Source: Heterostelium multicystogenum (taxonomy: Eukaryota > Evosea > Eumycetozoa > Acytosteliales > Acytosteliaceae). From it: a DNA stretch of 64,000 bases. Made by a program: the position numbers and the translations under genes. The stretch is from positions 17,954-81,953 of the forward strand of contig RCNN01000210.1 in the NCBI GenBank assembly GCA_003667245.1. The letters are read 5' to 3'. This document shows positions 1-64,000 of this stretch, one piece after another. Below the pieces are notes generated by a model. That model saw only the letters and a list, made by a program, of their open reading frames with translations, was not told where the DNA came from and made no database searches. Numbering within the stretch: position 1 is the stretch's first letter; each line of letters begins with the position of its first letter.

Positions 1-326
1 TCAAAGAGTCTCTCACATACATCATATGAATTGGTCTTTCCCTTCAAAGTATCGAATTGAGTCATCTGATTGAGTACTGATTTTTTCAACGAATTCGATG
101 CACTGCTGCTTTTTACTGGACCACCATTCGTTGCATTGGTCGATTCTATAGCTCCACCTCCACTGCTTCCAGTGGATTTATGTCTATGTCCTTTCGTAAA
201 TTTATTTCCACCACCATTGGTAGCAGATGTACTACTGCCACTCTTTGTCAAATAAGCAGGTGTTCCAAACACCAAATGCTGAATAATGATATTCCTTGTT
301 GTTTTGATAATTTCTCTTGACAGCAT
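1..326 (-). CDS. Partial gene, Ser/Gly-rich protein of unknown function
   Basis: The reading frame runs on the minus strand from an ATG at 326 off the left edge of the window. It starts MLSREIIKTTRNIII, then a low-complexity stretch rich in Ser, Gly, Thr and Asn (about residues 33-80), then a more ordinary segment (QMTQFDTLKG). Upstream of the ATG the frame stays open, and an intron-like stretch (GTGTGT at about 376 to TTATTAG at about 344) could join it to a segment reading NQQLYNIYKSYIE. That segment has no ATG before its stop, so the true start is probably further upstream or hidden by an indel in the T-tract near 450. I do not recognise the family. The composition looks like a real dictyostelid gene, not a chance ORF. 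Confidence 0.5.
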   Translation of the reverse strand, partial: MLSREIIKTTRNIIIQHLVFGTPAYLTKSGSSTSATNGGGNKFTKGHRHKSTGSSGGGAIESTNATNGGPVKSSSASNSLKKSVLNQMTQFDTLKGKTNSYDVCERLF

Positions 327-1611
327 CTTGGCTACTCTTTCCTAATAAATTTATATGAACTAACTAAATTGAAACTAACTACAATATCAACACACCTCGA
401 TGTATGATTTATATATATTATACAATTGTTGATTCGTCAATAATTAAAAAAAAATATAGTATTGTCTGATGATGTATATTTTTACTAATACTACTACTAT
501 TACTAATTAGTACTATTTTTAATAATATTAATAAAATATACTCTAAACAATAATAATAATAATTCAAAATTATTATTGTTTTTTAATTTTAATTAAATAA
601 ACAAAAGGAAAGAATATCCTAATTCAATATAATATACTTATTATTGTAAACAAATAAAATCTTTTTGTTTTTATTTTTATTATTATTATTCTTGTTTATT
701 TTGTTTGTTTGAATGAACAAGAGTGTGTTGTTTATTTCATTTTTAATTTATTGTTGTTGTTTATTGTTTTTTTTGTTTTTGGTGAATGTAATTCAGCATC
801 AGTGTTGTGTTCATAAATAAATAAATAGTATTAGTGTTTTTGCTACTCCGTTAAACAGTTAGTCAACTCTGACAATAGTGTTATGATATGAGTGTCAACT
901 AAAGTTCAAGGTTTTTTGTTAGGAATGATTATGTATCTGAGGGAAGAGTAAAACTATATTTATTGAATTACAATAGATGAATTCTGAATCGAATTCAAAT
1001 TTACTACTTCGTTTCAGAGTTTCATGATGAACAGTCAGTCCAATTGGCGACGGACTCATCTAAAAAGATAAACTTGAATTCGCCCAATCACATCATATGA
1101 ACAAAAAAGTAAATTACTTTTCAAATTAATAATGATTTTTGGTATTAATTTTATAGGGGATATTTATTTTAAATGAAACAGTTTATTTTGAACAACAAAT
1201 TTATTGTACAATCAATAAGTATTGATATTTATATATTTATATATATAATAAATAGTAAATACCTATTATTAAATTATTTATCAATAGTAAGTCACATGTT
1301 GTTTTTTCAAGAATAGAATACCTGATTATATCATCGCTACTTATTTTGATTAAAATCATTGAATAAAGTGATGTTGACTGTCAGATAATATAATATCTCT
1401 ATGTGTGTGTGTGTGTGTGTGTGTTTGAAATTGAAATGTTAATCAATCAATGATTGTGTGGTGAGTGTGGCATTAGATTAATTTCAACCACCATCAATAT
1501 TTTAACTTATCAATAAACACATTGCCTTTTACAAACACTTGAGTGTTAAAACTAACATTGTCATTTTCATTTAGCTTTAGATTACAGATACATCTCTATT
1601 GATTAGACACA
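327..1611. other. AT-rich intergenic region
   Basis: Very A+T-rich spacer between a leftward and a rightward gene, so it should hold both promoters. It contains a short TG microsatellite at about 1402-1424 and many A and T tracts. The first 50 bases may include a 5' exon and intron of the leftward gene. I see no RNA gene and no convincing ORF. Confidence 0.6.
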
Positions 1612-3665
1612 ATGTCCGCCGAGGCCTCAAACTCCCAAAACAACAACCAGCACAACAAGAAGCCAAAGGCAAAGTATGATTTGGTAAGAATTGTTACTCC
1701 TAGAATCTATGGAAGTACAATCAAGGCAGGTGCTTTCATGGCTGAAAGCTCTTTGTTCAAGTAAGTTGGCAACGCTATAATATAGTCCTCCTTGCTCGAG
1801 GAATATGCAGTCGACTAATATCATCAATCTTAGAAATATGTTCATTGGTTCCTTATTGAAAAAGAATGGATTCTCTGAAATGTTTGCCCATCATGTTGGT
1901 TTGCCAGTAAATCCATTCCCACATGAGATTTTGATGGATGTGCCAAAGAACTATAACTACAAGACCTATGGAGCCAAGGAGTTTTTAGGAGACATCGAAG
2001 GAATCAAGGAGTCAATGAAACATATTGCCGACCAGTCCAATACTACTCTTGCGTTCTATCGTGCTTTCCAGGAAGGAAAAACAGACCCAGTTACCGTAGC
2101 CACTACTTTCTTGGCAATCAAGAAACAATCAGACGAAATGAAGCCACCTTTAGCAGCCTTTATTTCTGTCAATGATGATGATGTCATGGAACAAGCAAGA
2201 CTTAGTCAACAACGTTGGAAAGAAGGTGCTCCACTCTCTATTTTTAGACGGTGTTCCCATCTCGGTCAAAGACGAAATGAACCAGAAAGGATACAAAACT
2301 ACTTGTGGAACAAGTTTTATTGGAAAAATTACCGATATAAGTAATGTAGATGCTTATCCAGCAGAGAAAATGAGAGAGAATGGTGCTATCCTAGTTGGTA
2401 AAGCAAACATGCATGAGATTGGTATTTCTACTCTTGGATACAATTTACATTTCGGATTTACTAGAAACCCATTCAACCTTGATCATTATCCAGGTGGTAG
2501 CTCCTCTGGATCTGCTTGTTCAGTTGCAGCAGGTCTTAACCCAAGTAAGTAGTTTAATTAATCATCTAGAATTATATTTCTAACCATAGGAATTTCAGTC
2601 AGTGTTGGATGTGATGGTGGTGGATCTGTTCGTGTTCCAGCTTCACTCTGTGGTGTAGTTGGTATGAAGCCAACATTTGGAAGAGTCAGTCACACTGGTA
2701 CATTTGATCTATGTTCAACTGTTGGTCATATTGGACCACTTTCATCAACAGTTGTGTAAGTCCTTTCATTTATCATTAAGAAATTTCTTAACAGTGGCTA
2801 ACATTTTAATTACAGAGACAATGCTATTGGTTATGCTGTTATGGCTGGTAGAGATGCACTTGACTTCCAAACTTTGATTCAACCAGAACCAATAATTCCA
2901 GTTTTCCAAGATATTCCATTGAATAAGCCATTGAATGGAATTAGAGTTGGTATTTTCGAAGAATGGGCTAATGATTGTAGTCCAGAGATCCAAGCCGCAC
3001 TCAAAAAAACTTTAACAATTTTGGAAGAACAAGGTGCTACACTTGTAGACTTTTCAATTGCTCATCTCAATCACATCAGATTAGCTCAAGTTGTGACTAT
3101 TCTTTCAGAAATGAGAAATTCAATGAGCAGAGTAAGTTTACAACTATTTTTAACATATATATTTACTAATCAATCTGTCAACAAATAGTACTGGGATAAA
3201 CATAGAACAGATTTCCATTATGACACCAGAATTTCTTTGTCTTTAGTCGATGGTATGAGCAGCTCTGACTATTTACACTGTGGAAGAATGAGAACACTCG
3301 CCACTGAACAACTCAAGGAGATCTTCCAAAATGTAGACATCATTGTCACACCAACCAATGCAACAGTGGCACCAAAGATCATGCCATACGTTCTCAGCAC
3401 TGGTGAGAGCAACATGGTTGAAATTGCAGAGTTAATGAAATTTGCCTTCTTGGGTAACATGACTGGTATTCCAGGACTTACAATCCCAATTGATGTCAAT
3501 CAAGACAACTTACCAATTGGTATCCAACTCATGGGTAGATGGTGGGAAGAAGACCTTCTTTACTATGCTGGTTACGTATTAGAAAGAGAGTTCAAATTCA
3601 ATGGTAAGCCCAAATTCTTTAGACCACTCTTAGAAAATCAACAAACTGTTCCTGCTACCATCTAA
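1612..3665 (+). CDS. Amidase-signature family hydrolase (fatty-acid-amide-hydrolase-like)
   Basis: Amidase-signature enzymes hydrolyse amide bonds using a Ser-cisSer-Lys triad. The start is the ATG at 1612 ([12 protein letters not shown]). Four introns fit GT...AG: 1761-1833, 2545-2589, 2756-2815 and 3132-3188; joining them gives one frame apart from one break. Visible motifs are [10 protein letters not shown] (catalytic Lys region), the Gly/Ser-rich signature [14 protein letters not shown], and [19 protein letters not shown], which carries the second Ser and the oxyanion region. The C-terminal half has GIPGLTIPI and IGIQLMGRW, typical of the family. The total is about 600 residues, normal for FAAH-like members. 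At about 2249 an extra T in a five-T run breaks the frame between PLSI and LDGVPIS; removing it restores the family sequence. An AATAAA lies about 70 bases after the stop. The substrate cannot be read from sequence. Confidence 0.9.
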
Positions 3666-3813
3666 ACCATCTATCACAGCTAGCCAATATTGTACAAATG
3701 AAAATTCATTAGATTCCTTTAAATTATTTCATCAATAAAACACTTGTTATATTATTATTCTTTTGTTTCTCTGATACTATGTATTCTAAATAAAGATATT
3801 TATTGGGACTAGT

Positions 3814-6190
3814 TTACATTATTGAACAGTCAATGGTACTTGAGCTGTGGTGATGATGAGACTCTTGATTGACCATGTATGATTTTAATAATTTTTTGAC
3901 ACTTTTGTGAGCTACATCCAAAGGTGTTGTATTTTCTCTAGACTTTGCTCTGAAATCTGCATTATATTTAACTAAACATTCAATTACATCACTTGGTAAT
4001 TAAGAAACCATTAGTAAAATGAACTTTATCGGAATGATTTAACTCTAGGTTGTTTTTACATACCCATGACCTTCAGAAGAAGCTTTGTGTAATGGTGTAA
4101 ATCCATTTCTATCGGTAACCTGAGTATTTGCATTCTTTTGAAGTAGAAGTTCAACAATCTTAACATGACCTCTGTGAGATGCAGTATATAAAGGTGTTGC
4201 ACCACTTCTCATACCAGAACGAATCTTTGCTTCAACATTTGCACTGTGATCCAATAAAAGCTTTACAATATCTGTATATCCTTCCTGTGCAGAAATATAA
4301 AGTGGTGTGGCACCATGGTTTTTTAGTTGTACCTTCAATATTTGCATTGTATTTCAATAAACACTCTACTACTTTATACTATAAAATATAAAATGGTTAG
4401 ATTGATAATCCAATTTGGATACTGGATAATCCAGTAACTTACATGACCTCTATGTGCAGCGGAATATAATGGGGTAATTCCATTCTTGTTGGTGGCTTCC
4501 ATATTGGCATTTAAATTCAATAAACATTCGACAACTTCGGTGTGTCCATTGTGAGCTGCAGAGTTGAGTGGAGTAACTCCATTGCTGTTTGTAGCCTCTA
4601 TACAGGCACCATGTTTAATAAGAAGTTCGACGACTGCTACATGTCCTTTTTGGGCAGCAGTGTGCAATGGAGTCGATCCATTTCTATTTTTACATTCAAT
4701 TTTGGCGTTGTACTGCAATAAGCATTCGGCCACTTCGGCATGACCTTTTCCACAAGCCATATGAAGAGCAGTGAATCCACTACGAGTGTTAGCTTCTACT
4801 TCTGCACCGTTTTTGAGTAACACTTCGACTACTGCACGGTGTCCTTTATAGGAAGCCTTCAACAAGAATTTGTTACGCTTCTTCAATGATATTCCAGTTG
4901 TATCATTGATTTTTGGACTAAGTCCAGAGGGTGATGATGGACCTGCAATATCCACATCTTCAATCTCCATATCAACATCGAAATTAAATCCTTCTCCATT
5001 TTGATTATCATTGTTGTTATTACTATTGTTGTTAATTTGATTATTATTATTATTGTTGTTGTTGTTATTGGGAGTAGAAGAATCATCATTTAAATTTAAA
5101 TAAGTTGGTTTAGAACATGAAGGACATGGACAATTTGAATTATTTAAACAAATGATTCTCTTGCTATCAAATGCTCTCTGAAGTATTTGATCATGTCCAT
5201 TTTCACATGCCCACAACAGTTTCGCTTCGAATGAATCTTCACCTTTAAATTCTCTAAGTTTAACTAAATTTTTAATGACAACATTTTTCCATTTCTAAAA
5301 TCAATCATGATTAGATATTGATACTATTATGAGCAAACTGTTCCAAGACTACTTACTGGATCTGTTTTAATGCTCTCTCCAAAAACTCGTCTGCTCAACA
5401 TAATCCAAAGCTGTTCGTCATTAACTAACTCGTTCCATGATTTTGAAGTTGCTGCGGTTCTAGAAAGATCTGAAGCATCAGTGAATGAAAGAATGTGCAT
5501 TCTAATCTCAATGGGAAGACCAAAGAAATCGAAGCAAACTTCACCAGGATTGAGTAACGAGATATGAAGTTGCTTCATTTGAGAGAGAAGTTCAAGATCA
5601 CCTTCACTGAGTGCAGGTGGCTGTTGAGCATTTTGGTGCTTGGCTGATGATCCACGAGGTGAACTTGGTCCACCATGATTGTTATTGTGAGAAGAAGAAA
5701 ACAGAGTCATCAGCTTGCTAGACAAGGAGCTGAAAGTTGGTGATGATGGTGATGTTGAAAATGTCTTCTTTTTGATGGTCGATGCTGATGTTCCTGTATG
5801 GTGACTATTGTTTCCAAGTGACATTGAAGTGTGATGAGCCATCGATGGAGACTGTAATGAATTCGCAGGGGTGGTAGTAATCAAAACCGGAATATTAGAT
5901 GGTGAAGTAGCAGTATTATTCATTCCTCCATTTGGTATTGATAAACTATTTGGAATACTATTATTATTATAATTATTATTATTTTCACTAAAACTATGAT
6001 TGTTATTGTTCACCGCGCTACCACCAGCAGCAATATTTATATTAAAGCTGTTATGATCTGAGAAACTCAGACTTCCACCAATTCCATAGAATCCATTAAT
6101 ATTAGTATTGCTGCTATGATTACGTTCGTTTGCCCAAGGACTGACGTATCCACTTCCATTACTTATACTATCACTTCTCTTATCCTTCAT
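3814..6190 (-). CDS. F-box and ankyrin-repeat protein
   Basis: Probable substrate receptor of an SCF ubiquitin ligase: the F-box would bind Skp1 and the ankyrin repeats a target. Exon 1 (5357-6190) has an Asn/Ser-rich N-terminus and then an F-box at about residues 220-265 (FGLPIEIRMHILSFTD, LWIMLSRRVFGE). Introns at 5295-5356, 4379-4442 and 4002-4063 all have GT...AG ends. Exon 2 opens with KWKNVVIKNLV, passes through an Asn run, then gives consecutive ankyrin repeats (GFTALHMACGKGHAEVAE, GSTPLHTAAQKGHVAVVE, GVTPLNSAAHNGHTEVVE, GITPLYSAAHRGH). Exons 3 and 4 add more repeats and end in a His/Ser-rich tail. One extra A in an A6 run at about 4322 breaks exon 3; removing it gives TKNHGATPLYISAQEG. 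The full protein is about 700 residues. The partner is unknown. Confidence 0.88.
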
Positions 6191-6843
6191 TTTTCAAGCA
6201 ACTATAACAAAATATTTATTTACTTAGATATAAATACTAATAAAAATAATAATAATAAAAATAACGATTCGGTATTGGTTTTTATAAATAAAAGCTAACT
6301 AACTAATAGTAATAGAATAATATTAATATCTAAGTAGTTTATAAGTTTTATTATTATTATTATTAATTAATTAATTAAATAGTAATACAATATTGTAGTA
6401 ATAGATAAAATGATTTAATATGAAATTGATATTGATATAATATTGAAGTAGTAGGTTGGAACAACTAAATTAGTAAAGTTATGATAATGTTGGTAGTGAT
6501 GTTATTTTGTTATGTGTTGTTGCTTCTTGCTTTGATATATTATTTGGATTGGAGAACAGACTGTCAACAACAATACTAACCAACAACAACTACATAAATA
6601 GTAATACCAAACCAATTGTTATTTTATTTATTTTTATTATTTTTTTATTTTGATTTTTTTCTTTTTAATTAATCTTATTTTTAATTAATAATATTAATAT
6701 AAATATATTGTTGTCGTTGTTTATATTCTTATATATATATATATTTACTGTGAGCAGTCAGTCAGTAATGCTACACAATATAATATATATATAATATCTA
6801 TGTTATTATTAGATAGTATTAATATAATAATGATAATAATGTA

Positions 6844-6882
<39 letters not shown>

Positions 6883-7675
6883 ATGTGTTTGTGTGTATAA
6901 TATATTTATTTATATATGTAGTACAGTTGAGTTGACTTGCTAATCTACTTATATTATTATATGATATGATAATAGTATATAAGATGAGGATATGAAAGGA
7001 TATGAATAAACACCTCTTTGTTGGTTGTTGTTGTTGTGTGTTTTTGATACTGTTAGAATAGTTCTACTTTACCCCTGCCTGTAATATATAATAATACAAT
7101 TTTTGATTTTGTTCGAGTTTTAAAATTTAATATATTTTTTTATTTAATTGTTTTGGGTTAAAATCAGTTTTGAAAAACTGTTTTGATGAGTATTTTTTTG
7201 GTGTCGATGTTTTCAAGACTCTCCATTAAATTAAATTTGCAATTTAATCAAAAACAATCAACGAACGTGTATAATCATATTGGCACCATTAATATCATGA
7301 TCATCATCCAAATCAACAGAACAACACAACTGCCTCTACCACTTGATTCGGTATCAAATCTACTTCTTCATCAACTAACTCCATTCACTACAACCAGTAG
7401 TACTACAAGATTATTAATCATTACCTGATTACATCAAATTAGGTTAAGAGTTAATTATCTAAAGTATGAATGATCCTTACTTGACAATTTTCAAGTCTTG
7501 AATTTCACATTATATAAAAAATAAGTTTCAACATATTATTTCAATTTATTCATATAAATTGCAATTCTGTTTTATCATCAATATTGAAAAACCGAGGTTG
7601 GAAATAATGCCATAGAGAAATTTCTAATACTATACATATTCGTGCTTGTCACAAAGTTTGTGATTGATCTTTTTA

Positions 7676-7737
<62 letters not shown>

Positions 7738-9767
7738 GGATTTTCGTTGGTAAAGAGCCCAGGTACCCCTTTTTTTTTTGCTAGGTCCAAACATAGTTAT
7801 TTATTTGATTTTGAGATTCACAACAGGGGCATTAATTGAATTTTTAAAACGAAAAACACACACCTTCACTCCAAAAGCCATCTCTGAAAAATGGATGGAT
7901 TAGTTAGTCGTCTTGAGAATAATCTTTAAACAAAAGATTATGATTTTGTTTCAATAACTAATATATATATATATTACTATTGTAACAATAATATTTTGGA
8001 TTATGATTTTATCAATAATACTAATAATAATACAAGTGTAGGTATATATATTTCCATTCCAAATCTACAATTTACCAATTATAAATATTATTATTCTTTC
8101 CTATATATATATATTTAGAGTTTACATTTGAATTCAATCGCCATCTACAAATATTGTAATTTCAATAGATCACCACTCTCCATTAAATATATGTTAACAT
8201 ATATGACTGATTGGTGGATTGAAATGTAAATGATATAGATTGATTGATATGTATATTGATTGTTAAATAATGTTGATACACGTTTATAATTGGATAAGCA
8301 TTTCTTATAACACCACAAGGTGGAATTAGAAGTGTGACATCATCCAAATTGTGAGACCTTGTGATGGTTGGTATTAGTACACTTTTACAGATTTCAATTC
8401 GATATCAAATCAAATCCATAAGTGAAGCAAATACAATAATTGTCCTTATTAAATATTGTCTCAACCTTACAATAAGTTAATAACGACATTTTAAACATTA
8501 ACATATGTTGGTGTTATTATTATTATTATTCCATCCAATCAATAAGTACGTCAGTCGAATTAGTCTGTCAATCAAACAATTATTCACATCGAATAACATA
8601 GCACCCCAATCATTTGATTAAAGATAGAGATATGTGACACTATCCCCAAAGTATTAAACAGTGGTAGTGGTAGTATAGAGTAGTAGTAGTCAATACCAAC
8701 ATGATATGATTGATCATAAGTCACTACAATCCTAATTAGTAGCACACATCGTAAATTATATTTATTATCTATCTATAACTATCTATCTATCTATTTAACA
8801 ATCTAAATCAAACCATCACCATCAACACACACCCAAAATACACCACAAACACCATCATCATCATCATCAACAACAACAACAACAACAAGACTCAAAAACA
8901 AAAATAAAATGGATATATAGATACACACAATTACAATTGAATCGTTAAGCAGATATACAGACATATATGTACATATCATAAATATATAATATATATGCTT
9001 TAAATACATAGATACAACATTTATACATAGATGTGTTGTGTCTTTTAGATTATAAATGATTTGGAATAAATGTCAATTTGCATATAGGAACGGTAGTATT
9101 TAATTTAATTTGCGAATCTAGTTAAAATATATATTATATTGTTATATATGTTATATTTTAATAAAAAAATATAATAAAATTAAAGAAATAATTATAATAT
9201 TATATTATATTATATTATATTTACATCAAAAAAAAAAAGTAAAATCAAAAGCATCTAAAAATAAACTCTAATTTATAATTATAAATAATAGATATAGTTA
9301 AATAGATGTACTGATAATTTATCTATTTTATCTTTCTGTCCAGTTTACTATTAATTTATAACATAACATAGTTCAATTCAATCTCAATCATTCATTTATT
9401 CATTTCCATTTATTTAATTTCCTTTTAAAAAATATTATATTATATTTATTATATTTATTTATTTATTTCAAGAAGACTCATAAAGGAACAAAAAGTTACA
9501 ACCCATCTTATTTATTTTGACACAAATCAAACAGAAGCAAAAGCACCACCCAAACAATCTAAAAACTGATTGATTTTTTTTTTAATTTGGGTTTTTTTTT
9601 AGAATTTAGATTTGCAAATCTTTTTGTTTTGGTTTTTTCCAATTGTATTTTAGTATTTCAAAGCAACATATAATTATGTATATCTATTATTAATTAACTA
9701 TAGGATATTATAGATTATAGAATTGATTTGATAGATTAGTTTAGATTAGTTAGTTATATTGATAGAT
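6191..9767. other. Long AT-rich intergenic region with microsatellites
   Basis: A 3.6 kb spacer between divergent genes, so it carries both promoters. It holds AT-dinucleotide runs (about 6740-6890), a long TAA array (7677-7738), short CAT/CAA runs (about 8850-8890) and poly(A) or poly(T) tracts. Short ORFs here translate only repeats. A slightly less AT-rich patch at about 8300-8365 has complementary 8-mers (CACAAGGT and ACCTTGTG), but nothing else supports an RNA gene. Confidence 0.6.
7677..7738. repeat. (TAA)n microsatellite
   Basis: About 20 uninterrupted TAA units in non-coding DNA. On the minus strand this gives the poly-Tyr 'ORF' nearby, which is not a gene. Such triplet arrays are typical of dictyostelid spacers. 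Confidence 0.95.
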
Positions 9768-12700
9768 ATGTCTGCGAATACCAAGGCCAGCAGCAGCAAC
9801 AACAACAACAACAACCACCCTGATTCATCACAATTGACATCGGAACATCAAAACCAAAGCCAGCAACACCTCCTCAAAAACTACTACTACTACTACAGCA
9901 ACAAAAGAATTTTCCAACTACCATTGGCGATAGAAGATCATTTCAGGTGACACAACAGAGTGATCACTTAAATAGTACGCTATCTATGTCAACTGGCAAT
10001 ACTGCCTCTACATCCTCATCCTCCTCCCTTACTTCATCGTCTTCCCATCCTCTCAATACTTCAGATGGCATTGAGATCAACAGCTCAACTACAACAACTG
10101 CCGACAGCTTAGTTGTGGATCGTCCAGTTTCACCAAATGTAAAGCTTCTGGGGAAGGCCTTCGACACCTCGGCTGACAAACACATACAACAACAGAAAAT
10201 TCTCAATCGGTGCTCACCACCCAACCCACTCCCGAAGCCAAATTTCACCATCACAACAAAGAGAGACAAACAGTGGATGACGCACTCTGGCTCCTCCATA
10301 CCAACTACACCTCCATCCAACGCAGTTGCCTCGCCCTTCACCACAGTAACATCGCCACCGCCTTCTCTGCCCCAGTCGCCATCGCCATCTACTTCAGTTT
10401 TAAGATCTTCGAATGATAAACAGACAAACTCACAACCACAACAGGAACAATCAAAAGATGAATCACCATCATCTTCACCCAATGCGTCATCAACCAGTAT
10501 TGTAAAGCAACAAGGCTGGGTAGCATCACCCAACACCTCTCCCAATACCGTCTCACCTTTACCATCACCACCAACCTTACGCTTGAGAAATAATCATAGG
10601 TTATCTGGTCGAGTAATAGCAACCTCCAACAGTGAGGATTTTAATTGTATAGTAATTCATAATACAGTGGAAGTAATTAATACTACTTCTACTACTACTA
10701 CTAATAATAATAATAATAATAGTAATAGTAATAAAGTTATAGAAGTAGATAACTCCATTAATGTACAACAGCAACAACAACAACCAAATAATAGTAATAA
10801 TAGTAATAGTAATAATAATACAACTTGTGTAGGATATGATAATAATAGTAGTGATAATAACTGTGATAGTGTACAAGATGTTGATCAACAAGCAACATCA
10901 CCTAATGAGAAAATGGGAACAAATTTAGGAAGCTTTTTAAATAGGAGGAACTATCAAGATAGACGTGTTGCTGGAGATTGGAAAGATAAGAAAATGTTTA
11001 CGCAAGGTACCACTGCTAATTTAGTGTCAAAAGAGAGAAGGAATCTCATTGGTTCCAGAGATCCCTTGTTGTCACCAAAAGAAATGAACAATGCATACGG
11101 TAGCATCAGCAAGTACGGTTCAATCGAATTAAACATGGAGAATAGTGCTAGTTGTGGTAGTGCAAGTAATATTAGCACAAATACAGCAACAGATCCAACA
11201 TCTTCAGCATTACAGAACAGCAACAGTCACAACAACAACAACATCGCTAACACCAACCAAACCAGTGATAGTAATAATAGCAGTAGTAGTATTAATAATA
11301 ATAGTTTAATTAATGGTCGTGGTAACGGTGGAAGTGGTAGTAATCTTAGTGTCAACAGCGAAGAGGAAGTTGTTGTTCAAAGCTTAGTAAACAGATACAA
11401 AACCAGAAGAGATAATGTATCTAGAAAGTCAAAGCTGTCAACTCAGGACGTTGAGTGGATTACCACGAAGTTTTATGAAAACAGTCACACCAAAGAAAGC
11501 AGCTCAAACACCACCGAGAAACAAGCACTGCTCCTGCAACAGCAGCAACAACAACCACAGTCTAAATCCTCACCACAATTGAAAAACAAGTATGTTGGTG
11601 GTGATGGTAGTGGTAACAGCAGCAGCAACAACACTCCCAACAGTGCCGGTGGTGTGAGTGGGGTTGGTGGCAGCAAAAAAAGAACAAACAAAAACAATAT
11701 GGCAGCGGTCGCCGCAGTATCGAGCACAACAAACGCAACAGTTGACTCGAGTGGTGACGAGGAGGAAGACAGTGCTGACAAGCAGTCGAACAACCCTAAC
11801 AACGCACCGTGCTACCGTTACCTGGAGGATGTTGCCAAGCGACGAAATATTCCTTCGGAGCCATCTCGAAAGCCAGGTTTGAAATCACCTCTGTTTTTGC
11901 ATGTTCCCACACTCGCACAGCCAACACAATTCCACCAGAACGCGCCTGAGAAACTCAACTCCACCAGTCTCTCGATATCAGTTTGAGGAGAACAGCCATC
12001 AGGATCAATCACTTCTATTTAACCAGCAAATCATCAATCGTGTTGCCCACGATAAAGATTTAACTTATTTGTTCTTTCCAATTCTGAAGAGCTCCACTAA
12101 GATTGTCACACCACCCTCATCCATCAACTCACACCAGCAGCACCACAACAATATAAAATCAACAAACACCAATAACAACATTGGCAAGCAGCAGCAACAG
12201 CTGTCAAACAACAACACCAATCTTGTTAATAATAGCAGCAACTCAAATAGCCAAGCAAACAACAATAATGGAAGTAGTTCAAACAGCAGCAGTCCAAGTG
12301 TAAATACCATATCGTCTGACTCCTATATTTCATTATCATTGTCACCATCACCTTGCTCGTCACTGACTCCATCCCAAGCATCACCTCCATCATCCGCTAG
12401 CTCGCCTATTGAATCATTGTCAACTCCACGCGGAGCCAATAATGTTTTTGAGCAACAAAGAAAGTCCTACTGGCTACCCAAACCAAACAACAGTGCCAAC
12501 AACAAGCTGTCACCAAGCAACAATTCACCTCTAAGTGATAGCACCATGTCACCATCTCTCTCTCCTTCGAGTCCACAAGAATACTTGTCACCTTCGCCTC
12601 CGACAGCCCTGAATATTTCAGAGGCATCAACTTCCAACACTGGCGATGTATCACTGGACACTGACCATATGTACAATCCTATTGAAGAGGAATTTAAATC

Positions 12701-14136
12701 GAGAGATGACATCTACTTTGTTAACCAGCCACCTCCTATCAAGAAATTTGTCAAGGTCAAGTGTGGATCACTAGATGCACTGGTTGAGGTGCTGACTCAT
12801 CACAAGCTATCAGATCCAAACTTTGTCGATACATTCCTCCTTACACACAAGACTTTTACTACATCACAAACACTTTTGGCCAAACTCATTGAACGATACG
12901 AAGAGGAGCCAGCATTAGAAGATGAAAATGCCACTTCTGAACAAATCGAAAAGCAATCAAAGATCTGCAGGTCCATTAAACTAAGAGTTTGCAGTATACT
13001 TAAGATATGGATCGATAAGCACTTTTATGATTTCGAGAAAAATCCACAGCTTCTAAAAGATTTCGAACACTTTATCAAAGTAACCCTAGCAGAGGACGGA
13101 ATGGAAAAGATCTCTCAAAATATTCAAAGAAACATAACAAGAAAAGTAAGTTTCAACAATAGCTTCTTACCAAAGAAATGAACTAACATGCTATATTCAT
13201 GGAAATAGTTAACCGGAGAAAGCTTTGATAGAACATTATTAATGAACAGAGTACCTGCACCGATTATACCAACTCTTAAAGCAGATCAAATAGGTAAGTT
13301 TTGTTGTCCAATTCCACTCTTTCATTTATTGATTCAATCTATTAATTATAAATGTTAAAACAATCTAGTTACTTTGTTCTCGCTGGACGATCTAGAGATT
13401 GCAAGACAACTTACATTAATAGAACACGAAGCATACTCTTTAATCAAGCCAAATGAATGTATCAACTTGGCATTCAGTAAACCTGGAAAAGAGGATAACG
13501 CACCAAATATCACTGGAATCATCAGAAGATCGAATATCATTCCTCTTTGGGTTGCCACTGAAATTGTACAGGAAGAAAGATTAACCAAGCGTGCCAATAT
13601 TATAAAGAAATTTATTAATATTGCAGATGTATGTATTAAATGACAAATCATAGAAGACTTAAGCTAATTGACTCGTCAACAGCATTTGTAGAAATTTAAA
13701 TAATTTTAATGGAGTTATGGAAATATTGTCTGGATTAAATATTACACCTGTGTTCAGATTGAAAAAGACATGGGAAACAGTACCAAGAAAGTATTTGGCT
13801 ACCTTTAGGCACTTGAACTCACTGATGGCACCCAAGCACAATTTCAAGGTATATCGTGATGTCTTACATACAAAGAACCCACCTTGTCTGCCATTCCTTG
13901 GTGTATATCTGACGGATTTGACCTTCTTGGAAGAAGGTTCGCCAGACACACTGGAAGGTGGTCTTATTAATATGGTCAAGAGAACTCAGCTAGCCGCAGT
14001 CATTCAAGAGATTCAGCAATTCCAACAACTACCCTATTCACTCAGTCCAGTTCCCATCATCAGGGAGTTTTTGCACCAAGTCAACGGTTTACAAGAAAGA
14101 GCGCTTTATAAACAATCAAGACTTGTCGAGCCATAA
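9768..14136 (+). CDS. Ras guanine-nucleotide exchange factor (RasGEF)
   Basis: Activates Ras-family GTPases by GDP/GTP exchange. The N-terminal two thirds (from ATG 9768 to about 12700) is low complexity, with runs of Ser, Thr, Asn, Gln and SPxPS-type segments, as in several dictyostelid Gef proteins. The RasGEF N (REM) domain lies at about 12745-13145 (GSLDALVEVLTHHKLSD, FVDTFLLTHKTF). The catalytic CDC25-type domain is at about 13370-14130 (DDLEIARQLTLIEHE, NIIPLWVATEIV, FRLKKTWETVPRKYL, PCLPFLGVYLTDLTFLEEG). Introns are 13146-13208, 13294-13368 and 13629-13682. Frame breaks: about 9876 (A5 run), somewhere in 11895-11975, and about 13686, where an extra T after the last splice site turns HCRNLNNFNGVM into a stop. 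The catalytic domain is otherwise intact and ends at TAA 14134-14136. The paralogue cannot be named. Confidence 0.9.
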
Positions 14137-15139
14137 GCATCATAGCCTGCTGTGGGATCATCATAGCGGACAATGTATCATATCATCACAAATCAATTCA
14201 AACACTTTGGACAACTGGGTTTTATCCAACGGAGGTCTCAGGTGGCGAAACAATGTTTGCATAACCCCACACACACACACACACACACTTGTTTTTTTTT
14301 TTTTTTTTGATCAAACAAAAGTTACCACTTGAAGTGCCCAACTCACTTGAATTGAAATGAGCATACAACAATCGACAACAAGCTCCGCATAACATAGAAA
14401 TAATTTAGAAATTAAAATAAATTGTATTTATTTATTTATTTATTATTACCAACGAATTGTAGATTACAGAATAAATAGTCTAAAATAAGAGTTTATTCAT
14501 TCAGCGAGAATCCTATACAGGTATCACATTCTATTAAATGAAATTAAATTCTGTTGCTATTTTACCAATAGATAGATATTTTTGTCAATACCAAACCTAA
14601 CACGGTATGTATGCAAATGAATGGGACCCACCAGATTTTGTTGTCTTTGCATTATATGTGGGTGTTTTAAAAAATTTTATTGGATATTTTGATTTTTCAC
14701 ATTTTTTTATGACTAGATATCACCTAATTTTTAATGTGAAGGTAATATTATAATACTGTTTTCATGGATTGCCTAATTTGTTTTTCGAAAATGTGCCGAA
14801 CACTTTTGAATTTAGTGATACTTCTATTTTTCGCCTGGGATTGATTGAAAATACTAAACAGGCAATTAAATTATAGATTCTAAGCTTTTAAACCAGAAGC
14901 TTTCACTCAATCACTTTATATAAACTCTAAAGATATATAAATACAAAATAATACAATTACAATTATTATAGCATTATTTATATAAAATCAATTATTATAA
15001 AAATATAAGCCAATTAAATCATTTTTAATTTTTAATTAAAAATTCAATTTAAGTAAACAAAACATATTACAATTCTACAAAAGTAAGAATAACATTCGAA
15101 TTTAGTATTAATAATTTAATATAATAATTTTTAAAATAT

Positions 15140-15175
<36 letters not shown>

Positions 15176-16128
15176 ATACAAATAGATAGTAATATAATTA
15201 TATATATTTATAAATCAAAAAAAAAAAACAAATAAAACAATAAATAGTTCAACTCAGACTCAAAAACGTAAATATCTACTCAAACTACACTTTTTTATTT
15301 TAATTCACGTCACATCTATCTATACATTCGCAAAGACAGTCATACACACACAAACATATCTATACAAATAAACACACAATTTCATCTCTTATTTGTTGGT
15401 TTCTTTAACACCCTTTCTATACTCGCCAAATTGAATGAAATTGAATTGCGAAGTGGGAGGTTGAAAAAGAGTTCTCAGTAAACACACACTTCTAACACAC
15501 TCCTACAGCACTACCACACACATTTACACCAACACCCCTCCACCACAGAAGTCAAACAACAATTCCATCCTATCAGTGACAACTGTTTATTTATTTTCAA
15601 GATAACAAAAGCTTGGATTTAAATGTATCACTGGTGTTTTTTGTTAAATGTTATTCATATAAATTATAAATAATAATAAATATAATAATATTTATTTATC
15701 AAACTTTCCATCTTTAAATGACCAGCCAATAACAATTTTATCAACAACTCAAACAACAACTATAAACCAATAACAACAACGATATCATCTCTAACAATAT
15801 TTCATTTGTACGATAGTTTAAGGTAACAACGCAAATTACTATAACAATATTAAGTTACCTTAAATATATATATCTATATTTATTTATCTAGTAGAATTAA
15901 TTAACATAATAGTTATAATATTTGCAATTCTATAAACCAAGTTTAATTTATTTATTTTTAAATTACATTCTTCCTCTAAAATAGTAGATATTATTATTAT
16001 TATCAAAAAACACATTAGAGCATATTTATTAATTAATTTGATATTTTGATAATAGTTTATTAGTAGAATATTCATTTTAAATCAATCAACGAACAACTAG
16101 TTGTTATTATCGAATCTAAAACCAAAAT
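14137..16128. other. AT-rich intergenic region
   Basis: A 2 kb spacer with an AC run plus T15 tract (about 14267-14309), TTTA arrays (about 14425-14450 and 15140-15172) and AT-rich tracts. Part of its 3' half is the promoter and leader of the TMEM86-like gene. I see no RNA gene. A short motif GGCAATTAAA(T)TTA at about 14870 recurs near 57562; it is too short to call a repeat family. Confidence 0.6.
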
Positions 16129-17001
16129 ATGGAAACCATTCAGCAATCAATTCAATCGGTTGTGAATATTCAGACATTCGACAAAATAGATGTGGTTCAT
16201 CACAAGGACTTGTGGTGGAAATTACTGTATACACTGTTTACAGTGACAGCATTGACCTATCTCTATGCCAGAAGAAAAGACAACAGAATGCTCCATCTTG
16301 TCAAGCCACTTCCCGTCGTAATTCTTGGATATATTGTATTATTGTGGTGCTCGGTTCACCACGTTGGAGTTGGATCGCTTTTCCACCTCATCGTCCCACA
16401 CAAGCCAACAGACTACGCAGTATACATCTCAATTGGTCTTTTCTTGTCAGCAATTGGAGATCTCCTCTTGATTTTCGATAAATATTTTGTCCATGGAATC
16501 ATATTTTTCTTGACCGCACATCTCTCCTTTATTTTGGCATTCACAGCAGAGAGCGACAGTCTCACCCAATTCTTCACTCCATTGGTTGTAGTGATCTTGG
16601 TGGGATTCAATATTTTCTTTGTCTACCTCTTCATTACAAAGGTTGTCCCATTGTTTGTACATACCACTCCAACTTCCATCGTAATTGCACTCTTCTTTTA
16701 CATGGCCGTTATCATCACCATGTGCTACACTGCATCACTAAAGGCATTGACAAAGGTAGCACAGCTATGGGAGTTCTCATCCTCAGTTTCACACACACTC
16801 ACTATCTACTCCTGTTGCGGAGCTATTGGTGCCGTATTGTTTTTCATTAGTGATCTCATGATCCTAATCCGTGAGATGAATGCTCTCAAGAAGAACAATG
16901 TCTCAACCTTTAGAAAGTTTTTGGGTAATGGAGATGTCGGAATGATCACCTACTGGTTAGGTCAATTTTGTATAGCCTTAAGTGTTACTTCAATGTTATA
17001 A
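16129..17001 (+). CDS. TMEM86/YhhN-family membrane protein, putative lysoplasmalogenase
   Basis: Intronless 290-residue polytopic membrane protein. In animals TMEM86 members hydrolyse the vinyl-ether bond of lysoplasmalogens; the activity here is inferred from family only. The ATG at 16129 is the first in frame. After a short soluble N-terminus there are about eight hydrophobic helices. Family-like features include the loop GLFLSAIGDLLLIF with an acidic residue in a membrane segment, followed by HGIIFFLTAHLSFILAF, and the later pair GAIGAVLFFISDLMIL and YWLGQFCIALS. The order of these Asp- and His-containing segments matches YhhN/TMEM86. The frame is intact from end to end, unlike most larger genes in the window. 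Confidence 0.82.
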   Translation: METIQQSIQSVVNIQTFDKIDVVHHKDLWWKLLYTLFTVTALTYLYARRKDNRMLHLVKPLPVVILGYIVLLWCSVHHVGVGSLFHLIVPHKPTDYAVYISIGLFLSAIGDLLLIFDKYFVHGIIFFLTAHLSFILAFTAESDSLTQFFTPLVVVILVGFNIFFVYLFITKVVPLFVHTTPTSIVIALFFYMAVIITMCYTASLKALTKVAQLWEFSSSVSHTLTIYSCCGAIGAVLFFISDLMILIREMNALKKNNVSTFRKFLGNGDVGMITYWLGQFCIALSVTSML

Positions 17002-17428
17002 AAATATTAGCTACAATCTTATATTTAACACTTTAATTAGATAATAAAATAGGTCCTACCAGATAGACCACAAATCGGATCCGATTATACATTAACCAAA
17101 GCAGCTGCAGTTGTATTTTTTTTTTTGGATATCCATTAATACCTTTTTTTTTAGATTGATAACAAATAAACTAGAGATGGAGCTTAACAAAGAATTAAAT
17201 TATGTCATTCCATTAAATTATTGAAGTTGGTGTAATCTCGTTTAAAATTGGGGAATTCATTGTATGCTAAAATAGCTTCAATAAAATTTACACTTTACTG
17301 GAAACCATTTAATTTAATTTAATGGGTTTTCTAAAAAAACATTGTTTTCCTCGTGAGGGATAAAAACTGATCAAGATTTATCAAAAAACAAAAAACAATT
17401 TGCTTTTTAGATTGGTCGCCTTCCCTAA
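17002..17428. other. Intergenic spacer
   Basis: AT-rich 427-base spacer. It contains a 14-base perfect palindrome, AATCGGATCCGATT (17073-17086), and T tracts. No gene seen. Confidence 0.6.
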
Positions 17429-20101
17429 ATGGATACAGATATAGATATAAATTTCGAATTATTAAAGAAAGAATTCAATGTTCTATCAAGCTATGCTGAA
17501 AATGTCTCTACATTCATAAACACTGTTTATTTCAATAACATCAAAGGTATGAAACTCTATCGTCAGATCATCTGGTGACCAGGTCGAACTAATCCAAACG
17601 ATCAATTTCACTCTTTCATCATTAGATGTATATAATAACTCCAAAAATTTGTTTGGTGTTTTGATGAAAGACAACATTGATCAATCATCGCAACAACACT
17701 ACAATGAAACTCTGACAAGAATAGAGAAGACCATTAATCAGTGGATCAAAGATAGAGAGTCAGACGAGTTGCAGAGTATATCAACTTTCTGTCAACATCT
17801 CTCTGTCATTAGAGGAAACTTTGAATACCTGGAGTCGTTGGAAAGTTCTCGTAATGCTCCGGACTACAACAATCTCAAATCTCAGGTGTTCAACGATGTA
17901 AAATCAATCTACGAGCACAGAACTACATTGTTGGATATCCCACTGACCAACTTGCAGTTTTCGTTCAACTATATTTTCCAAGAGCTGAGTAAAATTCAAT
18001 TGGAATCTGCCACCTATATTCAAGGTCAGCTTCCTTTCCCTAATCCAGTTTCTAATCTCACTCCTCAGGTGGCCAATAGCAATAGTGGTCAAGGTCTGAG
18101 ACAACAACCACCTCAACCACAGCAACCACAATTACCACCAGCAAAGCCAACACCAGCACCGCTAAAGAAAAGACCAATGTCCACCATTGGAGACAATTCA
18201 TTATTAGCCTCTCAAAACCCACCAAACTCATTATCATCAAATCCACTCTTTAACAAACAACAAACTCCACAAAATCAACAACAGCCACAACAGCAGCAAC
18301 CACCCCAACCATCTGCACCACTCTTAAAAAAGAGACCTGCTTCTACTATCTTTGCACCACCTTCACAAAATCCGCATTCCCAGCCTCCACCACCCCAGGC
18401 CGCACCTTTAAAAAAGGGACCATTCTTCAAGCCTCCTCCATCCCAACAACCACCAGCAACAAACTAATAATCAACATCAATCTCAACCAATCCCTAACCA
18501 GAATGCAACAGAACCTCCAGCAAGACAAAAATCATTTGTTGGAATTGCATTGCCTTCACTTGCCAAACCACAACCAAATCCGGTTCAAAGTGATGCACCT
18601 GCTCCACCACCCAGACAACAAAGATCAATGTCAGTTTCTGCAGCACCCCAATATCAACAGGCTCAGCAATCTCCTCAAGCTGCACCATCCCAATCAAGAC
18701 CACTACCTCAGTATCAGAGGCCCCAGCAATATACACCACAACAGCCATATCCTCATAATAATTCTCAACAATATACTACTCAACAACCAAAACCAAATGT
18801 ACCACAACAATATCCATCCCAACAGCAAAATTCAACTCCAATCCAACGACCTTACCCATCTCAACAACAATATCCATCTCAACAACAATATCCCTATCAA
18901 CAACAACAACAACTACAACAATATCCATACCAACAGCAACAACAGAAATATCAAGAACCATCTGAAGAAAAGACAAAAAAGAAAGGATTTTCTCTATCTG
19001 CCCTTGGTCAATCATTTGAAAGGTATATAGTTGTTGGTGGTCCTGTTGGATTCGGAATTCCTAATCTCGGGCCAAGTATTGATGAATTGATGTTTGATCA
19101 TGAGACACATAAGAAGATGTGGCACAAGCGGTTCATGGTGGCCAGAAAATATGAAATCTCGATGCGTTACAAGCGGGAGTTTGCTGGCTACATTGAAGCT
19201 GGACCACTCAACGAAATTTCAGTCCAAATATCACAGCCAATTTCTTTCCAAGTGCAAGACATCAGATCATGGTCAGCTGAAATAGAGTGTGTCTCCACTG
19301 GGCGAATCTTCCACCCAGAGTTGCAACCTGCTCCAGCAGTCGGTGGAGTGAATCCTATTTACAAAATAGTGTACAGCAACACTGCACCAAAAGGCAAATT
19401 CGTGGTGAGAACTATTACGGAGTTTGATCTATACAGCCTGGAGTTGAAGGAAGCAGGTCCAAATGATCAGATCTATTATGAAACACTCACCGAGCAAGAT
19501 GTCTACGAATACACTCGTCCAACCATGCTGTGCAACCACGATGACCCGAAGTTTGGCGAATTCGTCCAAGAAAATCAACTCTATCCACTCACACTGCCAG
19601 ACGGAACCGTCGAGTCGACAATATGCTTCTGCTACCGTGTTACCTTATTTATAAAGAAACATATTAGTTATGAAATTAATTCTGGTAAACAGAATCCACT
19701 TGAGACCTGGGCATGTAAGACAGCGAACTGCGAAAGCTATGCTGGCCTGTTCGCCAGTATAACTCGATACCCATGGTATCCCAACTAGAATTATTATCGG
19801 TTTTGCAGTCTCGCCTGATAAGGTATCCGTAAATGCTGATGGTATTACTGTAGTGAAAACCGATCCACATGGCCAAACCGAATTTTTCTGTGAAGGTCTT
19901 TGGATCCCATATTGTGGATCAGTCATCACACCAACATCCAACAATGTAGAAGCATTTGGCCGGACTTCTCTTATTACCTTTGCCCAAGAGAATAGTATTC
20001 CAAAATTGGGATCATTGGACTCAAGTTTAATCAAACCCCTGCATGCAATATTTGGGCCATGGGAGATTGGGAGCTCAACAAGAAATTACAGAACTCTTTG
20101 A
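17429..20101 (+). CDS. Pro/Gln-rich protein with C-terminal transglutaminase-like domain
   Basis: The protein is modular. An N-terminal helical region (residues 1 to about 185; MDTDIDINFELLKKEF) has BAR-like heptad character. A long Pro/Gln-rich linker follows, with three related basic motifs (APLKKRPMST, PLLKKRPASTI, APLKKGPFF). A C-terminal globular region ends in a transglutaminase-like core. Within that, WACKTANCESYAGLF supplies the Cys, GIPTRIIIGF is the usual strand, and DPHGQTEFFCEGLWIPY supplies a His, although the usual HxW is HGQ. One intron (17547-17635) joins MDTDIDIN... to KDVYNNSK. The frame is broken at about 18450 and about 19772 (extra C); the frames on both sides are clearly coding. 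Such domains often act as scaffolds: yeast Cyk3 combines SH3 with a transglutaminase-like fold in cytokinesis. Whether this one is catalytic is unclear. The last 20 codons could be in another frame. Confidence 0.7.
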
Positions 20102-20275
20102 AAAAATATAAAAATAAATATAAATCTATTTCCCGCAAGCGAAACATTGACGTAATTTCTTTGCTGTTTGATCTCTTCTCTCGCAGTTTAAAACAAATAT
20201 ATATATATCTCTGCTCCCAACAAACTTTACAACGTTGTTGATCTGACTTCTTTTTAGTTTGAACAAGAAAATGAA

Positions 20276-23200
20276 ATGAATAGACTACTATTCAATAATA
20301 TCAATAAACATATCAATCCACTGATCACTCCAACCACTCGTAGATACCACAGTTCATCTATCACTTTCTCCTCGTCTTCTAGGTAAGCATGACAGATTAT
20401 GTTCACTAACCGTTGTGATTAATTATTCTAACTCCTATATTGGTCTTATCCTGCATGCACATCTGCTTGGGTGTCACTTATTTGATAATACAGTGGCGAC
20501 AGCAATCAACAATGGAAGAAGCTGATATTCACTGATTTACATGTTTCTACCAAAACACTGGATAGATGTTTGGCTGTACTCAAAAGCATTAGAGAGCAGT
20601 CGGTCGAGCGATGCATCAATGATGTTGTGTTTCTGGGTGATTTCTGGCATCATCGTAATATTCTGCAGGTACGTCACATCGACAAACTATTGTTTGAGTT
20701 TGAAGAATGGCAGAAGCAAAAGATCAATGCAACATTCATTCCTGGAAATCACGATCAAGTTAGTTTGGATGGCTCTGTCCATGGAATTCAATTCTTGGCT
20801 TATTCAACAACATCACATTGGCAACCGATCCAATCTATGATCATGCGAATAGAATTGCATATCTGCCTTGGCGTGAGCAGAAAGACAAACAATCAAAGTT
20901 GTTCAGTGATCTCTATAATGAAGACGATCAGAAGAAACCATGGACAGTGTTTGCACATGCCGAAATTAAAGGCGCCATATCAAACAATAGCTATAAAACC
21001 CCTGGAAAAGTGACTGATACGAAAGGTATGGCCAAACTGCGGGCATGTTACTTGGGACACTATCATCAGAGACAACAGATTGGATCAAATACATGGTACA
21101 TAGGCAGTCCCTATCAGCAAAACTTTGGTGAAATGTACCATCCTCATGGTATTGCCATTGTGTCAAGTGGCGAACGAATAGAGCCAGAGTTTATCGATTT
21201 GGAGCAGCTACCAAAGCATCACAGGCTTTTCTATCCAACCGACTTTGTAGTTGGAAACGATAATAATACAGGCAAGCTGCAGAAAGTTAGAGAGTATGAT
21301 ATAGTTGAGATCAAAGCGACTAAAGATGACATGAAGCAGCAGCGATTCATTGATACAATCAACCAGCTCCCGATTCTAACCGAGCTAAGAAGAGTCATGG
21401 TGTCCAATGAAAACATCAACGGCCCAACAACTAATACGAACGCAACTGAAGTGAAAAGAAAGACTCGTAAATCAATGTCTTCCTACAAACTTGATGATTT
21501 CTTGGTGGAATATGTAGATAAGATGATTGTAAACGATAAGGCAAAGAGAGACTATTTGATTGATTATGGTTCTAAACTCCTGTCAAACATCAAGGAGAAT
21601 GTCATCACACCTATTGGCAGGAATGTCAAGATCACCAAAATGGATATCACCAATTTTGCTGGAGTAAAGGGTGACTTTTCTATTGATTTTATGCCAGGAA
21701 TGTTCATGATACGAGGAAAGATGGGTGTAGGAAAGAGTAGCATATTTGAAGCACTAGTCTGGTCACTGTTTGGTTCTACTTCCCCAAGAAAATCCAATGC
21801 AACCTCATCACTAAAAGGAGATGAGGTTATCAATGACAATGCCAATCTAGCTAAAGTCAAACTACATCTTGAGGTGGATGGTCGGCCAATCAGCATCACC
21901 AGATCCAAAAAGAGGAATCATGGATCTAAAATTGAAATAGATGGACTCAGTCCAGAGTATCGACAAGGTATCTCGACTGAAGACCAGCAATCTACCATTC
22001 ACAATATTTTGGGACTAGAGTATGATCTCTTTAGAATGTGTGTCTATCTTGGACAAGGATCTATTGCCAACTTTGCAACAGACACCGACAAGCGAAGAAA
22101 GGAACTGTTAATTCGCGCATTTTCTCTTGGAATATGTATTCCTGCTTCTAAGTTGGCAAAAGAAAATCGTAAGAAACAAGAGGTAAAGGTCGATGAGCTC
22201 AGGCGTAAACAGGAGAAATTGGCGGCATCATTGTCCACTTGGGACTCGCTTGACTTCCAAGAAGATATAAATAATTGGAACAAAGAAAGAAAAGACAGAA
22301 TAGCATATATCAAGGATACAATTACCCAAAAGCAAAACAGTTTGCTGGAAATTACAGAGCTATCAAACAATGGATCAACAGAAGATTCATCAACGCTAGA
22401 AGAGCAGAGAATTGATGCTCACAATGAGTTGAAGCAGCTAGAATTTGATATGAAGGAAACTTTAGAAAACTACCAGGCTAGCTTGGAATCAATTAATACC
22501 AAGTTTAACAGATGCCAGTTTTCAATTGACAAGAAGAAAGAGGAAATCAAATTGCTTGAGAAACAATTGAAAAAGCTAACTTTGAATTCCAACAAAGGAA
22601 CAACCCATACACATCACGCATCTGAGACCAATCCAATTACTTGCAGTGAATGCGGACAATCCATTGACCAAACTATACAAAATAACCAAATTGAACAATA
22701 CAAACTGAAGATTGAAAGCCTAATGGAGAGTATCGCCAATTTGAACATAGAATTGACTGGAATAGATAAAGAGAAAGCAACACTGAAAGCCCAGAGCTCC
22801 AACACTAACTTGGAGCACCAACAAAGAAGGCGTGAGCTTGACGCACAACTTCGCTCAATTGACTCCAAGCTACAAAATACAACAATGATTCAAATACAAT
22901 ACTTAAAGAATGATATTAGGGATCTGGAGTTTCAAATGTCACAAATTGACAATAACCAACTTAATCCATTCATATCCCAACAAAATATCAAGGAAAGCAA
23001 TATCTCAAAGCTAAAATCCGATATAAGTAGTATTGAAGATCAATTGGCAAACACAGAACTACCACTTCTGGAAACACTCAAGTTCTGGGAAGCTGGCTTT
23101 GGTAAAGATGGGCTCACAACGATTGCTCTGAATCATGTGATTGCAGAGATTGAGGATTACGCCAACGAATACCTCTCAATAATGTCGGGTGGAAAGCTGT

Positions 23201-23586
23201 TTGTGTCGCTCTCCCTCTCGGAAGAAGATTTAAGCATTGACGTAATGGAGTTGGATTCAGTGAGCAACAAGCCGCAACAGCGTTCCTTCTACCAGCTTTC
23301 AGGAGGACAAAGACGTTGCGTTGAGCTGGCATTCAGTCCATTTGCACTCTCTCAGGTTATCTTTAATCAAGTGGGCTCCCAAGTATCGCTCATGATCATT
23401 GACGAACTAACCAATCATCTCGATCAGCAAGTGAAACCAATCATATGTGACCTATTAAGGCAATTGAAAGAACGTGAGACCATCGTAGTGGTTGATCATG
23501 ACCAATCTGTTCTCAGTGAATTCGACAGTGTTTACAGTCTTGAACTCAACCCACACAATCAACAGCATTCACTTTCAGAAATCTAA
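20276..23586 (+). CDS. Single-chain Mre11/SbcD-like nuclease fused to Rad50/SbcC-like ATPase, probably mitochondrial
   Basis: About 1067 residues. Residues 1-35 (MNRLLFNNINKHINPLI then TRRYHSSS) are basic, hydroxylated and free of acidic residues, like a mitochondrial presequence. A calcineurin-like nuclease follows with all metal motifs in order: DLH (about 50), GDFWHH (84), GNHD (120), FAHAEI (about 190) and GHYH (224). The chain then continues into an SMC-type ATPase: Walker A GKMGVGKSS (about 444), a Q-loop-like region (VYLGQGSI), a coiled coil, a CSEC zinc hook (about 752), the return coil, signature LSGGQRR (about 972), Walker B SLMIIDE (about 1002) and VVVDHD. In bacteria, phages and eukaryotes these are normally two proteins acting on DNA ends. 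The intron 20383-20493 separates the presequence from the nuclease. One missing T at about 20814 breaks the frame between STTSH and LATDPIYDH; downstream 922 codons are open. Confidence 0.85.
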
Positions 23587-24048
23587 ATTGAGCTGTGGTT
23601 GTAGCTGCAAGCGAGTCAGAGATATTTATTTAGATACCATCCGTCCCATCCCCATCACCACAATTGTATAAAATAAAAATGGTCATTTTGTTTGAAAACA
23701 CATAATTATGTGACCAGGCAAATTGCTTTCTGATTAAAATTTTTATTCTGATCTGTTTTTTTTTTTTTTTGGCAATTCTCATTAAAAATAGGGGTCGTCT
23801 GCAACTCTTAGCAAGGGGTATACCTTTTCATCACTACCCAATCATTCAATCAATCAACACTTGTCTGAGATATCATATTTTTTTATTTTTATTTTATTTT
23901 TTTGGAGTAAGATTAAGTTGGATGTGTTGTTAAAAAAATCAATCAACTCTAAGACATATCTATCTTTCATTATTATAATATAATATACTTTAGAAATATA
24001 TATCTAATTTCTATATTTGTTTTTCTTTATATCTGATACCAACTAGAG
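23587..24048. other. Intergenic spacer
   Basis: 462 bases. Somewhat less AT-rich directly after the fused nuclease-ATPase gene, then T tracts and AT-rich promoter-like DNA before the oxidase. No gene seen. Confidence 0.6.
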
Positions 24049-25242
24049 ATGAATCAAAAGAAAGATGTTATTATTATAGGTTGTGGATGCATTGGTTTGT
24101 CTGCTGGAATCGTTCTTTTGAAAACAGGAGAATATAATGTCCAGATCTGGGCAAAAGATTTACCTCCCAACACAACATCTAATAAAGCAGCTGCACTATG
24201 GTATCCCTTTTTGTCTGAGCCATTGGACAAAGTAGGTAGATGGTCTCAAGAGACCATGGACTACTTCAAAAAAGAGATCATCCCACTCGGTATAGAAAAA
24301 ACAGGTACTCTCATTCGTAAGGTATACGAGCTCTACCGTAATCCACGTGAGAGTCTGCCAGAATGGAGTCCATTCGTACCATCCTTCAGAAGAATGAAGC
24401 AAGAGGAAATGCTCAAGGGCTTTGTCGACGGGTTCACTGTTGAGGACGGTTTCGTCATGGACACCGACCAATATATGGATTGGCTCGTCGATACATTTAA
24501 AGAGCTAGGTGGAAAAATTGATCAACGTGAGGTGGTTGACATTCGTGAACCATTCATCTACACCGATATAGTCATCAATTGTTCGGGACTTGGTGCAAGA
24601 GAACTGATTGGTGATCGTCTTGTCTTCCCATCACGTGGACAAATTATTCTCATTGACAAAACACGTGATGTCTCATTAATGGACGAAGAAGACGGTAAAC
24701 AATCAAACCCCAATTCACTCCAAAATCTTGCACTTGTAATTAACATAACAAACATATCCATTTCAGACCAGAAACTTGCCTACGTTATTCCAAGAGTAAA
24801 GAATACAGTTCTCGGTGGAACAAACCAACAGCACGACTACAACTTAAATCCAACCAAGAAAGACACCGAAGTTATTTTAGATAGAGTTGGAATGATTGCT
24901 CCAGAATTTGAAAGAGTATTTAGAAACAAAACTATCATAATTCAGGGATGATCATCTACTTGAACATAGATATTAATTGATAAATATTTCACCATAAATT
25001 TATAGAAAAATATTAAGGTCTTAGGTGAGAAGGTAGGATTGCGTCCATCTAGACATGCCATTAGATTAGAGAATGAGTTCCAACAGGATGGAAGAAAACT
25101 TTTAGTACACAACTACGGACATGGTGGAAGTGGATTCACAGTTAGTTGGGGATGTGCTTTAGAAACTTTGAGATTGGTTCGTGAAGGTTCCGACAAGCTA
25201 AAGACTAGCAAAAACTCATGTCCAATCAAGAGTAGACTATAA
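24049..25242 (+). CDS. D-amino-acid/D-aspartate oxidase family flavoenzyme, peroxisomal
   Basis: FAD-dependent oxidase that would convert a D-amino acid to a 2-oxo acid with release of H2O2. The N-terminus carries the dinucleotide-binding motif IIGCGCIGLSAGIVLL (GxGxxG). Other family landmarks are NKAAALWYPF, TDQYMDWLVDTF, VINCSGLGARELIGD, SRGQIILID, AYVIPR with VLGGT, then VGLRPSRHAIRLE and the signature NYGHGGSGFTVSWGCALE. One intron (24916-25005) joins PEFER to KNIKVLGEKVGLRPS; without it the frame stops at 24951. The mature length of about 367 residues is normal for the family. The last three residues are SRL, a good type 1 peroxisomal targeting signal. Choice between D-Ala-type and D-Asp-type substrates is not decidable by eye. 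Confidence 0.92.
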
Positions 25243-25449
25243 TAACTTATAAATAATATTTTTTAACTTTATATATATATACTTTTTAATTGAAAATATA
25301 TTTAAATATCAATTATTTATTTCTTTCTTTCATTTTTAGATTTCTATGTACAAAGGTTAAAACATATAATGGATTGAAAATATGTTTAATTTGGTATGGT
25401 GATACTAATATTTACAAGATTTTTGAGTAGAATTATCATTTATCATCAT

Positions 25450-25872
25450 TTAAGCTTGTCCAGAGCCAGTACTTAACTTTTCTTGATCTTTTTGTCTTTT
25501 ATATAAAAGAAATACAGAGGAAATAATCATTAGTATTTCTATTAATTTTAATTAGATGTGTAAAGTAACTTACAATAGTTCATCGTCATATTTGTTTCTT
25601 TCAAAAGCAGGACGCTTGTAATCAGGGATTATTGGATTTTGAATTACATGATTCACAGGATGGATGGTCGTGTCAACTTTGCCTCCATTGACACCTACTG
25701 TCGAATCTTCAAAAGATTTGGTCTTTTGGAGAGGGGCTCTGTTGGTGTATTGTTTTCTTTGCTCAATACCAGCTTGCTTGAGGTTGTCATTGCCTAACAT
25801 CTTACCCCACCAGATTTTCCAATCGGCATTCCATGCTCCCCATCCATAGTTTTGTTTTTGTTCAGATTGCAT
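25450..25872 (-). CDS. Small protein of unknown function (about 115 residues)
   Basis: Exon 1 (25574-25872) starts MQSEQKQNYGWGAWNADW and ends DDEL. A 78-base intron (25496-25573, GT...AG) joins it to LQKDQEKLSTGSGQA and a stop at 25450-25452. The N-terminus is notably Trp-rich (WGAWNADWKIWWGKML), followed by a basic/polar segment (KQYTNRAPLQKTK) and HPVNHVIQNPIIPDYKRP. No signal peptide or membrane span is obvious. It lies tail to tail with the oxidase gene, 207 bases apart. I do not recognise the family. The splice and the unbiased composition make it likely real. Confidence 0.65.
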
Positions 25873-27184
25873 TGTTTGAAGATAATATAGTTTTTAAATA
25901 ATATATTTTTTATTAATTTTAACAATAATATTAATAAATGAATAGTAATAAATGAATAGATAAATGTTTATATTTATATGCTAGGTTCAAATAATTGATT
26001 ATTGATTTATTATTAATATTAGCAAAGTTTAAAATGTCAAAATTAATGTGTTTTTTAACAGGTGTAATTGCTGTTGTTGTTGTTGTTGTCGCTATTGAGT
26101 GTTGTGTGTACTTCTAATATAATCAACAATAATTAATAAATTAAATAAAAGTGAAGTTTTAATTGTAAGAACACCAATAATTTTGATTTTTTATTTAAAT
26201 AACAATGTATCTTCGTACGAGGGTATGTGGTTTGCTTTGATATTTATTTTTATTATTATTGTTATTATTAATAATATTAACAATAATAAGATTAAATGGG
26301 TGACAGTAGTAAGTAGTACTAAAGAATAAATTAAATGGAATTGAAATCTTGAATTGTAATGGGGAACATTACAGTTTAAGTACTCTATTTTGTTTCCACT
26401 CTGGAACCACCACATTTAATTTCATGAATAAAAACATTCATAAAGTGTGGATAAAAAAGGAGAATTCAAAATGAAGATAACTTCTCAAAAAATTCAAGAA
26501 ATGGAATTTTGCTTAATTAGGAGTTTCTCGAATGATGCTACTTTGAACTTTCAATTTACAAGCATATGGCAACAACATATATCTTTAAATTCATCTTAGT
26601 TTTCTTATCTTTTTTGGTCTGTTTCTAGAAATAATTACATCAAAAATTTTTTTTGAACCTTGATGATAACCTATTATTTTTATCTAGACAATATCATATC
26701 ATAATATTATTATATATATTTATTATTTTCTAATCATTTTTGCAAACTAATTTGATTACTGTAGTAGTTGTTATTATGGTTGTTGTTATTGTTGTTGATA
26801 TTGTTATTTCATAGATATTTTATTTTGTTTGAATATCAACATTAACTCTTTGGTTTTTTGTGGTTTTTTTTTTATACTTCTGGTTGATGATATTCAAAGT
26901 GTGTGGAGTGTGAATGTGAGTTGGTGTGTTGATGTTTATTGCAAAGAATGAGTTACAGTGCTTTATTTTAACTTCTCTTTATTGATACTAAATAATCAAG
27001 TATTTCATTTATGTTATATTATTACTATTACATGTCATAATAATAATAATTGAGGATTAATTCAAACATTGCAATGTTTGAATTAGGCGCATTTACGGTA
27101 GCAATCACTTAGTATCACTCATCAAAATGAATTGAAAAGGATTCTGGTGATATTAGTGTTGTTGCAAGTAAGCTATACTTCTAC

Positions 27185-27217
<33 letters not shown>

Positions 27218-27662
27218 GTCATATCTTCTTAACATACATATCTTAGCTTAACAGCTTACATGCAAGCAATCACATGTGCAGTTCACATTTTCATAATGTG
27301 CATATGTTATTATAGGGTACAACACTGCATATCAGTGTGCTCAATATCTCATTGCAAGTTTCCATCCATCTAAAACCAAACAAACAGATCATGATGTATG
27401 CCAATAATAAAATGCATCACGTAATTCATTTATTCAACTCAGAACACAACTCTATCATCTTATTATAAATAATTAATAAATAAATATTATATTATTGCCA
27501 GTAGTTTCTGCTCTAGATATCTAAAATAATAATAAAAATTATTAGTATTATTATTATTATTATCCTCAATAAAATATATATTAGAATCAATATTTTAATT
27601 TAAGGTTAAATTTTGGATATTTCAATTATTTGAAATAGAGCACCACAACACCAGCTAAAGGA
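25873..27662. other. AT-rich intergenic region
   Basis: A 1.8 kb spacer between divergent genes, so it holds both promoters. It contains GTT and ATT repeats and a perfect 28-base palindrome (27058-27085). Three low-value ORFs include a 42-codon ORF at 26471-26599 (MKITSQKIQEMEF) that I cannot support as a gene. Confidence 0.6.
27058..27085. repeat. Perfect 28-base palindrome, no spacer
   Basis: Half-site TAATTCAAACATTG is followed directly by its exact reverse complement CAATGTTTGAATTA. It lies about 580 bases upstream of the secreted Pro-rich gene. It could be a dimeric protein-binding site, a cruciform, or the remnant of a small inverted-repeat element. Confidence 0.8.
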
Positions 27663-30629
27663 ATGAAAAGAAATAACATTATTTTCATTCTTTTACTATA
27701 TATTTCTTTTTCTTTGGCCTTGGCAAGTGGAACCCAGGTATTTTTTTCTTATAATTTCCATTTTAACTCCTACCCAAGTATTAACTTTCTTAAATTATTA
27801 ATTTTTGAATAATCAACTAGGATTTGGAAAAGGAAAATATTGAATTGAAGAATCTACTGCATGATGAGATAGTTGAACACCACACTCATCATAGAAATAA
27901 GGATCTCACATTGTTGCATGAAAATGATAAAGAAACACTTGGAGAACATAAAGAGAAGACTGCTGATACCTTCCATTACCACTTATTTTCGAATTCTCAA
28001 ACTCTAGAGACTCCTCTACATTAAAACCAAATCCACCATGTCCAACTCCTACTCCTGAGGGACACAAGCCTCCCCTAGTACCAGATCTTTTTGATCTCAT
28101 TAAAAACCACATTCCACCAAAAACCTGTCCCTACACCACATACTGCCCCTCCATTTACTTTCCCAATTCCCAAAGATTGGGATCCACTATCTGGCCTCTT
28201 CCCATTTAAAGAGCCATCAGTACCAAAGACTGCTCCTCCATTCACTTTCCCAATACCCAAAGATTGGAACCCACTTTCTGAGGTTTTCCCACCCCATCCA
28301 AAGGAAATCTGATAAACCAAGACCCCCTATCAATATCCCTCACACTGCTCCTCCTTTCACTTTCCCAATACCCAAAGATTGGGATCTATTTAAAAACTCT
28401 CCTCTAAACTCTCACTTATCCCCACCCAATTTCCCATTACCAAAGAATCCCTTTACCATCACATCTCCACCATTCTTCCCAACTTTTTCACCACCTCCCA
28501 GACCATTTACAATCCCCCCAATCCATTTTAATCCTAAACCAACCCCCAATCCATTTACACTTCCACCTATCCCCAGACCAAACTTTGATCCAATCTTTGG
28601 TCCACCATTCCAATTGCTTAATCTGAGAACTTCTAAAGACAATATAAAAATCGTCCTGACAATTTTATCGAATTGCTCTTAGGAATTGGTAAAAACAAAC
28701 ACCCAACTACAGATGAAATATTAACTGCATTTCTTAAAATGTTGGAAGACCCTGATTTAGAGGGACTCTATGACGCATTAAGTGAAGTTATAGACTCAAT
28801 TGCCACCAATGATACAAATCCATTGAACAAAATCTGATGCCTTTTTTGATTTACTTTTGAATCAAGCAATTAAAGGTGATCCAAAACACAATTTCTTTAC
28901 TAATGTTCTCAATGCTTATATTGTCCAAGCTCTCACCCCGTCAAAGAAAGTAAACTTACCAAGCTTTAGTAAAGTGGGCTAATTACTTGAAATCACTTCC
29001 ACCAATCGAAAATCCAACAAGGCCTAAAATACCATTTGACCCAAATTGGCTGTCAGTTCCAGATTATTGCGCACATCGCCTACTGAGCCACCAAAGCCAA
29101 CCACTCCACCTACTCAACCACCAACTCAACCACCAACTCAACCACCCAACTCAACCACCAACTCAACCACCAACTCAAAAGCCTACTCAACCACCAAAGC
29201 CAACTCGTCCACCATGGGTACCTCCAGTAGATCAATATATTCCTTGGGTTTACAATCAACGACAAATCCCACTTTCTTTGCTTTTGAGATCAAGACCATT
29301 CCCACAAGTATTTCCTTTAGAAGTTCCCCCATACTTCCCAGGACACTTGAATCCAGTGTTTCCACCAAGATTTCCTCCCAGATTTCCACCCCAGTTCTCA
29401 AGAAGTGGATTTCCAACACAGGTGCATCCATTAAATGTACCAAATCATCCATTCTTCCTGAAATTTAAATCCAACATTACATCCAAGATATCCATTTCAG
29501 CCCGCATCCCCTAGAAGGGGATTTCCAACACAGGTGCATCCATTAAATGCACCAAACCACCCATCCAACCCTCACATTAATCCCAGATTTCCACCCCAGT
29601 TCTCAAGAAGTGGATTTCCAACACAGGTGCATCCATTAAATGTACCAAATCATCCATTCTTCCCTGAAAATTTAAATCCAACATTACATCCAAGATATCC
29701 ATTTCAGCCCGTATCCCCTAGAAGGGATTTCCAACACAGGTGCATCCATTAAATGTACCCAATCCTCCATTCTTCCCAGAACACTTGAACCCAGTGTTGC
29801 CTCCAAGATTCCAAGACATGCGAGTCCATTAGAAAATTCAAAATGAGGAATTGATCATTGAAACCTTGAATCATTTATTGCATCCAAGAAATCCTTCTTC
29901 ACGTAGTTCACCATCACAACAAAATCCAGCACCATGCCAGCAAACCAAACAATCAAATTTTATTGAGAGAGATTGCCCAGCTTATTCATAACAAACCAGA
30001 AAGTTGGATTCCTTTTTATCGCGCCAACATGTTGAGCATAGAGAAGCTTGACGAAGATATTAATGGCATAAAAGATATTCTCTTGGGTTGGATCAACTAC
30101 GAATTAAGTAATCAAGGATCTACATCAACAACAACTGATTCAGGAACTTCATCCTCAACAACAACCACTGCACCATCATCTTCCTCCACTTCCACAACCT
30201 CTTCATCTTCTCCAACAACAACTTCCTCGTCCTCTTCATCCTCAACAACTTCATCCTCGACCTCTTCATCTTCTCCAACAACATCATTCTCTAAGTACCA
30301 CCTCTGGCTCAGCTTCTTCTGGCACTACCACAACATCTTCAACATACACTGACAGTAGTACCTCTCAAACAACATTTGGAACCAGTGGCTGGTCTACTTC
30401 GTCTTCTTCATCGTCTACTTCCTCGACTTCGACAATACCTACACCTGTCCCTATCAGCACAACAGCAGTGTCGAGTGGCGATGAACCTTGTCCACCTGAA
30501 ACTCTACCCCCAAAAACAGAGCCACCCAAAGAAAACCCCACCAATACTATTGCTTCCCACCATACCACCATTGCCACTACAAACGACACTGCACCCAGGT
30601 GCTGTCCAAAAGATCGATGTAGATTGTGA
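27663..30629 (+). pseudogene. Secreted Pro-rich / Ser-Thr-rich repeat protein gene, frame broken many times
   Basis: Exon 1 encodes a signal peptide (MKRNNIIFILLLYISFSLAL, then ASGTQ); the intron is 27738-27820. Exon 2 begins with a charged, His-containing segment (DLEKENIELKNLLHDEIVEH). Next come Pro-rich blocks with repeats of APPFTFPIPKDW at about 28150, 28230 and 28350, then TQPPTQPPTQ runs (about 29100-29200). Tandem copies of FPTQVHPLNVPNHPFF (29408-29760) follow. A conserved-looking segment (RANMLSIEKLDEDINGIKD) precedes a mucin-like Ser/Thr tract (about 30115-30440), and the gene ends with a Cys-containing tail, CCPKDRCRL. The architecture suggests an extracellular matrix or spore/stalk-coat protein; that is inference. 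At least eight frame changes interrupt it. These may be sequencing errors or true decay, since the gene is not essential-looking. Confidence 0.6.
29408..29757 (+). repeat. Tandem coding repeat of about 93-114 bases, four copies
   Basis: The core GATTTCCAACACAGGTGCAT occurs at about 29409, 29520, 29613 and 29727. Each copy encodes FPTQVHPLN followed by VPNHP or APNHP. Copies differ by single bases in homopolymers: CC against CCC and AAA against AAAA after NHPFF, and GGGG against GGG before ATTTCC. Those differences throw the copies into different frames. Confidence 0.85.
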
Positions 30630-31141
30630 ATAGATTATTATTATTAACCTACAAAAATACTAAATCAACAAACAACTAACTAAACACCAAAACAACACAA
30701 AAAGGTCATATTTTAACTTTCTTTCTACTTTTTTTAGATATTTAAGTAATAAAAATTTTGATTTTAAAAATAAAATATCTGATATTACCATCGTTGATGA
30801 TGTATTGTTGTTTTTTTATAATAAAAACATCATGTTTAAATTTCAGGATGTGTGGTTTTCTGTCTCAAAGTCAAAGGAATAACCCCCACCATCAAAAACA
30901 TTTGATCCCAAATCAAGAGTTGATTGAACAAAATCTGTGAAATATATTTAATTTAAACAAATTATAATCATAAAATCAGACTTCTGGGACCTTTATAAAC
31001 TACAAAGTCTTTGGACACTTTCATTCATCTCAAACAACCAATCCTTACCATCAAACCTACTTTTATTATTACTTGAAGAATTTATATATATCTTGTTTTT
31101 CCTTGTTTAATATATATATTAACATACACATATAATCAAAA
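30630..31141. other. Intergenic spacer with a coding-like patch
   Basis: AT-rich spacer. At about 30838-30940 there is a coding-like stretch (ISVSKSKE-like and HPLIPNQE-like fragments in shifting frames) that may be gene debris. The last 150 bases are the likely promoter of the lectin gene. Confidence 0.4.
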
Positions 31142-32031
31142 ATGACTGACAGACTCAATACTGATATGACCATTTTACTCAAATACTCCAGTCAACTACC
31201 TCACTAATGGTGGATACTTCTTGGTTATGCAAGCTGATGGTAACTTGGTTGTCTACAGAGGAAAATGTCTTCAGACCAGAATACCACACCTGGGCCTCCC
31301 AACACCAACAACAAGGGTCACGGTCCATTCCGTTTAATCCAACAAGTAAGTTCCTCTCTGTCCATTCAACTGATGTTTTTATTATATGGTTTAACTAACA
31401 TGTGTTTATTCTTTTTTTTTATCAACTCCAGGGTGACGGTAACTTGGTTATCTATGACAGCCACAACCACGCCACCTGGGCTTCTGGTACTCACAACCGT
31501 GGTCACGGTCCATACGTTACCTATTTGTCACACGCTGGTCATGTCCATGTTGTTGACTCACACAACAGCTGCCTCTGGAGCTCTGGTGGACACTCCCCAT
31601 CTGTCAAATGTTCCAGGTTGGCCAGCCCGTCATCACCATCACCCACACCACGGAAAGCAATTCCACAACAATGACCACCTCCACTCTGAGTACTCACTCT
31701 ACTCATACTCCAATAACGCCATGCACAACGGTGACTATTTCTTGGTCATGCAAGACGATGGTAACTTGGTTGTCTACCACTCATTGAACTGGATCCCATC
31801 CAATGCTGTTTGGAGCACTCACACCCACAACAAGGGACACGGTCCATACCGTTTCACCATGCAACACGACGGTAACTAAGTCGTCTACGACAGCCACAAC
31901 CACCCACTCTGGGCTGCTGGTACCAACGTCAAGGTCATGGTCCATACAAGTTCCACCTCCACTCCAACGGTAACCTTACCCTCGTTGACTCACACCACCG
32001 TCAACTCTGGTCATCAAACTCTGGTCGTTAA
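31142..32031 (+). pseudogene. Comitin-like bulb-type (B_lectin) mannose-lectin gene, disrupted
   Basis: Bulb-type lectin domains bind mannose through QxDxNxVxY motifs. Four appear here: MQADGNLVVYR (about 31226), QGDGNLVIYD (about 31430), MQDDGNLVVYH (about 31748) and MQHDGN-stop-VVYD (about 31860). Dictyostelium comitin (p24), an actin- and membrane-binding lectin, has the same fold. The gene has two B_lectin halves joined by a His-rich linker (ARHHHHPHHGKQFHNND). The intron is 31346-31431. Extra bases break the frame near 31172, 31268 (AAAA), 31299 (CCC) and 31605 (AAA), and again near 31928. In addition, an in-frame TAA at about 31877 replaces the expected Leu codon (TTA to TAA would be one substitution). 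The nonsense codon makes real inactivation more plausible here than elsewhere in the window. The ending is HRQLWSSNSGR. Confidence 0.7.
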
Positions 32032-32203
32032 ATCAACCAGTTTAAGAATCTCTAAATGTTTATCCCTAAAAAATAAACTAAATTGTAAACTATAATTAAA
32101 TACCAAATCATGTCTATTAAACTAGTTTCCAGCTAATCTTGTGAAAAGAATTTAACTGGTTTGATATAAGGTTATTACTATTATAATATAATATTATATA
32201 CAT

Positions 32204-32904
32204 TTATTTGACCTGGATTTTATTAAATACATATTTCTTTTCCAGAGAGAATGTCGATTTTCTTTGTAATACTCTGTGTGGTGTTCTGGATAACCAATCA
32301 AAACATTTGTCGAAACCCTCTCCAGTGAGAGCAACTGTTTTCTGTACATGCCATGGTCTGTTGCGACAGAGAGAATGCAGATTTAATTGCTGAGTCAACT
32401 CGGCTATGCTTAGAGAATTTGGTTCATCTTGTTTATTTGCCATGATCAACAATGGGGTGTTGGCCAAGTTTGGTTCGTCTAGTATGATTTTCAACTCAAT
32501 GGCTGCATCAGCCAATCTTTCTCTGTCTGAGGAATCTATCACGAATATAATGGCATTTGAAAGTCTTCATGTATTTCTTCCAAAGCAATTTGAAGAATCT
32601 TGGCCACTTACATCCCAAATCGTATAATTATAATCTTTGATGTCCACAGTTTCTAAATTTACACCAACAGTAGGAATTGTCTCGACAACACATCCAAGTT
32701 TTAATTTATATAAAAATGGTTGTTTTACCTAAATACAACATAAAATAATAAAAAATTGTGTGAGAATGATTGATCAATCATTTTCCGGAAAATGATTCAT
32801 TCATTCATTCATACCTGCGAAATCAAGTCCAACCATAACCACTTTTAAAGTTTTCTTTGGAGAGAATATCTGTGTAACTTATTTATAGATTTAAAAATAG
32901 TCAT
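32204..32904 (-). CDS. ARF/ARL-family small GTPase, divergent, with frame breaks
   Basis: Small GTPase of the Arf-like group, expected to act in membrane traffic. The proposed start at 32904 gives [14 protein letters not shown], an amphipathic Arf-type N-terminus but without the myristoylated Gly2. The P-loop GLDFAGKTT is split by an intron (32731-32814). Switch I is [13 protein letters not shown]; interswitch/switch II reads WDVSGQD, where nearly all Arfs have WDVGGQ. Later motifs are [10 protein letters not shown], the guanine-base motif NKQD, and [10 protein letters not shown] at the end. Breaks lie near 32860 (A run), 32713 (extra T in ILYKLKLG), 32606 (missing T in DFFKLLW) and 32567 (extra T before SNAIIFVID). 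Each is in a short homopolymer. The final 20 residues may be in the wrong frame. Confidence 0.75.
32776..32797. repeat. Perfect 22-base palindrome inside the GTPase intron
   Basis: AATCATTTTCC followed directly by GGAAAATGATT, its exact reverse complement. It lies in the 84-base intron of the Arf-like gene, next to a TTCA/TTCATTCA run. In RNA it would form a compact hairpin, though its tip would need to open. Confidence 0.8.
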
Positions 32905-33022
32905 TTTTAATATTAATTTTTTTATCTATTTATTTAGTAGTTGATTATCTATTTTTTGATTTGGAACCACAAAAATAATATTATATGGTATGGAAATGGT
33001 TTGAAATAAATATAAATATGGA

Positions 33023-33072
<50 letters not shown>

Positions 33073-35688
33073 AAATTTTATCTATATATATAATTCAATA
33101 ATTATATCTAAATTTATATTCGTATAATAATAAATTTAAAATACTAGACTACAATTAATTGGGGAATTTGTAAATTTAAAGTTATATATTTGAATTCAAA
33201 TAGTATTTATATTTAAAATAATTGATATAAAATGATTATATTATTAATAACGTTCTTTTTGTAAAACCGACCATCGGTAGAGTTAATAATAATATTGGTG
33301 TAGGTGTTGTTGATATTTGATTGATTATGATGATTGTTAAAGATTAAACAAATATAAATAAAATCGTTAGTTATTTATTTGTTTAGAGGTTTATTGTGTT
33401 TTGTGGAATTATTTTCATCTATAACTTTTTTGGGATAATAATACAACTGAGTGAATTGACATGGCTTATATCATATATATATAGGTATTGGAATAATAAT
33501 CTAGTCCTACTAGTTTCTAACACACTCAAACAATAAAATAGACAATCATACACCTTTAACTAATCCAACCAAACCATCCATCTTTTTCATCAATCAATGA
33601 TTGTTTTTGAAAGAATCAAAACAATCACAAGATAAGATTATGTTGTGTGGAGCGCGCTCCTATTTAATCACAGATGATGGGTTTCATATTTAGTGCTAAT
33701 TAATTGTGTTTGTTTGATTGATTGATTGTGTGTTTGTGTCTGTTTTATTAGTATTGAGATCAGCTGACTTTATTAAGAGACCGATTTTTTTGTTTTGTTG
33801 AATTCATATAGTAAATTCATAATTCATAATAAAAGTGATCATTGGTTTACCTAAATACATCCAAGCACAACTAGCACACAAACTCTGATGGTTGTAGGTG
33901 TACACATATAAAACATCATATGGTTTTGGTGTAGTGGGGTAGTGGTGATGGGTGGTGTGAGTGAGTGTTGAGTATTCATTAATTATCATAATGAATTGGG
34001 ATCAGCAGTTTCATTGTATTCACTTCAGCAACTCAATCAATCAATCAATCAATCAATCACAAATGCACAATTGTTCAATGATTAATGTTGGTGGTTGTTG
34101 TTGTTGTTGTTGTTGCTTATGATAGCGTGGATTGATGAACGAAAGTAATTGTTAATTCTGCAATATTAATATAACACAAACACTCTTGTTTGATTGATTG
34201 ATTGATGATATTTTCAATTATAATTATTATGAGAAATGCATTGAAAGAATGAGTGAGGAAAGTAGGAGTAACAACCAATCATTGCCCAACATTCATCAGC
34301 TAAATTTTTGTTATTTTTGCAATTAATTGGTTGTTTTTGTTGTTGTTACTAGCAATGATTATAATAAAGTTAATGCACATAAGAAATATTCATTGAGCTT
34401 TTACCAATACTTATAAAAGATGTTACTTTACTATAAGTAAGTGTAATAGTGATCATTACTTACTTACTTGGATGGTTTGGTGTTTGCAAACAAGGATTGA
34501 TTGATCATTTATTAATGTTATGATAAATCAAACTAAATTTCATACCTTAATAAGCTAACTATTTAAACAACCAAATTAAGAAGCTAGCTGGATGACATGG
34601 CAGTAGTGGTGGTATAAGTGTAACATTTATCACATTCCTTGATTGTGTGATTTAGGTTAAAGCAAACTCCACCCATAATTAAATATGAATAGCTTTAAAT
34701 ATATTTATATATATTGGACGGTCAGTGTAGAAGTTCTAGAAATAGATCTACCTTCAATGACCTACTAAAGTGATGGGAGGATGAACATATTGTAGACTGC
34801 CAAACAATGTAAATTCATAACATTGTTAATATTATTGGAATATTAATATCTTCTGGATCAATAATTGTTTGTTGGAACATATTCTCTAATGAGATAGGAC
34901 CAGATGTTTGAGGGATTTTAGAAACTCAAGAAATAAGCCATTAAAGTTTATTTTTAGAATTCCAATATATAATACTTATATTCATAGAAATGGAATTCTA
35001 TTTAATTATTATTTATTGGTGGTAAAGTGTTTTCCCTTCTACAGGCTCTCTTTCATGGAAAGAACATCTGTTTTAATTTTCAGGTCAGTTCAGACTCTAC
35101 AGAATTACAATGGTTCATCAACAAAAAGGATAACTAGCACTCGGGCAGGAACTTAATGGAAAAAATTAATTTGGTATTTTTTAGAAAGCATCAGACATCC
35201 AATGTCCTTCGATTATAAGATATCAATCTCACTCGCTATACAACACCACAAAATCTTCAAAATGAATGCAGTGTGCTTATCTGATTCATCTATTGCTTTA
35301 ATTCCAAACAACAACATTTGTGATAAAAACATCCTATTCTAGCTAGCTACTACTCTGAAAGGATAGAATAGAAGTTAGCTATTCTTCTTCTCTTCTTCTT
35401 TCTCTTGTTTCAACTAGTAGTCGATCTAACAACAACAACAACAAAAGAGATGTAGCATGTTCATAAAGATGAGGCATTGTTGGAAACTGTATTAAACGTT
35501 ACTGTGAAAGTGATGAATTTATTTTAATTTTTTTCTCACTATTGAGTTCAATTCGATAAAAAATAAAAATAATAAATAATTAAAAAAAAAAACTAAAAAC
35601 TATTGTGTATTTGAGTGTTTCTGCTAGGTATCAGTTTTAAGTTGTTCAACAGTTTTATTAGGCGATCCATATAACTACCAAGAACAAA
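32905..35688. other. Long AT-rich intergenic region between divergent genes
   Basis: A 2.8 kb spacer. It has TAA repeats (33023-33070), AATC repeats (about 34034-34060), GTT repeats (about 34090-34115) and an inverted repeat TAGAATTCCA (34955-34964) / TGGAATTCTA (34991-35000). The last several hundred bases form the eIF3e promoter. Several 60-80 codon ORFs look random. I see no RNA gene with confidence. Confidence 0.6.
33023..33070. repeat. (TAA)n microsatellite
   Basis: About 16 TAA units in non-coding DNA upstream of the Arf-like gene. Confidence 0.95.
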
Positions 35689-37746
35689 ATGGAACACGAT
35701 TTAACAAAGAAGATATGCAGCTTCTTGGATGCTCATTTGATGCTCCAATTGGTCAATTTCCTTAAGGTACCTTAACATAGCAATCCAAATATTTAGATGA
35801 TCACTTCATCCCAGTCCTCTCAATCAATCAATCAATCTTCATTTACGATCAGTAGTCTACGATATGATAAAGAAGAAATAGAAGAAAAAGTCTTAAAGAC
35901 TGTAGTCTAGTGATAGTAGAGATGGAATAACTAAATAATATCGTATAGAGATTTGGATTTAGAAGAACAGAACAGATACAAATTAAAGATTAGAGTAGAT
36001 TGGTTGGATGGATGGATGAAAGATCGTCTCAAGCTCATAGAATGATTGTGATTCTAATTGTTTTACTTTGATTAACTATAAATAGGGATACTCAGAGGAA
36101 GATATCAATCGTGCCAAGGCTGATATTCTTGCTCAAACTGGATGTTGCGACTATGCCATCACTGTTTATCAATCAATTGGAAGAGATATTGCTCCACTCG
36201 AAGAGAAGAAGCAAATTGGTTGAACAATTGGCTAAATTGAGGAAGCTTGCGAAGTTGTTACTCAATTCATGGAAGCAAAGAAGGAGCAACACCAACAACA
36301 AGCTCCAGCAGCAGCCACCCAAGCAAATAAAGAAGAAGAAATCGAAGAATCAACAGCAACTGTACCAACCACCACAGCAGCTGTACCAAAATCTGAATTA
36401 ACTTTTGGTAGCTTAAGAGAGAAAGTAACTATCGATAGCGCACAACCAAGCATCTCATCCCTCCAACCAACAAATCAACTAATGTGAAATCATTGTTCTA
36501 GGTTACACCAGAGATTGTCGAGTCATTATATAGATACGCTAAATTGTTGTTCGAAAACTGGACAATACAAGAACGCTAGAGAATATTTGGATATCTTTGT
36601 AAAGCTATCACACGACAAACAAAAACAATTCAGCGCTTCAGGGGTATTTTGGAAGCTGACATCTTGAGTTCCAACTGGACTGCCGCAGTTGCCGACATTC
36701 CACAAATCAAGGAAGAGATCGACTCCAACCACGTATGTACCACTGCTGTCTGTTTGTATCAACGAACCTACCTCACTAACAATCATTATTATATATATCT
36801 TAGCAAAACCTTTCACCAGTTCAACAATTACATCAAAGAGCATGGTTAATTCATAGAAGTTTATTTGTTTATTTCAATCAACCAGATAGCAGAGCTTTAT
36901 TAGTTGATTTGCTTTTGGGACGATAAGTATGTTTGTCAGCATCCAATGCTTTACTTTGGATTGTTTATTGACTTGTTGATTGATTGTACTATATAGATAT
37001 TTGAATGCCATTCAAACCATTTGCCCACATGTTTTAAGATACTTGGCAGTTGCAATCATCACAAACAGAAGAAAACCACAACAAACTCTATCAATTGGTC
37101 AAGGTTATCGAGCAAGAAGCTTACACCTATCGTGATCCAATCACCACCTTCGTTTCAAGCCTCTACGTCAGATTCAACTTTGAGGAGTCACAAACAATAT
37201 CTTGCACAATGCGAACAAGTTCTGAAACAAACTTCTTTTTGTCATCTTGCTACGACGACTTCATGGAACACGCTCGTGCCTGTATCTTTGAAACCTATTG
37301 TAATATTCATGAAAATATCGATATTGAGTAAGTGTTCTATATATACATGTATCAAACAAACAAAACAATAATAATAATAGTTATTAATATAACATCTATC
37401 AATGTAGCATGTTATGTAAGAATTTGGGAGTTGCACCAGAGAACTCTGAGAAATGGATTGTCGAGGCTATCAGAAACGCTAGATTTGTTGCAAAGATCGA
37501 CTCTGCTAACAACCAAATTAAAATGTTTTCACAACACACCAATGCCTACCGTCAAGTGATGGACAAGACTAAGGATTGTTCAATCGTGGTATCGAAATTT
37601 TGGTAGGAATCAACGACTCTAGAGTCCAAAACGCCAGAAGAAACACAGGTGACAGAAACAAGGGACAAAGAAGACAAAACAAACAACTTCAGCCAACACC
37701 GCCTCAACTGAATCAGCCACCACTCCAGCCCCAGTCTCTGTTTTAA
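35689..37746 (+). CDS. eif3e: Translation initiation factor eIF3 subunit E (eIF3e/Int6)
   Basis: PCI-domain subunit of the eIF3 complex, acting in translation initiation on the 40S ribosome. Exon 1 encodes [27 protein letters not shown] long intron (35767-36085) leads to [19 protein letters not shown]. Further family sequence is [95 protein letters not shown], and the PCI region [20 protein letters not shown] with [11 protein letters not shown]. Other introns are 36733-36803, 36927-36996 and 37328-37407. At least eight one-base breaks occur (near 36215, 36245, 36552, 36657, 36915, 37105, 37195, 37578), plus a TAG near 36499 between KSLF and VTPEI. Since eIF3e is broadly conserved and usually important, the breaks are best read as sequence error. 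The C-terminal frame is uncertain: the alternative frame gives a longer Asn-rich tail. Confidence 0.88.
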
Positions 37747-38221
37747 ATAATAATAACATAATAATAGCACCTCATCAACAACAAACCACTAACAACAACA
37801 ATAACAACAATATCAAATAAGCATATAACAAAGTCTATAAACATAATGTATAGGATAACGACACTATATTATGTTTCGTACAACTTGCACCAACATCCAA
37901 CACCCAATCACCTTCTCTTCTTTCACAAAAACATAAAACTAATTATTTAAAAATAAAGAAAAACCCAAATAGTTAGAAACAAACAAACAACTCTGACAGA
38001 GTCCACTACAGCTGACTCCTAAGGTTGGTCAGCACAGACCATACACTCTCTCTGGATAAATTCCAATTTGGTCTGATAGTGTAATACAAGCACATCATCG
38101 ATAGGTAACTGATAGTTTTTTAAATTTTCTAAAAATGTGAACCTCAAATGATTGATTGAACATCAGATTAAACTTAATTAATTTACACATTATTATATAT
38201 AAAATATATGTATTTACAAAC
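37747..38221. other. Intergenic spacer containing a structured patch
   Basis: The 475-base spacer between eIF3e and the RNA12-like gene is AT-rich except for about 37990-38100, which is noticeably richer in G and C and holds three consecutive hairpins (described separately). Part of the first 60 bases may still be eIF3e coding or 3' UTR. Confidence 0.6.
37990..38090 (+). ncRNA. Candidate structured non-coding RNA (unknown class)
   Basis: Three perfect stems follow one another: ACTCT-GAC-AGAGT (37990-38002), GCTGAC (38011-38016) with GTCAGC (38028-38033), and CAGACCA (38035-38041) with TGGTCTG (38069-38075). The last encloses a smaller TGGA/TCCA stem (38052-38065). TACACT (38042-38047) could also pair with AGTGTA (38078-38083). 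The sequence AAACCCAAAT at 37961-37970 resembles the CCCA-containing upstream element of dictyostelid small RNA genes, but its spacing to this patch is uncertain. I see no class I RNA core, no snRNA motif and no clear snoRNA boxes. The strand is a guess. Confidence 0.3.
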
Positions 38222-40527
38222 ATGATAAAATCTACTTTATCTTCTTTACCAAAACAGTTTGGTTATAGTGGTCGTAGTAGTAGAGTTGTTGTTGGTAGTC
38301 AACTACCAATTAGATCATTACAATCACATGTAAATAACAACAACAATAACAACAACAACATTAACAACGACCACTATAACAATCAAAACAATCAACCTAT
38401 TTCATTTTATTCTACATTTAACCCAGCATCATCCTCTCAAAGTCATAACCTCCAATTATAAATCTACATCCTTATTTTGCAATAGTAATAATGTTAGCTC
38501 TATACAAAAAACGATCAGTTTCTACTTGGGGAATTAGGGTAAGCATCTGCTTCATAATGTTTGGGCGGTCAAACTACTACTTAATTACAATTGAGCGGAT
38601 ATTCACTCACTCCTACCCTTGATATGCAAAATGGCATTATATTATTATTATAAATTATAGTTTCTACTTGGTTTCTCAGTGGTTGGATTTTATGTTCTTT
38701 ATGAGAAGATGGACACCAAGACAAATGAAGCGTATCATAAAGACTTTCAGGGAACGACATGTATATGAGCAATACCTACCGGAGGTTTATAAGATGTCTT
38801 TCGATCGCATCAAAGAGGAAAGATATCTATCTTCATTCTTGGCATCTCCGCCCATTGGTCCAGTCTGTATTGTCGGTCCAGATGGCTGTGGTAAATCACA
38901 TATAGTCAAGCGTGTAATTTCTTCGAGAAACATGTCAGTTCTCGTTGACATGAGACAGAATGCCGTCATGAGTGGTGACGAACTACTCCTTCAATTTGTC
39001 AAGAAACTCGGATACCTTTTGCCATCTGATGATCTGATATCATCTCTATTTTTAAAAGGAGATAAGAAACAATGTAAGTTTTTATTATACAGCCTAAGAA
39101 CCTAACATCATTCAATGACACCAAACTAATTCAATACAAATACAATATAGTAATCAACGTAAAAGAAATAGTCCAAGGTTTGGAAACTATTTTCCTTTCG
39201 CTTATGAAAATGAAAAGAACAATATAAAAGAAATACCATTGATTGTAATCACAAATATAGAAGCATTGCCGACTGTAAGTCAACTTAATAACAGCACCAA
39301 TACAACAGGTCGAAGCTAACACTATTGATAGTCTGATAATTTCACTAGATTCTTAGATTGGTGTATTTCCGTCACAGATAACAAGCTGGCAAATATTGTA
39401 TTTTTAACATCATCTCAATTTGTACATTTCCATTTGGACTCAAGTATGATCAAGAGAATCTCATAAACTCGTTGTTGGAATTTGATCGGAATATTAATAT
39501 CCTATTATTTTTTAACAGACTATAGTTTCAAGAAAAGAAGATTTTTATATAACATTTCATATCCTTCGATTGAGGATGTAAAGAAACATTTGACAAGTAT
39601 TTTAATAAGTAGTGATAGCGCAAATATAATTGGTGAAACAAGTAGCGGTGAAATGACTTCAAGCCAGCTTCAATTGAACAATCCTAAAACAAGCGATTCG
39701 CTTAGATCCGATGCTAACGAAGATACTTCAGTTGCACTTACTTCTTGTGACATCGAGTCTATTGTCAGTAATTTTGGTGGCCAAATGAGAGATATAGATG
39801 CACTCGTTGGACTGATCAAAAAAGGTGAATCCCTTCACTATGTCATTGAAATGTTTATTGCAGAAACAGCACAGAAGATTGGATCACTGGTGGACTCTAT
39901 GTTTCAGAGAGCAAATCTCGCTGACTCAGACAGTGAGAAGAAAACTATTTTCGAAAAGTACATGCGATTTTGGAGTCTTTTGGAAAACCTCTTAGCTAAC
40001 CACACAGTTCCAGCAAGCGAATTAATTGAGAAAGTTTTCCACGAAACAACCTGAGGAGCTGGATGAATATTTCAAGACCAACATCATTTACTATTGGACT
40101 AAGCAGCAGAGAGAAATCGCAATGCCAGATGTAGAGGTTCTAAGTACAACATTGAAAAATGTTTATGATACCTATGTAACTTTTTCCTCGCCTCGTATTC
40201 ATCGTGCTGTCGAGAGAGTTATCAAAGAACATAGATTTGTACTCCAACGTCACTCCATTGAGAAATTCTTTAAGAAAGCTGATCTCAAAGACACAAGAAA
40301 GGATTTGGAATCAGAAAAAACACGAGCTTCTTGGCGAATATGAAAAGATATATCAAAGATTGGAGAATCTCATCGAAAACAATCAACCCTGGATAAAATT
40401 CATGGGTGAACAAAAGTTTGAACAGAGAAAAAATTACTTTTTGGAGAAAGAAGATGATTATCTAAATAGAATTTCAATCATTTCCAGCAAATTGGATAAG
40501 GTAGAATCAGATTTAGATAACCTTTAG
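38222..40527 (+). CDS. Mitochondrial inner-membrane P-loop ATPase, RNA12/Yme2-like
   Basis: The N-terminus (MIKSTLSSLPKQFGYSGRSS) is a mitochondrial-type presequence, followed by an Asn run. After the intron 38539-38660 comes a membrane helix (FLLGFSVVGFYVLYEK). The ATPase region has Walker A GPDGCGKSH, SVLVDMRQNAVMSGDELL, LIVITNIEALPT and IVFLTSSQFVHFHLD. The later segment GGQMRDIDALVGLIKKGE with ETAQKIGSLVD matches the 'GGRLTDLE...' element of the RNA12/Yme2 family, whose yeast member is an inner-membrane protein affecting mtDNA maintenance. The C-terminal 100 residues are Lys/Glu-rich coiled coil ending KVESDLDNL. Other introns include 39074-39150 and one starting at 39275. Breaks: near 38440, 38503 (A6), 38753 (GGG), 39345, 39455, 40045 and 40318. 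The family call rests on architecture, so it is moderate. Confidence 0.6.
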
Positions 40528-41030
40528 AGTGTAATTTGTTATTGTTTACTTAAAGTCCACACTTTCAATTTGGTGAAGATAAATAAAATTCGATTATAGA
40601 AGATTAGTTTATTTAATATGAATGTTGTTAAATGATTGTTTACTCTAATCATGAAATCATAGATATTTCATTCTGATAATTAGATTCTGGTACCAGGTAG
40701 ATAAATGACCTATTTACTTAATCTATATGGAGATTTCTATGAAATCCACAGAAATATTTTTTGTATTAATATAAATTTTATCATGAAAACTATTTGAAAT
40801 TCAAAAAAATTTTAAAATTCCTTTGGAATTTGTCTGAATTTTCTGTTTTTTTTTGAATACTGGATTTCCAACTCCACACAAAAGAAACTATAAAAATGTG
40901 GAAGTTTAAATATTTTCCATCATCAAATAATTAGTAAATAATTAATAAATTCAATACAGTATTCTATTTATATATTATATATATTATAATCTAATTCTCC
41001 TTTATCAATAAATTTTAATTTATTCACAAA
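40528..41030. other. Intergenic region upstream of the Hsp20 gene
   Basis: About 500 bases, AT-rich. Presumably includes the Hsp20 promoter. I looked for heat-shock elements (alternating GAA/TTC units spaced by two bases) and found no convincing array. No gene seen. Confidence 0.5.
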
Positions 41031-41600
41031 ATGTCAGTCTCATTTTATTCACCATTTTTCACTAGTTTACCAACTACATGTTCCATTGGACCAAAGAACT
41101 CAGTACTTTCATTGTTTGATGAAGATTTTTGGAACAATACATTAGATACCCAAAAACAAAAAGTATGGAATCCAAGAGCAGACTACACTGTTGATCAAGA
41201 TTCAGTCACTATCAAATTCGAATTGGCAGGTTTGAAGAAAGAAGATATAAATATTGATCTAAAGGAGACAACCTTAACTGTATCTGGTGAAAAAAAAGAA
41301 GAATCTACCTCCACAGAAGAGCTACCAAGAATTTCAAACAAAGAATCAAAAGAATATTCAGAACAATCATCAAATAAAGAGTCCGAGGTTACAAATAAAT
41401 CAACTGAAGAAACCCAAACAAAGAAAAGAATCATTCATAAATCGGAAATAGTTTATGGAAGTTTCAAGAGAGTATTCCAACTTCCAAAGGACATTGTTTT
41501 GGAAAGTGCTTCTGCTAAACATGAAGATGGAATTCTAACAATTTCAATCAAGAGAGTTCAACCTGAACCACCAAAATCCACAAAGATTCTAATTCAATAG
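41031..41600 (+). CDS. Small heat shock protein (Hsp20/alpha-crystallin family)
   Basis: ATP-independent holdase chaperone that keeps unfolding proteins soluble. 189 residues, intronless, intact. The alpha-crystallin domain begins at about residue 44 (NPRADYTVDQDSVTIKF), continues ELAGLKKEDINIDLKE and TLTVSGEKKEE, and resumes with IVYGSFKRVFQLPKDI, SASAKHEDGILTISI. A Ser/Glu/Lys-rich insert of about 45 residues (roughly 90-135) splits the domain, as in the Dictyostelium hspG group. The C-terminal KILIQ provides an IxI-like anchor (ILI) used in sHsp oligomers. The ATG at 41031 is the first in frame after AT-rich leader. Confidence 0.93.
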   Translation: MSVSFYSPFFTSLPTTCSIGPKNSVLSLFDEDFWNNTLDTQKQKVWNPRADYTVDQDSVTIKFELAGLKKEDINIDLKETTLTVSGEKKEESTSTEELPRISNKESKEYSEQSSNKESEVTNKSTEETQTKKRIIHKSEIVYGSFKRVFQLPKDIVLESASAKHEDGILTISIKRVQPEPPKSTKILIQ

Positions 41601-42030
41601 TAAAAATGTGCACATAATTATGTAATTCAAGAAATAACATGTAATTTTTAGATTGTAAATAAAGTTATTTAAAATAACCTAAATCTGCTTTTGTTAATTT
41701 TAATTAATGATGTAACAAAAAAAATAAATATAAATAAGTTGAATTTTTACTTTATTATGTGGAGAATTCAAAATCACAACTAATAATACAAGAAAGTGTT
41801 GATTTATAAACTTGTAATTGCCATCAAGTAACCAAGTAGGTAAGTAAAGAAAATACTCAAAAAAAGTTAGTTATTTTTGTTTGTTTTTTTTTTTTGGTTC
41901 AAGTTTATTTTTCAAAGAGATAAAAAGAGTATTAGATAAAAAAAAAACGACTAATACTTGATATTGTGAGTGGAAAAAAAAATGATTACACAATTAAATC
42001 TCTCGGTCTCTGTGTAACATCGTTAACACT
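41601..42030. other. Convergent 3' intergenic spacer
   Basis: 430 bases between the tails of Hsp20 (+) and PABP (-). An AATAAA lies at about 41658 for Hsp20. A and T tracts; no gene seen. Confidence 0.6.
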
Positions 42031-44346
42031 CTATTGTTCTGAGGTCTCGACAGCGTTGTTGGTGAGGACTTCCAAGGCTTCTTTGATCTTGTCAGCAAGG
42101 AGTTCTGGTCTTTGACAGAGAGTGAACAACTCTTCGACGGTGAGAGAGTCGAGGAGCATACCAGTGATCTTACCAGAAAGGTCTGGTTGGGAAGCGTGGA
42201 TCAATGGGTACAACAATTCACCCAAGAATGAGTTTTGTTGGTCACGTGGCATGGATTGAACGGTGGCCAAGGTAACTTCTGGTTGGGCAGCTTGTGGCTC
42301 AGCAATGAGTTGTTGTGGGATTGGTTGTGGGGCGACTGGTTGTTGTCCGTCTGGTCTTGGTCTTGGTTGGTTACGGTGGTTACCAGTTGGTGGGACACCT
42401 CCACGTGGGTTTCTGATTGGGTATTGACCTTGCATTGGTGGGTATTGTCCTTGTTGTGGACTGGTCCGTTCCATCCGGCACCACGTGGTGGACGTGGCAT
42501 CATTTGTGGGTAGACGACTGGCATACCGGCTGGTGGGTAGAAGATTGGACCAGCTGGTGGGTAGATTGATTGGACTGGCATACGTGAGCTCTTGAACTTG
42601 GTGTGTTGAGCTTCCAATTGTGCACGACGGACGTCCTTACGTTGAGCAAAGGCGACGTACAATGGCTTGGAACCAACCATACGACCATGCATCTCGGCGA
42701 CGGCCTTGGATGCTTCGTCTGGGGTTGAGTAGCAGACGAAACCGAATCCCTTTGAGCTAGTTTGCTTGTCGTCTCTCATGACCTTGGAGGAAGTGATGGT
42801 TCCGTATGGGGCGAAAGTGGCACGCAACTTGTCGCTATCGATGGAGTCATCGAGATTCTTAATGTACAAGTTGACACCTTGGTACTTGGTCTCGAACTTG
42901 TGCTTGAGCTCAGCCTCACGCTCCAACTTCTTTTGGGCACGACCAACGTAGATGACCTTACCTGAGAACATCTTACCGTTTTCGTTTTCGACGGCATTCT
43001 TGGCAGCCTCTGGTGACTCGAAGTTGGCGAAACCGAATCCCTTGCTCTTACCCTTGTCGTCGGTCATGATGCAGAGGTTGGTAATCTTACCGTGGGTTTG
43101 CAACAAGTCAGTGAGTTGTTGTTCAGTGACATCTTCAGAGAGGTTCTTGATGAAGACGTTGGTGAACTTGACCTCTTGGGTGGCTCCTCTCTCCTTGGAT
43201 GATTTGAATGGACCAACAAAGACCTTTTGGTTGTTGATCATCATACCGTTGACCTTAGCAATAGCCTTATCAGCGGATTCTTGGCTCTCGTAGTGGACGA
43301 AACCGAATCCCTTTGAGGTGTTGGTCTCATCAGTGACGACCTTGCAGGACAAAATGTTACCGAAGGCAGAGAAGGTATCATATAAGGCCTTGTGATCGAC
43401 AGTCTTGTCGAGGTTCTTGATAAAGATATTACCGACACCAGACTTACGGAGGCTTGGGTCACGTTGGGACCACATGATACGGCATGCCTTACCCTTGATT
43501 GGGGTGTTGTTGAGGGTATCCAAAGCACGCTCAGCTGAAAAAGTCGCATACTATGTTAGTATTCATTTGAAAGGTTGAGGCTCAACTCTAAAGATACATA
43601 CCATCAGTTGAGTTGTGGTAGTTGATGTAGGCATAGCTCAAAGAACGACGAGTAGTGGTATCACGACAGATTCTGAGGTTAGCAACTGGACCGACTTGGT
43701 TGAAAACTTCGAACAAGTGTGATTCAGATACATCTCTTTAATATAATTGATTAGGTTAATATTGAAGTTACTCGCTTTTTATCATTCTTAACAAATTCTA
43801 GTTAAAGTTTGAATTAAATAGTGATGGATATCAATCGCTATATCGATAGGTTCTTATGATGAATCGTCAAGTTGGATGTATTGTGTATGATGACTGGTTT
43901 ATATTGCTTGTAAGCAAGTATCAGTTCGGTTCGTTTTTTTCTTTTTCGAATTTAGGTTGAGTTTCGTTTTTTAAAAAAAGATTAAAATCCAAAGTATAAT
44001 TCTATCTTTGTATCTTCTTCCTCAATATTAATATGATTCTTCTGTGAATGTAAATCTTCAATTGTTAATGCTGTTGCTGTCGACAATATGAGATATCACT
44101 TAATAAAACCTATATATCTATGATTCGATCAATCGCATTGTATTCGCTTATTCAATCGTCTGCTGTTTTCGTTTCGTTTGAACCTAAAGATATCTTGTTA
44201 CATGTATAAGATAGAAGTGAAGTCTTTTGACTAACCACATCTAACTAAAACTAAAACTAGAAATAGAATGATGATTGGTTGATGATTGAAACTTACGGGT
44301 GGAGGTCACCGACGTAGAGAGAGGATGAGGAGAAAGTAGTAGTCAT
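42031..44346 (-). CDS. pabpc1: Cytoplasmic poly(A)-binding protein (PABPC)
   Basis: Binds mRNA poly(A) tails and links them to translation initiation and decay. Exon 1 (44297-44346) encodes [17 protein letters not shown], the start of RRM1. Introns are 43736-44296 (561 bases) and 43535-43601. RRM1 continues [19 protein letters not shown] and [21 protein letters not shown]2 has [23 protein letters not shown]3 [20 protein letters not shown], and RRM4 [20 protein letters not shown], each with its RNP1 ([30 protein letters not shown]). A Pro/Gln/Arg-rich linker follows, then the MLLE domain ([36 protein letters not shown]). A single break near 42460 in the linker separates the RRM part from the MLLE part. 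Codons are G+C-richer than neighbours, as expected for a highly expressed gene. Confidence 0.95.
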
Positions 44347-45610
44347 TTTGCAAGTTGGGTTTTGTTAAATTTTAAAAGATAGATGAACTATTATTATAAT
44401 TTAAACAAAGAGGAATGAAAATGATTGAATGTTGCTGTTGTTGCAAGTTGTTTTTTATAGGTTTTTTTAGATTTTCCTGTTTTTTTTTGTAAGGTTTTTT
44501 AATTTTCCTGTTTTTTTTTTTTACTTTATTTATTTAAAGAAAAGTGAATAGTGGAGAGTGGAACTGGTTGAAGCGATGCGATAGGTAAACAAATACGAGT
44601 AGTGTAGGCTGCTGCTGATATCTGTTTGAACGTGTCTAATCACTCTAAAGTTATTCTCTCTATTAGTGCGCGATTCTTTAAATAACAAGGATTTTTTTGT
44701 TTTTTGACCAAAAAAAAAGTGTACTTTGAATTGAAGCGTAGCTTGTTTTTTTTTGTCTATTTTGTTGAGACGAGAAAAAAATAATTCAAAATTAATTAAT
44801 TTTATTTATTTTGTGAAAAAAATTGATAAAAAACAATTTCTCTGTGTTGTGGTGGTTGAAGGAGAAAGAAAATTCTGCCAAATAACGTTATTCTAACCTG
44901 TACCCCAGAAAGAAACCAAAACACACACACACAATCCAATCTATCCTATCTATCTATTTAATTTTGTTGAGTCAATTAATTAAGTAGTAGTTATCATTTA
45001 TAAAGGTGGATATTAACTTTAAACTACTACGTTTTTATTTTGTTATTTTTGTTTTTTTTTGGATTATTATTATTTTTAAATTGAATTATTAATATATATT
45101 ATTATTATTAGATTAGTTTTGGATTTGTTGTTATTTACTTGATTTGCTTTTGTTATTGTCAATTTATCATGTATATGTATTTCCTAGTTGTTTTTTGTAT
45201 TAGGTATTATAAATTAATATTTGATTTGATAAATATATTATATATAATTTTAATTTTAATTTTAAATTGTCTGTTTTGTTTAAATTGGTTATTAGTTTTA
45301 ATATAAATAAACTATAAAATTTAGTTTATTATTATTGATTGGGTTTGTTTGTACTAATATGTTACAATAGGAATTTGTTTGTTTCTTTTGGTAGATCAAT
45401 GTTAACTATCCCCTCTCATATAGCTTCAAGATGTGATTAAGAAAGAACAAGTTAAAATTTAAGATTTCAAGTTTCTTTAATATTTTAGGTTAATAGTTAT
45501 AATGAGATGATTGTAAAGTTTAATTATATATTATACTTTATTATTACAAAAATATATAAAGTGTTGTTTTATCGTACTATATTATATTTAAAAGGGGTTT
45601 ATTAATTTGT
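44347..45610. other. AT-rich region between PABP 5' end and Hsp70 3' end
   Basis: 1.26 kb. The first several hundred bases upstream of PABP contain T8-T11 tracts and the GC-containing patch TAGTGCGCGATTC (about 44665). The rest is AT-rich spacer leading to the Hsp70 3' UTR. No gene seen. Confidence 0.6.
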
Positions 45611-47536
<1,926 letters not shown>

Positions 47537-47547
47537 TTTCTTAGAAT

Positions 47548-47845
47548 CTAAAAGGATTTGGATAAAATTATATATTAGTTAGTGTTGTGTTTGTTTTTAG
47601 TTGGATAATTTTAAAAAAAAATAGTTTAGAATATATAAATATAGAATAAAAAGTAATGAAAAGCAAGTGTGGTGTTTGTTGTTGTTATTATTGTTTTGTT
47701 GGTTGTTAGAAATTTACCTATATATGTGTAAAGTTATATATAATGAAATATATAATGTAAAATGAATAAATAAAATAGTAGTATTAAAAAAAATAAAGTA
47801 TTAAAGAAATATACAAGTGGAAAACTTTATATTACTGCTACTTAC
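47548..47845 (-). other. Probable 5'-UTR intron of the Hsp70 gene
   Basis: Donor CGAAA/GTAAGT (G at 47845) and acceptor CCTTTTAG (ending 47548) bracket 298 AT-rich bases, placing the ATG 11 bases downstream of the acceptor. The splice signals match those of the proven coding introns in the window. Confidence 0.55.
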
Positions 47846-48220
47846 TTTCGAAGCTGAATGATTAAATAAACAGACGATTATGTTCAAGATATGGAGAGTG
47901 CAATCAAAAAAAGAAAAAACTAAAATATTAATTCAATCGAATCACTGAGATTCCAGTGAAATATCAAATTTACTACTTTTGTTTTTACTTGATAACTCGT
48001 TGAAATATCATTGAAATTTAGAATTCACTGTGAGTCTTGGGTAAAAATGTATTGCACTGATTTTTATGTTGTCATTGTCGTTTTCTGACGACAGAAGTGC
48101 CGAATGAGCACAAAGTTAATATAACTTAATTCAGACACGACCACATCAACTGTATAACAGCCAATATACAATGTTTATTATTGTATATGAATAACAGCTT
48201 ATCCTATCATCTACTCATAA
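47846..48220. other. Hsp70 upstream region
   Basis: AT-rich 375 bases containing the putative first exon and promoter of Hsp70. GAA and TTC trimers are present (for example GATTCCAGTGAAAT near 47950), but not in a regular two-base-spaced heat-shock-element array. No gene seen. Confidence 0.45.
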
Positions 48221-48984
48221 TGGAGATTATCAATTGTATCTTTCTAAAACGTTATAATATTGAGGAGAGATTTGGATGTTGTGATATTGTTTTGCCGGAT
48301 ACTTAAAGTTAGGTAGTTGTAGCCTTGCATCAATTAGTTATGTTTGTTGGATTATATAGATTGCAGTTACTCTCTATCTATTCTTCCTTCTTCCCAATTT
48401 ATCTCAATTACTTTCTTATTATTAAACTAGTTGATTGGTTGTATTATAAAGCATTCATAAAGAATGAAATCAACTTGGAATTAATGTACCAACGTTACTT
48501 TAGTGACATTATCAAACTAATGTCTGGAGTTGTAAATTTGGTTCATTTTAAAAGACAAGACTGAACTATTGTAATTTTGTTGAAAGAGTCAGGCGACAAT
48601 CATTGGTTTGACCATTAAATAGCCAGTAATCTATCACCAAAATTATAAGTAGAATCCCAATAACTCAGATTGTCCTAAACTGATCAATATCATAGGGGTT
48701 TAAGTGATGATTATCGATTTATTATTTATGGAGAACACAATTGCCAAATGCATACAATCAGTCGACTGATTGGGTGGATTTTGATTTTAAAAGAAACTGA
48801 TCTTTTACTGTACAAATACATTCAGAATGTTAGAGGTGGAGAATATGACATTCTAGTGAATTGGTTAATGAATTAGCCTCAAAGTATCATAGTATATTCG
48901 TGGGGTAAGAGGAGGATTATGATGATGATAATGAGGAAGAGGAAGAAGAAATGAGGAAGAATAAATACTAAACTATTATGATTA
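48221..48984 (+). pseudogene. Possible decayed coding region, family unknown
   Basis: Base composition is less AT-rich than true spacer. Several coding-like fragments follow each other in changing frames: MEIINCIFLKRYNIEERFG (48221), a 79-codon ORF at 48325-48564 (YYKAFIKNEINLELMYQRY), WILILKETDLLLYKY (about 48778), and an acidic tail near 48915. The order (hydrophobic/basic start, helical middle, acidic end) resembles members of large dictyostelid ankyrin-type multigene families, but I cannot align it to any family by eye. It may be a relic or a heavily mis-sequenced gene. Confidence 0.3.
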
Positions 48985-49014
48985 TAGGTTGTTTGTTTAA
49001 ATATATATATATTG

Positions 49015-49806
49015 TTATTTCTTTTTTAAATCGAAAGAGATTTTACATCCACATGACTTGATTGTGTTTGGGTTGTGTGATACACAGAACGAACTTCTCA
49101 TCAATTCCTTTTCGTATCCTATAGTCGAACCTTGCATCATCTCCAATGATATTTTGTCAATGATTACCTCTGCGCCATCTTTGAAAATATACTATTGGCC
49201 AAATGTGAATGGGTAGTTCAAGTTAGTCCAAAGGTCTCTATGATTATTATTATCATTCCGATATTGCAACAACTATACATACACATCATCATCTTGAACT
49301 TTTGTATCGATCTTTATAATATATTGGAAACCACTGCATCCACCAGTGTCTACCATGACTCTTAGCTTTGAATTTTGATTTTTAATATCTTTCTTAACTT
49401 TGTTTAATTCCTAATGTGAAGATACATTGTACTGTCAGTATTAATGTTATATTATGTTATACTATGTTATGTTGGGACAAGTCGCACTTACAGCAGCACA
49501 ATCGTCGGAGATAGTTATTTCGTAGGGATTGGATCCACTTTCATATATCTGTGATTTAGCTTCACTACTAGTAGTAGTAGAAGTAGTAGTTGCTGTTGTA
49601 GATTCTGTTGAAAAGTGATAATAACTCAACTGTTTCTTATGCAATGAAGATTGAAATAAAGCTGTAGATGATGACTTAATAAGAGTAGGGGAGTATATCT
49701 GAGATGGTATTACAGTAGTCGACAACAATCTTCTACCATAGCCAACACCATTATTTAAAGATACATTAAGAAGCCTCTGATGATTAGCAATAACTCTCTT
49801 AATCAT
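49015..49806 (-). CDS. isca2: Mitochondrial iron-sulfur cluster assembly protein ISCA2-like
   Basis: A-type carrier that helps mature [4Fe-4S] proteins in mitochondria. Exon 1 (49492-49806) encodes a basic presequence (MIKRVIANHQRLLN, later YGRRLLSTT) and the start of the domain (YEITISDDCAA). Introns 49411-49491 and 49192-49284 join it to ELNKVKKDIKN, LRVMVDTGGCSGFQYIIK, then DDDYIFKDGAEVIIDKISLE. The C-terminus reads RSSFCVSHNPNTIKSCGC. The three conserved cysteines of the A-type fold are present (GGCSG and SCGC). The spacing and SSF...NP signature fit ISCA2 better than ISCA1. All splice joins keep the frame, and no indel is needed. The stop is at 49015-49017. Confidence 0.92.
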
Positions 49807-50210
49807 TATTATTATCTAACTATTATTATTATGTATCTATTCTATCTATACTATATATATTATCTAATGTTATCTATCTATTAATGAATGAATTAATTAA
49901 TTAATTGTAAATGAATGGATGACTTTAACCGAAATCAGATGCACCAAAACATGTCTTGACAAGGCATTCATGTCCAGGCTTCATATTGGGGCACAACAAA
50001 TGTTTGTGTTTTTTGATTTTTTTCAAATTTCATGACGAATGAATTGTGTCTATGCTTCAGAATGTAATGGAACCATTTCACTCGCCTAACAGCAAGAATC
50101 GATTCATTCCTATCACCCTATTCTTCTTATAATTATCCACACACATACACACCAAACTATCCCCATTCTATTATTATATAGCATTCATTATTGTAAAAGG
50201 GACGACAGGG
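49807..50210. other. Bidirectional promoter spacer
   Basis: 404 bases between the divergent ISCA2-like gene and the rightward mitochondrial protein gene. AT-rich with an internal patch of mixed composition (about 49920-50110). No gene seen. Confidence 0.55.
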
Positions 50211-51084
50211 ATGAGTTTCCATAAATATAAACTACAAATTTCACACTGGTCTACTTTGATTAGACAGCAGAATCAACTGAACTACCGAAATAATTATAGT
50301 AAACTAAATATAAATAAATCATTTTATTGTACTTTGAATAGTAATAGTAGCAGCAGCAGTAATAGTAATATTGGTGATGAGATAAATAGTAACAGTAGTA
50401 ATAGTGGTAATCAAAAGAGTCAACAGCAGCAGGAAAAAGTTATTATAGACGATGTACACAATAAGCATTTTATCAATAATGAATGGATGGAGAAAAGAGT
50501 TAAACCTTTAGTTTCAAATCGAGTTGGAAAAGCCATCACACTAGTAACATGTACATTAGCTTTTTATCTGTCGATCATCTCAGAATATGGTGAATCGGGT
50601 GAAGAAACAGTCGTCACTAATGTAGGTAGAGCGAAAGAAGTAGAAGCCAAATATCTGAATGGAATTCATACTGACTTGGGCTTGATTGATTGGTTTTGGT
50701 AAATGTAGATTAGAAATTATCATGATAAGGTAGTTTCAGAATGGTTGGGATTCGATGTAAGACAGTCGATTAAAGATATTGACAGCAATTTTGAGAAGTA
50801 TTGGCCCAAAACCAATGGAGGAGAAAATCCCCCAGGAGGCAATCGATAAAATTAATCAAATGAAGCAAACCAATGGAAGCTCCACTATTGATACTACTGT
50901 TGATGTTTACATCAACTGTACCGATTACCAGTCAGGCAAACAACATCAGTCAAATAATGTGATCAATAATACTGAAAGCGCCAAGGCAGGTAGCAGTAAG
51001 AAGATGTCGGAAGTTGAAAGAATCGATGAAATCATCAGAAAATCAAGGGACGAAACAGCTAGATTAGAACAAGAAACTAGATAG
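50211..51084 (+). CDS. Putative mitochondrial single-span membrane protein of unknown function
   Basis: The N-terminus (MSFHKYKLQISHWSTLIRQQ) is basic with no acidic residue for over 50 positions, like a mitochondrial presequence. After a Ser/Asn/Gln-rich linker come the segment HFINNEWMEKRVKPLVSN and one membrane helix (AITLVTCTLAFYLSII). The C-terminal side continues YLNGIHTDLGLIDWFW, then TAA ATG TAG in frame, and then reopens in the same frame as RNYHDKVVSEWLGFDVRQ and FEKYWPKTNGGENP. A break in the C5 run near 50830 leads to QEAIDKINQMKQ and a charged helical tail (VERIDEIIRKSRDE). The two in-frame stops (50701-50709) are odd, since no simple splice removes them without creating another stop. 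Family not recognised. Confidence 0.55.
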
Positions 51085-51366
51085 AGCTTTCGAAATTTTA
51101 AATAGTAAAGAAAAGAAAAATTAGATTGGAAGCATTGAATAAATAATAATAATAATAAAGCAATCAGTCATTTCTTTGTCTGTGTTTGATGCCGATGAAT
51201 CAGAGATCGCTGTGGGTTTGTGCACTGCACTAATCTTAAAAAAAAAATATTTAATCAAGTTTGGTGGTTTTTTCAGTGGTTTAAAAAGGAAGGTCCTCAT
51301 GTTCTAGTTCACATTTAATTTATCAAATTTATAATTGTTTCATAAAGATATTTGCTTACAAATAGA

Positions 51367-52747
51367 ATGCAGGTCAAATATTTATTGTTGGCACTATTGG
51401 TGGCTGCGATAGTGTCGAGTGCATTTGTTGCTGGATACGAGGACAGTGATGAGGAAGACTCTGACCTCGCACAGAATAAAGATGTTAAACAGAGAAACTT
51501 GGTGCGTGAGAATGTGCGCTTCAAAAACATTGTCACCAACGCTGACAAATATTACTATAAAACCGGCAGACGAACATTCCCAGCCGACAGAATGACACTT
51601 GCTTATGTCACACCATGGAATTCGCGTGGCTATCAAAATGCAGAGTTGTTTAAGGGCAAATTCACACATATCTCGCCAGTCTGGATACAAATCATCATCA
51701 AAGATAAAATCAAAAGTTGATTTCCAAGGTTTCCACGACGTAGATAAAGACTGGATGGCAAAAGTTAGAGGTGGCCCAAGAAAAACAAAGATTGTCCCAC
51801 GTTATATTTTTGAAGGATTTCGTGGAAAGCAGCTGGAGACAGTCTTTGAGGGTAATACTTTGGCAGACATGCTCCTCAAATCTGCTGTGTATGTTGTATA
51901 TTATGATAAGCTATTTAAATAAGACAACTAATCCAAGTATTTATTCAGAGAAAGTGACTTTGATGGAATTGTATTGGAAGGTGTAGTTCCCTACTTTGAA
52001 ATAAATAAGGAGCTCAGAAATAAGTTTGTTGAGACTGTCTATAAGATATTTAAGAAAGCAGGTAAGGAGTTGATTATAGTATCACCTGTAAGTATTGAAT
52101 AGGACCAATTCATACTATTTGTAATCCATATTAATGACTGGATTATTATTATTAGCCATTGGGAACCAAGTTGGTAAATAAAGAGGATTTAATACAGTTG
52201 GGTCAGTGGTGTGACGGAATCTCGGTAATGACCTATGATTATGATCCAAACCAAGGACAGTTGTCTCCATTGAAGATGTCAGAGTACATCGTGTATTCAC
52301 TAAAGGAAAGTGGAAAGTTCGAAATGTCAAAAACTACTATTGGGACTACCCTTCTATGGATATACTGGCGTTGCTGGAAATCAAAGCTGAACCGATCCTC
52401 GGAAACAAGTATATTGATTTTCTTCGGAAGTACAAACCAAAGAAGATAGTTTGGGATACAGATTTACATGAGCATGTTTTCACCTTTAAGAATCAAGACG
52501 GTGTCGATCAATGGGTCAACTTCCCATCACTTCTTTTCCTAGAAGAGAGAATCCAATTGGCCAAAGACAATGGATGTTCCTTATCTATTTGGGAAATTGG
52601 TCAGGTAAGATCAGGATCAACTAAAACTATATTTATATAATATATAATCTAAATTCATGAATATCAAATTTATTAACCAAACTCAAATTATTACTCCTAA
52701 CTTATAATATAAATAGGGATTAAAATTATTTTTATGATTTATTGTAG
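51367..52747 (+). CDS. chid1: Chitinase-domain-containing protein 1 (CHID1)-like GH18 protein
   Basis: Secreted or lysosomal GH18-fold protein; human CHID1 (SI-CLP) binds saccharides and lacks classic chitinase activity. The ATG at 51367 gives a signal peptide (MQVKYLLLALLVAAIVSSAF). Domain sequence follows: MTLAYVTPWNSRGY, FTHISPVW, VDFQGFHDVDKDWMAKVR, KIVPRYIFEGF, SDFDGIVLEGV, WCDGISVMTYDYDPN, IGLPFYGYTG and GCSLSIWEIGQ. Introns are 51889-51948, 52088-52155 and 52605-52716. The short last exon, once one T is removed near 52730, ends GLKLFYDLL, equal to the family's conserved end. Other breaks: near 51695, 52338 (GGG) and 52388 (AAA). In DFDGIVLE the position of the chitinase DxxDxDxE motif is degenerate, which fits a non-chitinolytic CHID1. 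Confidence 0.9.
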
Positions 52748-54876
52748 AGTAGCAGTAGAAGTAGTAGCACTACTGGAGATAGAGATAGATATAAGTGATG
52801 GTCATACAATCAGCCATTCAAGTATGGTAAGCGATTAGCCGATCTTTCAGTCAATCTATCGATCAATTTTAAGAAAGACACAATAAAACAAAGTAGTCAC
52901 AAATCACATGATACATATTTGGAAATATTATAGTTTGTAGAATAGGATGGTGATTATCGTTGAAATCAATCATTTAAACAACAGTCCACTTGTTCAGCTC
53001 AGTTTAGTTGAATTTCTTTTATAGTACTATTGTTTCGGTTTACCACAAATGTGCCAAGAATTAATTACCATTCATTCAAAATTAATTGGTAGAGATAATA
53101 ATAATTATAGATTATATTTGCTTTCAACTCCATCCATAATAATAATAATAATAATAACAATAATAACTTCTTCTACTTCTTTCTTTCTTTTTTAGGAAAC
53201 TACAGTAACTCTTCTTGAATGTACCGTGAAGTGAGATTGTTTAATAGATTTACATCAAATTTGCAAGAGATAGATAGAAGTATTTGATTTGTTTTAATAT
53301 ATGGTTTGGTAAACCTCATATATATATAAGTGGGAAGTTCAGTGTGTTAGTTATTGTTGTTCATTCGTGCACTCATTTTAGTCTAAGATTGGTCTTAAAT
53401 GGTAGGTAGAAGAGGAAGTGGATTGTTGTTGTTGATCGAAAAGATTGGAGTTTTAAAAGTTGTCATGCTGCAGTGCTGTGTTGTGATGAGTTGTGGATCG
53501 AAGGTATCAACTTTGATTATTGTTGTTGATGATGTTGTTGTTGTCGAGATAAATTAGTTAACTAAAGATTGTTTTACGGTTTTTAGTTGAGTGGGTATTG
53601 TTTATTAGTTTGATTGATTGATTTAATTGTGTGTTGTTGTTTATACATTCTAACCCAAAACTCAGTGTCCACTTGGAGAATGGCATACACCACCACTACC
53701 ACCACCAATACCACCACTTTTATTACATTTGCTTCTATTCTTACCAGTTGCAAGTAAGAGATTTACAGATGAATACAAATTATTCAGGATCTGTTATATT
53801 TATGATTTGATTAATACTAATGTGATTGTGATTTGTGATTTGTGATTTGTGGTGGTATAAGTAGTAGTGCCCAATTACCCTGGGTATATCAGTTGTACTA
53901 CTGCTTGGATTGGTTATTTAAATTGACAAGTAATTGTGGTCAATAGAGATTGAGATTGGATTTGATGTTGAGTAAATAGTAGTTTGATTTGATATTGTTT
54001 AACATCATCATACATTTTATTTCAAACAAATATAACAGATTCTTATATTTTTGTGTAGTAAATGATACATTGTTAGTTATTATAAATCTACTGTTGGCTG
54101 TTGGTGTGAGTATCTTTCATAATACATAACATATAAATCTAATGAAATTTACTAAGAAGTGCAATTGACAAGAAACAATAACAACAACAACAAAACAACA
54201 ACAACAACAACAACAAACAACAACAACAACAATAAAACAATAAATATATATCTTAAGGGTGCATAGCACGCATCGTACATGGTGCATATGGTACATGTTA
54301 CATGCTCTAAATGTTGTACACCTCAGCATGTTGATCAAATTGAAAGAAGAATGCAACAACTATTAGCATTTTAACAATAACAATCACTATAGAGTATGGA
54401 TAGTAAAAGTAGAGATGGCAGTGAAGAGATGTAGTAATATCCACATGCTGCAGCCAATCCTTTCAATTTAACATGGGATGATTGGGTGATTTGTGGAAGA
54501 GGTTTGAACAACAAAGCATAGGAAGTTGGTATTAATTACCGATAATCAATAATAGATAAAGAGTTTCAACTACAATTTAATATTCATTATATATATATTT
54601 AGCTATCATCTTGTTTTAAATATTAATACATTCCTTTAAACAAACTAAACAAATAAAAGGAGATCCAATCCTACCTAGTTAATCAAATCAATCCAATAAT
54701 CCAATATATATTATCATAACCAAACTATTAAACAAAAACTATAAATCTAAACACTCAATCAACTTATCTTGCTTGTTTTAGTCTACCACCTTCCTACCTA
54801 CTTGATACTTCATACTCCTCTAACTTGGATCGATATTAATTAATACTTTATACCATTTAATTAAAATTCACCAAAT
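52748..54876. other. AT-rich intergenic region
   Basis: A 2.1 kb spacer with AAT, GTT/TTG and CAA arrays (about 53138-53162, 53516-53545, 54180-54237). The repeats generate a poly-Val/Cys minus-strand ORF that is not a gene. A patch at 53665-53755 is CCA-rich but has no support as coding. Nothing else recognised. Confidence 0.6.
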
Positions 54877-55089
54877 ATGTATTCTAAATCAATCATAAGT
54901 ATAATGTTGATAGTAACAGTGGTTATTCTATCGTTTGTAATGGTGTCATATGCTACTACAATTGAAGACTGTAAGAGGAGTTGTGGAAGAGACTTTAACG
55001 AATGCAGAGCACACAAGTTCCTCCGATGCGGTGACACCAGAAGCTCCTGCTACGAAAAATGTGATGGAAAAACCTTCAACAATTATTAA
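54877..55089 (+). CDS. Small secreted six-cysteine protein (70 residues)
   Basis: A clear signal peptide (MYSKSIISIMLIVTVVILSF, then VMVSYA) is followed by a mature domain of about 44 residues. Its six cysteines are in the pattern C-x3-C-x6-C-x7-C-x6-C-x3-C (DCKRSCGRDFNEC, then HKFLRCGDTRSSCYEKC). The spacing is symmetric, as expected for two helices each carrying a CxxxC pair with further disulfides, in the manner of alpha-hairpinin-type folds. The frame is complete, intronless and isolated by AT-rich DNA on both sides. Function unknown: candidates are extracellular signalling, a matrix component or a defence peptide. I do not recognise a named family. Confidence 0.7.
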   Translation: MYSKSIISIMLIVTVVILSFVMVSYATTIEDCKRSCGRDFNECRAHKFLRCGDTRSSCYEKCDGKTFNNY

Positions 55090-55219
55090 CCATAGTCTTC
55101 AATGCTGCCTATCCGAATCATCAGCTTAATCATGTTGTACAAACTAAACCATAGTAATAATAATAAATGATCATATAATATCAATTATAGATATATATAT
55201 CCTTAATTTATTAACTTAA

Positions 55220-57368
55220 TTAAAAGTCATCGTCTGCAATTCCCATCAATTCGGCAATCGATATCTTTGGTTCTGGCGCCGCCTTCTGTGTTTCCATAGG
55301 TTGAGCAGCCTTTGCTTTACTATTACTACTAATATTGTTGTTTGGTTGTTGTTTCTTGTTTTGTTGTTGTTGTTGTAGTTGTTTCTTCTGCATTGCTTCA
55401 TATTCTTTTACAAGATCATCATCATCAGCAGTGATTTTAGAGGATTGTTCCACCTTTTTAGCCTGCTGTTTTGGCTTCTTTGGTTTAGCCTTGTTGTCTG
55501 TATCGCTGTTGTCATTGTCGTTGTTGTTTGTCGTTGCTTTTAGATGGTGCTGTGGATGTTTGCGAATTTATATTGATATTGTTGTGTTTGGTGCAGCGGG
55601 CTCATCGTCACTGTCTGCAAATGAAACCAAATCATCTTTGGAATTGGTTGGTAATACAACTGGAGTTTGTTTTGGTTTGGCTGGTTTCTTCTTCTTTAGA
55701 TCAGCCTTTGGCTTTCCAGTCAGATCATCATCGTCTTCCAAAGACTTAATTCTTTCGCCGAAGCTGATAAAGTCGCTGTCCTTAAATTCATTCTTCTCTT
55801 TCTTTTGTTTCTTCATTGGTATATCGTCTTTTAGCATTAAGTGTCTTCTTCTCAAACTGTTTCTTCTCGTCTTTATCTCTATTATTATCTCTATCTTTCT
55901 TGGTAAAACTCTTCTTAACTTGCTTCTCTACATCTCCATCAATATTATCTTCTTCCTCCTCCTCCTCAGCTCTATTCTTTCTCTTTAGATTCACTGTCTT
56001 CTCAAATCGACTATTACTGTCCTTGGTACTGTTATTGTCTTTTGTTGGCTTTCTTTGTTGCTTATTATCATTGTCTTTAATAGATTTCTTATTATTTGGT
56101 TGAACTCTTTCAAACTTGCTCTTCTTATCTTGAGTGGCTGCTGGTTGTTTCTTCTTTATGATTGGTTTCTGTTTCTTCATTGGCTGGTCTTCAGCGTCGC
56201 TGTCGTCAGACTTGTCCGATTCCGAATCAGAGCTTTCATTCTCCTTTTGTTGCTTTCTTAATTGCACGAGTTCAATTCTTTCCTTTCGCTTGGTGATGAA
56301 TTCTCTCTTCTCCGTGTTTTCCTTTCTCTTCTTGTGTTTGTTAATCAGATTCTCAGAGAATGGTTTGCCATCCAAGCTGTCTAGATGTGGAAACATCTCC
56401 TTCATAACCTGCTTGTAGTCTTCCAGCTCTGTTATCTTATTTCCAATTAAACTCAAACTCTTTTAAACTCTTTAATTTAGATAATGGCTCGATATCCCTA
56501 GATACATTCATTTGTACACAACAAAAACAACATCATTAGTATTAAGCATACACCAATCTCTTGTGGTTTCTAGATATCTACATACTTGTACGATTGGATC
56601 AGATTATGTGAGAGATCAACGATTTGAAGATTGAATAGCAATTGAATCTTTGGGTCAATGGAGAAAATCTTGTTGTTGGCTGCTCTCAGTTCCTTCAACT
56701 ATAGACATAGACGATTGAATCAGAGTTAGTAGTTTGCAGCGAATAGTCCAGCGAGCATTTTGAACCAACTATACCTTTAAATTAGCACTCAGGTCGGGAA
56801 TATGTTTAATTTCATTGAATGAGATCGATAGCTTTGTCAACTCCTTGAGGAACTTGATACCCTGAATCTGTTCGATTTCATTGTGTGACAATACCAATGT
56901 GTTCAAGTTGGGTAGATACTCCATATTCTCAATCAATCCAATCTTGTTGTTATTCAACACGAGTGCATTCAAATTGCTTAGCTTCATAACACCTTCAATT
57001 CTCTTGATCTTATTGTGTGATCCATTGAACACTGTTGTCCGATAAAGTCAGTCAATTAGAATAAGAAATCTATCTATTTATCTCTAGATTCAAGAAAGAC
57101 TGATGTATCATACCTTTTAAATTTAGTCATCACTTAACATCAATCATCCTCTCTAGCTTATTGTGTGAACATTGAGATGCTCAAGAGTAAGTACATCCTT
57201 CAAGCCTTGGAATGCAGCCATTTCATTCTTTGAAAGATCTACTCTCTTCAGCTCGAGACAACTGCTTAGATCGCCAATAGCATCGACACCCTTCTCGGTG
57301 AAGCTGATAGCCTTCACATTTGAAAGATCAGGGTATGATTCAATAAGCACTTCAGCAGTAAGCTTCAT
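55220..57368 (-). CDS. SDS22-type leucine-rich-repeat protein with long charged tail
   Basis: Protein-interaction scaffold, possibly nuclear or nucleolar. The start used is ATG 57368 (MKLTAEVLIESYPDLSN); the frame is open further upstream (GLTSRLEVGR), so an earlier exon is possible. LRRs of about 22 residues follow: LKRVDLSKNEMAAFQGL, FNGSHNKIKRIEGVMKL, LNALVLNNNKIGLIENM, LNTLVLSHNEIEQIQGI and LSISFNEIKHIP. An LRR cap-like segment (LIGNKITELEDYKQVMKEMF) closes the array. The second half is Lys/Glu/Asp-rich with basic clusters (KKRKENTEKREFITKRKE, MKKQKPIIKKKQ) and an E7 run, and it ends ISIAELMGIADDDF. Several introns interrupt the LRR half (for example after SANLK). Breaks occur near 57163, 57105, 56440, 55850 and 55550. 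Gene identity unknown. Confidence 0.75.
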
Positions 57369-57676
57369 TCTTCCCACTTCAAGTCTACTTGTCAAGCCTC
57401 TAATCTAATATAATCTAATCTAATCTAAACTAAACAATACAAAATGGATAGCTAATAAAGTAATAAGGTTCGTACTACAGTAGTTTTTCACTGTGTGCAA
57501 ATCAAATTAATACTAGTCTGAAACCAAAAGTTTTCGTTCGTTTTATTTTTACACTAAAACAGGCAATTAAAATTACAGATGTGTGATAATTAAGTGTGGT
57601 GATGCTGCTCAGATCAGCTAAGTTCTGAGTTGACTGATTGGTTGTTGTTAGATGTCATCGGAAGACTTAGTTGTTG

Positions 57677-59796
57677 TTATATTATTTGTTGTGGTTGAAG
57701 CTGTTGTTTGTTGAACCGGTTTGTTGATTCTGTTGTTGTTCTTTCTACTTTCTTGTTTTGTTCTTCTACGAGCTTGGCGTATTCACCTTTGTACTCTAAC
57801 AGCTGGAAATGATTACCACGCTCAATGATGTGCCATTCTTTAGAACTAAGATCTCATCACAGTGCATGATGGTTGAGAGTCTGTGTGCGATGATCAATGT
57901 CGTTCTGCCCTTGGAATATCGTTCAGAGACTTTTGGATGTTTTTCTCTGTCTTGGAATCGAGCGCACTGGTTGCTTCGTCGAGAATCAAAATGGGTGGAT
58001 TTTTGAGAATGGTTCTGGCAATAGCCACTCTTTGCTTCTCTCCACCTGAAAGTCGGAGACCACGCTCCCGACTATTGTTGCAAATCCCTCTGGTGAATTA
58101 TTGATAAACTGAAGAATCTGTGCTCTGTCTGCTGCATCGATTAGATCTTCGTCGGAGCAATCACGCTTTCCAAATCCAATGTTGAATGCAATAGTATCGT
58201 TGAATAGTACGGTGTCTTGTGGAACTACACTATGGCGGCACGCAGTGAGACCTGTGTTACCGATCGAATATCTTTGATTTCCAACTAATATTTCACCCTC
58301 GTTGACATCGTAGAAACGACAGAGTAGACGGAAAATAGTTGACTTTTCCACCACCGGTTTCTCCGACAATGGCAACTGATTTTCCAGCTGGAACACGGAA
58401 AGACACATTGTCCAATATCTTGTTGCCATTCTTGTAGGAGAACGACACATTGTTGAATTCAATAGAGGGCAGCTCCTGATCTGCAGTGGTGTAGGAGAGT
58501 GGAACTGCGTTGGGAGCATCGTCGACTTCTGGTTTAGTGTTCAGCAGCTCTATAAGATTTTCCATATCTGTAAATGCTTGGATAATCATACGGTAGCTAG
58601 TTCCAAGCCAAGAGAGAGGCTGGAACATCTGTGCAATATAGGTGTTGATGGCGATGATATCACCAATAGTGAAGCCGCCCAGCGACGCCATGTATGTTGC
58701 GTAAAGGAGTCCCAGGGTAGATCCGATGATGATGATGGAGACTGACCAGTATTCAAAGCGACATATGTCGACTTGGCTTGTGCATTGATATTGTGGTATT
58801 GCTTGAGAGCCTCCTCATATCGAGAGCGCTCATATGCCTCTGAAGTAAAGTATTTGATAGTCTCAAAGTTCTGCAATGATCCATACGAATTGTCCGATGC
58901 TTCACGTTCTTTTTTGTTTGCCAGTCTTCTAAATTGATTTCGATACTCTGTGACTGAAAGGGTGAATGCTACATAAGCAATGCAGCAAGTGAGATTGATC
59001 ACTGAGAAGTAAAATCCATAGGAAAAGAGGAGGAAGATGGTCACAGTGAAAAGCTCCAATATTGTTGGGAAAATATTAATAGCAGAAGCGAGAGGAGAGT
59101 AACAATGCTATCAGTACCACGCTCTACAATCTTGATTAAACCACCACTTCTCTTGCTCAAGTGGAACGACAACGAAAGCTTGTGCATATGATCGAAAGTT
59201 TCGAGCGACACGACCCGAATCGCACCATTACTAACCTCCTGAAACACCAATCTCTCATGTCGAATATACTCTTTTGCACAATCGCCAGGAAACCAAACCA
59301 AAGTATCAGCTTAACTGGTACAACATCAGGTAAAAGAGTTTAAAATTTTCTAAACATATACATTCTTTGTTAGTTTGAGCTCTATTCTATCATGAATTTA
59401 CCTATGTCTATCTATATCTGTATAGGCAGGCATATGTATTACATACAGTGAAAATTTGTGGGACATATAAGTTGATTGCTTTCGATAGGAAGATGATAGA
59501 GACGGAGATGACGACTCTGACTTTTGCTGAGAATGTATTCTTGGTCCAGTAGTAAGGAAACAGCGCTTTTATCATGCTCCAAGCAGTGACGAACGAAGGT
59601 CTCTTCAAAGAGAAGTCCTCCGAATTCGGAGTGGCAAGCGACACACTCAGCTTGGCGAGTGGTACCTTATATTGCTTACTTTGTTCTCCGTACTATTTTC
59701 ACCCTCCACTTTCTCCAAAAGCAATCCTTTTTCCAGATCCACAGAATTCTCATTCTGTCGTACTGTCCTCATAGTCAAACCACCAAACCGACCCAT
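57677..59796 (-). CDS. ABC half-transporter of the ABCB6/HMT1 (ATM1-like) group
   Basis: Members export or import thiol conjugates, heme precursors or metal-chelate complexes in mitochondrial, vacuolar or endolysosomal membranes. The start at 59796 gives [17 protein letters not shown]. The membrane part includes [74 protein letters not shown] and [19 protein letters not shown]. These follow ABCB6 closely. The nucleotide-binding domain has Walker A GETGGGKST (interrupted by a break near 58340), [35 protein letters not shown] and AHRLST. The stop is at 57677-57679 after LQPQQII. An intron begins near 59455. Breaks lie near 59642, 59250, 58755, 58340, 58070 and 57905. The long N-terminal extra domain of animal ABCB6 is absent; start and localisation are uncertain. 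Confidence 0.85.
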
Positions 59797-60799
59797 TTTC
59801 TATTTTTACTTTATATATATATCTTATCTTTATCTTATGTATGTTTGTTGAATAAAACTATGTATATGTGTATATGTATGTATATATGTATCTATGAAAG
59901 TTAATCATAAAATAGGTTCTTGACTTTTGGTCAGATAATTAAAATTATGATTGATTGAGTGCACTAAAATTTAGCTATTTAAAGAGATGGCTGGCACTTG
60001 CACAAAAGTAAACAATTCTCTGCAAATGCAATAATCAACAGAATATAATTCATTAATGGAAAGATTCTTCATTTTAAAAATTACTAAAAAGGAAAATGGA
60101 AGCTCTCAATTAATTTTCATTTTTTTGCAAACTAATTATTATCTGTTACAAATTCTACACATTAACTAACTTTGTAAGAGTAAATACCGTTTGACACGTG
60201 ATGTCAACACATGCCATTTAAATAGCTAACTTGTCAAAATCTATTTTAAAAAAGTATATTCCATATGGAAATCGAACATCAGTAAAGCCAACCTACATTT
60301 TACCATGTTGTCTTTAATTGAATTCCACCATTCTATTTAATGTTCTACACTAACTACAACTTAGTATACAAACTTTATATAGACCGACAGATCTGACCCA
60401 TTATAATATCAATGGGTGTTACGTTTAAATTGAACTAATACTTAAATATAACTTGATTCTACTTTTAGTTCATATTGCTAATACTAGTATTAGAATAATA
60501 ATAACAATAACATATATTTTCAATATATTTGCATGAATTGTTTAATATTAGTGTTACTTTAGAAAAAGTTATGCAAAGTGGACTTGAATATTTACAAGAA
60601 ATGAGCTTTGATATTATTAATAACTTTGCAAAATCCAATTGAATTACACAGTGGCAAAGCATTTTTGGAGATATCAAACTTTAAAAAGAAAGAAAGAATA
60701 AAATAAAACGTATACATATCATTAGTATCAAATAAGTAGGGTTTATCAGAATTAGAATGATATATATTCGTATATAATAGCAGTAGTAGTGATGATGCA
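59797..60799. other. Intergenic region
   Basis: 1 kb AT-rich spacer between the divergent ABC transporter and SAM-like genes, so it should contain both promoters. The only ORFs are short and random. No RNA gene seen. Confidence 0.55.
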
Positions 60800-61732
60800 A
60801 TGAATGAAACAAATAGATTTCTAAATAGATGAGCTAACCAATTATAGATATAAAAACCTCACCTTTGGGTGCTAAAGCTATTGAGAAGTTTTATTGGATC
60901 TCTCTACAAGCACCCATTACCTATAAATAAAGATAGTATGTAATAATACTAATTGTAATTATACACATACATTCATTCATTCGTCATTTATCTATGTCTA
61001 TGATTAGTGCTAACTATATCATTGCTATTGTTTAATACACCACTATAGACTGTCAGACATTATTTGGTTGTGGCAAATACATTGCTCATTTGGTTGCCAA
61101 CTTTGATTTGAAGAAACAAAATTTTGGCACATCTTCACAAAGAAATAATAATAATATCAATAACAACAGCAACAACAACAACTTTAGTATCAATAATGGA
61201 ATGAATGATATTGAAGATTTCTTATCAAATTGTAAGTAGTTGTTGAGATCATTGGATGAGATGGTTAACTAACAGGTACTTTGATACGGGTTATCTAGAT
61301 AATCCACCCGAATCATTTGAAGAGTGGCTAAAGAGCATAAATTGTTTCCAGTATCTTGATTTGTTTGTAAAGAATGGTTTTACTAATGTGGAGCATATTT
61401 ATTATATCGATCAATCTTTGTTTGACAGTTTTCCAGGTGAGGTCCTCTTTCTAAATCAGAAGGTTATATTGAAGGCAGTTGCTGAGTATCAGAGGTTCCA
61501 TGATCTAATTAATAACACCAAGCACCATAACAGTAATGGCTACAACAACAACAACCACAGGAATAATCAACAACATGTCAGTAAAGATTTTCATCAGATG
61601 CGTACACACTATGAAATAGAGGATGAAGGCATACTTCAAAATCCATCACCACCAGTAGATAGAGATTTTGAGGATAGCGACAATGACAACGACATTACAA
61701 TAAGAGAATGGAACGATAAACAACAACAATGA
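60800..61732 (+). CDS. SAM-domain-like protein, uncharacterised
   Basis: The clear part (61256-61732) contains a sterile-alpha-motif-like helical bundle: FEEWLKSINCFQYLDLFVKN, then GFTNVEHIYYIDQSLFDSF, then NQKVILKAVAEYQRF. SAM domains mediate protein or RNA interactions. It continues into a His/Asn-rich and acidic tail (FEDSDNDNDITIREWND). An upstream exon from about 61049 reads DCQTLFGCGKYIAHLVANFD and then an Asn run; its acceptor CACTATAG and the intron 60910-61048 fit. A further upstream exon from ATG 60800 shows coding-like fragments (AKAIEKFYWISLQAPITYK) in broken frames. The junction near 61234-61276 (GTAAGT...TAACTAACAG) is probably an intron. The gene may extend beyond the stop at 61732. 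Confidence 0.55.
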
Positions 61733-62169
61733 TGTTTGAAAACAATGACATTATATTGGATTTTCAACCTGATATTGTCAATCTAAACCTTGATAAAATA
61801 TGGCCGTCCATTAGTACTGCGGATATCAAAAAGAAAACCGATCCAGATGGTAGGATTATGATAGAATGGGTCTAAGGTTTATAATACCGTTTGACTAACT
61901 TTTCATTTGAAAATTTAAGTTTTATGTGCGAGCTAAAGAGGAAACAATAGGTACAATGAGAATCAAACATATTGAATTGGACAGAACATCGTTGGTTGCA
62001 AATGTGCTGGGATCAATCAAATTTCAACCAAGCAAATTTTCTAATCCAACCAGATTATAGGCTGGACATTGAATTTTCTGGAGACTTGAAGAGAGTTATG
62101 TCGGTTAAAATGCAATTGTGCTTATAGGGGATCTGGAGAAAATACTGCAAGCATATATGTGCCATATTA
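61733..62169 (+). other. Coding-like stretch between SAM-like gene and MUS81, unassigned
   Basis: Directly after the TGA at 61732, another frame continues as FENNDIILDFQPDIVNLNLD and KIWPSISTADIKKKTDPD. It then meets an intron-like GTAGGA...TTTAAG (about 61850-61919) and FYVRAKEETIGTMRIK, with SLVANVLGSIKFQPSKFSNP. After that come LDIEFSGDLKRVMSVKMQLC and SGENTASIYVPYYCLYHLS in shifted frames. This reads like a folded domain, either the C-terminus of the SAM-like protein or the N-terminus of MUS81. I do not recognise it. Confidence 0.45.
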
Positions 62170-63644
62170 TTGTTTGTATCATCTCTCAACGGAGATCAAC
62201 AGAAAGTGCAATCTCCTAAACGTAGTCAACTTGATAAATTACGTAATGTAGACGATGCACAAGATGAAAACAGACGACATCATTGATGAAGAATTTAAAT
62301 CTACACCAAAGCGAAAGCGAAAGTCAAAAACTGATCAACCTGCAAAAGCAAGAGCATCTATCGATAAGACTTATATGCCCACATTTAGAAAGTGGAGCTT
62401 GGGCATTTTAATTCGGTGCTTTAACCAATCAACATTCTATAACGATAAACCAGATTTGAGAAGAGTGATATTTTAGCCTTGGCTGTCCCCTATACTAATG
62501 CCAATCCTGAGACGTGTTGGAGTAGCATGAAGACACTGGAGAAACACGAAATTGTAAATCGTGTATCTGGTTCATTCCGACTGACAGCCAGGGGTTTGCA
62601 GATAGGGAAAAAAATCGATTACTTCAACCAACATGGAGAGGTTCTAGTTCCAACACAAGAAGATGGAACGACTGCAGATAATGACTTTGATATGATGTCG
62701 CTTGATATCGATGATAACGATCCTCATTCACTAGCAAACACTAGTACTGACAATCCCGATGCGGACCTGTACAATCTGAAGGATTGGAGTGATAGTGATG
62801 ACGATGTTATCAACTATATGCTTCACAATAGCCCACTTTCAAAAGAGCAAATGTCAAGCATTCGCAACACTAGTCTGGCTATCATCAGTGTTCAACTTCT
62901 GGTGGATAATCGTGAGATCAAGAAGGGACGGGATTGTTCAATCTTTTGCAAGGACTTAGTCGTATGAACATAGCGTATGACCTGCGGACACTCCCACTAG
63001 GCGATTTTTCTTTGGGTAGCAAAAGCATATAGTGCAGAGGATCCCACCAAATCACTGTTTGAAGTGGTGTTGAATGTAGTGGTGGAGCGGAAGCGGCTGT
63101 TCGACTTGAAAGAATCAACATAATGACGGAAGATACGCCCGAATACAGGCTTAAGATGTAATCAACAGAGTCTTCTACCTGGTCGAAGGAAACAACTCAC
63201 AGTCCCGTCATTCCTAAAAAATTTCTACGAACAGTGTATTGTAGAGACATCGCTCTATGATCATTTCCAAAAATAGCAACCGATAGCGAAATGAAACAGT
63301 GATATTTTTGAACAACATCCATAAGATGTTTGAAAAGGACGCACATTCCTATCTGACGGAGATGACATTTGACGACTTGTTGAAAAGGCCGAGCATGTGC
63401 CCATACAGGTCGGAGGCATATTTGCGCAGACACTCTTCACGATCCACGGCATGACTCAAGCCAAAGTCTCAGCCATCTTCAACCAAATACCCCACCCAAA
63501 AATCACTGTATTGACGCCTACATGCAACTCGAAAAGGCAGATACTTTCGAACGAGAGAACCTCCTATCGAATCTAACAACACCAGACCCACCCTTTACCG
63601 GCAATAGGCTCACAGCACTCAGCAAAGATATATCAACTATTTAA
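62170..63644 (+). CDS. mus81: MUS81 structure-specific endonuclease (catalytic subunit)
   Basis: Catalytic subunit of the MUS81-EME1 complex, which cuts 3'-flaps, replication forks and nicked Holliday junctions in the nucleus. The readable order is a charged N-terminal part (GDQQKVQSPKRSQLDKLRN, TPKRKRKSKTDQPAKARAS), a winged-helix region (SWGLL-equivalent KWSLGILI, TCWSSMKTLEKHEIV, GSFRLTARGLQIGKKI), an acidic linker, and the ERCC4 nuclease domain: VQLLVDNREIKKGRD, DLRTLPLGDF, WVAKAYSAED, then the catalytic VVERKRLFDL (ERKxxxD). The C-terminal HhH2 region reads VPIQVGGIFAQTLFTIHGMT and QAKVSAIFNQ. The stop is at 63642-63644 after LSKDISTI. Breaks lie near 62265 (extra A), 62408, 62470, 62955, 63012, 63125, 63280, 63390 and 63490. 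The true start is not resolved; the usual N-terminal HhH domain was not seen. Confidence 0.85.
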
Positions 63645-64000
63645 TATATAGGGGAACAATACTGAGATCTTAACTGTTCATACCATACCAACCACTTACA
63701 TTACACTCCAACCTTAGTATATGTATAGCATTGCATCGATAAGCACCAACTTTTGCCAATAATGACACCCACACAACAAATCATGTCATTACAACAAATT
63801 CATCATTGACTCACACACTGTCAGTTCCAGCAATATATTAATATTTCATTTTTATTTTAATTTAATTAATTTTTAAATTTAAATAATTGATTTAATTTAA
63901 ATGTGATGTTGATCTTCAATTTTAATTAGCAGTTTTATTTACAATTCTTTTATATTTACAGATAACTGTATCCACATTATTACTATAGTGTTTATACTGA
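63645..64000. other. Intergenic region at the right edge
   Basis: AT-rich 3' flank of MUS81, with AATTTAAAT-type tracts toward the end. No gene seen. Confidence 0.55.

What the first reader, a model, noticed from the sequence alone, without database searches (positions are those of the whole stretch)
20276..23586. Mre11/SbcD-type nuclease and Rad50/SbcC-type ATPase fused in one mitochondrial-looking protein
Seen: a complete set of nuclease metal motifs (DLH, GDFWHH, GNHD, HAE, GHYH), a Walker A motif, a coiled coil with a CSEC hook, LSGGQ and Walker B lie in one continuous gene with no intervening stop or start, after an Arg-rich acid-free N-terminus (RRYHSSS). Known: Mre11 and Rad50, SbcD and SbcC, and phage gp47 and gp46 are separate subunits. 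Inference: a covalently linked DNA-end-processing machine for mitochondrial DNA, perhaps of phage or bacterial ancestry, separate from the nuclear MRN complex. A fixed 1:1 nuclease:ATPase ratio and an organelle-specific role would be new biology.
Basis: partly seen in the sequence, partly recalled or inferred. Interest (0 to 1): 0.9.

Follow-up and report, generated by a model that had tools for sequence, protein, structure and literature searches.

The report
Slime-mould fused Mre11–Rad50 DNA-end nuclease
A social-amoeba nuclear gene encodes a DNA-end-cutting nuclease and its ATPase partner as one protein; this fusion was described in slime moulds in 2011, but its likely mitochondrial address tag and its close kinship to genes of uncultured phages seem not to have been reported.

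Summary
One gene (20276-23586, +) encodes Mre11/SbcD-type nuclease and Rad50/SbcC-type ATPase halves in a single product. The raw sequence is not free of interruptions: there is a 111-nt intron (20383-20493) and one frame break at about 20798. Relatives are intact there, and the window's Hsp70 gene is broken likewise, so an assembly error is likely.

The fusion is not new. Yoshida et al. 2011 (PMC3175470) described Mre11/Rad50 fusion proteins, naming Dictyostelium discoideum and Polysphondylium pallidum. The window gene is the ortholog in another species (69% to Heterostelium album PN500). Separate Mre11 and Rad50 genes exist in the same genome, so it is no misjoin.

Added here: (1) amoeba proteins have an N-terminal extension in which R-x-[YF]-[ST] (MPP R-3-like) is enriched over shuffles; the window itself has only a looser form; this supports but does not prove mitochondrial import; (2) the closest non-amoeba relatives are fused genes of uncultured phages, beside a UvsX-like recombinase in both contigs examined; amoebae plus phages form one fully supported clade; (3) algal fusions are separate. 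The direction of amoeba-phage transfer is unresolved. Localisation and biochemistry are untested.

The parts
20276..20382 (+). Exon 1: start codon and most of the N-terminal extension (MNRLLFNNINKHINPLITPTTRRYHSSSITFSSSS); presequence-like, no D/E in residues 1-36, RRYH at residues 22-25
   Evidence: MNRL start shared with P0001, P0002, P0003
20383..20493 (+). Intron, 111 nt, GT..AG, phase 2
   Evidence: inferred from the sequence and from alignment with relatives; no transcript data
20494..20797 (+). Exon 2, first frame: nuclease motifs I-III (DLH, GDFWHH, GNHD)
20798..20799 (+). Frame break inside the nuclease domain; read as X here; relatives are intact at this place
   Evidence: Hsp70 of the same window is broken likewise
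20800..21255 (+). Rest of the Mre11/SbcD-type phosphoesterase and following region (HAE, GHYH); end approximate
   Evidence: fold by homolog P0001
21484..21585 (+). Two-helix (HLH-like) linker between nuclease and ATPase, counterpart of P0001 helices 383-394 and 399-414; approximate borders
21625..22110 (+). N-terminal half of the Rad50/SbcC ATPase head with Walker A (21715-21741) and YLGQGS (22045-22062); end approximate
22111..23097 (+). Coiled-coil arms with CxxC (CSEC, 22642-22653) zinc-hook motif; approximate borders
23098..23586 (+). C-terminal half of the ATPase head: LSGGQ 23296, Walker B 23386, D-loop 23413, DHD 23494, stop

Best explanation
The gene is the dictyostelid Mre11/Rad50 fusion protein (MRFP), a single-chain, ATP-driven DNA-end nuclease. 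Shown here: both halves, the metal-binding and ATPase motifs and the CxxC hook are present and conserved, and one locus of it was found in a nuclear, eukaryotic setting, next to separate Mre11 and Rad50 genes elsewhere in the genome. Inferred from the known Mre11-Rad50/SbcCD mechanism: two chains pair through their nuclease and ATPase heads, ATP opens and closes the head over the nuclease site, the coiled-coil hook tethers DNA, and the enzyme cuts near blocked, hairpin or broken ends to leave a 3' tail. Inferred from the N-terminal extension: it acts in the mitochondrial matrix, feeding such tails to the bacterial-type RecA that the same nuclear genome encodes, for recombination-dependent repair or replication of mtDNA. 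Its nearest relatives outside amoebae are fused genes of uncultured phages, so the gene was exchanged, in one direction or the other, between a phage lineage and amoebae.
For: Domains. Orthologs in Heterostelium, Acytostelium, Cavenderia, Dictyostelium and Polysphondylium, Tieghemostelium and a Balamuthia fragment. Nuclease metal residues and the Walker A lysine invariant, hook cysteines and LSGG at least 90% conserved in 47 aligned proteins. Model of P0001 with nuclease, two-helix linker, head, coiled coil and hook, mean pLDDT 82.5, residues 1-48 disordered; best PDB match a chain of the Chaetomium MRN complex. Presequence signal: strict motif R.[YF][ST] in 6 of 11 amoeba extensions against 0.39 expected, 0 of 5000 shuffles as high; motif definition from passages of PMC3578813. 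Phage kin; amoeba + phage clade at 100 in four trees. Separate Mre11, Rad50 and own RecA.
Against: No localisation, expression or activity data. The window's own motif is RRYH, which meets only the loose pattern; P0009 too has only the loose form; P0001, P0005, P0072 and the Balamuthia and Tieghemostelium fragments have no strict motif. The strict motif is in 0 of 33 phage extensions, but shuffles of these short extensions expect only 0.16, so that absence says little; the loose pattern is above chance in phages as well (7 of 33, 8 of 5000 shuffles as high). Acidic residues occur in the extensions of P0006-P0008, the D. discoideum group. The amoeba sequences are related, so the shuffle test overstates independence. 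No presequence predictor was run. The window copy has a broken frame.
Confidence: 0.62

Rival explanations
1. The fusion protein works in the nucleus or cytosol as a second, non-canonical MR enzyme (for example on extrachromosomal palindromic rDNA or on foreign DNA), and the N-terminal extension is only low-complexity sequence.
For: The extensions are Ser/Asn-rich and those of P0006-P0008 hold acidic residues. SbcCD-type enzymes are known to cut palindromes (established knowledge).
Against: Acid-free start in the window and in 7 of 9 rows checked over the first 30 residues, and enriched R-x-[YF]-[ST] in extensions that otherwise align poorly.
Confidence: 0.25
2. The window gene is a pseudogene: the frame break at about 20798 is real.
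For: The break is present in the assembly and only one locus was found.
Against: The other 1065 codons are open and 69% identical to a relative over the full length; Hsp70 in the same window is broken the same way.
Confidence: 0.06
3. Artefact: nuclear Mre11 and Rad50 misjoined, or a bacterial or phage contaminant contig.
For: The assembly does seem to hold bacterial contigs, e.g. C257 with GC 0.60 and a recA gene followed by a recX-like ORF (judged by eye).
Against: Separate Mre11 at C79 and Rad50 at C124; intron, eukaryotic neighbours and GC 0.37-0.39; the same fusion on contigs of up to 4.9 Mb in other dictyostelids.
Confidence: 0.01
4. The gene came from giant viruses that infect amoebae (Mimivirus R555 type) rather than sharing its last ancestry with phages.
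For: Giant viruses hold MR fusions (PMC3175470; BFVD matches to Tupanvirus, Harvfovirus and others).
Against: Foldseek identities of P0001 to the named giant-virus entries listed are 11-16%, against BLASTP identities of 29-36%, mostly over about 95%, to the phage-type proteins (two different measures). P0195 and P0196, unnamed long proteins that may be from giant viruses, fall far outside, on long branches. No named giant-virus protein was put into a tree.
Confidence: 0.06

Closest known systems
Mre11/Rad50 fusion proteins (MRFP) of D. discoideum (Q8T663) and P. pallidum PN500 (D3AVR3), Yoshida et al. 2011, PMC3175470
   Same: Same order of domains, same group of organisms; the window gene is an ortholog (P0001 of PN500 is 69% identical over 100%). 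That P0001 is the D3AVR3 protein is my inference from strain and description.
   Different: Another species; in the 2011 main text 'mitochondri' occurs once, about octocoral MutS, and the phage relatives found here are not among its named cases
Fused SbcDC of uncultured phages (IMG/VR contigs L010-L015, L017-L019)
   Same: One chain with the CxxC hook; one fully supported clade with the amoeba proteins; proteins of this type are 29-36% identical to the window's
   Different: No strict presequence motif (0 of 33, 0.16 expected); phage replication neighbourhood in the two contigs examined
Algal, diatom and moss fusions (e.g. P0077, P0078, P0087, P0105, P0135, P0136)
   Same: Same domain order
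   Different: About 21-25% identity where most of the length aligns; a single clade with the amoeba proteins is rejected
E. coli SbcCD, T4 gp46/47, nuclear Mre11-Rad50
   Same: Same catalytic motifs and fold classes
   Different: Two separate polypeptides; E. coli and T4 lie far outside in the tree; nuclear eukaryotic rows were not put in my trees

Membership tests
Mre11/Rad50 fusion proteins (MRFP, PMC3175470) | N-terminal Mre11-like and C-terminal Rad50-like domains in one chain | tested here: met
   (with one frame break read as X); model of homolog P0001
Mre11/Rad50 fusion proteins (MRFP, PMC3175470) | Outside the canonical clades of the three domains of life | tested here: inconclusive
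   holds E. coli as the only canonical cellular row (plus phages T4 and A511), and the window lies far from it; canonical eukaryotic and archaeal rows were not included
Mre11/Rad50 fusion proteins (MRFP, PMC3175470) | Canonical Mre11 and Rad50 kept separately in the same cell (in the 2011 set, all but Deferribacter among cells) | tested here: met
Mre11/SbcD nuclease | Phosphoesterase motifs DxH, GDxx[DH], GNHD, H, HxH | tested here: met
Rad50/SbcC ATPase | Walker A, LSGGQ, Walker B, coiled coil with CxxC hook | tested here: met
Mre11/Rad50 enzymes | ATP-dependent nuclease activity on DNA ends | not testable with these tools
Mitochondrial matrix proteins | Cleavable basic, acid-poor presequence with an MPP motif | tested here: inconclusive
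   enriched motif across amoebae, but the window has the loose form only and no predictor was run
Mitochondrial matrix proteins | Presence in mitochondria | not testable with these tools
   the D. discoideum mitochondrial compendium (PMC9118663) is not held

The most novel reading that the evidence does not exclude
Amoebozoan mitochondria carry a phage-type, single-chain end-resection nuclease that, with a mitochondrial RecA, runs a T4-like recombination-dependent repair or replication of mtDNA; the gene was exchanged between amoebae and a lineage of uncultured phages that keeps it beside a UvsX-like recombinase.
Probability: 0.4. Interest if true: 0.65.

Novelty: new member of a known kind. 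Interest (0 to 1): 0.42.

Why it matters
The fusion itself is known, but if the mitochondrial reading is right it gives a tractable model organism (D. discoideum) in which mtDNA end processing is done by a dedicated, phage-related enzyme. That would add a recombination nuclease to the phage-related parts already known in mitochondrial replication and transcription (recalled; search listing only), and it ties a eukaryotic gene to a definite set of uncultured phage contigs.

Tried and rejected
Misjoined nuclear Mre11 and Rad50: rejected, both exist elsewhere. Contaminant: rejected for this contig, though bacterial contigs seem to exist in the assembly. One common origin of the amoeba and algal fusions: rejected by AU tests (log-likelihood 272 lower, p 1e-119, quick tree; p 1e-4). 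Simple phage-to-amoeba story: not upheld. One search gives amoebae 53 and phages 94; one search makes amoebae (73/99) and phages (85/83) sisters, with a Balamuthia fragment (39% of columns), nests the phages inside the amoeba rows (99/96; amoebae one clade in 0 of 200 bootstraps), nuclease only, has amoebae as one side of a branch (63/98) and does not reject phages as one clade (p 0.37). Bacterial source: two genome-contig scans found no relative (9 and 42 pattern matches, none confirmed), but each used two short patterns; against this, one metagenome protein of the phage-type clade, P0063, is filed in NCBI under an Acidobacteriota MAG. Named phages: tblastn of P0018 gave 928 records, all under 60% identity, and the 40 rows listed are all Listeria phages at 21-23%. 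The own-genome search with TIGR00606 never ran.

Papers: PMC3175470, text parts 1-3 of 5 and passages; PMC7824862, PMC10733785, PMC3578813 and PMC3942190, passages only; other papers in search listings only. The view that the mitochondrial tag and the close phage kin are unreported rests, in an open-licence PubMed Central library only.

Full report
What is in the sequence. The window lies in an unnamed 29.7 Mb genome at G000:C209:17954-81953 and is AT-rich and eukaryotic; its closest named relative by this gene is a dictyostelid. The gene starts at ATG 20276. Exon 1 (20276-20382) is joined by a 111-nt GT..AG intron (20383-20493) to exon 2, which ends with the stop codon at 23586. Exon 2 holds one frame break at about 20798, between open frames 20489-21013 and 20764-23586. 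Read with an X at that point the protein has 1066 residues, and a codon-by-codon check maps all others except the split codon 36 back to the window. All 15 relatives aligned have residues across the break. The Hsp70 gene of the same window is also split into two overlapping frames, so draft-assembly indels are the likely cause. Neighbouring ORFs are an upstream protein with a sub-cut-off transglutaminase-core match and a downstream FAD-dependent (DAO) oxidoreductase.

What it is. Pfam finds Metallophos, AAA_23 and SMC_N in one chain. PHROGs give SbcC-like phrog_77 at 1.5e-68 for the part from 20800 on, and metallo-phosphoesterase phrog_1649 (4.7e-6) and SbcD-like phrog_100 (1.1e-5) for a 96-residue nuclease piece. 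NCBIfam matches to SbcC and Rad50 are significant but far under their curated cut-offs. The closest protein is from Heterostelium album PN500, 69% over 100%; then Acytostelium (50%), Cavenderia (46%) and Dictyostelium/Polysphondylium (42-45%). The AlphaFold2 model of the PN500 protein (47-row alignment, mean pLDDT 82.5, pTM 0.63) has a nuclease domain, a two-helix linker, a split ATPase head and a hooked coiled coil; its first 48 residues are disordered. The best PDB match is a chain of the Chaetomium Mre11-Rad50-Nbs1 complex, at low whole-length TM-score (0.25) as expected for a long flexible chain.

Already known. Yoshida, Claverie and Ogata 2011 (PMC3175470, parts 1-3 of 5 read) described thirteen Mre11/Rad50 fusions including D. 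discoideum Q8T663 and P. pallidum D3AVR3, placed them outside the canonical clades, and noted that canonical genes persist beside them in all cells of the set but Deferribacter. The same holds here: Mre11 (Mre11_DNA_bind) at C79, and Rad50 at C124, whose top PDB hit is RAD50 at 4.8e-54. A search with P0001 finds no second fusion locus in the genome. In the 2011 paper 'mitochondri' occurs once, about octocoral MutS.

Mitochondrial address. The first 36 residues hold no D or E; 2 of 989 windows of that size in the rest of the protein do likewise. In 11 amoeba proteins the extension before the nuclease core holds R-x-[YF]-[ST] in 6, against 0.39 in shuffles (0 of 5000 as high); after dropping two near-copies, 4 of 9 (0.38; 0 of 5000). 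Of 37 phage-type rows 33 could be scored (in 2 the core was not recognised, 2 have no residue before it): 0 of 33 hold it, where shuffles expect 0.16, so that absence carries little weight. The looser R-x-[YFL]-[STAH], which the window itself meets (RRYH), is in 8 of 11 amoeba rows (mean 1.44, 0 of 5000; 6 of 9 without near-copies, 2 of 5000) but also in 7 of 33 phage rows (mean 2.5, 8 of 5000), so it is weaker evidence. Per residue the strict motif is about ten times as frequent in the extensions (6 in 590) as in the bodies (11 in 11110) of the amoeba proteins. Two amoeba fragments found later, Balamuthia P0161 and Tieghemostelium P0148, have no strict motif by eye, which makes 6 of 13. Nine rows were checked for D/E in the first 30 residues and 7 have none. 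The motif matches the R-3 site of the mitochondrial processing peptidase as given in a D. discoideum study, PMC3578813 (passages); that study also shows import of a presequence without a clear R-2, R-3 or R-10 motif. The rows are related and no presequence predictor was available, so this supports import without proving it.

Phage kin. An alignment-based scan of IMG/VR gave 338 relatives, best 80 kept. I read the ORFs of 25 of these 80 contigs: 9 hold a complete fused gene of 973-1289 aa (L014 and L017 look like one phage), 1 is fused but cut by the contig end, 14 hold the halves in separate neighbouring ORFs and 1 showed the nuclease ORF only. PHROGs were run on the neighbours in two of the nine: L018 has primase, PolA-type polymerase, SSB-like protein, UvsX-like recombinase, the fusion and a large terminase; L014 has PolA-type polymerase, UvsX-like recombinase, the fusion and a RuvC-like resolvase, with no structural gene among the ten ORFs tested. 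The other contigs are viral by IMG/VR's label only; their habitats were not looked up. Two scans of prokaryote genomes found no relative.

Trees. With 73 rows (29 of those 65 proteins, chosen by hand) amoebae plus fused phages form one group at SH-aLRT 100; algal fusions group with a split phage pair elsewhere. A joint clade of amoeba and algal fusions is rejected. Careful trees keep the amoeba + phage clade at 100/100 but disagree inside it: sisters, phages nested among amoebae, unresolved. P0009 and P0072 are counted with the amoebae by position; their organisms are not named. The dictyostelids are one group (100; 100/99). The gene therefore seems to have passed between amoebae and phages, and the direction is open.

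Mechanism and limits. By analogy with Mre11-Rad50/SbcCD (established knowledge), the protein should cut and tether DNA ends under ATP control; fusion fixes a 1:1 ratio. An own, AT-rich bacterial-type RecA gene at C92 (GC 0.35) offers a partner; I recall a report that the D. discoideum RecA homolog is mitochondrial, and no call confirmed it. I looked for a presequence upstream of the C92 gene and could not settle one. The strongest RecA hit, on C257, is on a GC-0.60 contig that looks bacterial.

Verdict. A real, conserved gene; the fusion is known; the mitochondrial tag and the phage sister lineage are additions worth testing.

Noticed in passing
window 45611-47280 and 57986-59107: Hsp70 split into two overlapping frames, and pieces of an ABC transporter in several overlapping frames: small indels in this draft assembly
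   Followed up: partly
L098 (G000:C257:14750-18532): GC-0.60 stretch with a recA gene followed by a recX-like ORF; looks like bacterial contamination in the slime-mould assembly (by eye)
   Followed up: partly
P0125 (EukProt gene15957, 1906 aa): BRCA2-type domains run into a fusion protein that lacks the first nuclease motifs; probably a gene-model misjoin, possibly a real neighbour fusion
   Followed up: no
L014, L018 (and by eye L001): Uncultured phage contigs of 101-108 kb in which a PolA-type polymerase and a UvsX/RecA-like recombinase lie just before the fused SbcDC gene; RuvC-like resolvase after it in L014
   Followed up: partly
P0135, P0136, P0143, P0147, P0077-P0108 in part: Algal and moss fusions form a group apart from the amoebae; several have long N-terminal extensions and might be organelle-targeted too
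   Followed up: no
P0161: Balamuthia mandrillaris record named AbcH.3 is the nuclease half of the same fusion, with no D/E in its first 30 residues
   Followed up: partly
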